Origin: a virus
Strand: one strand, 5' to 3'
Virus record (IMG/VR): IMGVR_UViG_3300032435_000016
Span: 1 to 48,917 of that record
Length of the DNA: 48,917 nt
The notes under the pieces were generated by a model. The model did not search any database, was not told the DNA's origin, and worked only from the letters and a program-made list of their open reading frames with translations. The position numbers were made by a program, and so were the translations under genes. Positions within the stretch are counted from its first letter, which is position 1, and every line of letters begins with the position of its first letter. This document shows positions 1 through 48,917 of this stretch, in pieces.

Positions 1-76
1 TTAATACCTCGCCTGCTTCTAGTTGGTCGGTAATCATTTTGAGTTGCGCTAGCGACTCTTTCAGATTTATTGACAT
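1..76 (-). CDS. Small protein, 3' end cut off by the window edge
   Basis: A leftward reading frame starts at the ATG complementary to 74-76 and stays open for 25 codons to the window edge. The visible N-terminus (MSINLKESLAQL, then KMITDQLEAGE) looks helical and amphipathic. A purine-rich ribosome site GGAAAGGAAT at 82-91 is the same type used by most leftward genes here, which supports the start. No family is recognisable from 25 residues. Confidence 0.6.
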   Translation of the reverse strand, partial: MSINLKESLAQLKMITDQLEAGEVL

Positions 77-156
77 TTGGTATTCCTTTCCAATGACTTA
101 ACCCTTAAGCCATAACCCCATTGTATCTTATTTGCCCTATGCGTCAAACTCTTAGT

Positions 157-177
157 GGGAAATTATTTAATAATTTT
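157..177. repeat. AT-rich dyad related to the dispersed 15-bp motif
   Basis: GGGAAATTATTTAAT begins at 157 and lies within a dyad whose arms AAATTATT and AATAATTT surround a single T. It is a variant of the GGGAAATTATWATTT motif repeated across the left 11.6 kb, and sits just downstream of the leftward terminator at 189-218. Confidence 0.55.
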
Positions 178-188
178 AATCAAAAAAA

Positions 189-218
189 ATAACCCCTAAC
201 CGAAAGGCAAGGGGTTAT
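189..218 (-). terminator. Rho-independent terminator, leftward
   Basis: ATAACCCCT (189-197) pairs with AGGGGTTAT (210-218), giving a 9-bp stem with a 12-nt loop. Read leftward it is followed by a run of eight T. It directly follows the stop of the 54-aa gene and ends that transcription unit. The + strand also has a T-rich flank, so it may work in both directions. Confidence 0.85.
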
Positions 219-228
219 CTTTATTTGG

Positions 229-393
229 TTATGCGACTTTACGCGCATTCGCAGGGTGGCGGTGAATTGAATTGTGAAGTCGAGAGAATCTCTTGGCTGA
301 CCTGCTTAGGAATACTACGTCACTTGCTTCACAAGTCGGGCAACTTACAGAAGTACCGAGCTTGCTTTTGAGGTTGTACAGGGGATTATTCAT
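229..393 (-). CDS. 54-aa zinc-finger-like protein
   Basis: Leftward frame with ATG complementary to 391-393 and TAA at 229-231. The protein has a CPTC pair at residues 18-21 and histidines at 40, 44 and 46, so a Cys2His2-type zinc site is plausible; the C-terminus is basic (HRHPANARKVA). A ribosome site GGAAAGGAAC lies at 406-415, rather far from the start. A strong terminator follows the stop. Function is unknown; nucleic-acid binding is an inference from the Cys/His spacing and charge. Confidence 0.65.
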   Translation of the reverse strand: MNNPLYNLKSKLGTSVSCPTCEASDVVFLSRSAKRFSRLHNSIHRHPANARKVA

Positions 394-520
394 AGTGTTT
401 TTTTAGTTCCTTTCCAAGTACCAAGTCCGTATGACTTGATAGTGAAACTTTACACCTAGGGACTGACATTATTTGGGACGTTTGAAATAGAGTTTACTGG
501 GTCGCAAGCCCCAGCCCTGC

Positions 521-539
521 CAGTAAAAAATTTTTACTG
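521..539. repeat. 19-bp dyad CAGTAAAAAATTTTTACTG, copy 1
   Basis: The arms CAGTAAAAA and TTTTTACTG flank one central A. It lies directly after the stop of the 52-aa gene (542-700). Exact or near copies lie at 5467-5485, 9653-9671, 9702-9720 and 11877-11895, always in non-coding DNA of the left arm. The stem has few G-C pairs and no T-run beyond it, so a protein-binding dyad is at least as likely as a terminator. Confidence 0.8.
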
Positions 540-541
540 TG

Positions 542-700
542 TCAGCTTTCCTCTCTACTCCGTTGGATAGCTTGTCGTTTCTTGTCTGGTCTAGATCTAT
601 TCCGCTTAGTCCTGCGATCACCAAAGACTAGAAACTTCTGATTAAGGACGTAGCTTCCCCTGCCCTTGACTAGCTTGTCTAGCGGATTACGCTTTCTCAT
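542..700 (-). CDS. 52-aa highly basic protein
   Basis: Leftward frame from ATG (complement of 698-700) to TGA (542-544). GGAG lies six or seven bases before the start. The protein is rich in Arg and Lys (MRKRNPLDKLVKGRG at the start; clusters such as DRRTKRNRSR near the middle), as expected for a small nucleic-acid-binding protein. No family recognised. It lies between a hairpin (721-752) upstream and the 19-bp dyad just after its stop. Confidence 0.6.
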   Translation of the reverse strand: MRKRNPLDKLVKGRGSYVLNQKFLVFGDRRTKRNRSRPDKKRQAIQRSREES

Positions 701-720
701 ACTTACTCCGTTGAAAGATA

Positions 721-752
721 AGGCGTGAGGCTACCTAAGTAACCTCACGCCT
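721..752 (-). terminator. Intergenic hairpin, probable leftward terminator
   Basis: AGGCGTGAGG (721-730) pairs perfectly with CCTCACGCCT (743-752) around a 12-nt loop, between the stop of the 125-aa gene and the start of the 52-aa gene. Leftward it is followed only by TATCTTTC, a weak T-run, so it may be an attenuator or processing site rather than a full terminator. Confidence 0.65.
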
Positions 753-768
753 GATTCTAATTTACTTG

Positions 769-1146
769 TTAGGTTTGGTCTGGGACGAAACTAAACTCGA
801 AACTCGCGCCGATCTCATCGTGGCTTGCCCGTTTGCAAGTTAGCTTGTCACCTGAAAGGCGTAGCCGTAACGTGTACTCGCCATTCAAAGTGAGCTTGTC
901 CAGCACGTCATCAAACTCGGTTATGCAGAAACCCTCTCGGCTTTCCCAACTTAACCCCTTGCCGTTAATCAAAACGGTATCTGTTGCGTTTGACGATACA
1001 TCACGCCACGCATCTATCAGGTAAAGGAAACCACCTTTATCCATTTCGTAGCAGTCGAAACAAGTATCTGTTTCTGTGCCGTCTTCGTTAGTGCAGGTGC
1101 AGTCTGTTGTCAGTTCTGCGGTTAGGTCTTGCATTACTTCGCTCAT
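769..1146 (-). CDS. 125-aa hypothetical protein with N-terminal Cys cluster
   Basis: Not recognised. The ATG at the complement of 1144-1146 is preceded by GGAAAGGAAT. Near residues 16-33 there are four cysteines (C-T-C, then C-x2-C) in an acidic, Thr-rich stretch, which could bind a metal. The remainder looks like a small mixed alpha/beta domain. It is the third leftward gene from the left edge and is followed by a perfect 10-bp hairpin. Acidic overall, unlike the basic 52-aa gene beside it. Confidence 0.75.
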   Translation of the reverse strand: MSEVMQDLTAELTTDCTCTNEDGTETDTCFDCYEMDKGGFLYLIDAWRDVSSNATDTVLINGKGLSWESREGFCITEFDDVLDKLTLNGEYTLRLRLSGDKLTCKRASHDEIGASFEFSFVPDQT

Positions 1147-1176
1147 TAGTTATTCCTTTCCTCGAGCTTTTAACCA

Positions 1177-1602
1177 TTATACCTTATCGAGATTAAACAA
1201 CGCAAGATCTAACCCTGCGTTCTCAACAAGTAGTTGTTCTGCAAAGTTCTGAGCCTTAAGGAAATTATGGGATACGCAATCTAGATGCTCACCGTCTTCA
1301 GAATAAAGATCAAACCAAGGGTTCTCGTCCCAGTCGGAGTTGTCTGGAGAGCTGAATAGCTTCTCGTCTGTGTCGTAACCGTCTTCAAAGAAGTCATAAG
1401 AGCTTTGATAGATTTTAGCTGTATCGGTATTTACTGCTTCTATGTCACCCTCGCAGTAGATCTCTATGGTCTGCACTTCACCGTTGTGTTGCAGCGTAAC
1501 GCTACCAATGTGACCGCCAACGTAGTCGTGGTAGAAAACTGCGTCCGTTCTATCAGGTTGCATAGGTACTAACCACGTTGTCTTTAGAAGTGTGTCCGTC
1601 AT
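1177..1602 (-). CDS. 141-aa acidic hypothetical protein
   Basis: Not recognised. ATG at the complement of 1600-1602 is preceded by GAGAGGGA. The protein is acidic and aromatic-rich, with DWDENPWFDLYSEDGEHLD in the middle, and has no obvious membrane segment or metal site. It follows a 68-nt structured non-coding element (1659-1726) that separates it from the VWA gene, so it may be translated from an RNA carrying that structure in its leader. Confidence 0.75.
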   Translation of the reverse strand: MTDTLLKTTWLVPMQPDRTDAVFYHDYVGGHIGSVTLQHNGEVQTIEIYCEGDIEAVNTDTAKIYQSSYDFFEDGYDTDEKLFSSPDNSDWDENPWFDLYSEDGEHLDCVSHNFLKAQNFAEQLLVENAGLDLALFNLDKV

Positions 1603-1658
1603 TATTTCCCTCTCTATCCCACGCCGTCTTTACATCTCGCGCCGTCTTACAACGGTAA

Positions 1659-1726
1659 GGCTCTGGGTACGAAAACAGTTCGCTGGAAGGACGATACCGA
1701 TTACTCGGCGTATCGCACCCAGAGCC
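1659..1726 (-). ncRNA. Candidate structured RNA with three-way-junction fold
   Basis: GGCTCTGGGT (1659-1668) pairs perfectly with ACCCAGAGCC (1717-1726), enclosing two smaller hairpins. In the leftward sense these are a stem CGATAC/GTATCG with an inner CGA/TCG pair capped by a GTAA (GNRA) tetraloop, and a CAG-CGAA-CTG hairpin. It lies between the stop of the VWA gene and the start of the 141-aa gene and has no T-tail, so it is unlikely to be a simple terminator. At 68 nt it resembles a tRNA in size but lacks T-loop and D-loop signatures. It could be a leader element, a processing signal or a small RNA. Confidence 0.45.
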
Positions 1727-1739
1727 AGCTTTTGGGGTC

Positions 1740-3512
1740 TTACTCCGCGCCGACCTTGCTTAAGGCTTTAGCGCAAGCCTGACCGATCTTAGTAGAAGCT
1801 TCCGTTGGATTTAATTTACCACCCAACACCACAGCCTGACTTCCCTCACAGAGGTGTGTCGCCATACCGCCCTCGTCAAAGGGTATCCAAAGCACTCCGA
1901 CATTAGCTTTAGCGCAAGCCCTGAGCCAATTCTTAACGTGCTTTTTCTCGTTTTCGGTGTAATGTCCGTCAGATACAACTACCAGTAACCTCGCGCCTTG
2001 ACCAGACAAAAGGTTAAGGCTTCCGTCAAGTGCCTTAAATGCTTTATCAAAGCGTTCAGTTCCGTCAAGTGCGCTATAAACAGTTACTTCAGAAAGACTT
2101 TCGCCAGCCTTTAGTGTTGGAAATACATCATTACCAAAGTAAACCATTGAGCAACGACCTTGCACTCGCTTTACCGCTTCACTCATTACCCAAGCAGTAG
2201 TCGCCATAGGTTGCATAGCACTACTCATTGAGCCTGAAATGTCCACCATTACTCCAACATTAAGAGTCGGGTCATCTGTGTGTTTGCGAACAGTCCTACG
2301 CCAAGGCTCAACTTTTGTGTGAACGCCTTTACTTTTTAGCGCATTGGCTTGTACCAAAGTTCTTGTGCGTAGTTTTCCATAAGGTATTTCGCTAGAGATC
2401 TCTACTTCATCTCTGTCACGATACTTTGCTTGTTCCAACATCTTAGAAATTTTTACGGCAGAGATACGCTCTTCAGTAGTTGGCTTACGTCTTTCAATTA
2501 AAGTGCTATCTGTTTTAGCTATTAACTCTTTTGTGCCACGACCAAAGACTTCAGTAGCAACTTCCTTATTGTATTTTTCTTGTTCAGACTCTTTCGTGAC
2601 CTGCTTTACTTTTTCTTCCCAGGCTTCTTCGCGTTCTTGCTCTTCGAGTTCCATTGAAGTAGAAATAGAAATTGTTGAAGACGAGTTCTCTAATGCTTTT
2701 TTAATCATTTCCATAAGTTTGGAAGAGTCAGAAGTATCTTGATCTTCTTCGCCACGCTCTTCGCGCAAGTCTTCAACGATCTGCACCCATTGTTTTGCTA
2801 ATGGGTATAAAGGTTCTATGTCTGTTCGTGAGGGATAGGCTTGAAAGTTCTTAAGGATAAACTTTAATTTGTCTACTATCTCTTGACCCAAGACTTTAGT
2901 AACCAAAATGTTTACGTCATAGACATCTTCTTTATCCAAGACACCTGCTTGCACTCTGCCTAAAACTAATCCAACTAAGTTCGCGCAACTTTGTACCTGT
3001 GAAAGTTGTTCAGAGTCTTCTTCTATTTCGTGAACAATAATTTCCATAGAAGCAGATCGTAGAAAGTTTCTTAGTTCTGGTTTTCTATCTACGCCAATTT
3101 TCTCAATGCGCGACTCTTCCAGAAGCATTAAAGCTTCAAACTCTTTCTTATTAAGATCTTCACTTGCTTTCTTCATTGACCATTGGGAAGTCAATGCGTG
3201 ACAGGCTTCGTGAAAGATTAAGCCAACTGCCTTTGGAAACTCGTACTGGTTTTTCTTTTCAGTTAAGTCCCCAATCATTCTTGGAGTTGTTGCCTTTCCA
3301 AAAGCTTGAGCAACGTCAAGTTCTAGTTCTGCGCTCTCTGGTAAAAAGCAAGCAGGGGCAACGCCCTGACCTGCGCCTTGTCCAACGAATACAACTATGT
3401 CGCTTCGACCTGACCAAGAGTTAGCGAGAACGCCAATGTCGCGACCAACAGATAACCACTCTGGTGGAGTGTTCTCTGTTCGAGTTTTAGTACCTAAATG
3501 TAAATGAGCCAT
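1740..3512 (-). CDS. Metallopeptidase-like plus VWA domain protein (DUF2201/CobT-like)
   Basis: A 590-aa protein with two recognisable parts. Around residues 97-108 is a HEACH motif (H101, E102, H105) in a hydrophobic helix, as in metallopeptidase-like N-terminal domains of DUF2201 proteins. The C-terminal third (about 415-590) is a von Willebrand A domain with an intact MIDAS signature D424-x-S426-x-S428 and a later SDGHY strand end. Between them is a charged, coiled-coil-like region rich in Glu and Lys. VWA proteins of this type work with MoxR/CobS-class AAA+ ATPases, and such a gene (3630-4703) lies immediately upstream in the same direction. The ATG is preceded by GGAAGGA. The pair may act as a chaperone/remodeller, or like CobS-CobT in cobalt insertion; the sequence does not decide. 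Confidence 0.85.
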   Translation of the reverse strand: MAHLHLGTKTRTENTPPEWLSVGRDIGVLANSWSGRSDIVVFVGQGAGQGVAPACFLPESAELELDVAQAFGKATTPRMIGDLTEKKNQYEFPKAVGLIFHEACHALTSQWSMKKASEDLNKKEFEALMLLEESRIEKIGVDRKPELRNFLRSASMEIIVHEIEEDSEQLSQVQSCANLVGLVLGRVQAGVLDKEDVYDVNILVTKVLGQEIVDKLKFILKNFQAYPSRTDIEPLYPLAKQWVQIVEDLREERGEEDQDTSDSSKLMEMIKKALENSSSTISISTSMELEEQEREEAWEEKVKQVTKESEQEKYNKEVATEVFGRGTKELIAKTDSTLIERRKPTTEERISAVKISKMLEQAKYRDRDEVEISSEIPYGKLRTRTLVQANALKSKGVHTKVEPWRRTVRKHTDDPTLNVGVMVDISGSMSSAMQPMATTAWVMSEAVKRVQGRCSMVYFGNDVFPTLKAGESLSEVTVYSALDGTERFDKAFKALDGSLNLLSGQGARLLVVVSDGHYTENEKKHVKNWLRACAKANVGVLWIPFDEGGMATHLCEGSQAVVLGGKLNPTEASTKIGQACAKALSKVGAE

Positions 3513-3569
3513 TTCAAAAGTCCTTCCAAAAACTATTTGATTTTATTGTACGCTCTAAAGCTTTGAGGT

Positions 3570-3608
3570 GCAAGTAGGGGTACACCACATACCCCTACTT
3601 GCTTTTTT
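3570..3608 (+). terminator. Perfect 12-bp hairpin with T6 on the + strand
   Basis: GCAAGTAGGGGT (3570-3581) pairs with ACCCCTACTTGC (3591-3602), followed by TTTTTT on the + strand. It looks like a textbook intrinsic terminator for rightward transcription, although both flanking genes run leftward. It could stop antisense transcription, or act as a hairpin in the leftward mRNA between the ATPase and VWA genes. Confidence 0.75.
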
Positions 3609-3612
3609 AATT

Positions 3613-3644
3613 CCAGCCAATGAAAGGAATTAAATCTTGGCTGG
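3613..3644 (-). other. Hairpin overlapping the stop of the MoxR-like gene
   Basis: CCAGCCAA (3613-3620) pairs with TTGGCTGG (3637-3644). It includes the stop codon of the AAA+ gene (3630-3632) and adjoins the hairpin at 3570-3602. No T-run follows it leftward. The two hairpins together could lower readthrough between ATPase and VWA genes and so set their ratio. Confidence 0.5.
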
Positions 3645-4703
3645 TTTGCACTCCTCGCCATAAACGCGAGTGAGAACATCTGCTACTACTGGTCTGTCAA
3701 TTTCTGGTGCAGAAGCCAGTAGGTTTGAAACTGCAAAGGAAACGCCAAAGGTAGTGGCTATGTCGCGAAAAGCTAAAAGTTCGCGCATCTGTGGTGACCA
3801 AGTTGTTTCCCCACTTTGTTGTTTCTTAGATAGATTCTGCGAAGCAGTAACTAATTGTGTTGCCACACCCAACTTACGAGCGAGTTCCCAGTCAGTTCCC
3901 ATTTCTGTTTGAAGAGTGAAACGAGATAGCAAAGCTTCACTCAAGCGAACACCTATTGCATTTGGATTAGTAGCACCAACTACATAGAAGTTTGGGTGAG
4001 CCTTGACAGTTCCGCGCTCTGGGTTAGCAGTAACAGTAATTTCGCGCCGTCCGTCCATAAGTCCATAGACAACAGACAAAACCTTGGGGTCTATCAAACC
4101 AATTTCGTCAATGAAATAAACGCCACCAGTTTCAACGGCGCGAATTAAATCGCCGTCAATCCACTCAAAACCACCAGCAGGAGTTTGAACGTATCCACCA
4201 ATTAGATCTGCCACTTCTGTGTCACCAGTTCCCATTAGTGTAAAAATGCCACCCTCTTCACTACCAAAGGAAGCTTCAATAAGTGCAGTTTTTCCACACC
4301 CTGGCGACCCATAGAGAAGTGCAAACATTGGTGAGCCACCTTGACCAGAGAAAACTTTGGCAGTTGCTTCACGCGCTTTACGAAGAGTAAGTACGTCTTC
4401 GTGATCGCCCCACATACGAGAGAAATACTTATCGCCATTTGGTCTTAAGTATCCACCCTCGTCTTCACTTGCAGAAGTCATAGGCTCAACGTTCACAAAA
4501 CCACTTTTCTTAGTTCTCGGCGCATAAGTCTTAGGTGCGCGTTCTGTGTATCTTCCTTGTGATGAAACATCAGAGTTCAAGCGCATTGAAGATGCTTCGC
4601 CAATTAAGTTATCTCCGTGCTGATGAATAAAATCAGTAAGTTGCGCCCATAGGTTGCGACTTTCTGTGCCAGCAGAAGTTAATTTTTCATTAAGTATTAA
4701 CAT
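3630..4703 (-). CDS. MoxR/CobS-like AAA+ ATPase
   Basis: A 357-aa AAA+ ATPase. Walker A is GSPGCGKT (132-139), Walker B is VYFIDE (195-200), the sensor-1 Asn is in GATNPN (near 246), and the arginine-finger region is LLSRF (near 261). This arrangement fits the MoxR/CobS/dynein-related AAA_5 group. The first 100 residues are a less conserved, charged extension. AAGGGG precedes the ATG. It is encoded directly before the metallopeptidase/VWA gene, the usual genetic pairing for MoxR-VWA systems, where the ATPase remodels or loads a target chosen by the VWA partner. A CobS-like role in cobalamin synthesis is possible because this phage carries a B12-dependent ribonucleotide reductase, but that link is inference. 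Confidence 0.88.
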   Translation of the reverse strand: MLILNEKLTSAGTESRNLWAQLTDFIHQHGDNLIGEASSMRLNSDVSSQGRYTERAPKTYAPRTKKSGFVNVEPMTSASEDEGGYLRPNGDKYFSRMWGDHEDVLTLRKAREATAKVFSGQGGSPMFALLYGSPGCGKTALIEASFGSEEGGIFTLMGTGDTEVADLIGGYVQTPAGGFEWIDGDLIRAVETGGVYFIDEIGLIDPKVLSVVYGLMDGRREITVTANPERGTVKAHPNFYVVGATNPNAIGVRLSEALLSRFTLQTEMGTDWELARKLGVATQLVTASQNLSKKQQSGETTWSPQMRELLAFRDIATTFGVSFAVSNLLASAPEIDRPVVADVLTRVYGEECKPAKI

Positions 4704-4714
4704 TACATTTCCCC

Positions 4715-5140
4715 TTAATTAACGATCTCAACAGGAAAACCTGCGCCAATGCGCGATTGGTTTATTCTGTAAATTAGTTTGGTTGGTGTCTTTGAATTAA
4801 CAATGTCGTCATAGTCAAGCTTTGATACTTCGATAACTAAAGACTTGTTGCCAATAATCGAGTAATCAGGCGATTCAATCTTTAGCCAAGCAAGCAGAAC
4901 ACTCAATCTTTTGTAAGTCGTTTCCTCTTTATCATCAGACTTGAAAGTATTTGTATTTGCTGAACGCCAAAGACTCTTCTTACTCTCTGCGACCATTATT
5001 CTGTAAAAGTAACTCTCTGGGACTTTGCGACCCAAGGAGTCAAACCCAGTAGGTACTAGAAATACCTGTTGAGTAACTCTTGGCTTTGCTACTTCTAAAT
5101 AGATAGCAAACCCCTGAATTGGTTTATCTTCTCTTTTCAC
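4715..5140 (-). CDS. 141-aa hypothetical protein next to the ATPase
   Basis: Not recognised. I place the start at a GTG two codons inside the longest frame, because the AAAGGA ribosome site directly abuts the upstream ATG (5146) but is about seven bases from this GTG. The protein is rich in beta-branched residues with strand-like segments (FAIYLEVAKP, KLIYRINQSRI) and no membrane segment. It ends 11 bases before the MoxR-like gene, so it is probably cotranscribed with the ATPase-VWA pair and may belong to that system. Confidence 0.7.
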   Translation of the reverse strand: MKREDKPIQGFAIYLEVAKPRVTQQVFLVPTGFDSLGRKVPESYFYRIMVAESKKSLWRSANTNTFKSDDKEETTYKRLSVLLAWLKIESPDYSIIGNKSLVIEVSKLDYDDIVNSKTPTKLIYRINQSRIGAGFPVEIVN

Positions 5141-5146
5141 GATCAT

Positions 5147-5485
5147 TCCTTTCGTTGTGGTGTTTTATCGCGTAGTAGAACATTAGCAATTTATTCTATC
5201 TTTTGCAAGTCCTAAAGTACCCCTATTTCTGAAGCTCTTTGTCTTCAAGGGATTTATCTAAAACCAGCCATAAGCTTCGTGTGAAATTATTCTCTCTGAC
5301 GTTCCCTACTGTAAGGCGACTGGCGGGAAATTATTATTTCTAGAAAATCCGATCCATAGATTTTTTATGGGAAATTATTATTTAGAGCTGATTGTAGGGG
5401 GGCCGGCCACTCACGGCGAAATTATAATTTCCCGAGCTTGGCAGCTCTCCAGCAACTCACCGTTACCAGTAAAAAATTTTTACTG
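5147..5485. repeat. Repeat-bearing intergenic region
   Basis: This gene-free stretch contains two exact GGGAAATTATTATTT sites on the + strand (5325-5339, 5369-5383), one exact site on the - strand (5419-5433) and the 19-bp dyad copy 2 (5467-5485). The two + strand copies are 44 bp apart. No convincing reading frame with a ribosome site is present. It lies upstream of the MoxR/VWA operon, so a regulatory or promoter role for these sites is plausible. Confidence 0.75.
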
Positions 5486-5498
5486 CTGTGGGATTGTG

Positions 5499-5723
5499 CT
5501 AGTTACCCAGCACAACACCCAAGCGTTCAAAGTACCCGTTGTACTCTTCCGTTCTACCTGACTCAATCCAGTCTGATACAACTCGAGCGGTTAGTGGTCT
5601 TTGGTCACTACTAGCTTGCTTCACCAGTTCAAAGTCGCTATCAGCCCAAGCCGTTGTGTCAATGACTGTCAAGCCTGAAGACGAGCCGTAGTTCCCGTCC
5701 GTTGCAAAATAACTTAGTTCCAT
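5499..5723 (-). CDS. 74-aa hypothetical protein
   Basis: Not recognised. The start is set at the ATG complementary to 5721-5723 because AGGAGG lies at ideal spacing just before it; a longer frame to 5780 has no ribosome site and crosses a hairpin. Sequence begins MELSYFATDGNYGSSSGLTV and ends in a Gly-rich LGVVLGN. Small soluble domain, acidic. It follows the Api92-like gene and precedes the repeat-bearing region. Confidence 0.7.
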   Translation of the reverse strand: MELSYFATDGNYGSSSGLTVIDTTAWADSDFELVKQASSDQRPLTARVVSDWIESGRTEEYNGYFERLGVVLGN

Positions 5724-5747
5724 TTTTCCTCCTGTGTAATGCACGAA

Positions 5748-5771
5748 GCCGAGCCGTAAAAACGACTCGGC
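5748..5771 (-). terminator. GC-rich intergenic hairpin
   Basis: GCCGAGCCGT (5748-5757) pairs with ACGACTCGGC (5762-5771) with one mismatch (a G-T wobble in the leftward RNA) around a 4-nt A-rich loop. It lies between the Api92-like gene stop and the 74-aa gene start. The leftward flank has only a short T pair, so termination is probably partial. Confidence 0.55.
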
Positions 5772-5793
5772 TCGCGCCATTTACTTATCTTAT

Positions 5794-6492
5794 CTAAGAG
5801 TTGACAACCCCTAATGCCTTGCCTGCCTGCGGTGTTTCTTCTTCCGCTTCTTTACATTGGCAGGGAGCTTCACCGCAGTCGTCACAGTAAGAACATTCTT
5901 CGGTTGTTTCATAACAAAGGGTGCAAGGTATGTCTAACCCAACAAAGTCACTATGGGTAGGGCTATCTACCCACTCGGCGTTCTGTAACTCGCCCTCTGA
6001 ATAGAATAATTTCCCAGCGTAGAAGTTAGCTTCCTCTGTGATTTCAAAAATAAAATAAAGATTTGGGAAGCGTTCTGCCATAAGACCATAGGCTTCTTGC
6101 GCTGGCGACCAAGCGGTATCGAAGTGCCAAGTAAAAGAGAAGCCGACTCCCTCAACCCCGTCTATGTTAACTTCATCATTATCGGGGGGGTCTACATCCC
6201 ATTTAGTTCCCCAGTTAATAATGTTCCAGTTATACCAGTCTTCGCCAATTACTGGGACAATTTCATCTTCCCCTGTGCTTTTTTCAGTTTTTACTTCACC
6301 TGCGTAATAAGAGATAACGTCTTCTGGTTGCTTAAAGTTCCAGAAAACTCCAACTACGTCGCCATCAACGTCTCCTGTCCTAAAGCCAGTGTGGTGCGAA
6401 AAATGTGTTTGACGAATAAAAGTTAGAAACTCTTCAAGTTCTTCTTTTGTTTTTGCACTTACTTCTACAGAATTAGAACACCAGTTTGGCAT
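5794..6492 (-). CDS. Api92-like (DUF1281) protein with Cys-rich tail
   Basis: The N-terminus MPNWCSNSVEV is characteristic of the phage/plasmid Api92-like family (ferredoxin-like fold, unknown function). The C-terminal part (about 186-215) is cysteine-rich (CTLCYETTEECSYCDDCG, then CQC), consistent with one or two zinc sites added to the family core. Total 232 aa. AGGAAAGGGG precedes the ATG with good spacing. It is the first gene left of the tRNA and of two 15-bp repeat copies, so it may be driven from that repeat-bearing gap. Confidence 0.75.
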   Translation of the reverse strand: MPNWCSNSVEVSAKTKEELEEFLTFIRQTHFSHHTGFRTGDVDGDVVGVFWNFKQPEDVISYYAGEVKTEKSTGEDEIVPVIGEDWYNWNIINWGTKWDVDPPDNDEVNIDGVEGVGFSFTWHFDTAWSPAQEAYGLMAERFPNLYFIFEITEEANFYAGKLFYSEGELQNAEWVDSPTHSDFVGLDIPCTLCYETTEECSYCDDCGEAPCQCKEAEEETPQAGKALGVVNS

Positions 6493-6558
6493 TTTCTTAC
6501 CCCTTTCCTGTGGGTAGTTTTATTGTACCAGAAAAGATCAGGGGTGCAAGGAAACTGC

Positions 6559-6622
6559 AAATAATAATTTCCCGAGGAGATGCGGCCTTCGTGCAGCTCT
6601 GCAGAATAAATAATAATTTCCC
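6559..6622. repeat. Two exact copies of the 15-bp motif, - orientation
   Basis: AAATAATAATTTCCC occurs at 6559-6573 and 6608-6622, i.e. GGGAAATTATTATTT read leftward, 49 bp apart. They lie between the tRNA-Arg gene and the Api92-like gene, pointing in the direction of transcription. Confidence 0.8.
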
Positions 6623-6644
6623 AAGATAGTACGGATCTTAAAAG

Positions 6645-6718
6645 TGCCCTCGGCAGGACTCGAACCTGCAACCTAATGGGTAGAAACCATTTGCGCTATC
6701 CGTTGCGCCACGAAGGCA
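6645..6718 (-). tRNA. tRNA-Arg (anticodon UCU)
   Basis: A 74-nt leftward cloverleaf. The acceptor TGCCTTC pairs with GAGGGCA, the D-stem is GCGC/GCGC, and the anticodon stem is AATGG/CCATT with loop TTTCTAC, giving anticodon TCT. The T-arm GCAGG-TTCGAAT-CCTGC is canonical. The 3' CCA is not encoded. It would read AGA codons, which are common in the phage genes here, so it probably supplements host decoding. It is the only full cloverleaf I can see in the window. Confidence 0.93.
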
Positions 6719-6720
6719 AA

Positions 6721-6757
6721 TTGCGATCCCCTGGTCTCAGCCAAGGATTAATCGCAA
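6721..6757 (-). terminator. Stem-loop between zinc-ribbon gene and tRNA
   Basis: TTGCGAT (6721-6727) pairs with ATCGCAA (6751-6757), with an inner near-perfect CCCTGG/CCAAGG pair. It lies just downstream of the zinc-ribbon stop and three bases before the tRNA 5' end. It may terminate the zinc-ribbon mRNA or mark a tRNA processing boundary. Confidence 0.6.
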
Positions 6758-6761
6758 ATTA

Positions 6762-6899
6762 TTAAATAAGTTTTCCGCAGATGGAGCAGCTTACCTCAAG
6801 TACACCAAGTTCAGTAACTGGGGCATCCGTTTCAAAATCCGCACACTTGCTACACACCGTTGTTTCTAGATCTTCTTTCAACCAACCAAGCACTCTCAT
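6762..6899 (-). CDS. 45-aa zinc-ribbon protein
   Basis: The start is set at the ATG complementary to 6897-6899, preceded by GGGAGG at ideal spacing; a longer frame to 6947 begins inside the loop of a large hairpin and has no ribosome site. The protein carries two CxxC pairs (CSKC and CSIC) about 22 residues apart, the typical pattern of a small zinc ribbon. Function unknown; DNA or RNA binding is the usual role of such ribbons. Confidence 0.72.
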   Translation of the reverse strand: MRVLGWLKEDLETTVCSKCADFETDAPVTELGVLEVSCSICGKLI

Positions 6900-6922
6900 G
6901 CCTAAGCCTCCCGCTAATAAAA

Positions 6923-6991
6923 GTAGCGAGGAGCGATCCGTACTCATGGAAAGGGGGTTATGAGTATTTACTGGATCGAGCTCCTCGCTAC
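6923..6991 (-). terminator. Long composite hairpin with leftward T-run
   Basis: Three consecutive helices fold one 69-nt element. GTAGCGAGGAGC (6923-6934) pairs with its complement at 6980-6991, GATCC (6935-6939) with GGATC (6973-6977), and TACTCAT (6941-6947) with ATGAGTA (6960-6966). Leftward it is followed by TTTTATTA. It separates the 67-aa membrane gene from the zinc-ribbon gene. The size exceeds a normal terminator, so an additional RNA role is possible. Confidence 0.75.
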
Positions 6992-7001
6992 AGATTTAAA
7001 G

Positions 7002-7205
7002 CTAGCGCATTGTCTTGCCGTTGTCAACCCAAGCCCAACGTTGAGAGATCAACGCAAACTTCTCTCGTTCCCGTTTCGTGTCAGAGAGTATTCGGTTCAA
7101 CTTCTTTTCATTAAAAATCGGCGGATGAATCTTGGAGCTCTTGCCCCAAACCCACCCCAATCCCAAGCCGAACGTTGATCCAAGTGTAAAAAAGATAAAT
7201 TCCAC
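7002..7205 (-). CDS. 67-aa single-pass membrane protein
   Basis: GTG start at 7203-7205 directly abuts the TAA of the upstream gene (7206-7208), so translation is probably coupled. The first 20 residues (FIFFTLGSTFGLGLGWVWG) form a hydrophobic, Gly-rich membrane segment, followed by a basic cytoplasmic tail (ILSDTKREREKFALISQRW). Function unknown. A strong composite hairpin follows the stop. The primase gene at 36233 has the same TAA-GTG arrangement. Confidence 0.6.
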   Translation of the reverse strand: MEFIFFTLGSTFGLGLGWVWGKSSKIHPPIFNEKKLNRILSDTKREREKFALISQRWAWVDNGKTMR

Positions 7206-7649
7206 TTAAACCACCGCTCCCTGAGTAAATGGGTTTTCAGCGGTCAAGCCAGTTGCGTTGCGGTATAGCGTCGCACCGTCTCGCCACTCTGACCAATCGC
7301 CGTCCGAGCCGATTTCAATTGCATCGCCGTAGACATCTTTTAAGTGGATAAGGCACGCCGTTACTACTGCGTCGTAAGGCTTGTAAGCGGTCTTGCAGAA
7401 ATTGACTCCAACAGCTTCTTTATTCCAAAAGAATGTTTCATGTGCATCCGCGCCGTAACCATTAAAACTAACAGAGTCTTCGTTTATCTCGAACATGTCC
7501 AGTCTTTCTCCCATTGCATCTGCAATTTCAATGTTGTCGTATGTTCTTGCGTAATCAATGATCCTGCGTGCACCGAATGCAAACATCTCAAATCTACGTG
7601 AGTCTTCTCTTGTAGGGCTCACTTTTCTAAAGTAATGGGTGTATCCCAT
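7206..7649 (-). CDS. 147-aa conserved phage protein (MGYTHYF start)
   Basis: The N-terminus MGYTHYF is a hallmark I recognise from a widespread phage hypothetical family without assigned function. The ATG follows GGAAAGGAAC with good spacing. The protein is a soluble mixed domain with a conserved-looking NGYGADAHETFFW segment. It begins the short leftward unit 7649-6762 that ends with the zinc ribbon and tRNA. The 15-bp motif lies about 120 bp upstream. Confidence 0.75.
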   Translation of the reverse strand: MGYTHYFRKVSPTREDSRRFEMFAFGARRIIDYARTYDNIEIADAMGERLDMFEINEDSVSFNGYGADAHETFFWNKEAVGVNFCKTAYKPYDAVVTACLIHLKDVYGDAIEIGSDGDWSEWRDGATLYRNATGLTAENPFTQGAVV

Positions 7650-7743
7650 GGTAGTTCCTTTCCTTGGCCAACTTGGCCTGTTCCAGAACTTTATGCTATC
7701 TCGGAAACAATGTCAAGCTTATGCATGAATCGTTTCAAAAGTT

Positions 7744-7862
7744 GTGCAGCTGTGAAGCTGTCTTCGCAAATTATAATTTCTGTTAACTGGCCTCTGGCAA
7801 CGCAACGGGTGCAGCGTCGATCTTTAAATTATAATTTCCCGATATCTTCACACAGCTGCACG
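7744..7862. repeat. Inverted repeat enclosing two 15-bp motif copies
   Basis: GTGCAGCTGTGAAG (7744-7757) is the reverse complement of CTTCACACAGCTGCAC (7847-7862) apart from two extra bases. Between the arms lie a variant (7768-7782, ending CTG) and an exact copy (7826-7840) of AAATTATAATTTCCC. The gene-free stretch 7650-7971 holds nothing else I can support. Confidence 0.65.
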
Positions 7863-7971
7863 TCGTAGTCACAGACATTGAGGTCACGGACCCAACTTGG
7901 ATAGCTGTTTTCCAAGAAAATGGAATGCATCTATCAAGTGCGCCGATGTTTAATGGAATTGGAACGCTTAC

Positions 7972-9315
7972 CTAGCGCAACTTGTTTACTGGCTTCATTC
8001 TTTTAATAATTGAATCAGGCGACATAGGGGATTCAATTATTGCTTGGTAAAGATCAGGCTTTCGTTTTGCGAGAACTTTCTTATCACGTTCAGCTAACTG
8101 CTTCAACACGTGCCAAACGACGCCGATGTTTACGCCATTTCCAAGTTGTTTAAAGGTCGCCGATGAAGTTTGGCCATCAAAACTGTATGAATCAGGAAAA
8201 CCTTGAAGACGGGCAGCTTCTCTAACTGAAAGACGACGCCTTTCGGGCCCGATAATTGACGTCTGAGTAATTGCTACTAGGGCGGGTACATAGGTTGCTT
8301 TCTTGGCCCTAATTCCAGAGGGACGAAAATGCATCACTGTTTCCCAGAGAGTGTTAGCATCTTGCGCCTGCCACTCTAACTTGCGTCTGGAAGCAGGAAA
8401 CTCTTCAATTTTCCACTTGGCCTTCCATGCATCAATTAACTTAGAGTGATCAGAATAGAAGTTTGCATTCTTAGTTAGAAAGTCAATTTTCCAGGCTGGG
8501 GTTCCTTCTTCGATTTGCAGAGCAGCAGGATGTATCCAGGAATCAGACCACAATGGAAATCCAGGTAGTTTTTTATTTTTTCTAAGTTTCAACATTTTTT
8601 TGACAAAGTCATCCCAAGCATCAATCCAGCGAATCTCTTCATCTGATAGTTGTGATTCACTTGGAATCGATTCATGCACATCCAGTAAATCATCAGCGAG
8701 TGACCAAGTATTTGGATCCCAACCCGCAATCGGCTTGTTGTTGACGGGCGGTTCAACTTCTAGGTCCTGCTGGGATAGTTTCCCCCCGACATATGTGGCT
8801 GCGATAAAGACCCGTTCGCGAATCTGTGGACGCCCACCATGCTTCTTGTCCAGAAGATGAGGGCTAAAAATAGCAGGCTTGTCACTAACTCGGTATCCCT
8901 CGGCCCGCAGAGTTTCGATGATTACTTCCCATTCATGGGAATGCCTGGGGCCCGCGAGGTTTCGCACGTTCTCCAGCAAAACTATTGTAGGGTGATGCTT
9001 TTGAATTATTTTAAGTATGTTCCAGTACAGAGTTCCACGGGTTTCTTCCATGCCGCGCTGAGCGCCAGATTTAGAAAATGGCTGACAAGGAAAGCCTGCT
9101 ACCAATACGTCATGTTTTGGTATCTTTACACCATCGTCATTTGCAAGCTCTGTGATGTCCGCAAGCGCAGGAACACCCCAATTTTTTTCATACAATGCTG
9201 CAGCGCGCGGGTCTATTTCCACGGCTTTAACGCAATCGCCACCCATGGCAGATAGCGCTGCGTGAAATCCACCTATTCCTGCAAACAGGTCTATGTAAGT
9301 AAATTTTGCAGCCAT
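7972..9315 (-). CDS. C5-cytosine DNA methyltransferase
   Basis: A 447-aa m5C methyltransferase with all key motifs in order: motif I DLFAGIGGFHAAL (9-21), motif IV GFPCQPFS with catalytic Cys77, motif VI ENV (115-117), motif VIII QIRERVFI, motif IX RRLSVREAARLQGFPDSY, and motif X QLGNGVNIGVV. A long variable region between VIII and IX should carry the target-recognition domain. It transfers a methyl group from SAM to cytosine in a specific DNA site. No restriction endonuclease is adjacent, so protection of phage DNA is the likely role. The start has only a weak ribosome site. It stands alone, with repeat-rich non-coding DNA on both sides. Confidence 0.95.
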   Translation of the reverse strand: MAAKFTYIDLFAGIGGFHAALSAMGGDCVKAVEIDPRAAALYEKNWGVPALADITELANDDGVKIPKHDVLVAGFPCQPFSKSGAQRGMEETRGTLYWNILKIIQKHHPTIVLLENVRNLAGPRHSHEWEVIIETLRAEGYRVSDKPAIFSPHLLDKKHGGRPQIRERVFIAATYVGGKLSQQDLEVEPPVNNKPIAGWDPNTWSLADDLLDVHESIPSESQLSDEEIRWIDAWDDFVKKMLKLRKNKKLPGFPLWSDSWIHPAALQIEEGTPAWKIDFLTKNANFYSDHSKLIDAWKAKWKIEEFPASRRKLEWQAQDANTLWETVMHFRPSGIRAKKATYVPALVAITQTSIIGPERRRLSVREAARLQGFPDSYSFDGQTSSATFKQLGNGVNIGVVWHVLKQLAERDKKVLAKRKPDLYQAIIESPMSPDSIIKRMKPVNKLR

Positions 9316-9652
9316 GCCTAAAGCTTACTTGATACATCAGACAAAAGCAAGTGCTACCCAGACTTGCTTTTCCGCGTCATTTATAAACGCTGGATTCTCT
9401 GGAACCAGTATCGGCATGTATCGATTATTGCGTGCTTATCTGACAGTAAACATAGACAACGTTAAAGTTTTTGTCAGACCCCAGTGCCGGCATCCTGGGG
9501 TGCCACCGTTAATTAATAATTTGCTAGCTGCGTTCGCAGCTCCCCCATCTGAGCTCACCGTTGATTTATAATTTCCTAGGTGGAACCCTGGATTGGATCC
9601 AATCCTCCCTAACCCCCACCGTTTTCCCCAGTAGCTCCTATGCCCAGGCCGT

Positions 9653-9720
9653 CAGTAAAAAATTTTTACTTTTGCGGGTTCTATACCCAGGCCGCCTCTG
9701 CCAGTAAAAAATTTTTACTT
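9653..9720. repeat. Two tandem 19-bp dyads within a 49-bp repeat
   Basis: CAGTAAAAAATTTTTACTT occurs at 9653-9671 and 9702-9720, each preceded by a related CTATRCCCAGGCCG stretch, so the dyad and its left flank were duplicated together with a 49-bp period. Both copies end TT where the other genomic copies end TG. Confidence 0.8.
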
Positions 9721-9768
9721 TCCTGCATTCCCACGCCGCTAGCTGCCCGCTGAGCTGTAGCTTGCCGC

Positions 9769-10256
9769 AAATTATAACTTCCCAGTGGGGGGCCAGTTTT
9801 GTTGCGCATTGCGAAACACGAGCCGCCTTCCAGGCCGCCTGCCGCAAATTATAATTTCCCAGCCAGATGGTAAAGCCGCCGCCATCTAGCCGCAAACAGG
9901 AAAAATAATTTGTTTAAGAGTTTGCACGGGCAGAATCCATGGCCCTAGCCGCCTTCTTCGCAAATTATAGTTTCTCGATGTCATGAGCTCCGGCGTTCAG
10001 TTCAGTTCAGTTCAATAGTTCAATTCAGCAGATTATTTGCCCAAACGAGCCTTTAGGCAATGGGCGTATTGAAACAGCCAAAAAATCGATATTTTAAGAA
10101 AAAAGCGACTTTTCTATATAGCAAAATAGATTATAATTTCCCTGGGACGCAGGCCCTCCCGCTAGGATCTAGCTTTTTTGCGGCTAGCAAATTATAATTT
10201 ACCACACCTTCTAAGCTCCCAGCTGGAGGCCGGCTATATTCGGGAAATTATAGTTT
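9769..10256. repeat. Cluster of 15-bp motif copies and variants
   Basis: In leftward orientation: 9769-9783 (one change), 9846-9860 (exact), 9962-9976, 10128-10142 and 10189-10203 (one to three changes). In rightward orientation: 10242-10256 (GGGAAATTATAGTTT). This is the densest cluster of the motif in the window. Confidence 0.7.
10161..10179 (+). terminator. Short hairpin with T6, + strand
   Basis: GCTAG (10161-10165) pairs with CTAGC (10169-10173) around GAT, followed by TTTTTT. The stem is short. No rightward gene precedes it, so if real it would end a rightward non-coding transcript from the palindrome-rich block. Confidence 0.35.
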
Positions 10257-10370
10257 TAATTTGCTGGGCCAGGATGCAGCTATCCGTCTTGCAAGTGCGG
10301 TGGTGCCACACTTCCCATACACCTTTAATTCTAACTATGTACGGTTGAGGATTTATGTGAACATTACTGG

Positions 10371-10565
10371 CTATTGGTCTTGCCGTTCTTCCTGTACTTC
10401 TGTATCTACGTCCGTTAAGATTTCAGAGATCCGATTCACAATTTCCTGGGCTTTGTTAGCTCTTGCCGTTACTCGGATATGTTCTTCTCTGTGGGTCGCT
10501 AATTTAATATCGGCTAATAGTCCTGCCGCTAGTTCCTCTAGTTCATGAAAAAGATTTTTACTCAT
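10371..10565 (-). CDS. 64-aa helical protein
   Basis: Not recognised. Almost wholly alpha-helical in appearance with Glu/Ala/Leu heptad-like spacing (LFHELEELAAGLLADIKLA), suggesting a small coiled coil. The ATG lies within the end of the preceding gene, an 8-base overlap (ATGAGTAA), which implies translational coupling to the 299-aa protein and possibly a shared complex. Confidence 0.72.
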   Translation of the reverse strand: MSKNLFHELEELAAGLLADIKLATHREEHIRVTARANKAQEIVNRISEILTDVDTEVQEERQDQ

Positions 10566-11457
10566 CTATGCTCTCGCCGTCCTTTGTTGAATCTTCAACT
10601 ATCTCAGCTTCTGGGATTTCTTCTCCCATAGCAGCGGTTAAATTTGCGGCTCCCATCGCAAGCCGTTGTAGTCGTTCGGCGACAACCACATGGGCAGGCC
10701 GTTGACCGTCAGTGTCTAGGGAAACATCTAGTTCCACGCCGCCTCGGACTCCAGCTCTATCCAGGATTTCCGTTGCCGCTTTTAGAGCTACTGGTTCTGA
10801 GGTAGCCGTTTCCATAAGTTCTTCTAATTTGTCGACGGCATAGGGAGCTGCCTGAATTAATTTCCTTCGGGCTCTTTCCACATCCTCGCCTGGTTTACGA
10901 ACCGTCTTTAAGTGGTGGCGACACAGACCGTCATCTTTGAGTCGGCCAGAAAACCAGAGCATACAACGAACGCCGTCTTGCTTGACTATCCTGCATCTTT
11001 GTGGTAGACCAGCAGGGGCGCGGTTGGGGGAAGATGGGCCACCATTATCTTGTTCTTTTTGCCAGACGCGAGTGGCACCGATAACCCAGGGGGGTGTCAT
11101 ATCCGTTGCCGTCTCATCAACTAACAGATCAAGACCCGTTAGGTAATCTGAGTTGTGGTTTTTGGGGTCAACTAATAGAGGCCGTTTTTCAGCTAAAGAT
11201 AGCATGCGCCTTTCCCTAGCGGCGTCTTTTGATCTAGCTACAATGAGTCCTGTTGGGGCACCGCTTTGGTCATAGACCGCGTCCCAATTTAGTTCAGCTC
11301 TACGAAGAGCTTGACGGTTTTCATAGGTGTCATCACAAACACCGCGTTCGGTTTCTATAATGCCGAGATCAGTTAAATCTGGCCGCATATCGACAGGGGT
11401 ATCTACCCTAGGGATCTCATCCGTTGGGTCCACGCTGTCTTTGTCAATTTCCTTCAT
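10558..11457 (-). CDS. 299-aa protein with zinc site and terminase-small-like helix bundle
   Basis: The start is set at ATG (complement of 11455-11457), preceded by AGAAGG; a longer frame would begin at a TTG inside a hairpin. The middle has a Cys/His cluster (QRCRIVKQDGVRC, then LCRHH) that could hold zinc. The C-terminal half contains ARRKLIQAAPYAVDKLEEL followed by KAATEILDRAGVRGG, a helical pattern I associate with small terminase subunits and related phage DNA-binding proteins. It is far from the large terminase (31.4 kb), where another DNA-binding candidate lies, so the assignment is tentative. Confidence 0.7.
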   Translation of the reverse strand: MKEIDKDSVDPTDEIPRVDTPVDMRPDLTDLGIIETERGVCDDTYENRQALRRAELNWDAVYDQSGAPTGLIVARSKDAARERRMLSLAEKRPLLVDPKNHNSDYLTGLDLLVDETATDMTPPWVIGATRVWQKEQDNGGPSSPNRAPAGLPQRCRIVKQDGVRCMLWFSGRLKDDGLCRHHLKTVRKPGEDVERARRKLIQAAPYAVDKLEELMETATSEPVALKAATEILDRAGVRGGVELDVSLDTDGQRPAHVVVAERLQRLAMGAANLTAAMGEEIPEAEIVEDSTKDGESIDE

Positions 11458-11479
11458 TATACCTTCTGTTAACCTGAAA

Positions 11480-11512
11480 GCCCGCAACAGGTGTTAGTTC
11501 CATATTGCGGGC
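11480..11512 (-). terminator. Hairpin between holin and the 299-aa gene
   Basis: GCCCGCAA (11480-11487) pairs perfectly with TTGCGGGC (11505-11512) around a 17-nt loop. Leftward it is followed by a short T-run (TTTC). It lies just past the holin stop and so probably ends or attenuates the holin mRNA before the 299-aa gene. Confidence 0.65.
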
Positions 11513-11516
11513 CGTC

Positions 11517-11531
11517 GGGAAATTATTATTT
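11517..11531 (+). repeat. Exact 15-bp motif overlapping the holin stop
   Basis: GGGAAATTATTATTT, rightmost exact copy in the window. It overlaps the holin stop codon (11526-11528), an exception to the otherwise intergenic placement. Confidence 0.75.
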
Positions 11532-11843
11532 AGTTTTGGTAGCTGCTGTCTTTTTAGCTGGAGCTTTTTTGGCAGCTGGTGCTTTCTTTGGTTCTTCAAC
11601 CACAACTACCAAATCGGCAGCAATGCTTTCAGATGCTAAAGATGGGCCTCCGCGACCAAAGCTTGCTGACGCAAACGAGGTCAATACCGAGATAAGGGCT
11701 GATACAAGGGCTACCTGTACGGCTCCACCCATGTCTGCTGAGATTGCTCCCATTGCATCAGTTCCAAGGATTGCTAGGAATGCCTGAGCGAAAGTCTTTA
11801 CTGCTCTTTCTGCTACGGCGTTAAGAAAATCTTTCTCGAACAT
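11526..11843 (-). CDS. r1t-like holin
   Basis: The sequence from MFEKDFLNAVAERAVKTFAQ through the hydrophobic segments (FLAILGTDAMG and ALVSALISVLTSFASASFG) matches the pattern of actinophage r1t-type holins: a short N-terminal amphipathic stretch, two membrane segments, and a charged tail, here Ala/Lys-rich (KKAPAAKKAPAKKTA). I prefer the internal ATG (complement of 11841-11843), which gives the usual family N-terminus and has GGAG upstream; the longer start at 11861 lacks a ribosome site. Holins permeabilise the inner membrane and trigger lysis. The endolysin candidate is 21 kb away, an unusual separation. Confidence 0.82.
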   Translation of the reverse strand: MFEKDFLNAVAERAVKTFAQAFLAILGTDAMGAISADMGGAVQVALVSALISVLTSFASASFGRGGPSLASESIAADLVVVVEEPKKAPAAKKAPAKKTAATKTK

Positions 11844-11876
11844 ATCTTTGTGTTTCTCCATTTCGTTGTGTTCTGC

Positions 11877-11895
11877 CAGTAAAAAACTTTTACTG
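11877..11895. repeat. 19-bp dyad, variant copy
   Basis: CAGTAAAAAACTTTTACTG, one base different from the family. It lies just upstream of the holin gene in the leftward direction, where it could overlap the holin promoter region. Confidence 0.7.
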
Positions 11896-12040
11896 ACTTA
11901 CATCACATGTTACGGACAAATAATTTGCGCGTGGAGAACCTTATGGCCTCTGTTTTGCTCTTTCATAAACAGGGTGTGTGGGAGGGTTGGGTGAAAAAAG
12001 CTATTGGTTTATTGTAAATAATTGACTTCTATTATAGAAA

Positions 12041-12074
12041 AAGAAAGAGAGGTAGCTGTTAAGACTACCCCTCT
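12041..12074 (-). terminator. Terminator of the 13.9-12.1 kb operon
   Basis: GAGAGGTAG (12047-12055) pairs with CTACCCCTC (12065-12073), with one G-U pair in the leftward RNA, followed leftward by TTTCTTTTTC. It lies 30 bases past the stop of the last gene of the seven-gene leftward operon. The adjoining TTCTATTATAGAA resembles the apical hairpin of the 14.3-kb element. Confidence 0.75.
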
Positions 12075-12103
12075 AAAAAGTGCTCCTGAGATTACTTTTA
12101 AAT

Positions 12104-12382
12104 TTAATCTTTACTTTCAGCAACAGGGTCATGTTCTGAAACTAGAACCAGGGCGTGACGTAATCCAAGAGTATAAAGTGATGGATCTTCTTTCCCATGA
12201 ACCTCTTCCCAAGCATTAAGTTTGTTCCCGAGTTCTACAATTAAGGTGTCTCTCCAATGCTCCATAGGTTCGTTAATAGCATCAACTATTCTATCGAAGC
12301 TAGGCTCACTTTCTGAGTTAGAGAATACTTCTATTATATTTTGATAGATCTCTGAGACTGTTTTATTTTTTCCTGTGATCAT
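12104..12382 (-). CDS. 92-aa hypothetical protein, last gene of operon
   Basis: Not recognised. The start is set at the ATG that overlaps the TGA of the preceding gene (ATGA at 12379-12382), the standard coupled arrangement. The protein is soluble and mostly helical (VSEIYQNIIEVFSN, then MEHWRDTLIVELGNKLNAW). It is last in a run of seven overlapping genes and is followed by a clear terminator. Confidence 0.72.
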   Translation of the reverse strand: MITGKNKTVSEIYQNIIEVFSNSESEPSFDRIVDAINEPMEHWRDTLIVELGNKLNAWEEVHGKEDPSLYTLGLRHALVLVSEHDPVAESKD

Positions 12383-12858
12383 GGCTCTAGTGTCATTCTG
12401 CATTCGTGGCACAACAAAGCTGTCACGGCCGTTGGGTAATTTGCGACATATCCATTCTCGGAGATAGGAACAGGTGAGACTGTTTTCTCTGGGTCATGAC
12501 ATCTATCGCAGACTAGTTCGACAATCCAACTTACCTTTTTGTCTAACTCAAAGGATGCGGCTAGACCTCTGGATAATGCGTGAAGCTTCCCTGGTCCAAG
12601 TGTCTCGCGCAAAAATATTCGAGTATCCTCTGCTTCAACTACTGGTCTAAAAGTTCGACATGGGCACTTCATTGCAGATGGGTTACAGGTTTGACGACCA
12701 GCAGTTTCTGCGTGACGACCTGCTCCATGTCCACAAATGCAGATGCGACCATCTCGTTTAGTGGTTCGCTTGCGTAGAGTCTTATCGATATCCATGGCTT
12801 CATTTGGATCTAATCCAATTGCCAATAAAGCTTCTTCAGCGGAAGAACGTTCTGTCAT
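12379..12858 (-). CDS. 159-aa zinc-binding actinophage-type protein
   Basis: It has a characteristic CICGHGAGRHAETAG segment followed by CNPSAMKCPCRTF (roughly residues 40-69), a Cys/His-rich zinc site I recognise from hypothetical proteins of actinobacterial phages. A second zinc-like set (CDRCH near residue 117 and CHEC near 150) lies in the C-terminal half. Between them DTRIFLRETLGPGKLHAL is also typical of the family. Function is unknown; nucleic-acid binding or a regulatory role is plausible. Its ATG overlaps the stop of the upstream membrane gene and its own stop overlaps the next ATG. Confidence 0.78.
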   Translation of the reverse strand: MTERSSAEEALLAIGLDPNEAMDIDKTLRKRTTKRDGRICICGHGAGRHAETAGRQTCNPSAMKCPCRTFRPVVEAEDTRIFLRETLGPGKLHALSRGLAASFELDKKVSWIVELVCDRCHDPEKTVSPVPISENGYVANYPTAVTALLCHECRMTLEP

Positions 12859-13058
12859 TATGAATCGTCATTCATATTTAAATTAGATACAATTTTTCTG
12901 AATTTAATCTCTGAATCTATCGTCTCTTGTATTTGATTAAGTATCTCTTCAGCTCTCTTACGTCTGAAATAAGTGTGAATCATTGTGTGAGCCATCAGGG
13001 TTGTTGTGACTGCAACTGTGACCACAACGTAAATAAATAGATAATCTACTAAAGTCAT
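12858..13058 (-). CDS. 66-aa membrane protein
   Basis: A single N-terminal membrane segment (LFIYVVVTVAVTTTLMAH) is followed by a basic stop-transfer sequence (YFRRKRAEE) and a helical cytoplasmic tail. Its start overlaps the end of the upstream 86-aa gene and its TAA overlaps the next ATG. Unknown function. The single segment makes a holin less likely than an accessory membrane protein. Confidence 0.72.
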   Translation of the reverse strand: MTLVDYLFIYVVVTVAVTTTLMAHTMIHTYFRRKRAEEILNQIQETIDSEIKFRKIVSNLNMNDDS

Positions 13059-13315
13059 TTTAAGTAGCCACCTTCCTTTAGATTTTCCAATACTGTCATT
13101 GCGTCGTTATATGCTGTTTCTTTCCAGAATGGGATGTCTTTCTCCTCTGGTTGGCGAGTTCTAAACCAAGATCTCAGTAAAGATTCAGCAGAGGAAAATA
13201 TCGCTTCTGGAGGAAAGTCAAGTGGGTTAGCACCCTCTTCTAGTTCGGGTTCTGTATCCAAGTCAGATTTACCACCAGGTAAGACCCTAAGTTGTAGGTA
13301 AGTTCTTTTAGCCAT
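13055..13315 (-). CDS. 86-aa hypothetical protein
   Basis: Not recognised. ATG overlaps the end of the upstream gene and its stop overlaps the next start by four bases (ATGA). Contains an acidic linker (DLDTEPELEEGANPLDFPPE) followed by a helical, Trp-containing segment (LLRSWFRTRQPEEKD). Possibly a small adaptor or inhibitor, with no sequence evidence for either. Confidence 0.68.
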   Translation of the reverse strand: MAKRTYLQLRVLPGGKSDLDTEPELEEGANPLDFPPEAIFSSAESLLRSWFRTRQPEEKDIPFWKETAYNDAMTVLENLKEGGYLK

Positions 13316-13577
13316 TTGGTAACCCGCTATCTGTAATCTTTAAGATGTGTTCCATAATGTTGATAGCCGTCTTTAGTTGCATACAGATTAAGTTAGCTTT
13401 TTCTGTACCTAGACCCTCACAAGATTCTAGTATTTTTTGAGACTGTATAATCCTAGAGGTACAATACTTTTGAATACCCTTAAGAGACTCTATAGCACTC
13501 TCATTTTCTGTAGGTAGGTCCATGTTAAATATGTAGGACACATCTCCATTTTGTAGAGACACTATGTTACTTCTCAT
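13308..13577 (-). CDS. 89-aa helical hypothetical protein
   Basis: Not recognised. Mostly alpha-helical with three cysteines but no regular metal-site spacing. Its ATG lies inside the last codons of the 51-aa membrane gene and its stop overlaps the next gene, so it is embedded in the coupled operon. A structural or regulatory small protein cannot be told apart by sequence. Confidence 0.68.
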   Translation of the reverse strand: MRSNIVSLQNGDVSYIFNMDLPTENESAIESLKGIQKYCTSRIIQSQKILESCEGLGTEKANLICMQLKTAINIMEHILKITDSGLPNG

Positions 13578-13722
13578 CTTTAAATTCTTTCTTCTGTGCC
13601 GATGAGCCTAGGATAAAAATAGTTCCTAAAGTAAAGTTCACGTATTTAATCCATGACTCCGTTAAGTTCCCCAGGATTAGAAACAATAATCCATAGGTTA
13701 AAAAATTACTACGATTGTTCAT
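13567..13722 (-). CDS. 51-aa membrane protein with two hydrophobic segments
   Basis: A short frame with ATG at the complement of 13720-13722, TAA at 13567-13569. AAGG lies about eight bases upstream. Hydrophobic segments are LTYGLLFLILGNL and VNFTLGTIFILG, separated by a short polar turn, followed by a charged tail (KKEFKDEK). It overlaps the genes on both sides (13709 stop and 13577 start), which fills an apparent 130-bp gap and supports it being real. Two short segments and a charged tail could fit a small holin-like or antiholin protein. Confidence 0.66.
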   Translation of the reverse strand: MNNRSNFLTYGLLFLILGNLTESWIKYVNFTLGTIFILGSSAQKKEFKDEK

Positions 13723-13936
13723 TAGAGATACCTTCCGTATTTAGTTCCAATTGATAGTCAGTAGCGATATCTCTGACCCACTCTTTCATGGAGACCTTAA
13801 GATCTATCCAAAGTTCCACTACGTCCATTGCTTCACTAAAGAAGTCTTCAGGATCCATTTGTGTTATTTTCTTTTCGTCCATCCCACAGACTTCAACCAT
13901 GTAATCTGCAAGCTTGCTTAGATTTGATTTATCCAT
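13709..13936 (-). CDS. 75-aa acidic protein, first gene of operon
   Basis: Not recognised. ATG is preceded by GAAAGGAAC at good spacing. Strongly acidic and helical (MVEVCGMDEKKITQMDPEDFF segment; then MDVVELWIDLKVSMKEW), a size and charge common among phage inhibitors of host proteins, but nothing specific can be claimed. It is the promoter-proximal gene of the leftward operon, facing the iteron region. Confidence 0.7.
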   Translation of the reverse strand: MDKSNLSKLADYMVEVCGMDEKKITQMDPEDFFSEAMDVVELWIDLKVSMKEWVRDIATDYQLELNTEGISNEQS

Positions 13937-13988
13937 AAAGTTCCTTTCTTTGAACTTCTATTCATACGAACCTAGCAGCTGAATTATT

Positions 13989-14060
13989 ATATGTCAAACT
14001 ATATGTCAAACTATATGCCAAACTATATGTAAAACTATATGTAAAACTATATACATAACT
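13989..14060. repeat. Six tandem 12-bp iterons
   Basis: Units at 13989, 14001, 14013, 14025, 14037 and 14049, each 12 bp: ATATGTCAAACT twice, then ATATGCCAAACT, ATATGTAAAACT twice, ATATACATAACT. They lie between the leftward operon and the rightward genes in a very AT-rich stretch. Such iterons are typical of replication-initiator or repressor binding. Confidence 0.88.
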
Positions 14061-14071
14061 ACCATACTACT

Positions 14072-14148
14072 TATGAGTTTCAATTATATTTCCCCTTAGC
14101 CTAGGGTGCAATGTCTTCCTATAAACCTAAATATAATTCAAACTCATA
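14072..14148. repeat. 17-bp inverted repeat beside the iterons
   Basis: TATGAGTTTCAATTATA (14072-14088) and TATAATTCAAACTCATA (14132-14148) are inverted copies with one mismatch, 43 bp apart. They adjoin the iterons in the 575-bp gene-free region 13937-14511. Beyond them lie promoter-like TATA stretches but no certain promoter. Confidence 0.7.
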
Positions 14149-14230
14149 TATAGTGTACATATAAATATAGTTATACTATTCACTTTTGACCACTTTCAAC
14201 TCTATATTATTGAATAGTATACCCAAAAAA

Positions 14231-14302
14231 CACACAATTTTCTCTCTCTCTCTTTTACCTCTTTTTTGTCCTTTTCTATTATAGAAAGAGAGCCTGAAAA
14301 TC
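14231..14302 (+). other. Recurrent hairpin element, copy A
   Basis: Order: CACACA, an ATTTTC arm, a CT tract, a TTCTA-TTA-TAGAA hairpin (14273-14285 region), GAAAGAGAGCCTG and the closing GAAAAT arm. It shares architecture with copies at 24.1, 25.4 and 26.4 kb, while its apical stem has different bases that still pair. It lies about 210 bp before the first rightward gene. Confidence 0.6.
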
Positions 14303-14511
14303 TCCAATTTCTATCATAGAATTTACCCCCTTTTCTACCCCCTCCACCCCCTCAAATATCCACCTAATTTGGCAGCAAAAGATAAAAACTAGTTTAAGTT
14401 TCAACTACTTCAAATTATTAAATAATTTCGAAAAAGGCCCTATCTTTTCCCCCCCCCTCCCCCTCCAAAAACAATAAACCCTGCTAGAATAAAAAACTCA
14501 AAGGAGGAGCA

Positions 14512-14616
14512 ATGAAAAAACATAGTTCTACAGATGATGGCTGGCTTTTAATCCTTAGCCTTTCAGGTCTACTTGCAGTAGCTTTATTTGCCATTATTAG
14601 TAGTGGACAGCCATAA
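14512..14616 (+). CDS. 34-aa single-pass membrane peptide
   Basis: First rightward gene after the control region. AAGGAGGAG lies just before the ATG, one of the strongest ribosome sites in the window. The peptide has a polar start (MKKHSSTDDG) and one membrane segment (LLILSLSGLLAVALFAII). Function unknown; small phage membrane peptides often modulate lysis or superinfection, but no specific evidence is visible. Confidence 0.68.
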   Translation: MKKHSSTDDGWLLILSLSGLLAVALFAIISSGQP

Positions 14617-14782
14617 GCACCGTTGGCGGGAATCTTCATACAATATAGGAATTGACAGTTTCTATTATATATGTTTAGATTGCCCTAGGGCCGTGTGGGT
14701 TACGGGGGAGACTGCTAGAGCAGTAACCCAAGCAACTCTACATAAGCTTGAAATAACCAATGACACTAACAGGGGAAATTAA
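14603..14782 (+). CDS. 59-aa Cys/His-containing protein
   Basis: The frame is open from 14588; I choose the GTG at 14603, overlapping the end of the preceding gene, though no good ribosome site marks either start. Sequence contains HKHRWRE near the N-terminus and CLDC further on, a plausible zinc site. It ends two bases before the next ATG. Not recognised beyond that. Confidence 0.55.
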   Translation: MDSHKHRWRESSYNIGIDSFYYICLDCPRAVWVTGETARAVTQATLHKLEITNDTNRGN

Positions 14783-14783
14783 A

Positions 14784-14918
14784 ATGTTTATTCCAATTCC
14801 AATAAGATTAGCCTTAGGCGCAGCTTTTGTCTGGTATTGCTTTACCAACTGGGATAAAGCTGTATTTCTTATTTTCCTTGCATATACCTTTTTTAAGATA
14901 GTAGACTCTGCAAGATGA
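14784..14918 (+). CDS. 44-aa membrane protein
   Basis: ATG at 14784 directly follows the upstream stop and its TGA overlaps the next ATG (ATGA at 14915-14918). AGGGGAAA precedes the start. Two hydrophobic stretches (IRLALGAAFVWYCF and AVFLIFLAYTFFKIV) suggest one hairpin of membrane helices. Function unknown. Confidence 0.65.
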   Translation: MFIPIPIRLALGAAFVWYCFTNWDKAVFLIFLAYTFFKIVDSAR

Positions 14919-15160
14919 GTTATATGAGCAGAATGGCCCTAGATGTAGATTTAGAGCTAGATACCACAACAAAGACCGAAAACGGCGATCACGACAAGTT
15001 TGCGCATTATGTTGATAAAGATGACGCAACTGCTTCAATGGTTCAGGGCACACCAATAATTGCCCTTTGTGGGAAGATATGGGTGCCAACTAGAGCTCCA
15101 GACAGTTTCCCTGTTTGCCCTACCTGTAAAGAGATTTATGATGCTTTATTTAAAAGTTGA
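14915..15160 (+). CDS. DUF3039-like actinobacterial protein
   Basis: An 81-aa protein with the pattern FAHYV-x(n)-GTPIIALCGKIWVPTRAP-x(n)-FPVCPTCKEIY, which I recognise as the DUF3039 family found in Actinobacteria and their phages. Three conserved cysteines (LCG, CPTC) and a histidine probably bind zinc. Function is unknown. It is the best single host-phylum marker in the window. The start overlaps the preceding stop by four bases. Confidence 0.85.
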   Translation: MSYMSRMALDVDLELDTTTKTENGDHDKFAHYVDKDDATASMVQGTPIIALCGKIWVPTRAPDSFPVCPTCKEIYDALFKS

Positions 15161-15176
15161 AGGATTAGACATAAAC

Positions 15177-15353
15177 ATGAAACCTATAGAGATTTCCAAG
15201 ATAATTAAGGAAACATTTACTCCATTTGCATTCCAGTGCTCATGCAACGGAAGTCATGAAGATTGCAAGAATGCTCAAAGTGATGTCCATACTTTTGCAC
15301 AAAATGAAACCGTTGAGAGAATAGTTAAGTTTCTAAAAAATCTAGATAGTTAA
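15177..15353 (+). CDS. 58-aa hypothetical protein
   Basis: The ATG at 15177 (MKPIEISKIIKETF) is my preferred start, with GAAGGA somewhat far upstream; an ATG at 15139 overlapping the previous gene is an alternative. A CSCNGSHEDC segment offers Cys/His ligands. Its stop is immediately followed by the ATG of the Mom-like gene, so they are probably cotranslated. Confidence 0.58.
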   Translation: MKPIEISKIIKETFTPFAFQCSCNGSHEDCKNAQSDVHTFAQNETVERIVKFLKNLDS

Positions 15354-15974
15354 ATGACAACCTACGAAGTCAGACCTATAGATAAGAGTAAAACTAAACC
15401 ATTCATCCTTGAGATTCATTATGCTAAGCGCACCCCCCCTATTAGCTATGCTTATGGCCTCTTTCGAGATGATCAGCTTGTAGGGATATGTACCTATGGA
15501 AAACCACCATCTTCTACGTTAATTAAAGGTGTTTGCGGGGAAAAGTGGGCTCCTAATGTATTTGAGTTAAACCGTCTATGTCTGCTAGATAATCTGCCAA
15601 ACGAAGCAAGTAGGTTAGTTGCAGGTTCATTTAAGTTATTGCCAAAACCTTTAGTGGTTGTTTCGTACGCAGACACTAAGCAAAATCACACAGGAATTGT
15701 CTACCAGGCAACAAACTTTCTTTATACAGGATTATCTGCCAAGTTTAGAGATCCAGTAGTAAAAGGTCTAGAACACCAGCACCACGCTACATATGCTCAT
15801 GGCCTTAGCAATTTGCAGCTAAAAGAGAAGTACGGGGAAGAAAACGTTTATTTCATTGACAGATCCAGGAAACACAGGTACATTAAATTCTTAGGTAGCA
15901 GGACTGAAATAAAAGAAATGATAAAAGACTTGCGCTACAAAACAGAAGCTTACCCCAAAGAAGAAAGAAATTAA
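15354..15974 (+). CDS. Mom-like DNA adenine modification protein
   Basis: A 206-aa protein with the layout of the Mu Mom-like family: an early HYAKRTPPISYAYGLFRD segment, then VGICTYGKPPS, the core FELNRLCLLDNLPNEASRLV, and VVSYADTKQNHTGIVYQATN. Mom is a GNAT-fold enzyme that converts adenines of phage DNA to a carbamoylmethyl form and so blocks many restriction enzymes. Here it would protect phage DNA together with the two C5 methyltransferases. It starts directly after the preceding stop and is followed without gap by the next gene. Identification is by memory of family motifs; the chemistry of this copy is inferred. Confidence 0.82.
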   Translation: MTTYEVRPIDKSKTKPFILEIHYAKRTPPISYAYGLFRDDQLVGICTYGKPPSSTLIKGVCGEKWAPNVFELNRLCLLDNLPNEASRLVAGSFKLLPKPLVVVSYADTKQNHTGIVYQATNFLYTGLSAKFRDPVVKGLEHQHHATYAHGLSNLQLKEKYGEENVYFIDRSRKHRYIKFLGSRTEIKEMIKDLRYKTEAYPKEERN

Positions 15975-16175
15975 ATGCTAAATATTCATGACGCATTAAT
16001 TGAGCTGACATTAGCAGAGCAAGCTATTAGAAGAGTGCGCGATCTACATCAACCTGATTACGACAACGAACGCTCTTCATGTATAAGATGTCTTGACTAT
16101 GACACAAGCGATCCAATTTGGGAACCTTATCCGTGTCTTACTATTAAAGCTCTAGATAATCCTAAGGAGTATTAA
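15975..16175 (+). CDS. 66-aa small protein with CIRC motif
   Basis: Begins directly after the Mom-like stop and shares its last base with the next ATG. A helical N-terminus (ALIELTLAEQAIRRVRDLHQ) is followed by SCIRCLDYDTSDP and a later Cys, which could bind zinc. Not recognised. Confidence 0.65.
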   Translation: MLNIHDALIELTLAEQAIRRVRDLHQPDYDNERSSCIRCLDYDTSDPIWEPYPCLTIKALDNPKEY

Positions 16176-16417
16176 TGATTGAACGCGAAGCTATGGCATA
16201 CTACAACGCACTAAATGATCAAGAGCGGTTTCTTGTTGATTCGGGGTGGAAAGATGCAGTTAAATCTGTTCTTACATATTGCGAAGATAAGTTAGATTAC
16301 TGTGAGAAATTTCTTAATGAGTTTGAAGATGATGGTTTAGAAATAGATTTAACTAAAGTTCAAATCACAACTGCTCATCAAATATTCTCAGAATTAATAA
16401 AGGAGCTAACTAACTAA
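16175..16417 (+). CDS. 80-aa acidic hypothetical protein
   Basis: ATG overlaps the previous TAA (TAATG). Acidic and helical, with EREAMAYYNALNDQERFLVD and later LNEFEDDGLEIDLTKVQ. No metal site or membrane segment. Probably cotranscribed with the Mom-like gene. Not recognised. Confidence 0.68.
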   Translation: MIEREAMAYYNALNDQERFLVDSGWKDAVKSVLTYCEDKLDYCEKFLNEFEDDGLEIDLTKVQITTAHQIFSELIKELTN

Positions 16418-16526
16418 TGAGGGATAAAGATGAACGTTTAGTATTATTTTTATATAAGCTGTTTCTTCACTTGGATTTACTTCTTTAGGTTATCTTTTAG
16501 AAGTAGAACGTGGATATAGGATATAG
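16417..16526 (+). pseudogene. Possible frameshifted small gene
   Basis: An ATG at 16417 overlapping the previous stop, with AGGAG at 16401-16405, opens a 23-codon frame ending at 16488. A second frame continues from about 16461 to a TAG at 16524-16526 with a protein-like ending (SSLGFTSLGYLLEVERGY). Joining them by one frameshift near 16455 would give a 36-aa product. This could be a broken gene, an assembly error or coincidence. Confidence 0.25.
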
Positions 16527-16579
16527 ATTTATTTGACAGAGTTGAGGTAAGTTTTAGTTATGTTTAGGAAATTAAATTA

Positions 16580-16825
16580 ATGGTTGCATCAAAATTGTCA
16601 GATATTCCTGAATCTAAAGCTGATTTCTGTCCTTGCAATAGATGCTCGGTGGCAAGAAAACAAGGTAAACAAGAAGCAGAAGTTAGAGTCACAGAACTAC
16701 TAAATAAAATTTCTCGGCTAGAAAAACAAATTTACAATGCTGAAGGCTATTGTGAGATCTCAAAGAAAACCTGCGGAATATGTCCAATGAAGCAACTTTG
16801 CATAAAGACAGGGCAAACAAGTTAA
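16580..16825 (+). CDS. 81-aa Cys-rich protein
   Basis: Two cysteine sets, CPCNRC near residue 17-22 and C-x6-C-x2-C-x5-C near the end (CEISKKTCGICPMKQLC), flank a coiled-coil-like helix (VRVTELLNKISRLEKQIY). It probably binds two metal ions or clusters. Its TAA overlaps the ATG of the HAD gene. AGGAAA lies about ten bases before the start. Not recognised. Confidence 0.68.
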   Translation: MVASKLSDIPESKADFCPCNRCSVARKQGKQEAEVRVTELLNKISRLEKQIYNAEGYCEISKKTCGICPMKQLCIKTGQTS

Positions 16826-17253
16826 TGCTAAAAAATAAAGCAATTATTGTTGATATTGATGGCACTATAGCTCATTATGACCCAGAAGTTAGAGATCCAT
16901 ATGACACAGACTTTGAGAAGATTATCCAAGATTCTCCAGACAGAACAGTAATTAAAGTCATTGAATCACTCTTCCACCAAGGACATACAATAATCTATGT
17001 AACTGGTAGAAATGAAGAAACTGAAGAGGCAACTAGAGAATGGTTGCGTCTGTTTGCTCCTCCTTACGCTTATCTATATATGAGAAAACGTAATGACTAC
17101 CGTCAAGACTCCGAGGTAAAGAAAGAAATATATGAAACGCATATTGTCAATCACTTTGATGTGCTTTGTGTTTTTGATGATCGTCAGCAAGTCGTAGACA
17201 TGTGGCGCGAGATCGGACTTGTTTGTATGCAAGTTGCTCCAGGAGATTTTTAA
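16825..17253 (+). CDS. Polynucleotide 3'-phosphatase-like HAD protein
   Basis: A 142-aa HAD-fold protein resembling the phosphatase half of T4 polynucleotide kinase. It has IIVDIDGTIAHYDP (catalytic D10 and D12), IIYVTGRNEETEEATREWL, the YMRKRNDYRQD segment with following KKEIYE, and the ending FDDRQQVVDMWREIGLVCMQV. The family removes 3' or 2',3'-cyclic phosphates from nucleic-acid ends. The kinase half is absent, as in many phages. I choose the ATG at 16825 that overlaps the previous TAA; a longer frame only adds residues inside the upstream gene. Confidence 0.88.
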   Translation: MLKNKAIIVDIDGTIAHYDPEVRDPYDTDFEKIIQDSPDRTVIKVIESLFHQGHTIIYVTGRNEETEEATREWLRLFAPPYAYLYMRKRNDYRQDSEVKKEIYETHIVNHFDVLCVFDDRQQVVDMWREIGLVCMQVAPGDF

Positions 17254-17316
17254 TGAATAGAAAAAACGTAAGTCCTAAGTAAAATAAAGTAATTTTAAAC
17301 AGGAATAGGTATTTAT

Positions 17317-17550
17317 ATGCAGTCTGAATTTAATCAATACTCCTACCCACACTCAGTAGATCAGAGTATTTCTCAGAACGAAAAATTGTTTCAAATTTTA
17401 GAAAAGCTTCAGAGTATTATTGATAGCATCAAAATACGCAAAGAAGCTGAACAGTTTATTTATGGAGTACGAGCAAGTATGGATGTCATACTTGTTGAAA
17501 TTAGAGGGAAAAGTAATCCAAATCAAGAGAGTATTTCTTACCCCGAGTAA
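17317..17550 (+). CDS. 77-aa helical hypothetical protein
   Basis: ATG preceded by AGGAATAGG. One long helix with coiled-coil character (LFQILEKLQSIIDSIKIRKEAEQFIY). No family recognised. It lies between the HAD gene and the ribonucleotide reductase and may be cotranscribed with either. Confidence 0.65.
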   Translation: MQSEFNQYSYPHSVDQSISQNEKLFQILEKLQSIIDSIKIRKEAEQFIYGVRASMDVILVEIRGKSNPNQESISYPE

Positions 17551-17620
17551 ATACCCCTAGCGTTCTACTGCTAGTATTCTAAATCTAACGCAAATACCCC
17601 CTATCAAAAAAGGTAAACCT

Positions 17621-19690
17621 ATGTCTAATTCAATGTTCTCATTCCGTCTAAACGAAGAGTTTGTAGCTTCTTACAAAGATAAAAAAGCTCCGTTTGGTTA
17701 TAGAGATGCAGCTGGGAACTCAGTAGGCGAGATTACTTTCTTACGTACTTACTCACGTATTAAAGAAGATGGCACCAAAGAAACATGGGTGGATGTCTGT
17801 GTGCGCGTTATCAATGGCATGTACTCGATTCAAAAAGATCATTGCAAAACATCGCGTCTTCCTTGGTCGGATACTCGCGCAGCAGCTTCAGCTAAAGAAG
17901 CATTTGATCGCCTATATAATTTGAAGTGGACACCTCCAGGTCGTGGACTCTGGGTTATGGGAACTCCACTAGTTAACGAGCAAAAGAACTCTGCAGCACT
18001 TCAAAATTGCGCGTTTGTTTCAACGCGAGAGATGACAAAAAATGATCCAGCAAAACCATTTGCATTCCTTATGGAAGCATCAATGCTTGGCGTTGGTGTT
18101 GGATTTGATGATCTTGGAGCAGATAAAGACTTTATTATTTATAAGCCAAAAGAAGATGTGACAACTGTAGTAGTTGCAGATACTCGCGAAGGTTGGGTAG
18201 AGACAACTTCACAGCTTATTAATTCTTACCTAAAAGCAGATCAACCAACATTTGAATTTGATTACTCGCTTGTTAGACCAGCTGGCGCACCAATTAAAAT
18301 CTTTGGTGGAACTGCAGCAGGTCCAGAACCACTAATTAGACTTCATAACTACATTAGAAATCTTTTTGTTGGAAGAGAGAACCAGAAGGTTACTCGTACT
18401 GACATTGCTGATATTGGTAATCTTATTGGCGTTTGCGTAGTTTCTGGAAACGTTCGTAGATCAGCTGAATTATTAATTGGTCGCTTAGATGATGAAACAT
18501 TCCTTAACTTAAAGAATGCAGAAGTATTCCCAGAACGTAACTCTTACGATCCAAAAGCTCCTGGCTGGGGATGGATGTCTAACAACTCTGTATCAGCAGA
18601 AGTTGGACAAGACCTTTCAGGAATTGTTGAAGGTATTGCACTTAATGGAGAGCCAGGTGTTGTTTGGCTTGACCTATCAAGAAAGTATGGTCGCTTGATA
18701 GATCCACCTAACAACAAAGATCATCGCATCATGGGCTACAACCCTTGTGCAGAGCAATCTCTTGAGTCATATGAAATGTGTACTCTTGTTGAAACATATT
18801 TAAATCGTCACGATGATATTGATGACTTTAAGCGCACTCTAAAGTTTGCATACCTCTACGCAAAGACTGTAACTCTTCTTCCAACTCATTGGGAAGAGAC
18901 CAACGCAATCATGCAACGTAATCGACGCATTGGTACATCGATTTCTGGAGTTGCTAACTTTGCAGATAGTATTGGATTACCAGTAATGAAAGAGTGGATG
19001 AATCAGGGATATGCAGTAGTTAAGGGCTACGATGTCACTTACTCAGAGTGGTTAGGTATTCGCGAGTCAATTAAGACAACAACCGTTAAACCATCAGGAA
19101 CTGTTTCAATTCTTGCAGGTGAATCCCCAGGAGTTCATTGGACTCCAGGTGGTAAGTACTTTAATCGTGCTATTCGCTTTGCTAACTCAGATCCAATGCT
19201 TCCACTATTTAAGATGGCAAACTACAGAGTCGAACCAGCATCAGAATCTCCTGACACAACCTCTGTAGTCTTTTTCCCAATTAGGTCAGATGCAGAGCGT
19301 GCAGAAAAAGATGTAACAATCTTTGAGAAAATGGCCCTTGCGGTCACTGCTCAGCGTTACTGGTCAGATAATTCTGTATCTGTAACTATTTCTTTTGATC
19401 CTGAGACAGAGAAGCAACATGTTGGCACAGTTCTTCATATGCATGATGGACAGCTTAAGACAGTTTCATTCCTACCTTCAGGAAACTTTACATATCCTCA
19501 AATGCCATACACCCAGATCACAGAAGAAGAGTATGAGCAAGAGGGTTCTATGAAGCTATTCCCAATTGACTTCTCTGGTGTCTACGCGGGTATGGCTTCT
19601 GATGCTATTGGCGAGGCGTACTGCACAACAGATGCTTGCGAAGTTAAGTTAATTTCGGAAAACACTAAAAATCTTAAAAAGGATAAGTAG
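17621..19690 (+). CDS. nrdJ: Adenosylcobalamin-dependent class II ribonucleotide reductase
   Basis: A 689-aa monomeric class II RNR of the Lactobacillus RTPR type. The loop N374-P-C376-A-E378 carries the thiyl radical Cys with its Asn and Glu partners. C130 (LQNCAF) and C387 (YEMC) match the active-site redox pair. The C-terminal C668-x4-C673 pair matches the shuttle cysteines. It reduces ribonucleoside triphosphates to deoxy forms for phage DNA synthesis, using adenosylcobalamin instead of a metal-tyrosyl cofactor. AAAGG precedes the start. The next frame begins at a GTG overlapping its stop. A B12-dependent enzyme implies a host that makes or imports cobalamin. Confidence 0.95.
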   Translation: MSNSMFSFRLNEEFVASYKDKKAPFGYRDAAGNSVGEITFLRTYSRIKEDGTKETWVDVCVRVINGMYSIQKDHCKTSRLPWSDTRAAASAKEAFDRLYNLKWTPPGRGLWVMGTPLVNEQKNSAALQNCAFVSTREMTKNDPAKPFAFLMEASMLGVGVGFDDLGADKDFIIYKPKEDVTTVVVADTREGWVETTSQLINSYLKADQPTFEFDYSLVRPAGAPIKIFGGTAAGPEPLIRLHNYIRNLFVGRENQKVTRTDIADIGNLIGVCVVSGNVRRSAELLIGRLDDETFLNLKNAEVFPERNSYDPKAPGWGWMSNNSVSAEVGQDLSGIVEGIALNGEPGVVWLDLSRKYGRLIDPPNNKDHRIMGYNPCAEQSLESYEMCTLVETYLNRHDDIDDFKRTLKFAYLYAKTVTLLPTHWEETNAIMQRNRRIGTSISGVANFADSIGLPVMKEWMNQGYAVVKGYDVTYSEWLGIRESIKTTTVKPSGTVSILAGESPGVHWTPGGKYFNRAIRFANSDPMLPLFKMANYRVEPASESPDTTSVVFFPIRSDAERAEKDVTIFEKMALAVTAQRYWSDNSVSVTISFDPETEKQHVGTVLHMHDGQLKTVSFLPSGNFTYPQMPYTQITEEEYEQEGSMKLFPIDFSGVYAGMASDAIGEAYCTTDACEVKLISENTKNLKKDK

Positions 19691-19845
19691 TGAAGCATGT
19701 AGCCATGTTCTCTGGAGGAATAGGTTCCTGGGCGTGCGCTAAAAGAGTTGCAAATAAATATGGAAAAATGATTTGTATAGAGTGTGCTAAACAGTACCCA
19801 TGTAAAACTAGTATGTTATTGCGAGAGAAAAAGAAGAATAAGTAA
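19690..19845 (+). pseudogene. Truncated PP-loop (PAPS-reductase-like) protein
   Basis: A 51-codon frame starts at a GTG overlapping the RNR stop. It begins (GTG read as Met) MKHVAMFSGGIGSWACAKRV, the PP-loop SGGxxSW of phage PAPS-reductase/ATP-pyrophosphatase proteins, which normally exceed 200 aa. After about 27 residues it switches to a short Cys-rich ending (CIECAKQYPCKTS) and a Lys-rich tail, then stops. This looks like an internally deleted remnant, though a deliberate mini-protein keeping only the PP-loop cannot be excluded. Confidence 0.6.
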
Positions 19846-19846
19846 A

Positions 19847-19990
19847 ATGGCAACTTACGAATACAAATGCTCACTAGATCATATATATGTAGAAGAACGT
19901 CCTATTACAGAGGATCAAATAGTCACTAAGTGTCCTAAATGCAATAGCGCACTGACTGGTCGCCAAATTAAATATACAAAACTCTCTTAA
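19847..19990 (+). CDS. FmdB-type zinc-ribbon protein
   Basis: A 47-aa protein beginning MATYEYKCSLDHIY, then VTKCPKCNSALTG: the Cys-Cys...CxxC pattern and MATYEY start are typical of the FmdB putative regulatory zinc ribbon. The ATG at 19847 is used because it gives the family N-terminus; the frame is open further upstream inside the truncated PP-loop gene. Confidence 0.8.
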   Translation: MATYEYKCSLDHIYVEERPITEDQIVTKCPKCNSALTGRQIKYTKLS

Positions 19991-20012
19991 ATAGTGGCGT
20001 TTCCCGCTCAAT

Positions 20013-20024
20013 CTATGTCATAAT
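20013..20024 (+). promoter_or_regulatory. Extended -10 promoter for a leaderless mRNA
   Basis: CATAAT at 20019-20024, preceded by TGT (extended -10), ends six bases before the ATG at 20031. The transcript would start at or near the A of the start codon. No clear -35 box is seen. Confidence 0.55.
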
Positions 20025-20030
20025 ACATTT

Positions 20031-20219
20031 ATGGCAAAAGGAAAAGGCGGGAAACCCGCAGCACCAGTTCAAACATCTGGTCGTAAAAATAACAAACCCT
20101 CTAAGAAATATCCACGCACTGCTCCAGCAACAAGTGGTAGAGGTAGAGCAACAGGGAGAACCGTTGGCGGTTACTCCCCAGAAAAGCTACAGATTAGAGC
20201 GCAAAGGCGCAGTCAGTAG
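20031..20219 (+). CDS. 62-aa very basic disordered protein
   Basis: Rich in Lys, Arg, Gly, Pro and Ser (MAKGKGGKPAAPVQTSGRKN at the start), so probably disordered and nucleic-acid binding. The ATG lies six bases after a -10 box and has no ribosome site, consistent with leaderless translation, which is common in Actinobacteria. Not recognised. Confidence 0.68.
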   Translation: MAKGKGGKPAAPVQTSGRKNNKPSKKYPRTAPATSGRGRATGRTVGGYSPEKLQIRAQRRSQ

Positions 20220-20225
20220 TGTCTA

Positions 20226-21014
20226 ATGCTAACTAACCAATACAAAAGCATCAATAAAGAAGTTTTAGACTTTATGGTTACTTTGATACCCAGTAAAGAT
20301 AAATATTTAAATACTCACTTTAGAAGGCTTGCTAGAACTGTAGAAGTAATACTCGATCAAAAACCTACTGGAAAGCTTTTAGAAATAGGTACAAGTGGAG
20401 TAATACCTATCGTGTTGGATAAGTTTGCACCTGATCTAGAAGTAGTAGTTACAGAGTTTGATCTAAAGCAACCTAAAAAAGGATCAACAACCGTTCAAGT
20501 AGGTAAGTATAAAAAAACTTTAGAATGCTACAGAGTAAATCTAGAGTCTACAAAACTTCCAGCAAAAGATGAATCTTTTGATTATGTTGTTTGCTCGGAA
20601 GTAATTGAACATTTGGAAAGAGATCCCATGTTCATGCTTAAAGAAATAAACAGGGTACTAAAAACAAGTAAAAGTCTTATATTAACTACGCCTAATGTTG
20701 TTAGTAGTAGAGGTATTACAAAAATGCTTTTAGGTATTGAACCTTACTTTTACATGCAATACAACAGAGATTTATCTTTATATAGACATAACTATGAATA
20801 CAGCATTCACTCTCTAACTAAACTTTTAAAAGCAGCTGGCTTTGACGGAAGCGCTTGGACTGAAGATACTTTTGAAGATCCAATTATGAAAGACATCCAG
20901 AAACTAAGAAGTATAGGTTATCCAATGAATCACATTGGTGACAATATTTTTACAGTTTCTAGTAAAGTATCTGCCCCCACAGGGGAATATCCAGATTGGA
21001 TATACGCAGGCTAA
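20226..21014 (+). CDS. Class I SAM-dependent methyltransferase
   Basis: A 262-aa methyltransferase of the type 11/25 kind. Motif I is LLEIGTSGVIPI (about 51-62), the acidic strand end is VTEFD, and SFDYVVCSEVIEHL is the motif IV region, followed by a helix-strand RVLKTSKSLILTTPNV. Relatives often methylate small molecules or sugars in glycan-synthesis clusters, and the next gene looks glycan-related. The start has only a weak ribosome site. Its stop overlaps the next ATG (TAATG). Substrate unknown. Confidence 0.82.
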   Translation: MLTNQYKSINKEVLDFMVTLIPSKDKYLNTHFRRLARTVEVILDQKPTGKLLEIGTSGVIPIVLDKFAPDLEVVVTEFDLKQPKKGSTTVQVGKYKKTLECYRVNLESTKLPAKDESFDYVVCSEVIEHLERDPMFMLKEINRVLKTSKSLILTTPNVVSSRGITKMLLGIEPYFYMQYNRDLSLYRHNYEYSIHSLTKLLKAAGFDGSAWTEDTFEDPIMKDIQKLRSIGYPMNHIGDNIFTVSSKVSAPTGEYPDWIYAG

Positions 21015-21955
21015 TGTTTAACAAAGAAAATCCAAACATCAAAGAGCTTGGCGGAGAGATCATAGATCTAAGACGCTTAGTGGATCCAGATGATAAAACT
21101 TGGTCAGCTACAAATCCTTCTATTGGTGTAGACAATAAAGGAAAAATGGCAGTTGGTATTAGATCTAGTAACTACGTAATCCTTCCTAATGGCACGTATC
21201 ACGTTACCGTTGGCGGTTTAATTAAATCTCACGTGTGGTTTTCTGAATTAGATAAAGACTACAAAATTACTAATTTACGCAAGATAAATGTAGATACAAC
21301 CGATACAAAGTTTGTTCGTGGTCTAGAGGATCCAAAGATTTTTTGGAGAGATGGATCTTGGTGGTTTACAGCAGTTACCCTTGAGAAGCACGAAACTCCA
21401 TTTGCTCGAATGGTTACATGTAAATTAAACAAGAGATGCACTGAAATTGAATCTGTAGAAAAACACATAGGTTTTGATCAGAAACGTCCAGAGAAGAATT
21501 GGATGCTCCCATACAACTCAAATCCAAACTTTGATTTTATTTACGGGCCGAACTCAGTCATCAAAGACAATGTTATGACTACGTGGCTAACTGATAATGA
21601 AGAAGTAAGCGCACTACGAGGCAGCACAAACTTGCTAGATCTTCAAGATTCTACCTATTTAGCCGTTACACACAAGCTTTTTCAAAAATCAGACATGGTT
21701 TATCAAGAAAATTCATTTGGAATGATTAAAGCCAGTCTGCGTAACTATATTCACTACTTTACAAGGTATGACGAGTACGGAAAGATACTTGGAATATCAA
21801 AGGGTTTTTATCTTTACAAACCAGGTGTTGAGTTTGCAGCTGGAATAATTCAAAAGAAAAACGATTTTATAATCAGTTTTGGCAGAGAAGATGTCTCATC
21901 TCACCTTGCTATCATTAAAAAATCAACAGTATTGGACGGCTTACAAGGAGTCTGA
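21014..21955 (+). CDS. Five-bladed-propeller glycosidase/phosphorylase-like protein
   Basis: A 313-aa protein whose pattern resembles GH130/GH43-like five-bladed propellers: TNPSIGVDNKGKMAVGIR, then FVRGLEDPKIFWRDGSWWF, FIYGPNSVI, and a late FAAGIIQKKNDFIISFGRED. These include the acidic residues (EDPK) expected near such active sites. A role in cleaving or phosphorolysing host or virion glycans is an inference. The start is the ATG overlapping the methyltransferase stop. It ends 27 bases before a secreted protein gene. Confidence 0.6.
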   Translation: MFNKENPNIKELGGEIIDLRRLVDPDDKTWSATNPSIGVDNKGKMAVGIRSSNYVILPNGTYHVTVGGLIKSHVWFSELDKDYKITNLRKINVDTTDTKFVRGLEDPKIFWRDGSWWFTAVTLEKHETPFARMVTCKLNKRCTEIESVEKHIGFDQKRPEKNWMLPYNSNPNFDFIYGPNSVIKDNVMTTWLTDNEEVSALRGSTNLLDLQDSTYLAVTHKLFQKSDMVYQENSFGMIKASLRNYIHYFTRYDEYGKILGISKGFYLYKPGVEFAAGIIQKKNDFIISFGREDVSSHLAIIKKSTVLDGLQGV

Positions 21956-21981
21956 TCAGTGCAGCAAAATAAAATTGATGT

Positions 21982-22479
21982 ATGTCGAAAAAAGCCCTCT
22001 ACGTTATTTTACTCAGCCTCTCACTAACATTATCTTCTTTAGTACCAACACCAGCTAACGCTAAAGGCGTTGAAATTTGGAAATCAACAACCAATCAATC
22101 AATCTCAAGAAGTAAGTGGACAACACTTAAATTTGGAGACAGAAGAGAGATGAACCCAACAGGTTCTAGATCTTTGTATTGCTCCCAGGTTCACTTAAAA
22201 ATACCTAAAAAGAATAAACCAAAATGGGTAAAGATTAGATTTGCTAGAGTTTTATCCAATGGAAAGCTTGACAGCACAGGAACTACTACCTGGACGCTAG
22301 GTAAAAAAGCTCCTCTGAACTGGCAAGGGTCAACTTGTTGGCCTATAAACCCTGACTACCCAGTGGTTGCTCAGGTCAAATATGGAGGTGGTCCAAAATC
22401 TATTACGTCCCCGTTAAGGCAATTCAAATCTTGGAACCCTGGCGCAGAGATAGAAGATAGTTTATTTATTTTTAATTAA
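21982..22479 (+). CDS. 165-aa secreted protein
   Basis: A clear Sec signal peptide (positive MSKK, hydrophobic ALYVILLSLSLTLSSLV, cleavage after PANA about residue 27) is followed by a 138-aa beta-rich domain with two cysteines (YCSQ and TCWP). No family recognised. The start lacks a ribosome site, so expression level is uncertain. An exported phage protein of this kind could act at the host surface, for example in exclusion or adhesion. Confidence 0.75.
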   Translation: MSKKALYVILLSLSLTLSSLVPTPANAKGVEIWKSTTNQSISRSKWTTLKFGDRREMNPTGSRSLYCSQVHLKIPKKNKPKWVKIRFARVLSNGKLDSTGTTTWTLGKKAPLNWQGSTCWPINPDYPVVAQVKYGGGPKSITSPLRQFKSWNPGAEIEDSLFIFN

Positions 22480-22490
22480 TATTTCTTTGA

Positions 22491-22496
22491 TATAAT
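22491..22496 (+). promoter_or_regulatory. -10 box for a leaderless mRNA
   Basis: A perfect TATAAT at 22491-22496 ends five bases before the ATG at 22502. The upstream region is T-rich with no clear -35. It is consistent with a transcript that starts at the initiator codon. Confidence 0.6.
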
Positions 22497-22501
22497 TAAA
22501 T

Positions 22502-22726
22502 ATGAAATACGAAGATTTTGACGGGTCCTTTAATTATGAAGATATGCCCATAGAGTCCCTCATAGAGGCTCTAGAGTCCCTAATTAGTTACTTAATGGAA
22601 AATACAGGTCTAGATAGACAATCCTTGTCAGACCACATTAAGAATCTTGTAGACCTATTAGGGGAAGAAGAGTGCATGAACCTAGATATAGATCAAACTG
22701 TAGACTGGATTAACTCTCTTAAGTAG
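22502..22726 (+). CDS. 74-aa acidic hypothetical protein
   Basis: Acidic helical protein (YEDMPIESLIEALESLISY; then LVDLLGEEECMNLD). Starts five bases after a TATAAT box with no ribosome site, so probably leaderless. Its 3' end overlaps the stop of the convergent leftward gene by eight bases. Not recognised. Confidence 0.68.
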   Translation: MKYEDFDGSFNYEDMPIESLIEALESLISYLMENTGLDRQSLSDHIKNLVDLLGEEECMNLDIDQTVDWINSLK

Positions 22727-23021
22727 CTTCTTTACGTTCTTTAATAAGATTCTCAGCAATTTTGTTTTTTCTATGAACCGTCTTAACCCTGTCCACCCTA
22801 AATGAGCGCCACATTTTTACGCCCTTAACTCCACCAACTACATCTACCCACTCAGCTGTATCGGTCTTAACGTGTTTCATAAACCTAAAACGGCCTCGTT
22901 CCCCACGTATGGAAACTTCAGTACCTTGAGTAATATTTCTACCGTTTACCTGAATTTCGTAAGTTTCAACCCAGGACGGGTTTGGGTTAGGTTGACCCTT
23001 AGAACTGCGCTTCTTAGACAT
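22719..23021 (-). CDS. 100-aa basic actinophage-type protein
   Basis: Begins MSKKRSSKGQPNPNPSWVETY and contains a small beta-barrel-like stretch (INGTEV-type turn: ITQGTEVSIRGERGRFRF) followed by a basic helix. Similar small basic proteins occur in actinophages, but I cannot name the family. It is leftward, convergent with the preceding gene and downstream of the NlpC/P60 gene, with which it probably shares a transcript. Confidence 0.68.
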   Translation of the reverse strand: MSKKRSSKGQPNPNPSWVETYEIQVNGRNITQGTEVSIRGERGRFRFMKHVKTDTAEWVDVVGGVKGVKMWRSFRVDRVKTVHRKNKIAENLIKERKEAT

Positions 23022-23034
23022 GCACCCATAATAC

Positions 23035-23472
23035 CTAACTTGATACTGGGGCTACCCTACCAAACACGACTCTAGTACTCCAAATAGTCTCTACACGAAC
23101 ATCTCTACCATACCTAGGGGAGTGGATAATTTTATTGTTTCCTAGGTAGATACCTACATGATAAACATAGCCACTCTTATTTCTAAAGAACACTAGGTCT
23201 CCAGGAACAGCCTCTGACCTAGTTATTTTCTCAGCTAATCTATACTGTTGCTGAGCAGTTCTAGAAAGGTTTACTCCATTTTTGTCATAAACAAAAGAAG
23301 TAAACCCAGAGCAATCAAAACAGTCAGATGTAACTCCACCTCTGCAATAAGGGGTTCCCACGTATCTCTGGGCTGTGTCAATCAAAGCTGCATCACTAGT
23401 AGAACCACTAACAGGCATCACACCTGTTGCAACAAACGCAACGGACAATAACGAACTTATTACAAGACCCAT
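23035..23472 (-). CDS. NlpC/P60 peptidoglycan hydrolase with signal sequence
   Basis: A 145-aa protein with a hydrophobic N-terminal signal or anchor (VISSLLSVAFVATGVMPVSG) and a complete NlpC/P60 domain: catalytic Cys54 in DCSGFTSF, His105 in YHVGIYLG, and third polar residue His117 in IIHSPR. Such enzymes cut peptide stems of peptidoglycan. Export by the host and small size suggest either a lysis enzyme or a virus-induced cell-wall remodeller. AAGGAGG precedes the ATG. It is separate from the holin and the M23 enzyme. Confidence 0.92.
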   Translation of the reverse strand: MGLVISSLLSVAFVATGVMPVSGSTSDAALIDTAQRYVGTPYCRGGVTSDCFDCSGFTSFVYDKNGVNLSRTAQQQYRLAEKITRSEAVPGDLVFFRNKSGYVYHVGIYLGNNKIIHSPRYGRDVRVETIWSTRVVFGRVAPVSS

Positions 23473-23710
23473 AAATAAAAAAACCTCCTTATGGGAGTTG
23501 CTTTAATTATAACACAAAAAGATTCAAAAATGCACATTTATGCAGGAAGGTTGTTAAATAAAAATGTTTTTTGTCTCTACTGTCCACAACTCAACCTTTA
23601 ATTAAATGTAATAAAATAGAGTGGTAACTTAAATAAATAAACAATGTTTACAATAATTAATAAATATTTATCCACAGGCTTTTTATTAAATATTTAAACT
23701 GTTTCAATAA
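23473..23710. other. AT-rich intergenic region with DnaA-box-like site
   Basis: Between the divergent NlpC/P60 gene and the 121-aa gene. It contains a perfect DnaA-box-like TTATCCACA at 23668-23676 in extremely AT-rich DNA. The exact 13-mer TTATCCACAGGCT recurs at 27579-27591. No gene is seen. Possible roles are host DnaA binding for replication or transcription control. Confidence 0.5.
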
Positions 23711-24076
23711 ATGAGAGATTTAGCTATGGATGAAGACGCTGAGCTAGTAGTTCTACAGATGCTTGTTGACGAAGGAGCACTAGAGATAATCTCTATTGAT
23801 AAGGATGGCGAACCCATTTATAGGGTTACAGAGAAGTGTAAAGAGATATTTCCAGAGCTTTTTTACAGTCATATATCAGAAGTAAATAACATAGCATTTG
23901 ACCTATGGAACTTAGGGGTAATTGAAATCCAGTTTAATGAAGAAAATCATAGAGTCTCTTTTACAAAAGAAAACTTTATTAAATACGTAGAACTAAAAGA
24001 CACTTTGACAGAAGATCAAATTAACTTCCTTAACGCCATCATAGACAAAAACATTCTAAATAACCCACAAACTTAA
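23711..24076 (+). CDS. 121-aa acidic hypothetical protein
   Basis: Not recognised. The sequence (AMDEDAELVVLQMLVDEGAL, then IYRVTEKCKEIFPELF) has a winged-helix-like flavour in its first half, ending in a helical tail. No ribosome site is obvious before the ATG. Upstream is the AT-rich DnaA-box region, downstream the hairpin element copy B. Confidence 0.66.
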   Translation: MRDLAMDEDAELVVLQMLVDEGALEIISIDKDGEPIYRVTEKCKEIFPELFYSHISEVNNIAFDLWNLGVIEIQFNEENHRVSFTKENFIKYVELKDTLTEDQINFLNAIIDKNILNNPQT

Positions 24077-24078
24077 CA

Positions 24079-24145
24079 CACACAAACCTTTTTTCCTGGC
24101 TTCTTCCTCCTCCTTTTATAAAGGAAAGAGAGCGCGAAAAAACCC
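24079..24145 (+). other. Recurrent hairpin element, copy B
   Basis: CACAAACC, a TTTTTTC arm, a CT-rich tract, the hairpin CCTTT-TAT-AAAGG (24112-24124), GAAAGAGAGCGCG and the closing GAAAAAA arm. It is followed 17 bp later by TACAGT, a possible -10 box, and then the 82-aa gene. The outer arms and the central stem both pair. Confidence 0.62.
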
Positions 24146-24192
24146 ATTTATGCTACAGTTAAGAATCATTAATTCCAGCAAGGAGTAGCTAC

Positions 24193-24441
24193 ATGGCATA
24201 CGTAAGATTTAATCGCGGATCCGATCTTTATTTATTTATGTCCCCCTCAGGTTTAACTTGTTGTGGCTGTAGACTCTTATCGATCTATGCACCGTTAGAA
24301 AATGATGGTTTATCTTTTTACGCAAAATCAACACAGGAAATGATTACTCATTTAGCTTCTCACAGAGAGCTAGGCGACATGGTCCCAATGGGGATTGAAG
24401 AGAGTTTATTAAATGACGACAAAAATAACTACCCAACATAG
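24193..24441 (+). CDS. 82-aa conserved actinophage protein
   Basis: Sequence begins MAYVRFNRGSDLYLFMSP and contains TCCGCRL and the later MITHLASHRELGDMVP segment. I recognise this pattern from a small family common in actinobacterial phages; function unknown. The paired cysteines and histidines may bind zinc. AAGGAG precedes the ATG. Its 3' end overlaps the start of the methyltransferase gene by 29 bases, so the two are probably coupled. Confidence 0.78.
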   Translation: MAYVRFNRGSDLYLFMSPSGLTCCGCRLLSIYAPLENDGLSFYAKSTQEMITHLASHRELGDMVPMGIEESLLNDDKNNYPT

Positions 24442-25435
24442 TTTTACATTTGCTGATCTGTTTGCTGGTATTGGTGGCATGCGTATCGGTTTCGAAGCAG
24501 TTGGTGGAGAGTGCGTATTAACCAGCGAAATTGATCAAAAAGCTATGGAAACATATAGTGCCAATTTTATTGACTCAGAGTCTCATAAATTTGTTGCAGA
24601 CGTAACCAAGTTAACTAGAGAAGACTTTCCAGAAAACCTTGACGTATTAGTTGCAGGTTTTCCATGTCAGCCTTACAGCATGGCTGGACCACGTAGAGGA
24701 CTAGAAGACAAACGCGGCGGAGATATCTTTGATGCTCTAATGCACCTACTTAAAGAAGTAAAGCCAAGAGCATTTCTTTTTGAAAACGTAAAAGGCGTAC
24801 TTGGTCATGACGAAGGCAAGACGCTAGATCACATGCTTGGTCTCATGCTTGATCAGGGTTATCATGTTAGATACGAGACCTTAAACTCAATGACTCATGC
24901 AAACATCCCTCAAAACCGTGAGCGAGTATTTTTTGTTGGCTTTAGATATCCATACGAAGCAAAAATCTTTAACTACCCAAAACCAGTAGAGCTTACAAAA
25001 ACTATCTCTGACTGCTTTGAAAAAGGTCTTGTAGACGACAAGTTTTACTACACAGATAGAACAGAAGTTGGGAAGCTAATTCAGCACCACATTAAAGAAA
25101 AAGACACTATCTACCAGTGGCGTAGAAGCTACGCTCGCGATAATAAGAGTAACGTCTGCCCAACACTAACTGCCAACATGGGAACAGGTGGAAACAACGT
25201 ACCAATCATTGTTGATGACTCTGGGCCACGTAAACTAACTCCAAGAGAAGTATCTAACTTCCAGGGCTTCCCAGAAGAGTTTATTCTGCCTCTTATGGGA
25301 CTTAGCAATCTGTACAAGCAATTTGGCAATAGCGTTACCGTTCCTTTAATTTCCCGCGTAGCTGCCCAGATCAAACAAACCCTAGACACACCCACAAATT
25401 TTTCCCTGATGCATCCTCCTCCTACTCATAGGTAA
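24413..25435 (+). CDS. C5-cytosine DNA methyltransferase
   Basis: A 340-aa m5C methyltransferase, smaller than the one at 7972-9315 and clearly a separate lineage. Motif I is DLFAGIGGMRIGF, motif IV GFPCQPYS with catalytic Cys85, motif VI ENV (124-126), motif VIII IPQNRERVFFVGF, motif IX RKLTPREVSNFQGFPEEF, motif X YKQFGNSVTVPLI. It methylates cytosine in a specific DNA sequence; no endonuclease is adjacent, so phage DNA protection is likely. The last codons and stop lie inside hairpin element copy C. Confidence 0.95.
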   Translation: MTTKITTQHSFTFADLFAGIGGMRIGFEAVGGECVLTSEIDQKAMETYSANFIDSESHKFVADVTKLTREDFPENLDVLVAGFPCQPYSMAGPRRGLEDKRGGDIFDALMHLLKEVKPRAFLFENVKGVLGHDEGKTLDHMLGLMLDQGYHVRYETLNSMTHANIPQNRERVFFVGFRYPYEAKIFNYPKPVELTKTISDCFEKGLVDDKFYYTDRTEVGKLIQHHIKEKDTIYQWRRSYARDNKSNVCPTLTANMGTGGNNVPIIVDDSGPRKLTPREVSNFQGFPEEFILPLMGLSNLYKQFGNSVTVPLISRVAAQIKQTLDTPTNFSLMHPPPTHR

Positions 25436-25460
25436 AGGAAAGAGAGCGCGAAAAAATGCG
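25391..25460 (+). other. Recurrent hairpin element, copy C
   Basis: ACAAATTTTTC, a CCTCCT-rich tract, the hairpin CCTA-CTCA-TAGG (25421-25432), GGAAAGAGAGCGCG and GAAAAAAT. It overlaps the last 14 codons and stop of the C5 methyltransferase. TATAGT follows 18 bp after the GCGCG. The gap 25436-25604 holds only a strong but apparently unused AGGAGG (25485-25490 region). Confidence 0.6.
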
Positions 25461-25568
25461 TTTTTTACTATAGTAATTTCCCTACAGGAGGATTGCTAAC
25501 GGGAATTGTTTGGGATCTAGTCAAGATTTTACTAATTAAAGCCTGAAAAACTTACTTTTAAGACCTAC

Positions 25569-25598
25569 TTGCACTTTGTCAGGGAGTATGTCTATAAT
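25569..25598 (+). promoter_or_regulatory. Promoter for a leaderless mRNA
   Basis: TTGCAC (25569-25574), an 18-bp spacer and TATAAT (25593-25598) end six bases before the ATG at 25605. It is the best two-box promoter in the window; the transcript should begin at the start codon. Confidence 0.68.
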
Positions 25599-25604
25599 AA
25601 TTCT

Positions 25605-25793
25605 ATGGAAACAGAAACACGAGAAGAGAAGCTTTTTAAGCTTAATGAAATTGTAAAAGGCAGAACTGCCATCTGCGACATGATTAAATGCAAAACCGAG
25701 AGACCATCTGATGCAGTCATGTTACCTTTCTTTAGGTACAACGAAACGCAAGAAACCGATAGCTATTACTGCGGGTGCATAGGGTGGGACTAA
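25605..25793 (+). CDS. 62-aa zinc-site protein
   Basis: The start is set at the ATG just after the promoter -10 box; the frame is open further upstream but through the promoter. CDMIKC near the middle and YYCGC at the end give four cysteines for a zinc site. Its TAA overlaps the next ATG. Not recognised. Confidence 0.68.
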   Translation: METETREEKLFKLNEIVKGRTAICDMIKCKTERPSDAVMLPFFRYNETQETDSYYCGCIGWD

Positions 25794-26215
25794 TGGGGGG
25801 CTCAGAGATATCATTTGAAGTTGTAGAAGAAATTCACTACAGGTACAAACAAACAGGCAAACCAGTGAGCTTATACACAAACAGTTTTATTGTTGAAGCG
25901 GAGAGCTCAGATGAGAAAAGATCCTATGAGATCTCAATTGAATACACTTGGTCTCACACAGACCCCGAGACCTTTGGAGAGTATCTTCTTTACGTAGCTG
26001 AATATGAATCATACGATAATGCTAAATACGTAATTGAAAAGCCTAGTCATTATTACCAGGAAATCTTAGAGTTTTGGCTGAAGAAAGAGATTCATCAATT
26101 AAACGTTTCTTCTGATCAAGTTTTTGTCAATTTTGAAAATGAACTTAAGCACTCTGGTTTAGTTTCCCGCTGGGAGCTTCTAGAAGATGAGGATGAGAGC
26201 CTCGCACTAAATTAA
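25793..26215 (+). CDS. 140-aa acidic hypothetical protein
   Basis: Start at the ATG overlapping the previous stop (TAATG). A beta-rich N-terminal half (SLYTNSFIVEAESSDEKRSYEI) and helical acidic C-terminal half (KKEIHQLNVSSDQVFVNFENEL). No family recognised. It is second in a two-gene leaderless-promoter operon and is closed by a hairpin overlapping its stop codon. Confidence 0.7.
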   Translation: MGGSEISFEVVEEIHYRYKQTGKPVSLYTNSFIVEAESSDEKRSYEISIEYTWSHTDPETFGEYLLYVAEYESYDNAKYVIEKPSHYYQEILEFWLKKEIHQLNVSSDQVFVNFENELKHSGLVSRWELLEDEDESLALN

Positions 26216-26249
26216 GCCTTGTCGGGGTCCCTTAATCTAAGTGCGAGGC
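26199..26249 (+). terminator. Hairpin at the end of the 140-aa gene
   Basis: GCCTCGCACT (26199-26208) pairs perfectly with AGTGCGAGGC (26240-26249), with an inner TTAAG/CTTAA helix. It includes the stop codon (26213-26215). There is no T-run afterwards; a second weaker hairpin (AGAGC/GCTCT, around 26270-26285) follows. Confidence 0.6.
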
Positions 26250-26370
26250 AATCTGACGCCCACTAGAGCCATGACGCTCTATTCAGTGTCTAACTACCAT
26301 CCTAGATAGTTTCAATTTAATTATATAAAACAATAAAGGCAGCTACTCCTGCAGAAAAGCCAAACACACA

Positions 26371-26433
26371 CACACAATTTTTTTTAAAGCGTCCTCTCGC
26401 GTTTATAACGGGAAGAGAGCGCGAAAAAATGCG
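26371..26433 (+). other. Recurrent hairpin element, copy D
   Basis: CACACA, an ATTTTTTTT arm, GCG, CTCTC, CGTT-TAT-AACG (26400-26410), GGAAGAGAGCGCG and AAAAAAT. All three helices pair: ATTTTTT/AAAAAAT, GCG/CGC with CTCTC/GAGAG, and CGTT/AACG. It is the best-formed copy. It lies between a rightward and a leftward gene end, so it does not precede a rightward gene. Confidence 0.65.
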
Positions 26434-26442
26434 GTAATTAAC

Positions 26443-26652
26443 TTAACTTTCTCCACGAAGATGCTTCTCATAGATCACTTCTCGATTACCCAATTTTAAT
26501 TTTCTACTAACTCGTCTCTTTCCAGTTGAAATAACTAATGACATAGGAATTTGAGTTGTCTTGCCCTCGACGTAGTCAGCTCGCGCTTTTCCTAACTCGA
26601 TTGGGATGCCCAGAGAATTAAATGCCTCTTTAGCTAAAGTCTCACTTGTCAT
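26443..26652 (-). CDS. 69-aa candidate autoregulated small regulator
   Basis: Leftward; the ATG (complement of 26650-26652) directly abuts the first of three operator-like palindromes, with no ribosome site. The protein (start MTSETLAKEAFNSLGIPIEL, later a basic GKRRVSRKLKLGNREVIYEK) has no clear helix-turn-helix, but its basic second half could bind DNA. Control by the operators is very likely; that it is itself the binding protein is inference from the usual layout of small repressor genes. Confidence 0.62.
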   Translation of the reverse strand: MTSETLAKEAFNSLGIPIELGKARADYVEGKTTQIPMSLVISTGKRRVSRKLKLGNREVIYEKHLRGES

Positions 26653-26726
26653 TTGTGTACACAATTAATGTTTAATGCTCATTTTGTGTACACAATTAAT
26701 GTTTAATGCTCATTTTGTGTACACAA
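26653..26726. promoter_or_regulatory. Three operator-like palindromes at exact 31-bp spacing
   Basis: TTGTGTACACAA, a perfect 12-bp palindrome, occurs at 26653-26664, 26684-26695 and 26715-26726. The intervening 19 bp are identical in the first two repeats. The 31-bp period is about three helical turns, placing the sites on one DNA face. They cover the start and probable promoter of the leftward 69-aa gene. Confidence 0.88.
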
Positions 26727-26759
26727 TGTACCAGTTTGAACTGTTCGGGATTTCCGTAC

Positions 26760-27164
26760 AGTTGGGGGATTAGTCGCACTAGTCATGGGGATTTAGTCGG
26801 TTTGATTCTTATTCTAGCCTATAGTCTCATTTTGAAAAGATTAAGAACAGTTATCGGGCTAAGAATTACTTTCTAAATAGTAAGATAAGATATATCTAAC
26901 TCTACAGGAGGCAGGTGCTGACATGTACATGGACTCAGCTACCCCCGACAATAAAGTTGCAACTATTGGCGACGTTAACGCTGGTCCAGGAGGAGGCGGT
27001 GGAAGTGATTTAATGGATTTAATCAGTGGAGAACACTTTAAAATCCTAACCGAGCCCTTCGCAGAAGTACTGACTGAACTAGGAATTGTCTGGAAGGAAA
27101 CAGAATTCCCACTCGCAATGCCAGTTGAAACAACAAACGAACTGTGTTGACTAATCCCCCAACT
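26760..27164. repeat. 16-bp inverted repeats flanking a 75-aa gene
   Basis: AGTTGGGGGATTAGTC at 26760-26775 and its exact reverse complement at 27149-27164 bracket 373 bp containing the 75-aa gene. A degenerate direct copy (GGGGATTTAGTC) lies a little to the right of the left arm. The arms could bound an invertible segment or bind one protein. Confidence 0.7.
26923..27150 (+). CDS. 75-aa acidic protein between inverted repeats
   Basis: ATG preceded by AGGAGG and a second AGGTG at better spacing. The N-terminal third is flexible and Gly-rich (NAGPGGGGGSD), followed by an acidic helical part (FAEVLTELGIVWKETEF). Its stop lies at the right inverted repeat. Divergent from the 69-aa regulator with the operators between, a layout typical of phage switch regions. 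Not recognised. Confidence 0.62.
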   Translation: MYMDSATPDNKVATIGDVNAGPGGGGGSDLMDLISGEHFKILTEPFAEVLTELGIVWKETEFPLAMPVETTNELC

Positions 27165-27254
27165 CATGCAGATTTTGCAACAATTCAAACTTGTACAGGT
27201 TTTTGTACAGAAGTGATTAAGAAATACCACGCAATTCAAAGTGGACTAACATAA
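27147..27254 (+). CDS. 35-aa coupled peptide
   Basis: A TTG start overlaps the stop of the 75-aa gene (TTGA). The peptide (MTNPPTHADFATIQTCTGFC at the start) looks protein-like, with two cysteines four residues apart. No independent ribosome site. It could be expressed by coupling, or be a chance frame. Confidence 0.35.
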   Translation: MTNPPTHADFATIQTCTGFCTEVIKKYHAIQSGLT

Positions 27255-27270
27255 CTGGGACTTATCTAAA

Positions 27271-27299
27271 CCTATAACTCATACGTTATAACGTATAGG
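27271..27299. promoter_or_regulatory. Nested palindromes upstream of the tmRNA-like gene
   Basis: ATACGTTATAACGTAT (27281-27296) is a perfect 16-bp palindrome, and CCTATA (27271-27276) with TATAGG (27294-27299) forms an outer pair. It lies about 130 bp before the tmRNA-like RNA and may be an operator. The gap 27255-27429 contains no other feature I can support. Confidence 0.5.
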
Positions 27300-27429
27300 A
27301 AACAGCGAAAGCCTATAAAGAGGGAACAAAAGGTGGGGGGTTTAAGGGGTAGTGAGGGAACTGGTTGCAGGGTAGCGTAGAAGATGGTTGTGAGGTAGCG
27401 CAAATTGTTTGCAAGTAAAATTAAATCAA

Positions 27430-27511
27430 GGGGCAGGAAGGTTTCGACTAACTGTAAAACCGCATGACGGTCTATGTTAGGACAGGGGTTCGATTCCCCT
27501 CTGCTCCACGA
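27430..27511 (+). ncRNA. tmRNA-like RNA lacking the mRNA-like domain
   Basis: The 5' end (GGGGCAGGAAGGTTTCGAC) matches the conserved tmRNA start, and the 3' end has a T-arm AGGGG-TTCGATT-CCCCT and acceptor CTGCTCC. The 7-bp acceptor includes the G3-U pair used for alanylation. A full tmRNA has roughly 250-300 nt between these parts, encoding the tag and pseudoknots. Here there is only a CTAAC/GTTAG helix and a small ACCG-CATGA-CGGT hairpin. The 3' terminus is ACGA, not ACCA. A terminator follows. It is tRNA-sized, yet lacks a normal D-arm and anticodon arm. Confidence 0.72.
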
Positions 27512-27521
27512 ATGACAAATG

Positions 27522-27545
27522 CGTACCGTTTGCAGTACGGTTTTG
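27522..27545 (+). terminator. Terminator after the tmRNA-like gene
   Basis: CGTAC (27522-27526) pairs with GTACG (27535-27539), or ACCGT (27525-27529) with ACGGT (27537-27541), followed by a short T-run (27541-27544). It lies 11 bases after the RNA 3' end and supports the RNA being an expressed unit. Confidence 0.6.
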
Positions 27546-27578
27546 TCACGGTAAAGGAATAGGCTAAGTTGTAAAAAG

Positions 27579-27587
27579 TTATCCACA
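27579..27587 (+). promoter_or_regulatory. DnaA-box-like site TTATCCACA
   Basis: A perfect match to the DnaA box consensus, followed by GGCT as in the other copy at 23668-23676. It lies between the tmRNA-like gene and the 166-aa gene, near the serine recombinase. Confidence 0.5.
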
Positions 27588-27619
27588 GGCTAGGCAGTTG
27601 CTTTTTGCTATTTTTCTGT

Positions 27620-27644
27620 ATACATTTAAGTCTAACTATGTACG
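27620..27644 (+). repeat. 25-bp repeat shared with 10317-10343
   Basis: The stretch shares TCTAACTATGTACG exactly with the copy at 10317-10343 (27 bp), and the 11-13 bp before it match except for one base and a 2-bp insertion. Copies are on the same strand, 17 kb apart. This one lies 31 bp before the 166-aa gene, so it may be a promoter or binding site; an attachment-site relic is an alternative. Confidence 0.45.
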
Positions 27645-27674
27645 TGTAAACGACAAAAAGACAGGATAATTATT

Positions 27675-28175
27675 ATGGACAATAGTGTTAAATACCTAAA
27701 TACCACTGCAAATCACTTTGAACATTGCGATTGGGACTACACCAGGTTGTCCCACATTAAATCTATTAAATATGAATCAAAGCATGATAAAACAAATTCA
27801 TTTTTATTTAGACTAAAAAGTGTCCTTAGGTGGCTATTCGGTCCAACACCTAATTTCATTAAAGAACTAGAACCAACTTTGCTTGGAAGAACTAAAAATC
27901 GTATCTGCATAGCATATTTTTTATTTATTAAAGAAAAGAATGTTCCAGATGGAGTTTTATTAAACAGTGGTGGAGTTATTACTGAGTGGGAGGAGACTGG
28001 AGAGTATCTTCAGCTAGTACAACCCTCTGTAGGAGCTCTATTAGCTGATTTCCTTAAGGAAGACCCAGAGCACCCTCATGCCAAGATAATTACTGCTGAA
28101 CTCGATCGAATTATAGAAAGATATAATGAAAGAGTGATTAATGGAGAAGTAGATGGAAACAGGCGAAATGTCTAA
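27675..28175 (+). CDS. 166-aa hypothetical protein upstream of recombinase
   Basis: Not recognised. AGGA lies before the ATG. Features include a basic central part (SKHDKTNSFLFRLKSVLRWL) and an acidic helical C-terminus (ITAELDRIIERYNERVINGE). Its 3' end overlaps the recombinase start by 23 bases, so the two genes are translationally linked; it may be a recombination directionality or accessory factor, but no motif shows this. Confidence 0.7.
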   Translation: MDNSVKYLNTTANHFEHCDWDYTRLSHIKSIKYESKHDKTNSFLFRLKSVLRWLFGPTPNFIKELEPTLLGRTKNRICIAYFLFIKEKNVPDGVLLNSGGVITEWEETGEYLQLVQPSVGALLADFLKEDPEHPHAKIITAELDRIIERYNERVINGEVDGNRRNV

Positions 28176-28833
28176 AGAAATAGCATATTGCTATGCTCGC
28201 GTATCTACCCAGATGCAGGTAGAAGATGGCATGTCTTTAGGGGCCCAGGAGAAGCAACTTAACTATGCTGCCGATGCTGCTGGTTATGAAGTTGTTATGC
28301 TACGCGAAGAAGGACGCTCAGGTAAGAGCATTCAGGGCCGTCCAGTGCTCAGGGAAGCCTTACACAGGTTAGATGCAGGAGAAGCTAACGCTTTGTATGT
28401 AACTCGTCTAGATCGCCTTGCTCGCTCTACTAAGGACTTCCTAAGCATTATTGATAGGTCTCACAAGCATGGCTGGCGTCTGGCGCTACTAGATCTAGGT
28501 TTAGACACTGCCACCTACCAGGGGAGGTTTGTAGTTACCATTATGGCAGCTATGGCAGAGATGGAACGAGGGATGATCTCTCTTAGACAAAAAGACGTTC
28601 ATCAAGATCGTAGAGATAACGGTAAAGTCTGGGGAGTTGATTTAGGACCAAAACCTATAATTAATGATGTAATAAGGGAAAGAATTAAAGCAGAAAGAGA
28701 CGCTGGAATTTCTTACAAACTTATTGCTGATAGTTTAAATAGAGAAGCAATACCCACTGCCCATGGGGGCAAAGAATGGTACTCATCAACAGTAAGAGCT
28801 ATCCACACTTCTTATTTAAAAACTTTAACTTAA
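28153..28833 (+). CDS. Serine recombinase (resolvase/invertase family)
   Basis: A 226-aa serine recombinase. YCYARVSTQ carries the catalytic Ser (S18), followed by SLGAQEKQL, EEGRSGKSIQGRP, the YVTRLDRLARS arginine motif, and MAEMERGMI at the start of the long E-helix. The C-terminal part (GISYKLIADSLNREAIPTA, then EWYSSTVRAI) is the DNA-binding recombinase segment. The length is short for phage integrases (usually 450 aa or more) and fits resolvases, invertases or compact integrases. GGAG precedes the ATG. Nearby are 16-bp inverted repeats and a tmRNA-like RNA, both candidate recombination sites. Confidence 0.92.
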   Translation: METGEMSKEIAYCYARVSTQMQVEDGMSLGAQEKQLNYAADAAGYEVVMLREEGRSGKSIQGRPVLREALHRLDAGEANALYVTRLDRLARSTKDFLSIIDRSHKHGWRLALLDLGLDTATYQGRFVVTIMAAMAEMERGMISLRQKDVHQDRRDNGKVWGVDLGPKPIINDVIRERIKAERDAGISYKLIADSLNREAIPTAHGGKEWYSSTVRAIHTSYLKTLT

Positions 28834-28892
28834 TTAACAACACTTTACTGATGTAAAATTCTAGTGATCTTAAACAGTCGCTGGAGCTTTAC

Positions 28893-30629
28893 TTGTTTAA
28901 TAAATTTCGTATTTTATTTTTGTCTACTCTTTTTTTGTTGTACTCATTTATTGGCGCATCTTTTGCACCTGTAGGTGCATCTATATCTGAACAGCCTTGT
29001 AGTACATATTCATGGAGTGAAGAAGATGATGTTGCACATCAAATGTCTCTTCCTTACAGTCTACCTTTAGGTAGTACAACATATGACACGGTTTACGTGA
29101 CAACTAACGGAACTCTGACTTTTGGTACACCTGACCCAACATTTCATACTTACCCATCAACTTCATCTATCTCCCTTGCGGGCTGGGACTGGGTTACCTG
29201 GGGTGGAGGATACTTAAGTTATGGAGTAACTGACACTGGATTTTGTGTTGAGTGGAGGGTGCGTCCTTACCCTGAATCAAGTGGTGATTTCACAACAATC
29301 AAATTAACTGTTGATACTTCACGTTTACCAACTTGGTCAGGAATTGTTGAGACAACAGGGTGGCTTCCTCAGGATTTACGTCGTGGAATTCGTTTTGAAT
29401 CTAATCAAGATGTTGTAGTTATTTCTGAAGCATTTACTATTAACGGCGGGGTTCCAGTTGAAATGCAAACTTGCTGGGATGGGACAATTATTCCTATGTC
29501 TGGAACTTGTCCAGCAGAACCGCCACCAGGAGAGTGCTGGGACGGATCAACAGTTGCTTATAACCAGACTTGTCCACAAGTGCCACCAGATACGCAGTGT
29601 TGGAATGGGACATGGGTTGCGTGGAGCCAAACTTGTCCTCAACAGCCAGCACCAATTGAATGCTGGGACGGATCAGAAGTTAATTACGATCAACAATGTC
29701 CTCCAGTACCAGATCCTGTTGTTAGTCCAACCCCAGAACCAACGCAAACAATAGCACCCACCCCAGAGCCAACAGTGACACCTGAGCCGTCACCATCAGA
29801 AACACCGACAATAGAGCCAACTTTAGAACCTTCACCAGAACCTAGTTTTTCTCAGGCTCCAGTAGAGTCCCCAGCTCCTGCCCCTTCAGAGAGTTTAACT
29901 CCTCTTCTACTTCCAAGTTCTCCAGAACCAGTAGAGCCTTCACCCACATTTGTCCCAGAAGATCCAGAACCTTCATTTACACCAACTCCTAGTCAAGAAA
30001 CAATTATAGAACCAGAAATACCAATTGATTTTGACGAGCCATTTACTAAAGAAGAAGTCGAAGAATTTATTAGTGATTTGCTTTCTGATGGAAATATTAG
30101 TCAAGAAGAAGTAAATAATTTACTAAAAAATCTTACTGAAGACGGAGTTTTAACTCAAGAAGATAAGGAACTACTTGTATCCGTTATTATTGCTCAAGCA
30201 GATGGAGAGGCAGTATCTTCTGAATTAATTGATGAGTTGGGTCTTGATTATGAAGATTTACCACCAGATCAGTTGGTTATTTTATCTAATGCAGTGGTTT
30301 TAACTGCAGAAGTTTTAGATGCTATTGAAATCTTTGAAAGTCCCTCCGAACTTCTAGCAACAATTTTTTCTGATCCAAGTAAAGCAGTTAAAGCTTTACT
30401 TAATGTCGGCGCAGACATGACTGAAGAAAAACGCGAAGAAGCTCAAACAGTTGTTGTTGCGGCAATTATTGTGACACAGGTAGCTGCAATAGCAGCTGTT
30501 GCATCTTCTGGTTCTACAAGTTCCTCAGGAAGCACTGGAGCAGGAGTTCCTGCAGGTGAAGAGAGAGTTAGAAAATCAAAAAAGAGAGTTATTAAAAAAA
30601 CCCCTAAAAACAGGAAAATTAAAAGATAA
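28893..30629 (+). CDS. 578-aa secreted repeat protein with C-terminal anchor
   Basis: TTG start with GGAG at good spacing. A signal peptide (ILFLSTLFLLYSFIGASF) precedes a beta-rich domain to about residue 190. Four Cys-rich repeats of about 22 residues follow (CWDGS/CWNGT ... CP, residues 192-275), then a Pro/Glu/Thr/Ser-rich linker (about 276-370), an acidic helical region (380-520) with EF-hand-like DGNISQEEV, a hydrophobic Ala/Val segment and a Lys/Arg-rich tail. This is the plan of a bacterial cell-surface or envelope protein. In a phage it may be displayed on the host surface or virion. Not assigned to a family. Confidence 0.72.
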   Translation: MFNKFRILFLSTLFLLYSFIGASFAPVGASISEQPCSTYSWSEEDDVAHQMSLPYSLPLGSTTYDTVYVTTNGTLTFGTPDPTFHTYPSTSSISLAGWDWVTWGGGYLSYGVTDTGFCVEWRVRPYPESSGDFTTIKLTVDTSRLPTWSGIVETTGWLPQDLRRGIRFESNQDVVVISEAFTINGGVPVEMQTCWDGTIIPMSGTCPAEPPPGECWDGSTVAYNQTCPQVPPDTQCWNGTWVAWSQTCPQQPAPIECWDGSEVNYDQQCPPVPDPVVSPTPEPTQTIAPTPEPTVTPEPSPSETPTIEPTLEPSPEPSFSQAPVESPAPAPSESLTPLLLPSSPEPVEPSPTFVPEDPEPSFTPTPSQETIIEPEIPIDFDEPFTKEEVEEFISDLLSDGNISQEEVNNLLKNLTEDGVLTQEDKELLVSVIIAQADGEAVSSELIDELGLDYEDLPPDQLVILSNAVVLTAEVLDAIEIFESPSELLATIFSDPSKAVKALLNVGADMTEEKREEAQTVVVAAIIVTQVAAIAAVASSGSTSSSGSTGAGVPAGEERVRKSKKRVIKKTPKNRKIKR

Positions 30630-30654
30630 CAAAAACATTCTGGAAGGAATAAAT

Positions 30655-30852
30655 ATGATTAAGAAAATCGCTTCAGCCATCTGGGCTGTAGTTAAAGATC
30701 TAATTGCTGAAATGTGGACTTTACTAGGTATGTTTATTGCCTGGGTAACTCTAGATGGATCTGCTAAATCCGTTGTAGGTATGGCCACTTTAATTGCACT
30801 AACAGTGTGGATTATCAGCCTACCCTTACGTATGGAAAAAGATGAAGATTAA
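30655..30852 (+). CDS. 65-aa membrane protein, holin-like
   Basis: GGAAGGAAT precedes the ATG. Two hydrophobic segments (LIAEMWTLLGMFIAWVTL and VVGMATLIALTVWIISLPL) are joined by a short polar turn (DGSAKS) and end in a charged tail (RMEKDED). This topology fits small holins, but it lies between a surface protein and the terminase genes, and a clear holin is present at 11.5 kb. A membrane accessory role is equally possible. Confidence 0.62.
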   Translation: MIKKIASAIWAVVKDLIAEMWTLLGMFIAWVTLDGSAKSVVGMATLIALTVWIISLPLRMEKDED

Positions 30853-30863
30853 CCCCTAAATTG

Positions 30864-30918
30864 CCTATTGTAGTACCTACTGGTATGTTTACAATAAGAA
30901 ACATTCTACTACAATAGG
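30864..30918 (+). promoter_or_regulatory. 12-bp inverted repeat partly covering a ribosome site
   Basis: CCTATTGTAGTA (30864-30875) pairs perfectly with TACTACAATAGG (30907-30918). The right arm includes the first three bases (30916-30918) of the AGGAG ribosome site (30916-30920 region) of the next gene. In RNA the fold would hide that site; as DNA it could be an operator. Confidence 0.6.
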
Positions 30919-30929
30919 AGAAATAAAGA

Positions 30930-31391
30930 ATGAGTGACGATTTAATAAAAGAATATAAAGACAAAATAGACCCTATCCTATTATTGGCAAAAAAAGCTTA
31001 TGGATCTAGGACTCAAAAAACCCCAGCTCATGATGCCAGCAGAAGATACACAGATTTGCTTATTGAATTTAAATTAAAAGGCGGAAGTCTTCCAGGGCTT
31101 GCCAGAGAACTAAATGTTGCATATGCAGGAGTAAGACGACGTGTGGTTATGAAGGACGTTACAGTAGCTTCTGTACGACCAAAATCACGTACTTTAGATG
31201 AAAATTCTGTAATTGAAGCATCTGAAAGAGTTAGAAAAGCTAAAGAAAATGGCGTAAGTAGCTACCACGATCAACTGGCAAAAGAGTATCAAGATGGCAT
31301 ACCAATGTCAGGACTTGCCCGAGGATTAGGGCTAAGCTCGGCTGCTCCGTTGTATTATGGAGTTCAGAGAAGTTTACAGAGAAATAATTAG
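30930..31391 (+). CDS. Candidate terminase small subunit (two HTH-like repeats)
   Basis: A 153-aa protein with two related helix-turn-helix-like segments (GGSLPGLARELNVAYAGVRR and GIPMSGLARGLGLSSAAPL) and basic surroundings. It lies ten bases before the large terminase gene, the standard place for the small subunit, which binds packaging sites on the genome. The ribosome site is partly inside an inverted repeat, suggesting regulated translation. The 299-aa gene at 10.6-11.5 kb is a competing candidate. Confidence 0.65.
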   Translation: MSDDLIKEYKDKIDPILLLAKKAYGSRTQKTPAHDASRRYTDLLIEFKLKGGSLPGLARELNVAYAGVRRRVVMKDVTVASVRPKSRTLDENSVIEASERVRKAKENGVSSYHDQLAKEYQDGIPMSGLARGLGLSSAAPLYYGVQRSLQRNN

Positions 31392-31401
31392 GTAGGTCTG
31401 A

Positions 31402-32823
31402 ATGGGTAAAAGTTTGATGGAAACCATCGCTCTATTACCCGAAGAAGAACGCGCTTTGATACTTTCTGATATTGATCTGGACGAGCTCGTGTGGGATTGG
31501 TCTGCATGGGCTCGTCCAGAACAATTAGCACCTGAGGGTGATGACTGGAACGTTTGGCTTGTACTTGCAGGTCGTGGCTTTGGTAAAACAAGACTTGCTG
31601 CTGAGTGGGTAAGAGAGCAAGCAAAATATACAACAGAAGGTCAACGTAGATTTGCTTTAGTAGCACGTACTGCAGCAGACGTTCGTGACGTTATTGTTGA
31701 AGGTGAATCGGGCATTATTAATATTTCGCCACCTAGCGAAAAACCCCATTATGAGCCATCTAAGCGTAGATTGACTTGGCCTAACGGAAATACAGCAACA
31801 CTTTTTACAGCAGACGAACCTGACTCCCTCCGTGGTCCTCAATTTACTCACTCGTGGGGGGATGAGATTGCAGCTTGGCGTCAGACTCCAGATGCTGCAG
31901 GTATGACTGCATTTGATAACTTACGAGTCGGTACTCGTCTTGGAGCAAAACCAAAAATTGTCTGCACAACAACTCCTAAGAGGGTTCCTCTTTTATATAA
32001 ACTTATTGAAGAATCAAATAAAACTCTAAATACCGCTGCAAAAGTAGTTGTTACAAAAGGTTCAACTATGGACAACGCTGGAAATTTATCTGGTGCATAT
32101 CTTGAAACAATCATGGGAGTTTACGAAGGAACTTCTCTTGCTAAACAAGAACTTTATGGGGAAATGCTTGACGATATGGAAGGCACCCTATGGAATATGG
32201 AGATGATTGAATCTTCACGTCAAAATATTATGCCTTCTTATGCACCACTAAGAGTTATCGGTGTTGACCCATCTGTTGCAGAAAATCCAAGAGATGAATG
32301 TGGAATTATTGTTTGTGCCTCTACATCAGATAGAGATCTATATAAACGTCACGCATGGGTTTTAGAAGACGCATCAATTCTTGGTTCACCAGAAGTCTGG
32401 GCTAATAAAGTAGTAGAAATGGCTAGAAGATGGGGATGTCCTGTTGTTGCGGAAGTTAATCAGGGTGGCGCTTTGGTGCGCAATGCCATTAATGCTATTG
32501 ACCCTAATGTTAAAGTTCTCGAAGTCCACTCAAAATATGGTAAAGCACTACGAGCAGAACCTACAGTCCTTGCCTACGAGCAAAAACGTATTCACCACGT
32601 TGGCTATCTTTCAGATCTTGAAAGTCAAATGACAACATGGATACCAGAGTCGACTAAAAAATCTCCAGACAGAGTAGATGCATTAGTTCACGCACTAACA
32701 GCTTTATTAATTAAACCACCAGCTGGTTTTGTTGGCGGAAAAATTACTGCAAAATCACCAGCGGCCCGTAGAATTCCTATAATCGGATCTACAGGCCGTG
32801 GTGCAAGGATTATTAATCCTTAA
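31402..32823 (+). CDS. terL: Terminase large subunit
   Basis: A 473-aa packaging motor. The ATPase half has Walker A AGRGFGKT (56-63) and Walker B HSWGDE (D154, E155) with the CTTTP coupling motif (VCTTTPKR). The nuclease half has VIGVDPSV (first Asp), AEVNQGG, and KSPDRVDALVHAL (last Asp). It belongs to the Terminase_6-type large subunits. It cuts concatemeric DNA and drives it into the prohead. The gene after it is convergent with only three bases between the stops. No portal gene follows, unlike typical head-gene order. Confidence 0.95.
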   Translation: MGKSLMETIALLPEEERALILSDIDLDELVWDWSAWARPEQLAPEGDDWNVWLVLAGRGFGKTRLAAEWVREQAKYTTEGQRRFALVARTAADVRDVIVEGESGIINISPPSEKPHYEPSKRRLTWPNGNTATLFTADEPDSLRGPQFTHSWGDEIAAWRQTPDAAGMTAFDNLRVGTRLGAKPKIVCTTTPKRVPLLYKLIEESNKTLNTAAKVVVTKGSTMDNAGNLSGAYLETIMGVYEGTSLAKQELYGEMLDDMEGTLWNMEMIESSRQNIMPSYAPLRVIGVDPSVAENPRDECGIIVCASTSDRDLYKRHAWVLEDASILGSPEVWANKVVEMARRWGCPVVAEVNQGGALVRNAINAIDPNVKVLEVHSKYGKALRAEPTVLAYEQKRIHHVGYLSDLESQMTTWIPESTKKSPDRVDALVHALTALLIKPPAGFVGGKITAKSPAARRIPIIGSTGRGARIINP

Positions 32824-32826
32824 GTA

Positions 32827-33510
32827 TTACTTAACGATTGCTGCCCAGGATTTTGGACCAACAATGCCATCTGGAGTTCCAAGAGCTTTGTAAGTTTTTT
32901 GAAAATTTACAACAGCTTTTTTAGTTTTAGCATCATAAACTCCAGTTGCAGAAACTTTAAGAGCAATTTGAAGAGCCTTTACATGCTCTCCAGATTCTCC
33001 TGGCTTTACTGGATGACCAGGGTACGCCTTTGATGGTCCAGCAGGCTTAGCAGGCTTAGCAGGCTTAGCAGGCTTAGCAGGCTTAGCAGGGACAACAGGC
33101 GCAGATCCACTATCACTTGCAAGAAGTTCTGCAGGATTAATACCGCCACCTTTAGTCCAAGTAGGTTTTGCTTGTGCTTCAAGATGAAGATGAGGGCCAG
33201 TTACGTTTCCCTCTTTACCAACTTCTCCAACTTTTTGTCCTGATTTAACAGAATCACCTTTTTTAACAAGTAACTTGCTCATGTGAGCGTACATTACAAA
33301 AAGTTTTCCATGTTGGATTACAAGAGACTTACTTCCATAAGCACCGCCCCAAACTCCAGTTCCGATAACTTTACCGTCACCAGCAGCGAACACAGGGGTA
33401 CCAACAGGAGCAGCAAAATCTACCCCTTCGTGGCGTCCTGTTGTCCACATTTTCCCGGGCTTTGCAAAAACGGTCGTAATTTTATAATTTGATGGTACTG
33501 GCCAAGCCAC
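32827..33510 (-). CDS. M23 endopeptidase endolysin with peptidoglycan-binding domain
   Basis: A 227-aa protein starting at GTG (GAGGTG upstream). The N-terminal M23 domain has zinc ligands H27 and D31 (RHEGVD) and H109 of GPHLHLE (H107, H109), with H76 in AHMS. A Pro-Ala-Lys repeat linker (repeated PAK) joins it to a C-terminal peptidoglycan-binding domain (GESGEHVKALQIAL, then GIVGPKSWAAI). It cleaves peptide cross-bridges in the cell wall. With the holin it would form the main lysis pathway. There is no signal peptide, as expected for a holin-released endolysin. Confidence 0.93.
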   Translation of the reverse strand: MAWPVPSNYKITTVFAKPGKMWTTGRHEGVDFAAPVGTPVFAAGDGKVIGTGVWGGAYGSKSLVIQHGKLFVMYAHMSKLLVKKGDSVKSGQKVGEVGKEGNVTGPHLHLEAQAKPTWTKGGGINPAELLASDSGSAPVVPAKPAKPAKPAKPAKPAGPSKAYPGHPVKPGESGEHVKALQIALKVSATGVYDAKTKKAVVNFQKTYKALGTPDGIVGPKSWAAIVK

Positions 33511-33521
33511 GTATATACACC

Positions 33522-33561
33522 TCGTGTTAGATAAAAAGATTTACTTATCTAAAATACACGA
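33522..33561 (-). terminator. Hairpin between primase and endolysin genes
   Basis: TCGTGT (33522-33527) pairs with ACACGA (33556-33561) and TAGATAA (33528-33534) with TTATCTA (33545-33551), with a 4-nt bulge. The lysin ribosome site follows immediately. It may attenuate readthrough from the primase gene or modulate lysin translation. Confidence 0.6.
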
Positions 33562-33578
33562 AATACAGAGTAGTGATT

Positions 33579-36233
33579 TTATCGAGCAAATCTCATAGCA
33601 GTTGTCCAGTCCGTGTCCATTGACTCTACAGCTCTAGGAATTAAGATTTTTCCATTTATAAGTGCTTTAGCTCCAGTGCCAACAATGTTTAGATTTCTAT
33701 CCGTAAGCTTTCTTTGGAATGCAATCTGAGTCATAGCTCTCTCACCGCGTTGCTCGCTCCAAAGCTTGTAAATTGTGTACACGTCTTTTAGAGGAACTGA
33801 AGATCCTTCAATATCTCTCATTTCTTCATCTAAAAACATACCAATTCTATCTTCATTTTTTCTGTAAATTTCAGAAGCTTCATTTACAGCAGCACACGAA
33901 CCCAAAGCATCTTTAGATCCAGATCCTAAAATTTTAATTGCACCTTCAACTGCCCAAGAAAGTACAGCAGGAAGAGCACCATTAGGATCAAAAATATATT
34001 CTTTTAAGTCAGGGTCAGAAACCTCTGGTGGTCGCATCAATGGAATAGGTTTAATACGACGCCACATGGCTTCATCAGTAATAATTGGCCTATGGTTAGT
34101 TGTAATCCAAAGCTTAGCTTTTGACTCGAAAGTAAATGGACGTTCACCTGGAGAACGCGCAGAAATTTCTGTAGATCCAGTAAGTTTCTTTACGGCATTT
34201 TCTTTTAAACGTTCTGACTCAGGTAATTCATCCACCCAAACCATTCGGCGACCACGAAGCATCGCCCAGTGGTACAAATCTGAACTGTTAGATTGTCCGT
34301 CATTCATAGCAAGAATTGTTGAGTCCATAGGGAATGCATACTGATCCGTACCTAATGCTTTAACTAATGCCTCGACTAAAGTATTTTTACCAGATCCAGC
34401 AGGACCGTAAACTAAAAACATAACGTCATACTTACGAGAACCAGTAAGCGTGTAGCCAGCTGCTCTTTGAATAAATTCCTGAAGCTCTTTATCTCCACCA
34501 GTTGCATAATCAATAAATTGTTGCCATCTAGTGTTAGTTAGACCAGGGGTGTATGAAATCGGAGACTTTCTTGTTATAAATAAATCTTGTCTACCTTTAA
34601 GAAGTTCTCCAGTTCTTAAATCAACTACCCCATTTGATACACCTAAGTAGTGCTCATCTTTATCCCACTCGCTAACTTCTACCAAAATTCTTGGGTCGGA
34701 GTTTGCACTTCTAATTGCAGCATCAATTCTTGCATTTGACTTTGATGTTTTAGCAAAACCAAGAATTTCTCCTTGCTTATCAGTATCACCTGCATAGTGC
34801 GATACTTCACTGCCAATTACTGAAGCAAGTTTTTTTGATATTTCTTGCATACCGAGAAGTTCTATATCTGGTCGCCAATAAACTCCATCCCATTTAAACC
34901 AACCAAGACCTTCAGAATAACGAATGTTTTGACCAAATACGTCAACAATTCTTCTACCATTACCAGTGTCGGTGAGAGATCGTAAACCAATCATTCCCCC
35001 ATCAGATTCAGATATAGCATCAACATCTCTAGGAATATTCATATTAGTTAAAGAGACTGCCTCTTCAAACGAACTTCCACTTTCCAATGCTTCACTAATA
35101 GATCCAGCAGGGGTACCTGGTAGAGGACTATTGGTATTAAAAGTTTCATACTTAGGTTGGACAACGCCAGTTAGCGCCTTAGGAACAATATCTTCCGTAT
35201 TACCCTGAGAGGCAGAAATTTTTTCTGCGTTATTTTTCATCCATTCATCAACATAAGGAGCAATCTTTTTGATTATTGGATTTTGTTGTACAAAATCAAA
35301 AGCACGATTAAATTGAAAAAGAACGCCCTCTGGACCTTCAAGAGGAAGAGGTGGACGAACTTTTTCATGATTAAAACGAATAATTAAAGCTTCAGCTGCA
35401 GATCGATTAATTGGATCTACACCCATTTTATTTGCAAGAGCGCAAGATAGTTTGTAGATATCTACAACGCGGTGACCCTCATCAAGACCTTCATCAAGAA
35501 TTTTGTCTATATCTACACGTTCGCCATCAATCTCTACGTCACCAAATACATAATCCCAGTCAAGTTCTCCCAAAGACATTTTAGATTTAGCAGATCTAGT
35601 TCCATTTTTGCGAAGTAAAGACAGTAGGTCTTCAGGAGCCTCTGCCATTTCTATTTCCCACGGGGCATGTCCCTCTACCCAGTTGTAGCAATATCCAGAG
35701 AAGTGTCGAGATGGCGCAATAAGTACATAACCATTGTGTTTAATATCAACACCTTTGAGGTTATTCTTCATCAAATTACCATGAAGGGCTTCTGAAGGAT
35801 CGCACTTGTAAAATAAATGACGACCACGAACGGTTCTACCGTTTAAGGTATATTCTCCCGTTAAAGCTTCAACGGTGGGAGGAAGATTGCCATCTAATAA
35901 TTCTTCAAATCTTTGAAAAGACTCAAAACCACCAGAGCGCGGATCAACATCTATAACAAGAAATCCTGAAGAACGACAGGAAACAGCAACGTTTGCTTCG
36001 GGAGTTTGACTCCACCAGTCTTCAATAACTTCTTGATCGTCGGTAGCACGGATGTTCCACTCATCAATTGCTGGATGCTTAGCTAAATCTTTAGGCTCCG
36101 AGTGAGGACGACCACATGTACATCTTCCACCGTCAATAATTCCATGACAAGGGAGAATCTTCCACCCCTGAGATGCGTACCACTCAGCTGCTTTAAATAG
36201 TCGACCACTATCAGCTGCCTCCCAACCTGCCAC
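33579..36233 (-). CDS. Primase-polymerase / D5-type helicase fusion
   Basis: An 884-aa replication protein. The N-terminal prim-pol domain shows FLVIDVDPRSGG (D95, D97), the GRHLFYK histidine motif and GVDIKHNGYVLIAPS. A middle linker leads to a D5 N-terminal-like region and an SF3 helicase: Walker A GPAGSGKNT (about 609), Walker B MVWVDELPE (about 664), and WITTNHRP as motif C. It primes and unwinds phage DNA. The GTG start abuts the TAA of the upstream HTH gene. A cysteine set near residues 29-40 (CHGIIDGGRCTC) may bind zinc. Confidence 0.94.
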   Translation of the reverse strand: MAGWEAADSGRLFKAAEWYASQGWKILPCHGIIDGGRCTCGRPHSEPKDLAKHPAIDEWNIRATDDQEVIEDWWSQTPEANVAVSCRSSGFLVIDVDPRSGGFESFQRFEELLDGNLPPTVEALTGEYTLNGRTVRGRHLFYKCDPSEALHGNLMKNNLKGVDIKHNGYVLIAPSRHFSGYCYNWVEGHAPWEIEMAEAPEDLLSLLRKNGTRSAKSKMSLGELDWDYVFGDVEIDGERVDIDKILDEGLDEGHRVVDIYKLSCALANKMGVDPINRSAAEALIIRFNHEKVRPPLPLEGPEGVLFQFNRAFDFVQQNPIIKKIAPYVDEWMKNNAEKISASQGNTEDIVPKALTGVVQPKYETFNTNSPLPGTPAGSISEALESGSSFEEAVSLTNMNIPRDVDAISESDGGMIGLRSLTDTGNGRRIVDVFGQNIRYSEGLGWFKWDGVYWRPDIELLGMQEISKKLASVIGSEVSHYAGDTDKQGEILGFAKTSKSNARIDAAIRSANSDPRILVEVSEWDKDEHYLGVSNGVVDLRTGELLKGRQDLFITRKSPISYTPGLTNTRWQQFIDYATGGDKELQEFIQRAAGYTLTGSRKYDVMFLVYGPAGSGKNTLVEALVKALGTDQYAFPMDSTILAMNDGQSNSSDLYHWAMLRGRRMVWVDELPESERLKENAVKKLTGSTEISARSPGERPFTFESKAKLWITTNHRPIITDEAMWRRIKPIPLMRPPEVSDPDLKEYIFDPNGALPAVLSWAVEGAIKILGSGSKDALGSCAAVNEASEIYRKNEDRIGMFLDEEMRDIEGSSVPLKDVYTIYKLWSEQRGERAMTQIAFQRKLTDRNLNIVGTGAKALINGKILIPRAVESMDTDWTTAMRFAR

Positions 36234-36455
36234 TTACATGTCACCAACAACTGCGTAATTATCATTAAAGGTTGACAAAGATAAAAACCAAGATTCGGCA
36301 TCATTAATTAAAATATAAACTCGTTCTCTGCCAGTTTCAGTTTTTGTTAAAACTGCTGGAAGCTCCCCCACAGAAACTGCTCTAAATATAACTCTAGTTG
36401 GTAACCCATACTTAAGGGCAATAGCCCTAACACTCAGTCTTTTTTGAGTATTCAA
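36234..36455 (-). CDS. Excisionase/MerR-like HTH protein
   Basis: I start at the TTG complementary to 36453-36455 because AAGGA lies seven bases upstream and the protein then begins at the HTH; the frame is open to 36569 but its ATG lacks a ribosome site. About 73 aa: RLSVRAIALKYGLPTRVIFR is the helix-turn-helix, then a wing VGELPAVLTKTETGRERVYI, as in excisionase-type DNA-binding domains. It may control the primase gene directly downstream or serve the recombinase. Confidence 0.72.
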   Translation of the reverse strand: MNTQKRLSVRAIALKYGLPTRVIFRAVSVGELPAVLTKTETGRERVYILINDAESWFLSLSTFNDNYAVVGDM

Positions 36456-36658
36456 TGCAGTTTCCTTCTCTGATACAGATAATTTTAATAGAACGTACCC
36501 TAAATAAATCTTTTCGTCAACATCTTTACAAATTTGATTAATTAGGTGAATAACGAAACTATACATCATTTTAAATTTAGGTAGATAAGAATCGCCAATA
36601 GATGTTTTAAACCTAGATTAGAATTAGCTATTATTACTTAAAATACTTTAGGACATAA

Positions 36659-37015
36659 ATGTTTCCAATTAGCTGGTGGGAGCCAGGTACTCCAAGTTCT
36701 TTAGATATCGGAGATGCATCAGCTATTTTATTTTTCTTAATAGGCCTTGCAACAACCGCCATGGGAATGGGTCAATGGTGGATGAAAAAACTTAAGTATG
36801 CAATAAAACAAGAAATCATCACTGCTACCATACAAATCCAACCTACAGCTAATGGTGGTCTAAGTCTGCCAGATGTGGCAAGAAGATTACAAAAAGTTGA
36901 AAGAGTGCTAGACGAAGTTCAGCTACAAAATTTAGAAACAAGAGATATAATACTTCAAGTTTTAGTAGATAAAGAAGTAAAAACAAAACGACCAAGAGTG
37001 AATAAAAGCGCCTAG
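36659..37015 (+). CDS. 118-aa membrane-anchored coiled-coil protein
   Basis: AGGAC precedes the ATG. One N-terminal membrane segment (AILFFLIGLATTAMGMG) is followed by a basic stretch and a long coiled-coil-like helix (VARRLQKVERVLDEVQLQNL), then a Lys/Arg tail. Unknown function. Divergent from the HTH gene and alone in its unit, with a TAAAAT -10-like box upstream. Confidence 0.7.
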   Translation: MFPISWWEPGTPSSLDIGDASAILFFLIGLATTAMGMGQWWMKKLKYAIKQEIITATIQIQPTANGGLSLPDVARRLQKVERVLDEVQLQNLETRDIILQVLVDKEVKTKRPRVNKSA

Positions 37016-37183
37016 TTTCTGAGCACTTTTATTAAATAAACGACACGCCGAAAGTATCTTTATACTTGCGCATTAATTATTTCTTTTGATAGAGTTTTAA
37101 TCAGAGATTTTGCTCTTTTTGATGCAACCCTTGTTAGTTGAGTTGTTTAAAAAGACAAACCATATTAGAAGGAAAAAACTTCA

Positions 37184-37483
37184 ATGAGCCTGTCAGAAAA
37201 ACTTTTAGAAGTTACGCCCCCATCATATGGTCTCCCTTGTGGCATATCCGAAGTCAAAAAACAAATGAGCGAAAAAGACTTAGAAGCTTTAGATTCTGCA
37301 ATGCTAATTGGCAAGGAATCCCCTAAGCGTTTGTCAAATAGACAGATTCAACAAGTCTTAATTAGCGAAGGCTACGAAGTGGCGTACTCATCGATATCCC
37401 TACATAGGCGTCAGCAGTGCAGATGCTTTACAGGTAAAAGCCGTAATTATAAAGAAAATTCAGCTTCTAAGTTAGGTCTTTAA
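37184..37483 (+). CDS. 99-aa HTH-like protein
   Basis: AAGGA precedes the ATG. The second half (RLSNRQIQQVLISEGYEVAY, then SSISLHRRQQCRC) resembles a small DNA-binding helix-turn-helix of the kind encoded before metallophosphoesterases in actinophages. Two bases separate it from the next gene. The first half (VTPPSYGLPCGI) is proline-rich. DNA binding is an inference. Confidence 0.66.
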   Translation: MSLSEKLLEVTPPSYGLPCGISEVKKQMSEKDLEALDSAMLIGKESPKRLSNRQIQQVLISEGYEVAYSSISLHRRQQCRCFTGKSRNYKENSASKLGL

Positions 37484-37485
37484 CT

Positions 37486-38685
37486 ATGAGTGAAAGTCTA
37501 TCCGACAAGTTTGAAGCTTTAGTTAGCCCTGGCCCATCTGGCTCCGATGTTAGGCAAACTAATACCCCCGAAGCTTGGCGCCCGAGAATGGATGTTGGCG
37601 AAAAAGATGGCGGATATGTCATATCTACCGCACGAAATATTGATCAAATTCCAGATGTAGAAGATATTTTAAGTGAATTTGACTTAAATCCTGAGTCCTG
37701 GCACGTAACTTCAGTACGTCAATCAAGATGGCAAAAATTTGATGGAGAGTGGCTTCAGGCATTTAGAGTAAACCTTGTACCAGCAACTTCACTTCTTGAG
37801 TCAGATTTAGACCTAGAAAAACTTGTTGACGAAATAAAAAACTGGAAACCTGCAAAGTTAGAAAAAAATATAAATGGAAACATTGCATACATGGTATCGG
37901 CATCCGATCAACAAATTGGTAAAAAAGCCAACGGAGAAGGCACCCAGCAATCTGTAGAAAGAATTCTTAGTGGAACCGAAGGGGCAGTACATAGGCTTCA
38001 TGAACTAAGAAAAATAGGAAGAAGCGTTGGAACTATAGTTCTTGCCTTACCTGGAGATCACGTAGAAGGTAACGTATCCCAGCACGGAAGATTGCAAGGT
38101 TTAGCCTCCTCTGATCTAGGACTAACAGAACAAACTCGTGTAGCCAGACGTATACTTATGGCTCAAATAAAGGCTTTTGCACCACTTTGTGAAAGACTGA
38201 TCGTTCCTGTAGTTAATGGAAATCATGACGAAGTTACACGTCAAGTAGTAGCAGACCCATCTGATGGCTGGAACGTAGAGATTGCATCAGCAGTACAAGA
38301 TGCTTGCGCTGAAAATCCAAACTTATCTCACGTAGAGTTTAGATTTCCAGCAAAAGGTCATCAAACACTAGCTGTAGATATTTGCGGCACAATGCTTGGA
38401 CTTTTCCATGGGCATCAGTCTGGTAGAGATGTAACAAAATATTTATCAGGGCAAGCTGCAGGGCAAACATCCTTAGGAATGTGCGATGTTTGGGTATCAG
38501 GGCATTTTCACAACTATAAAAGTATGGATATAGGTACGCGCCTATGGGTCCAATGTCCCACTACAGATCCTGGATCCGAGTGGTTTAGAGATAGACAAGG
38601 CTTAGAATCTAAGCCAGGTCTACTTACCATGGTTATAGGTGAGGACCATGATCCAAGACGTGATATCAGCATTATTGGAGTATAA
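37486..38685 (+). CDS. Metallophosphoesterase (calcineurin-like)
   Basis: A 399-aa protein with the metal-ligand motifs of the calcineurin family in order: SASDQQIGK, ALPGDHVEGN, VNGNHDEV, FHGHQSG and SGHFHNYK. The first 130 residues form a separate N-terminal domain (VRQSRWQKFDGEWLQAFRV). Such enzymes hydrolyse phosphodiester or phosphomonoester bonds with two metal ions; phage copies may act as nucleases or in nucleotide turnover. Substrate cannot be deduced. It starts two bases after the HTH-like gene and probably shares its transcript. Confidence 0.88.
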   Translation: MSESLSDKFEALVSPGPSGSDVRQTNTPEAWRPRMDVGEKDGGYVISTARNIDQIPDVEDILSEFDLNPESWHVTSVRQSRWQKFDGEWLQAFRVNLVPATSLLESDLDLEKLVDEIKNWKPAKLEKNINGNIAYMVSASDQQIGKKANGEGTQQSVERILSGTEGAVHRLHELRKIGRSVGTIVLALPGDHVEGNVSQHGRLQGLASSDLGLTEQTRVARRILMAQIKAFAPLCERLIVPVVNGNHDEVTRQVVADPSDGWNVEIASAVQDACAENPNLSHVEFRFPAKGHQTLAVDICGTMLGLFHGHQSGRDVTKYLSGQAAGQTSLGMCDVWVSGHFHNYKSMDIGTRLWVQCPTTDPGSEWFRDRQGLESKPGLLTMVIGEDHDPRRDISIIGV

Positions 38686-38733
38686 ACAGGCTAGAATAGC
38701 CAAGTAGTCTTTGCAAAAATATCGTAATATTAG

Positions 38734-43143
<4,410 letters not shown>

Positions 43144-43174
43144 TGAAAATAATTATTTTAAGAGGAGGTAACTA

Positions 43175-43864
43175 ATGGCTATAAATTTCCCAAATACTCC
43201 AGCAGTAGATGACATTTATACTTACCTAACTCAAACATATATTTGGAACGGGTTTTATTGGAGACTAGTTCGTACTAGCGCTGTAGGCCCAACTGGTCCA
43301 ACAGGGCCTGCTGGCGCTGACTCAACTGCCGTAGGATCAACTGGTCCCACTGGAGATCTAGGTTCAACGGGACCTACTGGCCCAGCTGGCATAATTCCTG
43401 GCCCAACTGGTCCAACAGGTCCTGCAGGATCTTTTGGTTTCACCGCTTGGACAACATACAGCCCTACTTGGACTTCCAATGGTACGCAACCTGTATTAGG
43501 TAACGGAACTTTAACTGGTAGATATGTATCGCTAGGGGCAACTATTGTTGGCGAGATAAGAATGGTTGCTGGTTCTAGCGGTTTTAGTAGAGGAAGTGGG
43601 AAGTACTACTTTTCTCTTCCTTCTACAGGTGTAGCAGAAAATTTTCAACCAATGGGTCAAGTTGTTATTAGAGATGAAGGCCCTGGTCTGACTTACTTCG
43701 GTACAGCAATTTTTAATGAAGGAAATGATGCAAGAATTGAAGCCTGGGTGCATGGTCAATCAGCAGCTTATGACGAAGGTTTTCCTGTCGGCTCAGATGT
43801 ACCTTTTTTGTTCAGTGCAAGCGATAGAATTTTAATTCACTTTACATATGAATCGGTGGTTTAG
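43175..43864 (+). CDS. Collagen-like fibre protein, 229 aa
   Basis: AGAGGAGG precedes the ATG. The N-terminal module ([19 protein letters not shown], then [12 protein letters not shown]) is shared with the next collagen gene and that at 46508. A short collagen-like part (about 40-85, [10 protein letters not shown] style) leads to a beta-rich head (residues 90-229; [15 protein letters not shown] start) resembling the C-terminal head of the giant fibre. Probably a shorter companion fibre with its own receptor-binding tip. Confidence 0.85.
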
Positions 43865-43871
43865 TTAATAA

Positions 43872-45281
43872 ATGGCTATTAATTTTCCAGACACACCAAC
43901 TCTAAACCAACAGTATTCTTTTGGATTTAACACCTGGGAGTGGGATGGAGTTGCTTGGCAACTTGTTATTTCTGAGGTAGTTGGTCCAACGGGGCCTACT
44001 GGTCCTACAGGTAACGCATCAACAGTTACAGGTCCTACAGGTTCTACAGGTAACTTTAATACAGTTTCTGATACCCCTCCTGCAGATCCAGACCCAGGTG
44101 ATGCTTGGTTTAACTCAGCTACAGGTCAAATATATGTATATTATGACGGTTTTTGGATTGAATCTGCTTCTAGCAGTATCGGACCGCAAGGACCAACGGG
44201 TGCAACCGGGCCTATCGGAGATGCGAGCACGGTAACTGGTCCTACTGGACCTACAGGTTCAACTGGTGCAACAGGATCTATAGGTCAAACGGGTCCCACA
44301 GGTCTATCAGTTACTGGCCCAACTGGACCAACTGGACCAAGAGGGTCAACTGGACCACAGGGAGTTACTGGACCTGATGGTCAACAAGGTGTTATTGGAC
44401 CGCAAGGGTCAGCTGGTGATATCGGTTCTCAAGGTATTGAAGGACCAACTGGGCCTACTGGCGCTACTGGGTCTCAGGGTCCGCAGGGTCCTACTGGAGT
44501 TAGAGGTTTTACAGGATTTACAGGACCGCAAGGTGCTACAGGTGCTACGGGTGCATCTGTTACTGGATCTACGGGACCTAGCGGACCAACTGGTCCTAGT
44601 GGCGGGCCAACTGGACCAACGGGTTCTACAGGTGCTACAGGTGCTACAGGTATTCAAGGCGAGACTGGTCTTAGAGGTGTAACTGGTGCAACGGGTGCTA
44701 CAGGTGCTGCCTCAACAATTGCAGGTCCAACGGGCGCTACGGGACCAACTGGCCCTATATCCACACAGCCGTCAGTGACCCCTGGCCCAACTGGTCCGAC
44801 GGGTGCAACGGGTGCTGCTTCTCAGGTAACAGGACCAACTGGTGCACTAGGCCCAACTGGTCCGACGGGTGCAACGGGTGCTGCTTCTCAGGTAACAGGA
44901 CCAACTGGTGCACTAGGCCCAACTGGTCTAACGGGTGCTAATTCAGTAGTACCTGGACCACCATTTTATGATCTAGTAGTTGCTTCAGCTAGTGGAACTA
45001 GTTACACGTTATCTCTCGATGATAGAGGGGATCTAGTACAAACAATTGGATCTGCTGCTGTATCAGTTATTATTCCTACGGATGCAAGCGTACTTTTCCC
45101 TACAGGAGCTCAAATTCTTCTTGTGCAAGGAGGGGAAGGGCAAGTAACTATAACTGAAGCTGTAGGTGTAACTTTAGTGTCAGAAGGTAGTAGAAGAAAA
45201 ATTAAATCTCAATATGGCGTTGCTTCACTAATTAAATTATCTTCGAATAGATGGCTTTTAACTGGAAACATAGTGTCTTAA
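43872..45281 (+). CDS. Collagen-like fibre protein, 469 aa
   Basis: N-terminus [19 protein letters not shown] with [12 protein letters not shown] matches the shared module. An insert [20 protein letters not shown] (about residues 78-97) is the same module seen in the giant fibre. A long collagen-like region (about 100-360) follows, then a beta-rich C-terminal head ending [14 protein letters not shown] 66-bp tandem repeat lies in its DNA. It starts seven bases after the preceding gene, so the fibre genes form one transcript. Confidence 0.87.
44784..44937 (+). repeat. 66-bp tandem repeat in fibre gene
   Basis: Units at 44784-44849 and 44850-44915 are identical (begin GGCCCAACTGGTCCGACGGG), followed by a partial third copy with changes. 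In-frame duplication of 22 residues lengthens the collagen shaft. Confidence 0.85.
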
Positions 45282-45284
45282 ATT

Positions 45285-46277
45285 ATGTACACAGTGACTC
45301 ATGCATTTATTTCAACAGATTTTACATCATTTACTCCCATATCTTGGGCTCAAGTAACTAACACAGCTTTTGGTCTGTCAAATATAAACTCTGTTGCCTT
45401 TGGAAATGAAAAGTATCTTGTAGTGGGGGATGCTGGAAAAATGTCAATAAGTTCTACTATCTCATCAGGATGGTCTTTAGTTGCAAATTCTTCTTTTGGA
45501 ACAGCAAAAATAGTTACAGTAAGCTATGGAAACAATTTATTTGTAGCAGCTGGTGCAGTAGGAAAACTTGCTACATCTGTAAATGGAATTAATTGGACTC
45601 AGCGCTCCTCATCATTTGGATCAGCAACAATTATGTCTGTAGCCTACTCAAGTGCGTTTAATAAATGGTATGCGGTAAGTAATGATGGAAAAATTGGAAC
45701 TTCAGTAAATGGAATATCTTGGACTTTAATTGCAACACCTTTTAGTTCTACGCAAATTAACACAGTATATGTAGGAAAAATTTACACTATATCGAGTACA
45801 GAATTTGACATAAACGGACTTCCTATAGTTACGTACTCAGGGCAAGACATAGTTGTAGCTGCTGGCTATGAAGGAAAACTTGCTACATTTACTGCAGGAG
45901 ACAATGCTTGGATACTTAGAGAATCTGGTTTTGTGACAGATACAATATATGACATTTCTTCAGATGTAGAAAATAGATATGTTGCAATTGGAGATCTAGG
46001 TAAGGTTGCAATCTCTAATGGAGGTACTGTTTGGCAATCGGCATATCCATCAACATCATTTGGTTCATCAACAATTAGAACAATTTCTGTTGCTCCAATC
46101 TACGGAACGGCTTTTGTAGCAGCTGGTGCAGTAGGAAAACTTGCTACATCTTATGCTGGAGCTTCATGGGATCAAAGAACCTCTTCTTTCGGATCGAGTA
46201 CAATAAACAGTATACTTGTGACAGAAGACAGAGCTGTAGCCGTCGGCAATGCTGGAAAAATAGCTTACTCACTATAA
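45285..46277 (+). CDS. 330-aa beta-propeller-like protein
   Basis: Repeats of about 40-50 residues built around AAGAVGKLATS / VVGDAGKMSIS / SNDGKIGTS / AIGDLGKVAIS, each followed by a W-containing strand (NWTQRSSSFGSATI). This resembles Ycf48/BNR-type propellers with about seven blades. Such propellers in phage fibre clusters often bind glycans on the host surface. It begins three bases after the collagen gene stop. Not assigned to an exact family. Confidence 0.72.
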   Translation: MYTVTHAFISTDFTSFTPISWAQVTNTAFGLSNINSVAFGNEKYLVVGDAGKMSISSTISSGWSLVANSSFGTAKIVTVSYGNNLFVAAGAVGKLATSVNGINWTQRSSSFGSATIMSVAYSSAFNKWYAVSNDGKIGTSVNGISWTLIATPFSSTQINTVYVGKIYTISSTEFDINGLPIVTYSGQDIVVAAGYEGKLATFTAGDNAWILRESGFVTDTIYDISSDVENRYVAIGDLGKVAISNGGTVWQSAYPSTSFGSSTIRTISVAPIYGTAFVAAGAVGKLATSYAGASWDQRTSSFGSSTINSILVTEDRAVAVGNAGKIAYSL

Positions 46278-46286
46278 GGAATTAAA

Positions 46287-46439
46287 ATGTATACATATGA
46301 AGTTACTGGAACTCCACCAATCTGTAAAATTATGTTTGATGGTAATGTAATAGATAACAGCGGGCCTTGGGAATCTAAAGAAGCCGCTGAGCGATGGGCA
46401 GAAGCCTACACAAACAAGTTAAACGCTGGTTTAAACTAA
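46287..46439 (+). CDS. 50-aa small protein in fibre cluster
   Basis: AAGGA lies before the ATG at 46287 and the stop is at 46437-46439. Sequence MYTYEVTGTPPICKIMFDGN, then WESKEAAERWAEAYTNKLN, forms a small alpha/beta domain. Its N-terminus resembles the start of the propeller protein (MYTVTHAF). Possibly a fibre accessory or chaperone; not recognised. Confidence 0.66.
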   Translation: MYTYEVTGTPPICKIMFDGNVIDNSGPWESKEAAERWAEAYTNKLNAGLN

Positions 46440-46507
46440 TCTAACTTTAAATTTTTAGGTTAGAATAGACTTTAGCCACCAGACCGCCAATAAGGAGACA
46501 CCAGACC

Positions 46508-47158
46508 GTGTCAGCAATTGATTTCCCATCTCCAGCCGAAGTCGGTGAAGAATTTACCTCAGGCGGGCATACTTGGATTTGGACAGGCACCGTTTGGGAA
46601 GTAAAAAGAACAGCCCCGCTCGGTCCTACTGGTGCAATAGGTCCAACGGGAGCTCAGGGTCCAACTGGTGCAACGGGTGCAACGGGCTCTCAAGGCGAGC
46701 AAGGTGTTACAGGACCAGAATCAACAATAGCTGGCCCTACTGGTCCCACTGGAGATCTAGGTCCTCAAGGACCAACTGGTCCACAGGGTGATACGGGACC
46801 ACAAGGTTTTAGAGGATTTACAGGACCTACAGGCGCTGATTCTCAGGTAGCTGGTCCTCAGGGGCCAACGGGACCAAGAGGTATTGTTGGATTTACAGGG
46901 CCTACAGGTGCGCAATCTGTCGTACCAGGTCCTACGGGACCTACAGGTCCGCAAGGTAAATTTACTGCATCGCCTACGCAACCAGATGTAGAATTATCTA
47001 CAGATGGCGATGCTTGGTTTGATACCAATACAGGGCTAACTTACATCTTTTTTGGGGGACTATTTATTCAGGCTGCTGGTGGCACTATTGGTTCTACTGG
47101 ACCGACTGGTTCGCAAGGGACACTCGCTGTATCTACCTCTTGGTGGTTAGGTGTTTAA
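46508..47158 (+). CDS. Collagen-like fibre protein, 216 aa
   Basis: GTG start with AAGGAG upstream. N-terminal module [20 protein letters not shown] with [12 protein letters not shown] is the same as in the two earlier collagen genes. A collagen-like stretch (about 38-150) leads to a [20 protein letters not shown] module and a short end (VSTSWWLGV). No separate head domain, so it may be the anchor or shaft component of a shorter fibre. Preceded by a TAGAAT -10-like box and a small CTAAC/GTTAG hairpin at 46440-46465. Confidence 0.84.
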
Positions 47159-47188
47159 TATGAAAGTAACTATTGGAGAGGTAATCTA

Positions 47189-48917
47189 ATGCCTGGTTTT
47201 TTGGGTGGTAGCACTGGTGGTGGTGGTGGAACTGGTGGAGAGATTCGTTTTCCAAAAGAGTTCATTGATCCAGTAACTAAACTTCGTGTCAGTCAACCTG
47301 AAAACCTAATTGACACAGACTTTGAATACGGTCTACAGCCAACCAAATGGGAAACTGTTGAGTTAATCAATAACACTCCGTCATTCTTTTCAAAGAGTGG
47401 AGATACAACTCTTCCAGGTATTACTTCAATTCTTACAAATGCTGGTACTCGTGAAATTACAGTTATCTCAGCACTTGAGCATGGAGTCTCTGTCGGCATC
47501 CCAATTCAAGTAACTGGAACTAAGTCAGTAACTGCTGATGGCTCATACATTGTTAACTCAATTCCTAACTCAACTACCTTTACATACCTCTGCAGAGCAA
47601 ATCAGCCTAACAGCGAGTCAATTGAGGATCTTTACTCATCTATCATTACAGGTGAGTTTTTCCAAGGTTCTCAGATTCGAGTTGCTGATGCTGCTGGAAT
47701 TGTCACAGATAATGAATCAATATCTACATTAACTGTTACAACTGAAAGTTCACACGGCTTTAAGACAAATACTCCGTTTTACTTCCTAAACCTTAACTCA
47801 ACAATCTCTCAAGAGTTTCAGGCAGCAAATACTGCTGCAAAGTCATTTGATTCAACTAACTCTGCAACTGCACAAACCTTCGATGGGTCAAACACTCTTT
47901 CTACCCTAAACATTGACTGGTCAAACTCTGCAACAGTTGGTGGAGTAACAAGTGCTATTTCTGCAGTTAGTACTACTACAAATACAATTACAGTTTCACA
48001 TACCACTGAGAACTTTACTGGTCAGCCACTAGGCACACCTTTGTATTACGCAGTAACTGGTGGAGCAGGTTACTTCACTACCAACCCTCGCGGGGTTGTG
48101 TATCTGAAGACAACTTCTGGCTTAGGAGCAAGTACCTCAACATTTCAAGTAAGTGCTACTCCTGATGGCGATCTAATTCCCATTACCGCATCATTATCTG
48201 GAACATTCCAACTTGCAAATCAAGCACGTACTTTTGCTGGTAACAACGTAAACCCAGTTACTCAGATTACACTCGCTGTCGAGCAGGGAGCCTCAATTGA
48301 ATTTGACGGTAGCAATCAGGGGTATACAGGAAATATTGCTTCAAACGGTATCTCTACTGTTTTAGGATATACAGCAGAGAGCATTCTGGTTGGCACAACT
48401 GCAGGTGCAGGACTTGATTACTATGTAGGCGCTATGGTTTTCTACACGACTACAGGTGCTGCAGCAACTGGGCTAACAAATAATACAACATACTTTATTG
48501 CACAATTTGCACAAAGTTCTGGGGATCTTTACAACATAAGACTTAAGGCTCTGCCAACTGATACCGCATTCCTTGCTCCATCTGGCGGTTCAGGTACTCA
48601 AAGGTTCACCAAGATTGGTGTATCGATTGATAAAGATATTGTTCATGTGAAGGACTCCAGTTACGTACGTTTTGAAATGCTCGAGTACACGTTCCCAGCT
48701 AGCGGTAACTTTGGTGCTGATTTTGTAAAAAAGTTTTATTTTGTTGAATTAGTCTATGACACTCATAATTACAAACTTGCTGAAAAAACTTTTATTCCCA
48801 TTATTGCTACTGGCGGAACAATACTTCCAGACACTTACAGTGAAGGAAGATTCTACAGAGTCCATGCATTCACAACCACAGGGTCATCTAATTTTGTAGT
48901 ATCCGACGCTGGGAATG
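47189..48917 (+). CDS. Large virion structural protein, 3' end outside window
   Basis: GGAGAGG precedes the ATG at 47189 and the frame stays open for 576 codons to the edge. After a Gly-rich start (MPGFLGGSTGGGGGTGGEIR) comes FPKEFIDPVTKLRVSQPENL, then IDTDFEYGLQPTKWE, a pattern I associate with large structural proteins of T4-like cyanophages and related environmental phages. The rest is beta-rich with many Thr/Ser. It is probably a tail or baseplate component that contacts the fibres encoded just before. The family recollection is not verified. Confidence 0.75.
   Translation, partial: MPGFLGGSTGGGGGTGGEIRFPKEFIDPVTKLRVSQPENLIDTDFEYGLQPTKWETVELINNTPSFFSKSGDTTLPGITSILTNAGTREITVISALEHGVSVGIPIQVTGTKSVTADGSYIVNSIPNSTTFTYLCRANQPNSESIEDLYSSIITGEFFQGSQIRVADAAGIVTDNESISTLTVTTESSHGFKTNTPFYFLNLNSTISQEFQAANTAAKSFDSTNSATAQTFDGSNTLSTLNIDWSNSATVGGVTSAISAVSTTTNTITVSHTTENFTGQPLGTPLYYAVTGGAGYFTTNPRGVVYLKTTSGLGASTSTFQVSATPDGDLIPITASLSGTFQLANQARTFAGNNVNPVTQITLAVEQGASIEFDGSNQGYTGNIASNGISTVLGYTAESILVGTTAGAGLDYYVGAMVFYTTTGAAATGLTNNTTYFIAQFAQSSGDLYNIRLKALPTDTAFLAPSGGSGTQRFTKIGVSIDKDIVHVKDSSYVRFEMLEYTFPASGNFGADFVKKFYFVELVYDTHNYKLAEKTFIPIIATGGTILPDTYSEGRFYRVHAFTTTGSSNFVVSDAGN

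Follow-up and report, generated by a model that had tools for sequence, protein, structure and literature searches.

The closest precedent for a tmRNA without a message comes from the Mycobacterium phage DS6A. According to the passages on it in PMC4131195 and PMC11915505, which attribute this tmRNA to Mao et al. (2009), the DS6A gene comprises little besides the tRNA-like domain (TLD), and a similar molecule, whether or not it can be charged, strongly inhibits E. coli tmRNA, perhaps by titrating SmpB. DS6A is the only phage case named in a 2025 paper on the tmRNA database, and our literature search, whose reach excluded most subscription papers, found no further reports of TLD-only phage tmRNA. 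Jakobid mitochondria and Mallomonadaceae plastids also have tmRNAs with a tRNA-like domain and no tag frame (about 65 bp), but these are organellar, and an SmpB encoded in the nucleus accompanies the mitochondrial ones (PMC11915505).

Here, we describe a tRNA-sized RNA gene of 79 bases in a virus contig from IMG/VR (the window, which is the whole stretch of 48,917 nucleotides that we analysed). The gene keeps the tRNA-like head of tmRNA and has a tiny hairpin in place of the message part, so we will term it a mini-tmRNA, or mini. To judge by DS6A's published description, the two are alike in being phage genes with little beyond the tRNA-like domain and no tag-coding sequence, but DS6A is one named phage whereas we found hundreds of minis. 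Full-length tmRNAs (those of bacteria and of phages Bxz1, Wildcat, GodonK, and Sixama) share with the mini an acceptor with G3-U70, the UUCGAC and GGAC motifs, and the T-arm. However, where the mini has an insert of only 23 nt with a hairpin of 4 bp, they have a message domain, which usually includes pseudoknots and a tag. Phage tRNAs are of similar size, and some minis lie within tRNA arrays, but the mini lacks an anticodon arm. Finally, phage BetterKatz carries the 3' part of tmRNA alone, as attP, while the mini also has a paired 5' acceptor strand and the D-loop motif. Thus, what was known is a message-less tmRNA from one named phage, and what appears to be new is the breadth of the family, its conserved inner hairpin, the selection on its charging signal, and its recurrence in at least two genomic settings. 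The features of the window gene and its 3' flank are:

27430..27508, + strand: mini-tmRNA gene (tRNA-like domain, P2, and P3 hairpin, without an mRNA-like domain); 80.9 bits with our covariance model R1
27430..27436, + strand: 5' strand of the acceptor (P1), GGGGCAG, including G3 of G3-U70; pairing 7/7, and positions 4-6 covary in the family
27440..27448, + strand: D-loop-like motif GGTTTCGAC; 15 new loci from a pattern without this requirement are complete minis too
27448..27452, + strand: 5' strand of the P2 helix (5 bp), CTAAC; every P2 pair changed on both sides in alignment A3
27459..27471, + strand: P3 hairpin ACCG-CATGA-CGGT, at the place of the mRNA-like domain and preceded by a conserved AAA; 92% of cells paired
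27476..27480, + strand: 3' strand of the P2 helix, GTTAG, from the family alignment
27484..27500, + strand: T-arm AGGGG-TTCGATT-CCCCT, a perfect 5 bp; 100% of family cells paired
27501..27508, + strand: 3' strand of the acceptor, CTGCTCC (U70 included), followed by the discriminator A73; all 152 true unique sequences have G3-U70
27513..27549, either strand: hairpin with an A-tract and a T-tract, terminator-like on both strands; 2 sites on two strands, 0.3 expected

A preliminary description had proposed a tRNA-sized, tmRNA-like gene without a tag-coding domain, and the Rfam tmRNA model bears this out: RF00023 matches 27430-27511 from end to end (model positions 1-374, 57.8 bits, cut-off 47, E = 3.7e-20), with about 308 interior model positions absent and the interior collapsed to a small hairpin. 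The same description had pointed to the tmRNA hallmark behind a 7-bp acceptor strand, to a perfect T-arm and an acceptor G-U pair, to about 23 nt with one hairpin in place of the mRNA-like domain and pseudoknots, and to a terminator, and each of these is found at the positions given above. The P2 strands enclose 23 nt with a single hairpin (4 bp), and GGAC follows P2. The terminator-like hairpin has a fold of −13.9 kcal/mol (z = −2.1). The CCA end is not encoded (the tail is ACGA). No other place in the record resembles a tmRNA. An mRNA-like domain with a resume codon and tag frame is absent from the 23 nt, no recovered family member has room for one, and neither the Rfam alignment nor the family structure contains pseudoknots. 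We also considered a minimal encoded tag, but stop codons and reading frames in the inserts, checked by eye, had nothing in common. ARAGORN did not detect the mini in the window; neither ARAGORN nor Rfam called a tRNA at its place, which lacks the combination of D-arm, anticodon arm, and T-arm that RF00005 describes. As the minimum-energy fold of the single sequence is not the tmRNA fold, the case for the structure rests on comparison.

To find other members, we scanned IMG/VR with patterns (a first, capped scan and four further ones) that required the 5' motif and the T-arm at the short distance of 15-45 nt. A fully paired 7-bp acceptor was present at 225 viral loci, which form about 87 groups below 80% identity, and over 250 virus contigs carry mini-tmRNA genes overall. 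These counts are lower bounds because pattern scans miss divergent members; also, many contigs in IMG/VR are incomplete, and host DNA may be present in some. In 84,980 prokaryote genomes, the same pattern gave 46 hits, mostly 3' ends of full-length tmRNAs or chance matches, and just six true minis (L136, L140, L144, L148, L156, and L167), of which L140 lies on a contig that is also an IMG/VR virus contig. A covariance-model search of 396 genomes from the phylum of a mini-bearing Mycobacterium MAG recovered the known mini and none in the other 395. The mini gene is therefore essentially viral. Among the sources with a mini is a contig from a single-cell assembly of Prochlorococcus. A full-length tmRNA match is likewise present in all five of the mini-bearing cellular genomes that we tested, and the comparison with host ssrA that had been suggested, made for five host/mini pairs, showed that the TLD and acceptor differ between the two. 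It is the short form itself that is conserved. A local deletion or assembly error, which the preliminary description had considered, is ruled out by the family and by a second record of the same virus (L047), which agrees with the window at each of 6,797 bases.

Among isolated phages (a collection that we covered by blastn and tblastn), the window region had no blastn match. A concatenated query of 26 minis matched four Streptomyces phages, Shaeky, LuckySocke, GiJojo, and pSt2308, which carry the mini without annotation. The same query had a Moorella match, which lies in the end of an integrase gene, and most of its matches in genome_contigs were 3' ends of full-length tmRNAs or chance. When given minis, ARAGORN missed or miscalled them, for example as tRNA-Pyl or as an undetermined tRNA.

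Because linker length varies, MAFFT misaligned the acceptor, so we built the covariance model R1 from a subset of 29 sequences of near-equal layout. All 100 sources that we searched with R1 gave a mini, at E below 1e-8 (E-values of a short-calibrated model are rough). In the family alignment, 96.5% of cells are in standard pairs, as compared to 68.7% after shuffling, and both partners vary in 17 of the 22 pairs. Covariation scores 0.638, versus 0.123 for shuffled alignments and at most 0.077 with the partners slid. Pairing of the acceptor and T-arm thus holds up in homologs, as a genuine gene of this kind had been expected to show. The inner hairpin, which in most members is of the type CCGC-NN-GCGG with an A-rich 5' flank, covaries as well (both-sided changes in 3/3 pairs). 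Since the alignment follows the structure of the model and its sources had been chosen by pattern, we ran two further scans that were anchored on the inner hairpin and one half of the molecule. The 5'-anchored scan does not require the 3' half, yet 20 of its 21 new loci are complete minis; the 3'-anchored scan does not require the 5' half, and all 15 of its new loci are complete minis. G3 and U70 are present in 20/20 aligned loci from these scans. Judging from these patterns of substitution, strong selection maintains the mini structure across unrelated contexts.

For alanyl-tRNA synthetase, the chief identity element is G3-U70. In contrast to acceptor pairs 4, 5, and 6, which each show five to six pair types, pair 3-70 never varies (the single exception, L164, is a false positive). 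Since G-C would serve the structure equally well, alanine charging of the mini appears to be under selection. ACCA is encoded in only 38 of 153 unique genes, so most minis must get their CCA end from a host enzyme. (C74 is encoded in most minis even without C75 and A76, as in the tails ACGC, ACGG, and ACTA.) We found no SmpB gene in 46 mini-bearing records, so any SmpB must be the host's.

In the window, plus-strand ORFs flank a stretch of about 525 bp that contains the mini; downstream of the mini are a small ORF and, at 650 nt, a gene of the serine recombinase family. A perfect 16-bp palindrome, ATACGTTATAACGTAT (27281-27296), lies 134 bp upstream of the mini and about 850 bp before the recombinase gene; it is a possible operator or recombination site. 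The nearest relative, L059, retains the RNA (92 nt, 97%), around which blastn finds nothing else in common, and the P3 hairpin of L059 has a compensatory change from G-C to A-U. Among isolates, the freshwater Actinomycetia phage DSL-LC01 has the closest terminase (75%), and it carries neither a mini nor a full-length tmRNA, so the mini gene is dispensable in the window virus's group. GodonK and Sixama are more distant by terminase and have full-length tmRNAs, which Rfam places at 84631-85159 of MK620899 and 88707-89128 of MN484601, respectively; the GodonK annotation lists no tmRNA in that stretch. We lean towards an actinobacterial host. The window has one tRNA-Arg(tct) gene, at 6644-6717 (−), and a similar tRNA-Arg(tct) lies directly 3' of the mini in L071 (6390-6463) and L285 (1638-1712), so the window's tRNA and mini may once have adjoined. 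The window also contains two ORFs resembling C5 cytosine methyltransferases, at 7972-9315 (−, by translation alone) and 24413-25435 (+, confirmed by Pfam), and, at 38791-47158, several long ORFs with collagen-like GPT/GAT repeats that probably encode tail or surface fibres.

Across the family, two genomic homes recur. First, 38 of 235 minis are within 1.5 kb of tRNA genes, as compared to 6% of random positions, and for 37 of these 38, all of the nearby tRNAs are on the same strand. Examples are the unannotated minis of LuckySocke, Shaeky, and pSt2308; in Streptomyces phages, minis occur in tRNA arrays that have RNA ligase genes beside them. Second, at 45 loci, the mini is just upstream of the major capsid gene (the order is portal, protease, mini, capsid), and in most loci of this lineage it is 70-300 nt before the capsid gene. 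A TANNNT (−10-like) box is exactly 12 nt before the RNA in 11 of the lineage's 23 distinct upstream sequences (0.35 expected), although these loci are related to each other and the count is not one of independent events. The box suggests that transcription starts at the mini itself. We saw such a promoter box only in this lineage and not upstream of minis generally. Many loci have a terminator-like hairpin before the box, so that the mini lies between this hairpin and the capsid gene (L224:4080-4340, L003, L015, L030, L177, and relatives); a second −10-like box, about 25 nt after the mini, is perhaps the capsid promoter. Finally, one 123-kb phage has both forms, a full-length tmRNA of 392 bp (L286, G023:77588-77979) and a mini (L172:1769-1847). 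For L286, ARAGORN gives the tag as SPEYRIRLLTNTKW, which looks doubtful; by eye, the frame GNLFNTVISWVKGLFSPRVALSV is possible.

What does the mini do? Among the functions that the preliminary description had listed, a decoy for SmpB or a modulator of ribosome rescue would fit best, given the inhibition by a similar molecule that is reported in the passages cited above (PMC4131195; PMC11915505). Our data show the fold, its conservation, the retained alanine identity pair, and the lack of a message domain and of a phage SmpB. We propose, at about an even chance of being right, that the mini is an alanylated, SmpB-dependent competitor that inhibits or diverts the host's trans-translation. The gene would yield a stable tRNA-sized RNA, which the host's alanyl-tRNA synthetase would charge with alanine and which the host's SmpB and EF-Tu would then bind. 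The charged mini would compete with host tmRNA for SmpB and for stalled ribosomes. As it has no resume codon or tag, it could not complete trans-translation. Tagging by host tmRNA would be lowered or diverted during infection, and the phage would presumably benefit, for instance if fewer of its proteins were tagged for proteolysis. More broadly, the mini is probably a conserved viral tool to block or redirect the host's ribosome rescue. Three observations do not fit easily with a competitor. A plain anti-tmRNA role does not predict a phage with both forms, a pure SmpB sponge would not need G3-U70, and DSL-LC01 has neither form. Because G3-U70 is invariant even though inhibition in E. coli is reported for an uncharged version as well, we think that the charged RNA acts on the ribosome, beyond soaking up SmpB.

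A second possibility is that the charged mini, with host SmpB, enters stalled ribosomes and takes over the nascent chain, after which the complex falls apart or adds alanines and the ribosomes are freed without tagging. The mini would then help the phage's translation instead of blocking the host's. The invariant identity pair, the coexistence of both forms in one phage, and the position of some minis near phage tRNA genes, that is, with the phage's translation kit, are all consistent with this, as is the retention of TLD-only mitochondrial tmRNAs together with SmpB (PMC11915505). Nevertheless, this seems somewhat unlikely because a similar molecule inhibits E. coli tmRNA (PMC4131195) and because, without a message, there is no known termination step to free the ribosome. 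A related idea, which we consider a little more doubtful still, is that minis, as a virus-specific RNA family with its own conserved inner hairpin and AAA flank, act in charged form on the ribosome: with host SmpB they would accept nascent chains and then form a dead-end complex or add alanines repeatedly without a template. If so, this would be a third fate of stalled ribosomes, besides tagging and release.

Third, the mini could be another kind of decoy, which occupies alanyl-tRNA synthetase or EF-Tu or, where host nucleases or toxins attack tRNA-like molecules, serves as a bait or as a substitute that is spared. It could also be an RNA-processing signal in phage transcripts. The RNA ligase genes beside mini-containing tRNA arrays and the short distance to the capsid gene in one lineage might be explained in this way. 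This strikes us as quite unlikely: no tRNA has such a D-loop-like motif and T-arm, which are typical of tmRNA, G3-U70 would be superfluous in a processing signal, and, in the capsid-linked lineage, the −10-like box at a fixed distance suggests a gene of its own. Finally, a decayed gene or a recombination target, both raised in the preliminary description, can be put aside as very improbable, even with a serine-family recombinase gene nearby and with the BetterKatz precedent: the two halves persist and covary across about 87 divergent groups; the 5' half, which would be missing from an attP remnant, is present here and complementary to the 3' half; the five host/mini differences reject a recent deletion of the host's tmRNA gene; and L059 keeps the RNA in flanks without blastn similarity.

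These results take the message-less phage tmRNA from one published case to a large, covarying, virus-specific RNA family, which reaches from phages of soil actinobacteria to many environmental virus contigs and to a contig of a Prochlorococcus single-cell assembly. That minis are overlooked or misnamed by ARAGORN and unannotated in the Streptomyces isolates is a gap in annotation. The invariant alanine identity pair indicates that charging is important, and a simple SmpB sponge would have no need of it. With the Streptomyces isolates, one can test directly whether it is common for viruses to attack or bypass the rescue of bacterial ribosomes.
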